DNA from: Acidobacteriota bacterium
GTDB lineage: Bacteria; Acidobacteriota; Terriglobia; Terriglobales; Acidobacteriaceae
Reading direction: 5' to 3'
Assembly (NCBI GenBank): GCA_021819255.1
Contig: JAKART010000031.1
Location: forward strand, 1-11,491
DNA length: 11,491 nt
Shown: piece by piece, positions 1-11,491 of the stretch
How the letters are laid out: each line of letters starts with the position of its first letter
Position numbering within the stretch: the first letter of the stretch is position 1
Position numbers and translations under genes: made by a program
The notes under the pieces: generated by a model
Told to the model about the DNA's origin: nothing
Seen by the model: the letters and a program-made list of their open reading frames with translations, nothing else
The model's database searches: none

Positions 1-6
1 CGATCT

Positions 7-94
7 AGGGGAACGACTCCTGTGGGCGTTTTCCTCAATGAAAACGCCACTGAACGCCCGCTTCCGTACACCCATCATCAGGGAAAATGGTCTA
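7..94 (+). repeat. Short palindromic interspersed repeat, copy 1 (left part cut by window)
   Basis: This 88-base stretch recurs in direct orientation at 4777-4864 with three substitutions (51, 68 and 70). Inside it, 22-50 can form a hairpin: a 10-bp stem with one bulged G (GTGGGCGTTTT against AAAACGCCAC) and an 8-nt loop. All three substitutions lie outside that stem. It ends in the 15-base sequence at 78-92, which is one arm of the terminal inverted repeat seen whole in copy 2. The other arm would lie before base 1, so whether this copy is complete is unknown. It carries no credible gene. It resembles a REP- or MITE-like non-autonomous element, which is inference. Confidence 0.85.
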
Positions 95-95
95 A

Positions 96-320
96 GACGA
101 GGAAGCGTATCGCAAGGAATACCGAAGCCTGGCTGAGGCCCGCGCTCAGATCGGCGCGTGTATCAAGCAGACCTACAACCAGAAACGCCTGCACTCGGCG
201 CTTCGCTTTCTGCCGCTGGCCAGGTCCGAGGCGCAGGCGGCATCAAAAAATAGGGAGGCGGCTGCGTGGCGGCTTATCGCACGAGCTTTCTTCAGGCATC
301 GGCGAACTATTGTCCGGTGA
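96..320 (+). pseudogene. IS3-family transposase OrfB, C-terminal remnant
   Basis: Frame 3 directly after the repeat encodes about 74 residues ending at a TGA at 318-320. The start of this fragment (EEAYRKEYRSLAEARAQIGA, then YNQKRLHSALRF) matches the conserved C-terminus of IS3-family OrfB integrases, whose hallmark near the end is Y-N-x-K-R-L-H-S-A-L. Members of this family are normally about 270-300 residues, so the DDE catalytic core and N-terminus are missing. A TAA at 93-95 closes the frame upstream, exactly where the palindromic repeat ends, so the repeat, or a deletion at its edge, appears to have truncated the gene. The tail after about residue 50 is unlike the usual ending and may be read-through into non-transposase DNA. 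The fragment is non-functional. Confidence 0.75.
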
Positions 321-344
321 GGCTTTCCGCCGGAGACAGATTCT

Positions 345-429
345 GGCTGGCTCCGTTTCCGGCTGCTCACCGTCTCGATGAGTCGCAGCCGCCTATTTCT
401 CGGCGGGTTGGTCTCCGCCGGAGCCAGCC
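345..429. repeat. Nested inverted repeat (foldback)
   Basis: GGCTGGCTCCG at 345-355 is the exact reverse complement of CGGAGCCAGCC at 419-429. Inside, CGGCTGC at 360-366 pairs with GCAGCCG at 385-391. The right arm also overlaps a local palindrome, CTCCGCCGGAG, at 413-423. The whole could form a long imperfect stem-loop in RNA or a cruciform in DNA. Its position just past the IS3 remnant would suit a terminator, an IS end or another REP-like unit. No T-tract follows, so a standard intrinsic terminator is not supported. Confidence 0.55.
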
Positions 430-450
430 TCCGCTTCATCGGCTGCGGTC

Positions 451-470
451 AGATTGCTGTACAGTAATCT
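451..470. promoter_or_regulatory. 20-bp imperfect palindrome, candidate operator
   Basis: AGATTGCTGTACAGTAATCT is symmetric at 9 of 10 position pairs around a CTGTACAG core. It lies 148 bp before the sulfatase start. Such a site would suit a dimeric helix-turn-helix regulator. No regulator gene is in the window, so the function is inferred from symmetry alone. Confidence 0.35.
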
Positions 471-576
471 TGCTGGTTGAGTCATTTGCAGGGAACGGTT
501 GACAGGATCCTATTCAGTTGTTCTAGCCAAGAATTCCACCCCTAACCGCAGAAATCTTGATCGTACGAGTAAAAGT

Positions 577-593
577 AAATTGGAGTCCAATTT
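577..593. promoter_or_regulatory. 17-bp palindrome, candidate operator just upstream of the sulfatase RBS
   Basis: AAATTGGA and TCCAATTT are perfect 8-bp arms around a single central G. The site ends 24 bp before the sulfatase ATG and 10 bp before its Shine-Dalgarno sequence, where a bound repressor would block transcription. ATTGG/CCAAT half-sites resemble operators of FadR-subfamily GntR regulators such as the hexuronate regulator UxuR or the pyruvate regulator PdhR. That likeness is a suggestion from memory, not a match search. Confidence 0.45.
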
Positions 594-603
594 GTTGGAT
601 CAC

Positions 604-608
604 AGGAG
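604..608 (+). promoter_or_regulatory. Shine-Dalgarno sequence of the sulfatase
   Basis: AGGAG lies 9 bases before the ATG at 618 and fixes this start, which also preserves the complete Tat signal at the N-terminus. Confidence 0.7.
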
Positions 609-617
609 TCGATAGAC

Positions 618-2078
618 ATGAGCCAATTTAGCAGGCGAAGATTTGTTGAATTGATGGGAGCAACCGTGGGAGGGATGGCTCTACCGGAAGATTCCGTGGG
701 TCAGCCTAAGATCTCCCCTAAGAGCGGTGAAGACTTGGTGGGACGCCGACCCAATGTGATCGTCATGATCTGTGATGATCTTGGGTCTGGGGATCTTGGC
801 TGTTATGGGTCGGATTTGAGTACGCCAAACCTGAACCACATGGCGAGCGAGGGAGTGCGCTTCACTCGATTCGACACGGTGCACCCCATATGCTCGGCTT
901 CGCGCGGCGCCCTGCTTACGGGCAGATACTCAACGCGTACCGGAACGAAGCCCGTTTACTTCCCACAGGATACTGACGGCACAAATCTGGATGAGGTCAT
1001 GTTGGCAAACTTGTTGCACGCACAGCGCTACCGCTCTATGTGCGTCGGCAAATGGCACTTGGGGAGCATGCCTGAGTACCTTCCAACGAGCCGTGGCTTC
1101 GATTCCTATTTCGGCGTGCCTTACAGCGTCGATATGCATCCTTTGCCGATGATAAGAGATAAAACGGTTATCGAGGAGAATGCTGATCGCGCTTTGCTTA
1201 CTTCCCGATACACAGAGGAGGCTATCCGATTCATTGAGTCATCTTCCACTGATCCATTTTTCTTATATTTGGCTTATTCCTATCCTCACATCCCGATCAA
1301 TGCTTCCCCAAGGTTCAAGGGGAGATCCAAGCAAGGCATTTATGGAGATGCTGTAGAGGAAATCGACTGGAGCGTAGGTGAAATTGTGCAAACTCTGCGG
1401 CGCAGGAGCCTAGACGAGAATACTTTGATGATCTTCACCGGCGATCACGGCCCTTGGTTTCAGGGAAGTCCTGGGACACGACGCGGGCGAAAGGGCACTA
1501 CTTATGAAGGTGGTTGCCGAGTTCCGTTCCTTGCCAGATGGACCGGGGTCATTCCGGCTGGACACACCTGCGATGAGTGGGCATCGAACCTGGACGTACT
1601 TCCGACCGTCACCTCAATTTGCGGTGCAAGTTTACCTTCCAAGCCCGTGGACGGCCTTGATATCTCTGGACTCTTGACAGGCGGAAAGGGGCCTGAGAGG
1701 CACGAACCCGTTCTCTATTTCTCAGGGATGGAAGCGGGGCTCAATCTTCAATGCGCTCGCCAAGGAGGGTGGAAGGTGAGGATCGCCCAATACACGAAAG
1801 ATCCTTACGTGCTGGGAACTCCGCCAGGAGAAAATCTCCTGCTCACAAAACCAGAATTGTACTACCTCAACGAAGACCCTGGCGAGAGCTATGATGTTGC
1901 GGACCTTCACCCAGGCATTGTCAGCCAAATGATTCAGCAAGTTGATCAAATGATTCCGACGTTCCCTCAGAAGGTAATCGAGACTTACAACAATCTAAAG
2001 AAGAACCCTGATAGCCTGTCTACGCCGACGGGTGCACCAGCGCGGCCACGGATTACATCGCTCCACCAAAGCAATTGA
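618..2078 (+). CDS. Tat-exported type I (arylsulfatase-like) sulfatase
   Basis: This encodes 486 residues, a normal length for family S1 sulfatases, which hydrolyse sulfate esters through a formylglycine made from Cys or Ser. The N-terminus has a twin-arginine motif (SRRRFVEL, residues 5-12) and a short hydrophobic stretch, so export to the periplasm is likely. The active site reads C92-S-A-S-R96 followed by GALLTG, so Cys is the formylglycine precursor; Ala replaces the usual Pro in C-x-P-x-R. Expected metal and substrate ligands are present: D53-D54, K145 and H147 in GKWHLG, H224 in YPHIP, D276-H277 in GDHG, and K292. The C-terminal half has the usual EGG-x-R-V-P-F segment (about 298-304) and ELYYLNEDPGE. 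The natural substrate cannot be read from sequence. Base composition is lower in GC than the nuo genes, suggesting transfer. No sulfatase-maturing enzyme is in the window. Confidence 0.93.
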   Translation: MSQFSRRRFVELMGATVGGMALPEDSVGQPKISPKSGEDLVGRRPNVIVMICDDLGSGDLGCYGSDLSTPNLNHMASEGVRFTRFDTVHPICSASRGALLTGRYSTRTGTKPVYFPQDTDGTNLDEVMLANLLHAQRYRSMCVGKWHLGSMPEYLPTSRGFDSYFGVPYSVDMHPLPMIRDKTVIEENADRALLTSRYTEEAIRFIESSSTDPFFLYLAYSYPHIPINASPRFKGRSKQGIYGDAVEEIDWSVGEIVQTLRRRSLDENTLMIFTGDHGPWFQGSPGTRRGRKGTTYEGGCRVPFLARWTGVIPAGHTCDEWASNLDVLPTVTSICGASLPSKPVDGLDISGLLTGGKGPERHEPVLYFSGMEAGLNLQCARQGGWKVRIAQYTKDPYVLGTPPGENLLLTKPELYYLNEDPGESYDVADLHPGIVSQMIQQVDQMIPTFPQKVIETYNNLKKNPDSLSTPTGAPARPRITSLHQSN

Positions 2079-2194
2079 CCTACGTTGGCTTAGACAGAAA
2101 GGAAATGAATAAGTCGTGGAGCATGTTTCAGAATTAGGTTCGGCATCAAGCTGAAGTCTCCTGCGTGAGGCGGGTGGTTTGATGAACTTCTTGT

Positions 2195-2995
2195 ATGAGC
2201 AAGAAGAGATTTCAATTGTTAAGCGATGCGCATTGGGAGTTGATTGCGCTTTTGCTGCCTGAGCCGAATCTGCGCAGGGACAAGCGGGGGGTGGGCGTCG
2301 AACCGGGCCTGCCTGGAGCGGAGTCCGTGGGCCTTGCGGACGGGCGCGGCGTGGCGGCTCTTGCCCTACAAGTACCCCTATCCAGCGACCTGATGGAGGA
2401 GTTTGAAGCAGTGGGAGGAGCAACAAGTCTGGCTGGACGCATGGCGTGCGCTGCTGGGCGCGCTGGATCAAGAAGGTCTGTTGAAGTGGGGAGAAGGCGT
2501 TCCTGGACGGTGGATTCGCTCCGGCGAAAAAGAGGGCTCCGCAGTCTGTAAAAACGGGCGTGGCAGGGGCACGAAGTGGATGGTACTGGTCGACGGTGGC
2601 GGTCTTCCGCTGGGAGCTCGGCTCGAAAGTGCCTCTCCGGGAGAAGTTGCGCTTGGGGAAGCCACGCTCGCCGAAGTCAAGGTCCCCGCCGAAAAGGCCG
2701 TCCACGAAGAAAACCGAAGCGGCTGATCGCCGACCGTGCCTGCGACTCCGAACCGCCGGCCCGAGGGCTCGGGAGATGAGGCCTCGGCCTCCGCGTTCCC
2801 TATCGCAAGAGCAGCAAGGGATGGAAGCACGAATGCGGGAGAAACCTCAAACGATACAAGCGCCGCGGGATAATCGAGCCAACCAACGCATGGTTCGGAC
2901 AGTTCCGTAGGCTGCTTGTTCGCCACGAGCAGCCTACTCACCTGCAGAGCCTTCTGCTACCATGCCTGTGGATCACACGGCGGAGATGTTTATGA
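2195..2995 (+). pseudogene. Decayed IS5-family transposase
   Basis: Pieces of one IS5-family DDE transposase occur in order but in different frames. Frame 2 gives the N-terminus from 2195 (LSDAHWELIALLLPEPNLRR). Frame 3 gives LRTGAAWRLLPYKYPYPAT, a TGA at 2391-2393, then WRSLKQWEEQQVWLDAW. Frame 1 briefly gives AFLDGGFAPAKK with the first catalytic Asp (about 2490-2530). Frame 3 resumes with GRGRGTKWMVLVDGGGLPLG. Frame 2 ends it with KRLIADRACDS (second Asp), a TGA at 2777-2779, and RRGIIEPTNAWFGQFRRLL (the Glu). At least four frameshifts and two in-frame stops make it inactive. The intact protein would be about 260 residues. It lies between the convergent sulfatase and GH79-like genes. Its ends are not clearly defined. 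Confidence 0.88.
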
Positions 2996-3003
2996 AACTA
3001 GCT

Positions 3004-4458
3004 TTAGCCGAAAACGATCAAGGCACCCGATCCGCGCTTCGCAGAGACAGAGTAAACCCCCTCATGGCTCGACAAGCGCTCTTCCACTAAAGCGGTCCAG
3101 GCGCCGTCTGCACCCACGACACTCCCCGCCAAGGTGACGTCTGTCGTATCACTGAGCCGTGGAGCCGTCAGTCGCATCACTGTTGCACTGCGGGCGTTGG
3201 CGCCATGGATCCTGACGAGCACGTCGCGGTCTGCGTTCTTGTTGAAGAATGCCAGCCGCAAAAGGCCATCCTGGCCGCGGAGCGCGTAGGCGGTCAGGTT
3301 GGGAGAAGCTTCCGCTCCGCTGAGCTTGGTGCTCACCAGCCTCCCTGGACCAGCTTTGGCGAACAGCAGCAAACCGTAGTACTCCGGCCTGGCTAAGAAG
3401 CCGTTTTCCGGCTTGCCTGCAATCGGTGTGTACCAGCCATAACCGCCGCCGTGAAAGTTGATGCCGATGCAGCCGGCTTCCGCAAGTTGATACATATAGT
3501 CTGCAGCCCAAATCGCCGCTCCGAATGTATCGCTCACGCCCTCTTTCCCGCTTGGGCAGGAGTTTGTTTCCGTCATCCGGAACTTCAAGCCTGTCTCCTG
3601 TTCCGCTTGCTGAAAGGCCGCGATCTCCGACTGCAGACGTTCGTTTGGAGTTAGGAGGCGATCAATTGTTCCGGTTGGCCTGTGGACGGCATAGTAGTGA
3701 GATGAAAGAAACTTGATTTTATGCTGAAATTTCCTGGCAAAAGGCAGAAGCCAGTTCGGATGGGTGGCAGTATCCGGACCAGCAAACGGCGCACCCGGCA
3801 CGCGCGCTCGCACTGCCTCAAAGAAGCGGTCCCATTCCAGCAGATAGTCGTCCAAGCCCCAAGTGCTGGGCCGTAGGCGATTGAGTGTAAAGGCGTCAGG
3901 CTCGTTGCCTATCTGGAATGCCAAAATCTTCTCTCGCCCGAGGGTTTGCATGACAAATGCGGCTTCGTCGGCTGCCCTTTCCGGAGTGCCTTGCCCGAGG
4001 TTGAGACCATAGATCACGCTCCAACCTGTCTGATCCAGAAAGGTCTTGAGCTGCCGGATCGCATCGGGTGTGATCGTTGCGGGCCGAATGGGATGTTGAC
4101 CCGTGTCTGGACCCGCAGTGGTCTTCAAGGACATTCTCGAAGGCCTGGCGTTTCGATCCCAGAACGTATACTCGCTGGTATCACCACCGAGGCGAAGCAC
4201 GCCATGTCTTCCCAGCCTGGAGATCATCCCCACCAGCTGGGAGTTAGAACCTGAGAAGAACTCCGGATTCGAAAGCTGGGTTTGCTCGTAGCTCAAACCT
4301 GTGAAATCTGACGGGATGACGTGTCCTTGAATAGAGACGTCCATTGTCAGATCTACGACGACCGGGGAAGGCGATACCATCTCTGTCCAGCCGCCACGGC
4401 AGAGCAGCATGGAAGCGGAGGTCAGCAACGATGACTGCAAGAACATACGTCTTCGCAT
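3004..4458 (-). CDS. Secreted GH79-family-like glycoside hydrolase (beta-glucuronidase/heparanase-like)
   Basis: This encodes 484 residues. The N-terminus (MRRRMFLQSSLLTSASMLLC) has a twin-arginine RRxFLQ-like motif and a hydrophobic core, so export by Tat is likely. The fold is a clan GH-A (beta/alpha)8 barrel: the acid/base is E186 in FQIGNEPDAF and the nucleophile is E297 in FRMTETNS, the usual NEP and E spacing on strands 4 and 7. A beta-sandwich probably fills residues 370-484. Overall likeness is to bacterial GH79 enzymes, which remove glucuronic acid or 4-O-methyl-glucuronic acid from polysaccharides; one such enzyme is known from Acidobacterium capsulatum. GH30 or GH39-type activity cannot be excluded. 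The start at 4458 keeps both arginines, though the upstream Shine-Dalgarno match is poor. The gene is not tightly coupled to nuoN, whose stop lies 517 bp upstream. Confidence 0.82.
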   Translation of the reverse strand: MRRRMFLQSSLLTSASMLLCRGGWTEMVSPSPVVVDLTMDVSIQGHVIPSDFTGLSYEQTQLSNPEFFSGSNSQLVGMISRLGRHGVLRLGGDTSEYTFWDRNARPSRMSLKTTAGPDTGQHPIRPATITPDAIRQLKTFLDQTGWSVIYGLNLGQGTPERAADEAAFVMQTLGREKILAFQIGNEPDAFTLNRLRPSTWGLDDYLLEWDRFFEAVRARVPGAPFAGPDTATHPNWLLPFARKFQHKIKFLSSHYYAVHRPTGTIDRLLTPNERLQSEIAAFQQAEQETGLKFRMTETNSCPSGKEGVSDTFGAAIWAADYMYQLAEAGCIGINFHGGGYGWYTPIAGKPENGFLARPEYYGLLLFAKAGPGRLVSTKLSGAEASPNLTAYALRGQDGLLRLAFFNKNADRDVLVRIHGANARSATVMRLTAPRLSDTTDVTLAGSVVGADGAWTALVEERLSSHEGVYSVSAKRGSGALIVFG

Positions 4459-4693
4459 CAGAGTTATTCCAACACAGACGCTTCGTCATGGGCAAACGAA
4501 GCGTGCGCTCTCAGCCGGCCGGCCGCGGAGCAAGGGTTGCGCCGGCCCCTCCGTCCGAATCTCCGAGACTTGCTCATTCGCGCCTGGTTCCTACGATCCA
4601 TCCGCTTGGAGCCAGGCTGATCCCCGCCAATGGATTCTGCTCCTCGGGCGCTTGCTTGACTGAGTGGCGGCACGATGAATCTCCTGCCAGGAA

Positions 4694-4714
4694 CATGATG
4701 GGAAGGCCATCATG
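4694..4714. repeat. Perfect 8-bp hairpin
   Basis: CATGATGG (4694-4701) and CCATCATG (4707-4714) are exact inverted copies around a 5-base GAAGG loop. No T-tract follows on either strand, so a regulatory or REP-like role is as likely as termination. Confidence 0.55.
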
Positions 4715-4750
4715 CCAGCCGGGACCTGTAAGACTCCCGCACGGATGTTG

Positions 4751-4864
4751 GACCATTTTCCCTGAAGGTGTAAGCAAGGGGAACGACTCCTGTGGGCGTT
4801 TTCCTCAATGAAAACGCCACGGAACGCCCGCTTCCGTGCGCCCATCATCAGGGAAAATGGTCTA
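4751..4864. repeat. Short palindromic interspersed repeat, copy 2 (complete, with terminal inverted repeats)
   Basis: GACCATTTTCCCTGA at 4751-4765 is the exact reverse complement of TCAGGGAAAATGGTC at 4848-4862, giving a 112-bp unit with 15-bp terminal inverted repeats. Bases 4777-4864 repeat 7-94 directly. The internal hairpin at 4792-4820 (10-bp stem with one bulged G, 8-nt loop) is identical in both copies. The unit is too small to code for a transposase, so it would be a MITE- or REP-like element mobilised in trans, if mobile at all. Lying downstream of nuoN, it may also stabilise or end the nuo transcript. Confidence 0.85.
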
Positions 4865-4975
4865 GAACCCGTCTCGTTTGGATCGATCCCCGCAGGCGAG
4901 CCGGCTGAGACGCCTTGATGGGAGAAGACGCCCCTCAAAGTTGAGGCATTCCGCTCTGCCTGAACTGGAGAAGTT

Positions 4976-6463
4976 CTATTTTTGCATGACGCATTGGGCC
5001 ACGGTTGATGGAGCAGCGCGTTGCGTCAGGCTTAGGATGCGATTGGGCAGGATGCCCAGCAAGAGTGTGGCTGCAGCTGTGGCGATCAACGCCAACCCCG
5101 CCGGGATGGAGAGGCAATGCGGTGTAGGAGCATCGCCGATGGTGTCCGTGGTGGGTCTGGCATAAAGGGCGGTCAGCAGACGCAGGTAGTAGAAGCAGGC
5201 CAGCCCGGAGTTGGCCAGACCGACGATGGCCAGCCAAGTGTATCCGCTGTGTACGGCGGCGGAGAAGACGTAAAACTTGCCGAAGAAGCCGCCGGTGAAG
5301 GGAATTCCAATCAGGGAAAGCAGGAAAAAGGCCAGGAACGCCGCAAGCGCCGGCCGCCGCAGAGCCAGACCGGTCAGGTCGTCGATGGTGCGCAGCCGCT
5401 CGTCGAATCCAGAGAGTTGGGTCAGCACCACGAAGGCCCCGACGTTCATGGCCGCATAGGCGGCGGTGTAGAAACAGGCCGTGGAGACTGCCAGAGGCTC
5501 CGGAGCTGTGAAAGCCACCAGCAGATAGCCGGCGTGGGCGATCGAAGAGTAGGCCAGCAGGCGCTTGGCGTCGGATTGCAACAGAGCGCCCAGGTTTCCA
5601 ATGGTCATCGACGCGACGGCCATGATGGCGATCAGCGGCGCCCAGTGATGCCGATCTGTTGGCGCGGCCTCAAACAGAAAACGCAGAAGTACGGCAAAAG
5701 CCGCAGCTTTGGGCGCTGTGGACATCAGACCAACTACCGGAGCCGGCGCTCCCTGGTAAACGTCCGGTGTCCAGACGTGAAAGGGCGCTGCGGACACTTT
5801 GAAGCCCAGGCCGATCAGCACCATGCCGACCGCAAGCCAGCCGAAGAGCGGCGTCTTGGTGGCGGCCAGGCCCGCGCCAATCCCGGCAATTGTCGTCGAT
5901 CCGGTAGCGCCGAAGCAGAGAGCGATGCCGTACAGGAAGAAAGCTGTCGCAAAGCTGCCCAGCAGGAAGTACTTGATGGCCGACTCGGAGGCTGTGGCGC
6001 GGCCCTTGCGGAAGCCCGCCAAGATGTAGGTGGAGATCGAGGAGATCTCCAGCCCGATGAAGACCATCAGCAGTTCCGCGGAACTGGTCATGAACATCAT
6101 GCCTGTGGCGCCGAACAGAACCAGGGCAAAGTACTCGCCGGCATGACTGATCTGATCTGGCGGGAAGTAATCCAGCGAGGCCAGCAGCGTGGTGACAACA
6201 ATGCTCGCGATGAGCAGGTGGAAGAAGATGGAGAATGCATCCACCTGAATGGTTCCGTAGAAGCCGGTAAGGGTTCCCAGGGCATGGACAACGCGAAGTT
6301 GGAAAAGCGCGGCAACTCCAGAGCCAAGCGATCCCAGTATGGCGAGCCAGCCGAGCGGCTTGCGCGAGGCACCCACAGCCAGCAAGGGCTCCAGCAGCAT
6401 CACCAGGATGGCGGTGAGGGTAAGGATCAGCTCAGGCAGAAGGGCGAGGAGGTTGGTGGACAT
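4976..6463 (-). CDS. nuoN: NADH-quinone oxidoreductase subunit N (complex I antiporter-like subunit)
   Basis: This encodes 495 residues, mostly membrane helices (about 14), in the usual size range for NuoN, one of three antiporter-like proton channels in the complex I membrane arm. The expected charged residues inside the membrane are present: E139 in FIGLEISS (TM5), K222 in [17 protein letters not shown] (TM7), K252 in APKAAAF (TM8) and K396 in [10 protein letters not shown] (TM12). The segment around TM7 is a clear NuoN signature. The start overlaps the nuoM stop as TGATG and is preceded by a strong AGGAGGTG, so the two genes are translationally coupled. It is the last nuo gene of the block. 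Confidence 0.97.
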
Positions 6464-8145
6464 CAGCGCACCTCCTGGCGGGCGTCGGTCAGATGAGGGA
6501 TGTGGCTGTTCCTGGCCAAGGCGCTATCCGCCACGGCTGGTGTGGAGTGGATCTGCTCGGTGATCTGGGCGCTCGGTGGAGCGCCGGATGGCGCAATTTC
6601 CGTAGCGGTGGGGGCGCCGTAGGTGTCAATCGCCCGCATCCACAGCGGAGAGGCGATGCCCATGATGAGGAAGAGAGCGGCGAAAGGCCAGAGCTCAAGA
6701 TGCTCGCGGCTGCAAAGATCCCAACCTTGAACCTCTTGCGTCCGAACCCCGGGCGATCCATAGAAGACGCGTTGAATCATCCACAGCATGTACCCCGCGC
6801 CGAAGATGACGCCCGTGGCGCCAAGGGTGGTCCAGAGTACGTGGTGAACCACGATCGATTGCATCGTGCCGGAGAGGATCAGGAACTCGCCTACGAATCC
6901 ATTCAGCATCGGCAGGCCCACGGCGGCCAGCGAAGTGATGACGAACATCGTCGCCATCCAGGGATGGCGGCTCGCCAGTCCGCCGTAATCTCGCATCTCG
7001 TAGGTTCCGTAACGCTCATACAGCAGCCCCAGAAGCAGGAAGAAGGCGGCTCCAATCAGGCTCTCGTTGAGGATCTGGAAGATGCCCCCGTCCATGCCCA
7101 GCACAGTGAAGGTGAAGATGCCCAGAACCACAAAGGAGACGTGCGCCAGCGTGGAGAAGGCTGCCAGCTTCTTAAGGTCAGTTCGGATCAGGGCGATCAG
7201 CGACCCGTAGGCAATGCCGGCTGCGCCCAGCGCAATCAGCAGCGGCGCCATATGGCGGGATTGATCAGCGAAGATGCCGAAGCTGAAGCGCAGGATGGAG
7301 TAGAGGCCCAGTTTGCCCGCCAGCACCATCACTGCGGCAGTAGGAGCCTCGGTGACCGCGTCTTGCAGCCAGCCATGCAGAGGGAAGATGGGAACCTTGA
7401 CCGCAAACGCGACCAGAAAGGCGATGGAGCAGAGCAGGAGGGCCGTGGGTGAGGCGGCAATATGGTGCGCGCCGGCCAGGGCCTGCAGTGTAGGCAAGTC
7501 AAAGGTTCCGGTCAGGTTGTAGAGCCACAGGATGGCCACCAGAAGAATGGCCGAAGGGATGAAGGCGTAGAGAAAGAACTTGATGGCAGCCCGGCGGCGG
7601 TTTTCGGTACGGCCGAAGGTGGCGATGAGCAGCGCCATGGGAACCAGCGACAGCTCCCAGAAGCCGTAGTAAAGGAACAGGTCGAGGGCCATGAAGATGC
7701 CCAGCATGGCCACCTGCTGCAGCAGGAAAAGGGAATAGAAGAGCCGGGTTCGTCTTTGGACAGCGTTCCAGGAGGCGAGCACGCCCATGGGTGCAAGGAA
7801 GCCTGCCAGCACGATCAGCCACATGCTCAGGCCGTCCACGCCCAGGTGGTAGCGAATGGCCGGGTTGCTGATCCAGGACAGGTTCTGCTCGAACTGGAAG
7901 GTGTGTGGAGATGCGTGATAGTTGAAGTGCGCCGGCAGATGCAGCGTGAGCAGCAGCGTGAGCAGGGTAACCACCAGCGCTCCGGCGGCGTGGCGTTTGC
8001 TGTCAATAGACTCTCCGCCCTTGTCGAAGCCCTCCTGCTCAGGGATCAGGGCGAGCAGAATGGCTCCGGCCAGCGGAGTGGCAAGGATGAGTGTCAGGAT
8101 GATCGGGTCGAAGTTCATTGGATCCTGTGGAGTTTCGTGATGCAT
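6463..8145 (-). CDS. nuoM: NADH-quinone oxidoreductase subunit M (complex I antiporter-like subunit)
   Basis: This encodes up to 560 residues, about 50 more than the E. coli protein, with roughly 14 membrane helices. Proton-path residues are present: E164 in [10 protein letters not shown]250 in [15 protein letters not shown]278 in LAGKLG, H335 in STLAHVSF and E420 in GFVGEFLIL. Where NuoM usually has His in a QMxNHG-type motif, this one has E361 (QILNESLIG). The extra length is a charged insert at about 36-52 after the first helix and a hydrophilic Pro/Ala/Thr-rich tail after about residue 507. The ATG at 8145 is directly joined to AGGAG with no spacer, so it is a poor start; the ATG at 8118 (residue 10), with AGGA 4 bases upstream, begins right at the first helix and may be the real one. 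It ends in a TGATG overlap with nuoN. Confidence 0.96.
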
Positions 8146-8167
8146 CTCCTGCGCCGGGCCGCAGGAG
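8146..8167 (-). promoter_or_regulatory. Hairpin covering the ribosome-binding sequence between nuoL and nuoM
   Basis: On the nuo strand CTCCTGCG (8167-8160) and CGCAGGAG (8153-8146) form a perfect 8-bp stem with a 6-nt loop. The 3' arm contains AGGAG and touches the ATG at 8145. In mRNA it would hide that ribosome-binding sequence, and it could also act as a processing or stability element between the two genes. The function is inferred. Confidence 0.5.
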
Positions 8168-8175
8168 AAGGAGCG

Positions 8176-10155
8176 TTACCGGAGAAACAGCGCAAGGACG
8201 ATGACGGCGGCGGCTCCGGCGGCGAGCCAGCCGGCGTAAGAACGAATCTTTCCAGATTGCATGTGTCGAACCAGCCAACTGCTGCCGCGCGCCGAGGCGG
8301 CCAGCCCGGCGCCCGTTCCCTGAATCACGCCTCCGTCCACCAGACCGGCAAGGATGAGCCGGGAAAAGGCTAGCAGCGGCGCGACCACAAAGCTCCCGTA
8401 GATCTCGTCGATCCAGTACTTGTGGTAGGCCAGCGAGTAGATGGGCTGGAACCTGCGGGCCAGCTTGGCTCCTGTTCCGGGCTTGCGGTGGTAGAACAGC
8501 CATGCCACGAAGATGCCCAACGCGGCCGTAGCCAGCGAGATGGCAGCCAGAGAGATCTCCAGGCCGTGCGCGGCAGCCGCTACAGCCGGCGCGGCCGCCG
8601 GCACGGCGGCGCCGTGGAAGACCGGGTCAAGGAAGTGGCCGATCACATCGTTGCCGCCCAGAGCCGCTGGAATCCCCACCCAGCCTCCCGCGAGCGAAAG
8701 CACGCCCAGCACCATCAGCGGCAGGGTCATCACCAGCGGAGACTCGTGAATGCCGTTGCCATGGGCTGATGCATGGTTGTTGCCGTGCGAGGCTTGCGCA
8801 AAGCTGGAATGCTCGAAGCGGGACTCGCCGAAGAACGTCTTGAACCAGAGCCGGAACATATAGAAGGAGGTCATTCCAGCGGTCACCAGGCCCACCAGCC
8901 ACAGCAGCTTGGCCAGCGGGTTGGGGGACTGAAAGGTCTGGAAGAGAATCTCGTCCTTGGAGAAAAATCCCGAGAAAGGCCACACGCCGGAGATTGCGAA
9001 GGTGGCCGCTGTCATGGTCCAGAACGTGATGGGGATCTTTTTCCATAAGCCGCCCATGAAGCGCATATCCTGTTCGCCGGAGAGCGCATGAATCACTGAA
9101 CCGGCGGAGAGAAACAGCAGGTCCTTGAAGAAGGCGTGAGTCATCAGATGGAAGATGCCGGCAGAATAAGCTCCGACGCCGCAGGCCAGAAACATGTAGC
9201 CGAGCTGCGAGACGGTGGAATAGGCCAGCACGCGCTTGATGTCATGCTGCACCATGCCCATGGTGGCCGCAAACAGGGCCGTGAGCGCTCCAGTCACGGC
9301 GACCACCGTCAGCGCGAGAGGCGAGTGGTCAAACAGCACATGGCAGCGGGCGATCATGTAGACGCCGGCGGTCACCATGGTCGCCGCGTGAATCAGGGCA
9401 GAGACCGGGGTGGGGCCTTCCATGGCGTCCGGCAGCCAGACGTAGAGAGGAATCTGCGCGGACTTGCCGGCGGCTCCCAGCACCAGCAGCAGGGCAACGG
9501 CGGTGAGAAAGCCGCCGCTCAGCGGTGATGCTGCGATCGTGGCGAAGATGGTGCTGAAGTTCAGCGTTCCGTAGTGAGCCACCAGAAGAAACATGGCCAG
9601 CAGGAAGCCGAAGTCGCCGATGCGGTTCACGATGAACGCCTTCTTGCCGGCGTTGGCGGCTGAGTCCTTCTTGAAGTAAAAGCCGATGAGCAGGTAGCTC
9701 GCCAGGCCGACTCCCTCCCAGCCGACAAACAGCAGAAGGAAGCTGGAGGCCAGCACCAGCATCAGCATGAAGAACATGAAGAGGTTGAGATAGGCGAAGA
9801 AGCGCCAGTATCCCTCTTCGTGCGCCATATAACCGACCGAATAAACGTGGATCAGGAAGCCGACTCCGGTGACCACCCCAAGCATCACCAGGGTAAGGTG
9901 GTCCACCGTGAAGGCAAAGTTCACATGGAAGCCGGAGACGGCGATCCAGGGCACGCTGGAGAGGAAGATCTCCGGAGGACCGCCTGTGGCGGTCATCACC
10001 ATCCAGAGCTTGGAAACCAGCAGCGCGGGCAGCAGCGTGGCCGTGAGCGCAAGGGCGGAGACCACGGCGCGTGGAAAATTGCGTCCAGCCAGTCCGTTGA
10101 TCAGAAAGCCGGAGAAGGGAAGGATCGGAATGAGCCAGAGCAGTTGAGGATTCAT
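8176..10155 (-). CDS. nuoL: NADH-quinone oxidoreductase subunit L (distal antiporter-like subunit)
   Basis: This encodes 659 residues, somewhat longer than the E. coli protein. NuoL is the distal proton channel of the membrane arm and carries the long amphipathic lateral helix near its C-terminus. Signature residues are present: E147 in FVGWEGVGLASYLLIGF, D181 in RIGDFGF, K231 in GKSAQIPLYVWLPDAMEGPT, H256 in SALIHAATMVTAGVY, K344 in HAFFKDLLF and K400 in GFFSKDEIL. Two places look unusual: HAFFKDLLF, where the family normally has Ala after the Lys, and GVWPFSGFF, where Trp stands in an otherwise Pro/aliphatic turn. A His/Asn-rich loop (about 430-460) and an Ala-rich stretch (about 490-508) account for much of the extra length. 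The Shine-Dalgarno sequence before the start is weak; nuoK ends 68 bp upstream. Confidence 0.97.
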   Translation of the reverse strand: MNPQLLWLIPILPFSGFLINGLAGRNFPRAVVSALALTATLLPALLVSKLWMVMTATGGPPEIFLSSVPWIAVSGFHVNFAFTVDHLTLVMLGVVTGVGFLIHVYSVGYMAHEEGYWRFFAYLNLFMFFMLMLVLASSFLLLFVGWEGVGLASYLLIGFYFKKDSAANAGKKAFIVNRIGDFGFLLAMFLLVAHYGTLNFSTIFATIAASPLSGGFLTAVALLLVLGAAGKSAQIPLYVWLPDAMEGPTPVSALIHAATMVTAGVYMIARCHVLFDHSPLALTVVAVTGALTALFAATMGMVQHDIKRVLAYSTVSQLGYMFLACGVGAYSAGIFHLMTHAFFKDLLFLSAGSVIHALSGEQDMRFMGGLWKKIPITFWTMTAATFAISGVWPFSGFFSKDEILFQTFQSPNPLAKLLWLVGLVTAGMTSFYMFRLWFKTFFGESRFEHSSFAQASHGNNHASAHGNGIHESPLVMTLPLMVLGVLSLAGGWVGIPAALGGNDVIGHFLDPVFHGAAVPAAAPAVAAAAHGLEISLAAISLATAALGIFVAWLFYHRKPGTGAKLARRFQPIYSLAYHKYWIDEIYGSFVVAPLLAFSRLILAGLVDGGVIQGTGAGLAASARGSSWLVRHMQSGKIRSYAGWLAAGAAAVIVLALFLR

Positions 10156-10223
10156 TGTTCCATTCGATGTTCTTCTGCTGCGTAAAACGTGGGACCGATG
10201 CGGCTATGGGAGAACGAAGGGCT

Positions 10224-10532
10224 TCAGTTCTTGAGCATGTCCACCTCGTCGACGTTGAGGGTCCGACGCGTCCGGAAAAGTGCGATGATGATGGCCAGTC
10301 CGACTGCGGCTTCCGCAGCGGCCACCACCATCACGAAGAAGACGAAGATCTGGCCCGAGATCTGGCGCCAAACGTGGGCAAAAGCAACAAAGGTGAGATT
10401 CACCGCGTTGAGCATCAGCTCAATGGACATGAAGATGGTGATCACGTTGCGCTTGATGAGAAAGGCGGCGATGCCGATGCAGAAGAGAACAGCCGCCAGG
10501 ATAAGGTAGTAGGCGATGGGTACGGTGATCAT
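10224..10532 (-). CDS. nuoK: NADH-quinone oxidoreductase subunit K
   Basis: This encodes 102 residues, the standard size of NuoK, a three-helix subunit homologous to MrpC that lies between NuoJ and NuoN in the membrane arm. The two membrane glutamates needed for proton transfer are present: E38 in [13 protein letters not shown] and E74 in [11 protein letters not shown]. The start at 10532 is chosen because it gives the typical [11 protein letters not shown]-terminus and has GGGGAG about 12 bases upstream. A longer reading of the same frame runs on upstream but lacks family likeness. The start codon overlaps the stop of the small upstream ORF as ATGA. Confidence 0.96.
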
Positions 10533-10642
10533 GACTCGATTTCTCCCCAGCTTTTGACAATGAGAACGCCGGCCGCACTGCAGCCGACCAAAAGCATCCA
10601 GGCCGTGGTGAGCACCGCAAAGCCGCCACAAGGAATGGTCAT
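10529..10642 (-). CDS. Small single-span membrane protein of unknown function between nuoJ and nuoK
   Basis: This is a 37-codon ORF, too short for usual gene calling and of no family I recognise. Three sequence facts support translation. AAAGGAG lies 8 bases before its ATG, inside the last codons of nuoJ. The ATG begins 2 bases after the nuoJ stop. Its TGA overlaps the nuoK start as ATGA, the same kind of junction used in the rest of the operon. The product begins MTIPCGGF, has one hydrophobic segment at about residues 7-29 (including [16 protein letters not shown]), then Lys30 and an acidic end (GEIES). LVGC at 18-21 resembles a lipobox, but no basic residue precedes it, so a plain membrane span is likelier. 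By context it could be an accessory complex I subunit or a coupling peptide that sets nuoK translation. A chance ORF remains possible. Confidence 0.6.
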
Positions 10643-10644
10643 GC

Positions 10645-11151
10645 TTAGAGCTCCTTTCGCGCCAGCACCACCGCTCCCAGAATGGCGATGAGGATGAGAA
10701 TGGAGGTGACTTCAAAGGGAAGCAGCAGCGTGGTGAACAGAGTGTGGGATATCTCGCCGATATTGGAGACGGCGCCGGAGAGATATCCTCCCAGCCCTGT
10801 TGAGCCAAGCCGGCTACGCTCCGAGAGGAAGACGAAACTGAGCAGGCAGAAGATGGCGGCTGCGCCGGGGATGCCCGCGATGTAAGCGATCTTCGAGCCA
10901 TGCGTCTCCTCTTCCTCACCTGCGTTCAGCAGCATGACGACGAAGATGAAGAGAACCATGATGGCGCCCGCGTAGACGATCACCTGGGCTGCGGCAAGAA
11001 ACTCCGCACCCAGTGACCAGTAGAGGACCGCCAGCGACATCATGACGACTACCAGGGAGAGCGCGGAGTTGATGGGATGGCGCTGGAAGAGCAGATTCAG
11101 GGCTCCTGCTACCGCCAATAGACCGAAGAGGATGAAGAGTACGAGTTCCAT
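10645..11151 (-). CDS. nuoJ: NADH-quinone oxidoreductase subunit J
   Basis: This encodes 168 residues with five predicted membrane helices, as expected for NuoJ (ND6 homologue), which links the quinone-site end of the membrane arm to the proton channels. The best-conserved part is helix 3 at 59-76 ([18 protein letters not shown]), the segment known for its pi-bulge rearrangement in complex I structures. An acidic loop (EEEE, 79-82) follows it. The C-terminus reads [13 protein letters not shown], and the codons for that last KEL hold the Shine-Dalgarno sequence of the next small ORF. The start at 11151 gives the usual [11 protein letters not shown]-terminus; the ribosome-binding match before it is weak. 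Confidence 0.96.
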
Positions 11152-11247
11152 CGGGGCTATCGATTCCAGAGAGTTCGTGTGCCGCGGGTTGCTGAATCGT
11201 GATTTTCACATGGAGCGCAGGGAGGAATCCGTGATCTCCATAACCGA

Positions 11248-11491
11248 TTAACCGTGGTACGCCAGGGCCAGCGCCGTAGCCAGGATGTTGACCATGGCCA
11301 CGGGCAGAAGAAACTTCCAGCCAAATCCCATGAGCTGGTCATAACGAAAGCGGGGAAGGGTGCCGCGCACCCAGATGTAAAGCAGAAGGAAAGCAAAGAC
11401 CTTGGCCACGAACCAGAAGATGGAGATCAGTCCGGAGACGATGGCGCCTGAGGCGATAGGGTCAAAGAGATGGCCGAAAGGGCTGGAGGCG
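11248..11491 (-). CDS. nuoH: NADH-quinone oxidoreductase subunit H, C-terminal part (runs off the window)
   Basis: The last 80 or so residues of NuoH are present, ending at the TAA at 11248-11250. The NuoH-typical [20 protein letters not shown] segment, followed by [15 protein letters not shown], leaves no doubt about the family. NuoH (ND1 homologue) anchors the peripheral arm and forms part of the quinone chamber. Its N-terminal part lies beyond 11491. The next gene is nuoJ, 96 bp downstream, with no nuoI between them. Confidence 0.95.

Follow-up and report, generated by a model that had tools for sequence, protein, structure and literature searches.

The small open reading frame (ORF) that separates nuoJ from nuoK in an Acidobacteriaceae genome is, as judged from sequence comparison, a real gene. 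Its presence among relatives is patchy, with repeated gain or loss and very fast divergence. There is about an even chance that it encodes a single-span microprotein serving as an optional accessory or assembly helix in the membrane arm of complex I, which in bacteria is usually regarded as a fixed set of 14 subunits.

Position and anatomy of the small ORF

The window, i.e. the whole stretch of 11,491 nucleotides analysed, comes from an assembly that is 67% complete and divided among 465 contigs. The named relatives closest to it by NuoJ are Granulicella or unclassified Acidobacteria. The gene order on its minus strand is nuoH (end), nuoJ, small ORF, nuoK, nuoL, nuoM and nuoN, of which nuoH, nuoJ and nuoK were named through Pfam and nuoL, nuoM and nuoN through their reading frames and place. 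The features of the junction are collected in Table 1.

Table 1. Features at the nuoJ-nuoK junction of the window
Feature	Position	Strand	Evidence
nuoJ	10645..11151	-	Pfam PF00499, E 1.4e-37
Shine-Dalgarno-like AAGGAG of the small ORF, within the last nuoJ codons	10651..10656	-	
Small ORF, 37 codons and stop, predicted single-span membrane microprotein	10529..10642	-	
Hydrophobic stretch, about residues 8-29 of the small ORF	10556..10621	-	hydropathy and predicted helix
Tail codons 30-37 of the small ORF, frame-shifted relative to relatives	10532..10555	-	
Weaker Shine-Dalgarno-like GGAG of nuoK, within the small ORF	10543..10546	-	
ATGA overlap of small-ORF stop and nuoK start	10529..10532	-	
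nuoK	10224..10532	-	Pfam PF00420, E 2.1e-29

The layout reported in the preliminary description was confirmed in full: a 37-codon ORF occupies the nuoJ-nuoK gap, its ATG lies 8 nt downstream of AAAGGAG and 2 bases past the nuoJ stop (10645-10647), and its TGA and the nuoK ATG share an ATGA. The product had also been described as one hydrophobic span with a short charged tail. The span holds, with one predicted helix (residues 5-36 of the AlphaFold model, mean pLDDT 84.1) and a best 17-residue hydropathy of 2.06 starting at residue 13, compared with 0.94 in shuffles (p 0.023). In other species, some longer ORFs may span the membrane more than once. The charged tail of the window copy, KSWGEIES with a net charge of -1, proved atypical. 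The five relatives with an ORF of this type end in VKKLGRP, IKKLGRP, VKKLGRH (two copies) or VHKLRRP, each with a net charge of +3, whereas the window copy ends in VKSWGEIES and differs by compensating one-base indels within the last 30 bases. It is the sole net-negative tail among 27 rows, the other 26 being positive (six types found later are not counted). The shifted tail may be real or may be an assembly error. Substitutions or indels that ignore the reading frame, which the preliminary description took as grounds for rejecting the ORF, occur in the tail of the window copy only.

According to the positive-inside rule, the positive flank of a membrane span stays inside. The net-positive tails therefore suggest that the C-terminus is inside, and the N-terminus is probably outside. 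In the window type, 12 of the 14 invariant residues are located within the first 15; as some of the invariant codons share the third base too, part of this conservation may reflect selection on the start region. Histidine is found at 24 of 297 positions among residues 2-10 versus 15 of 1010 elsewhere, and in 13 of 33 proteins (33 types, kinship uncorrected). These N-terminal histidines would lie on the outer side, and a role involving metal or pH is a guess.

Occurrence at the nuoJ-nuoK junction and translation coupling

Junctions were gathered from three sources: NuoK matches in 61 relatives; 80 of the 236 NuoJ-encoding loci from named genomes; and 80 short stretches picked, with nearer relatives favoured, from the listed NuoJ matches in 398 genomes of the family, 355 of which contain a NuoJ match. 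L062 (no NuoJ match), L069 (unusable stretch) and L166 (no NuoK) are omitted. Removal of duplicates left 131 distinct junctions counted as Acidobacteriaceae, the loci from named genomes being assigned to the family by NuoJ identity together with the record titles, although a few titles name other groups. The gap is shorter than 50 nt in 98 of these junctions and wider in 33. A single ORF spans the wide gap from nuoJ stop to nuoK start in 32 of the 33 cases, a fitting ORF being defined as one that starts no more than 5 nt from the nuoJ stop and ends between 20 nt before and 8 nt after the first matched nuoK codon. Each of the 32 reaches a 17-residue hydropathy maximum of 1.6 or more. The 33rd wide gap (L131, 268 nt) holds tandem overlapping ORFs of 36 and 50 codons, the second being hydrophobic with a basic tail. 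Gaps without a conserved ORF in related genomes, which the preliminary description also took as grounds for rejection, are found in part: 98 of the 131 family gaps are too narrow for one. The recurrence of fitting ORFs at the junction supports a lineage-specific coding ORF.

Outside the family or in a second nuo operon, wide gaps occur in 8 of 34 distinct junctions (L065 is a truncated-match artefact), with three fitting ORFs, none of them hydrophobic. In L038, L039 and L058, all from outside the family, ORFs of 26-27 codons bridge nuoJ and nuoK via overlaps and are possibly pure relay ORFs. A second nuo operon of genome G007 (L179:4108-15904, minus strand) runs through B, C, D, an iron-sulphur protein and H to L, which stands in a row with three more antiporter-like subunits, as in the so-called 2M type of complex I; its nuoJ and nuoK are close together without a small ORF.

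Many gapless relatives have the AAGGAG of the final nuoJ codons directly ahead of nuoK. Where the small ORF is present it uses this AAGGAG, with a six-base match in 23 of 27 ORF-bearing rows, and the nuoK site is weaker and located inside the tail codons of the ORF, with 4-5 bases in 22 of the 27. Among the 66 ORF-less rows, the nuoK site has 6 bases in 33, 5 in 20 and 7 in 4. This arrangement underlies the main rival to the accessory helix, namely a translational relay: where two genes are coupled, an insert between them would survive only as an ORF that passes ribosomes on to nuoK, and the peptide would matter little beyond being harmless or holding the ribosome at the membrane. The tight abutment on both genes in 32 of the 33 wide family gaps, the capture of the stronger site by the ORF and the fitting ORFs without a hydrophobic span in L038, L039 and L058 all agree with a relay. 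A leader-like peptide that sets nuoK translation had likewise been suggested in the preliminary description, and the layout fits it. Neither a relay nor a leader alone explains why amino acids are conserved, mostly at the outer end, or why the product is hydrophobic in 32 of 32 single fitting family ORFs. The relay is considered rather unlikely as the explanation; it may also be an additional role of this gene.

Distribution, coding selection and chance

A tree of nuoJ and nuoK with 93 rows places all 27 ORF-bearing rows inside one clade of 72 rows, with titles naming Granulicella, Edaphobacter and Terriglobus. ORF presence requires 16 changes on this tree, 8 of them forced by well-supported branches, and 15 when L018 is left out, a row that is mis-framed and whose long branch is an artefact. 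Six further types, found later, stand outside the tree. The ORF is present in Granulicella mallensis X5P3 (G022, L106) and absent from G002, though 497 of 510 nuoJ bases are identical; the absence in G002 is clean, with AAGGAG retained ahead of nuoK. This close pair makes the effect of the ORF directly testable.

Profiles built from more than one type detect others. The window type combined with L016 matches L220, L126, L026 and L233 (E 0.0007, 0.009, 0.012 and 0.096, respectively), and these four outrank all 1591 decoys, the best of which reaches 0.34. The Edaphobacter type combined with L220 and L233 matches L016 at 2.7e-5 (best decoy 0.099), and L220 with L233 matches L016, L126 and L131 at 0.0006-0.0035 (best decoy 0.012). 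Neither the window type alone nor the three-row Edaphobacter type alone gives a profile that exceeds decoys. The matches link some Granulicella and Edaphobacter copies and suggest a probable common ancestor for several types, with divergence nearly past recognition. As a possible source of the ORF, a duplication of the first NuoK helix or of the NuoJ end was considered. Protein scores are higher than in residue shuffles for the NuoK start (combined p 0.0036) and the NuoJ end (3.6e-9), and likewise for control stretches (0.0097 for the rest of NuoK). At the DNA level, p falls under 0.05 for the nuoK start in 4 of 27 rows and for the nuoJ end in 6 of 27.

Among the 398 family genomes, the window-type profile gives E below 1e-15 only at the nuoJ-nuoK junction, in seven genomes, and weak matches (E 0.003-0.01) at six other places; the Edaphobacter profile has matches in two genomes, and neither the Granulicella nor the Edaphobacter profile has a strong match off the junction. 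This strong attachment to one position counts against a small membrane protein that has a role of its own, as a regulator or in the envelope or stress response, and uses the nuo operon for expression only. Such a protein would account for the repeated loss of the ORF from operons that retain their complex I genes, for fast divergence and for the lack of detected kin among known families; on balance it is an improbable alternative, behind the relay.

Copies of the same type as that of the window are found at the same junction in five relatives (G001, G003, G004, G008 and G023). Selection was estimated over the first 29 codons of the window copy and these five Granulicella-type copies (15 pairs, pooled Nei-Gojobori). 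Pooled dN/dS is 0.217 in frame versus 1.46 and 1.74 in the other two frames, and the observed pN/pS of 0.31 compares with a shuffled mean of 0.99, none of 2000 column shuffles being as low. The frame-specific purifying selection supports a lineage-specific coding ORF; dN/dS had been proposed as a check in the preliminary description. Pairwise pS of the small ORF (0.29-0.72) is similar to dS of nuoJ and nuoK, and its pooled pN (0.145) amounts to roughly four times the nuoJ mean dN. In the Edaphobacter type (L114, L126 and L158), whose copies are separated by a whole-codon difference, pN/pS is 0.23-0.33 versus 1.2-2.3 in the other frames, and in the pair L012/L019 it is 0.42 versus 1.01 and 1.87. 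The signal is weak in L148/L153 (0.64 versus 0.71 and 1.46), and no signal is seen in pN/pS of L007/L016 (0.90) and L025/L026 (0.86), as is expected under saturation or relaxed selection. The selection signal is weaker as divergence grows.

On average, 4.4% of trials with dinucleotide-shuffled gaps yield a fitting ORF, so that 1.15 of 26 rows (L131 excluded) would be expected to have one, versus 26 of 26 observed. All 27 small ORFs are more hydrophobic than their own open-frame shuffles (largest p 0.037), the combined p of this test being no true probability because the rows are related. Neighbouring junctions served as further controls, with some loci repeated among the rows. Between nuoH and nuoJ, gaps of at least 80 nt occur in 57 of 82 rows and none is flagged with a hydrophobic ORF. 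Between nuoK and nuoL, such gaps occur in 11 of 84 rows, and five rows representing three distinct loci are flagged; the controls therefore separate the junctions clearly, not perfectly. The nuoK-nuoL ORF of L106/L182 (one genome) fits both ends with a hydropathy of 2.0. The hydrophobic ORFs of L100/L177, L106/L182 and L131 have a common FPxG-like piece, which suggests a common intergenic repeat. A chance ORF in a non-coding spacer or intergenic insert, for which the frame-ignoring tail indels of the window copy, the pairs lacking a selection signal and the nuoK-nuoL inserts that read hydrophobic by chance could be cited, is very improbable in view of the frame-specific selection, the excess of fitting ORFs over shuffled gaps and the junction census, and in the window's type the in-frame dN/dS already makes it unlikely.

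Possible function and comparison with known systems

The accessory helix is favoured because of the place of the ORF, its coupling, its coding selection and the analogy with NdhP, CydX and subunit IIa described below. The nuoH-nuoJ control gaps, none of them flagged with a hydrophobic ORF, the positive tails and the junction-limited Granulicella profile also count for it. An accessory subunit of the membrane arm had likewise been suggested in the preliminary description. Counted against it are its absence in most relatives, the fading selection, the acidic shifted tail of the window copy and the hydrophobic nuoK-nuoL ORF of L106, together with the finding that, among those listed of 271 column-residue tests, no NuoJ or NuoK residue tracks ORF presence significantly in independent pairs. 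Under the accessory-helix reading, the microprotein would be translated from the nuo mRNA together with NuoJ and NuoK, coupled translation supplying it in proportion to its partners, and would insert next to the newly made NuoJ/NuoK pair. The optional helix could then help the membrane arm to assemble or keep it stable, a part played in other respiratory complexes by small one-helix proteins.

A more far-reaching version, which is put forward tentatively and is less probable than the accessory helix as such, holds that Acidobacteriaceae complex I carries a hypervariable optional membrane subunit at NuoJ/NuoK that has been repeatedly gained, replaced or lost, as a part under local selection would be. 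Such a subunit would evolve several times faster than its neighbours while keeping mainly its topology and place, often with an outer His or Cys; it might, for example, shield or tune the membrane arm against shifts in lipids, pH or respiratory inhibitors in soil. If true, a nuo microprotein that is selected, optional and hypervariable would show the beginnings of accessory subunits before they become indispensable, as in mitochondria.

Another candidate accessory gene of the operon was encountered in L177 (4284-4598, plus strand). It lies between nuoD and nuoE, and its 105-aa product matches no Pfam or NCBIfam family above cut-off; relatives with 65-69% identity are found in L178, L181 and L182 (three other Granulicella-type genomes). 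In L177 and in the window (10645-11490), nuoJ follows nuoH directly with no nuoI in between; nuoA, nuoB and nuoI were not seen among the scanned ORFs.

Neither Pfam nor NCBIfam gave a match for the window ORF. Ten ORFs compared with NCBIfam and ten with Pfam gave nothing above cut-off, other types matching only weakly below it, and the best hit of a profile search against PDB has an E of 0.6. In protein-database searches, the 44-aa ORF of another species has seven matches including itself, designated hypothetical protein where named, and an 85-aa ORF matches itself only. Small size and divergence put the ORF among the genes that can escape annotation. No account of a small nuoJ-nuoK protein was found in the open-licence literature searched, which omits most subscription papers. 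The Paracoccus nqo operon holds unidentified reading frames; in the main text of a Paracoccus paper, neither 'urf' nor 'reading frame' occurs.

Several small or additional subunits of respiratory complexes invite comparison. Complex I of Paracoccus and Mycobacterium has extra proteins beyond the 14 core subunits (PMC11522691, PMC12361115). Named examples (NDUFS4, NDUFS6, NDUFA12, PIMT and A9) are either homologous to mitochondrial subunits or enzyme-like and, unlike the window ORF, are not single-span nuoJ-nuoK peptides. CydX of cytochrome bd oxidase has 37 residues and is easily overlooked by annotation (PMC4325964); the window ORF has the same length, but the complex differs and CydX kinship finds no support in Pfam or NCBIfam matches. 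Subunit IIa of B-type cytochrome oxidases, with 41 residues and one helix, was missed in the genome and found in the purified enzyme (PMC3128077). It is likewise small and one-helical, but its enzyme differs and no kinship with the window ORF was detected. Further parallels are NdhP and NdhQ of cyanobacterial NDH-1, single-span peptides of less than 5 kDa; NdhP was shown biochemically to reside in the membrane arm, at the distal NdhD1/F1 unit, and to be essential for NDH-1L (PMC4131877). Like these peptides of a complex I relative, the window ORF product is a small, predicted single-span peptide; unlike them, the window type is missing in most relatives and has no family match found. With one predicted helix, a short length and a place among the nuo genes, the window ORF shares traits with the small respiratory subunits. 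While belonging to no named family, it would by analogy resemble these one-helix subunits in its working.
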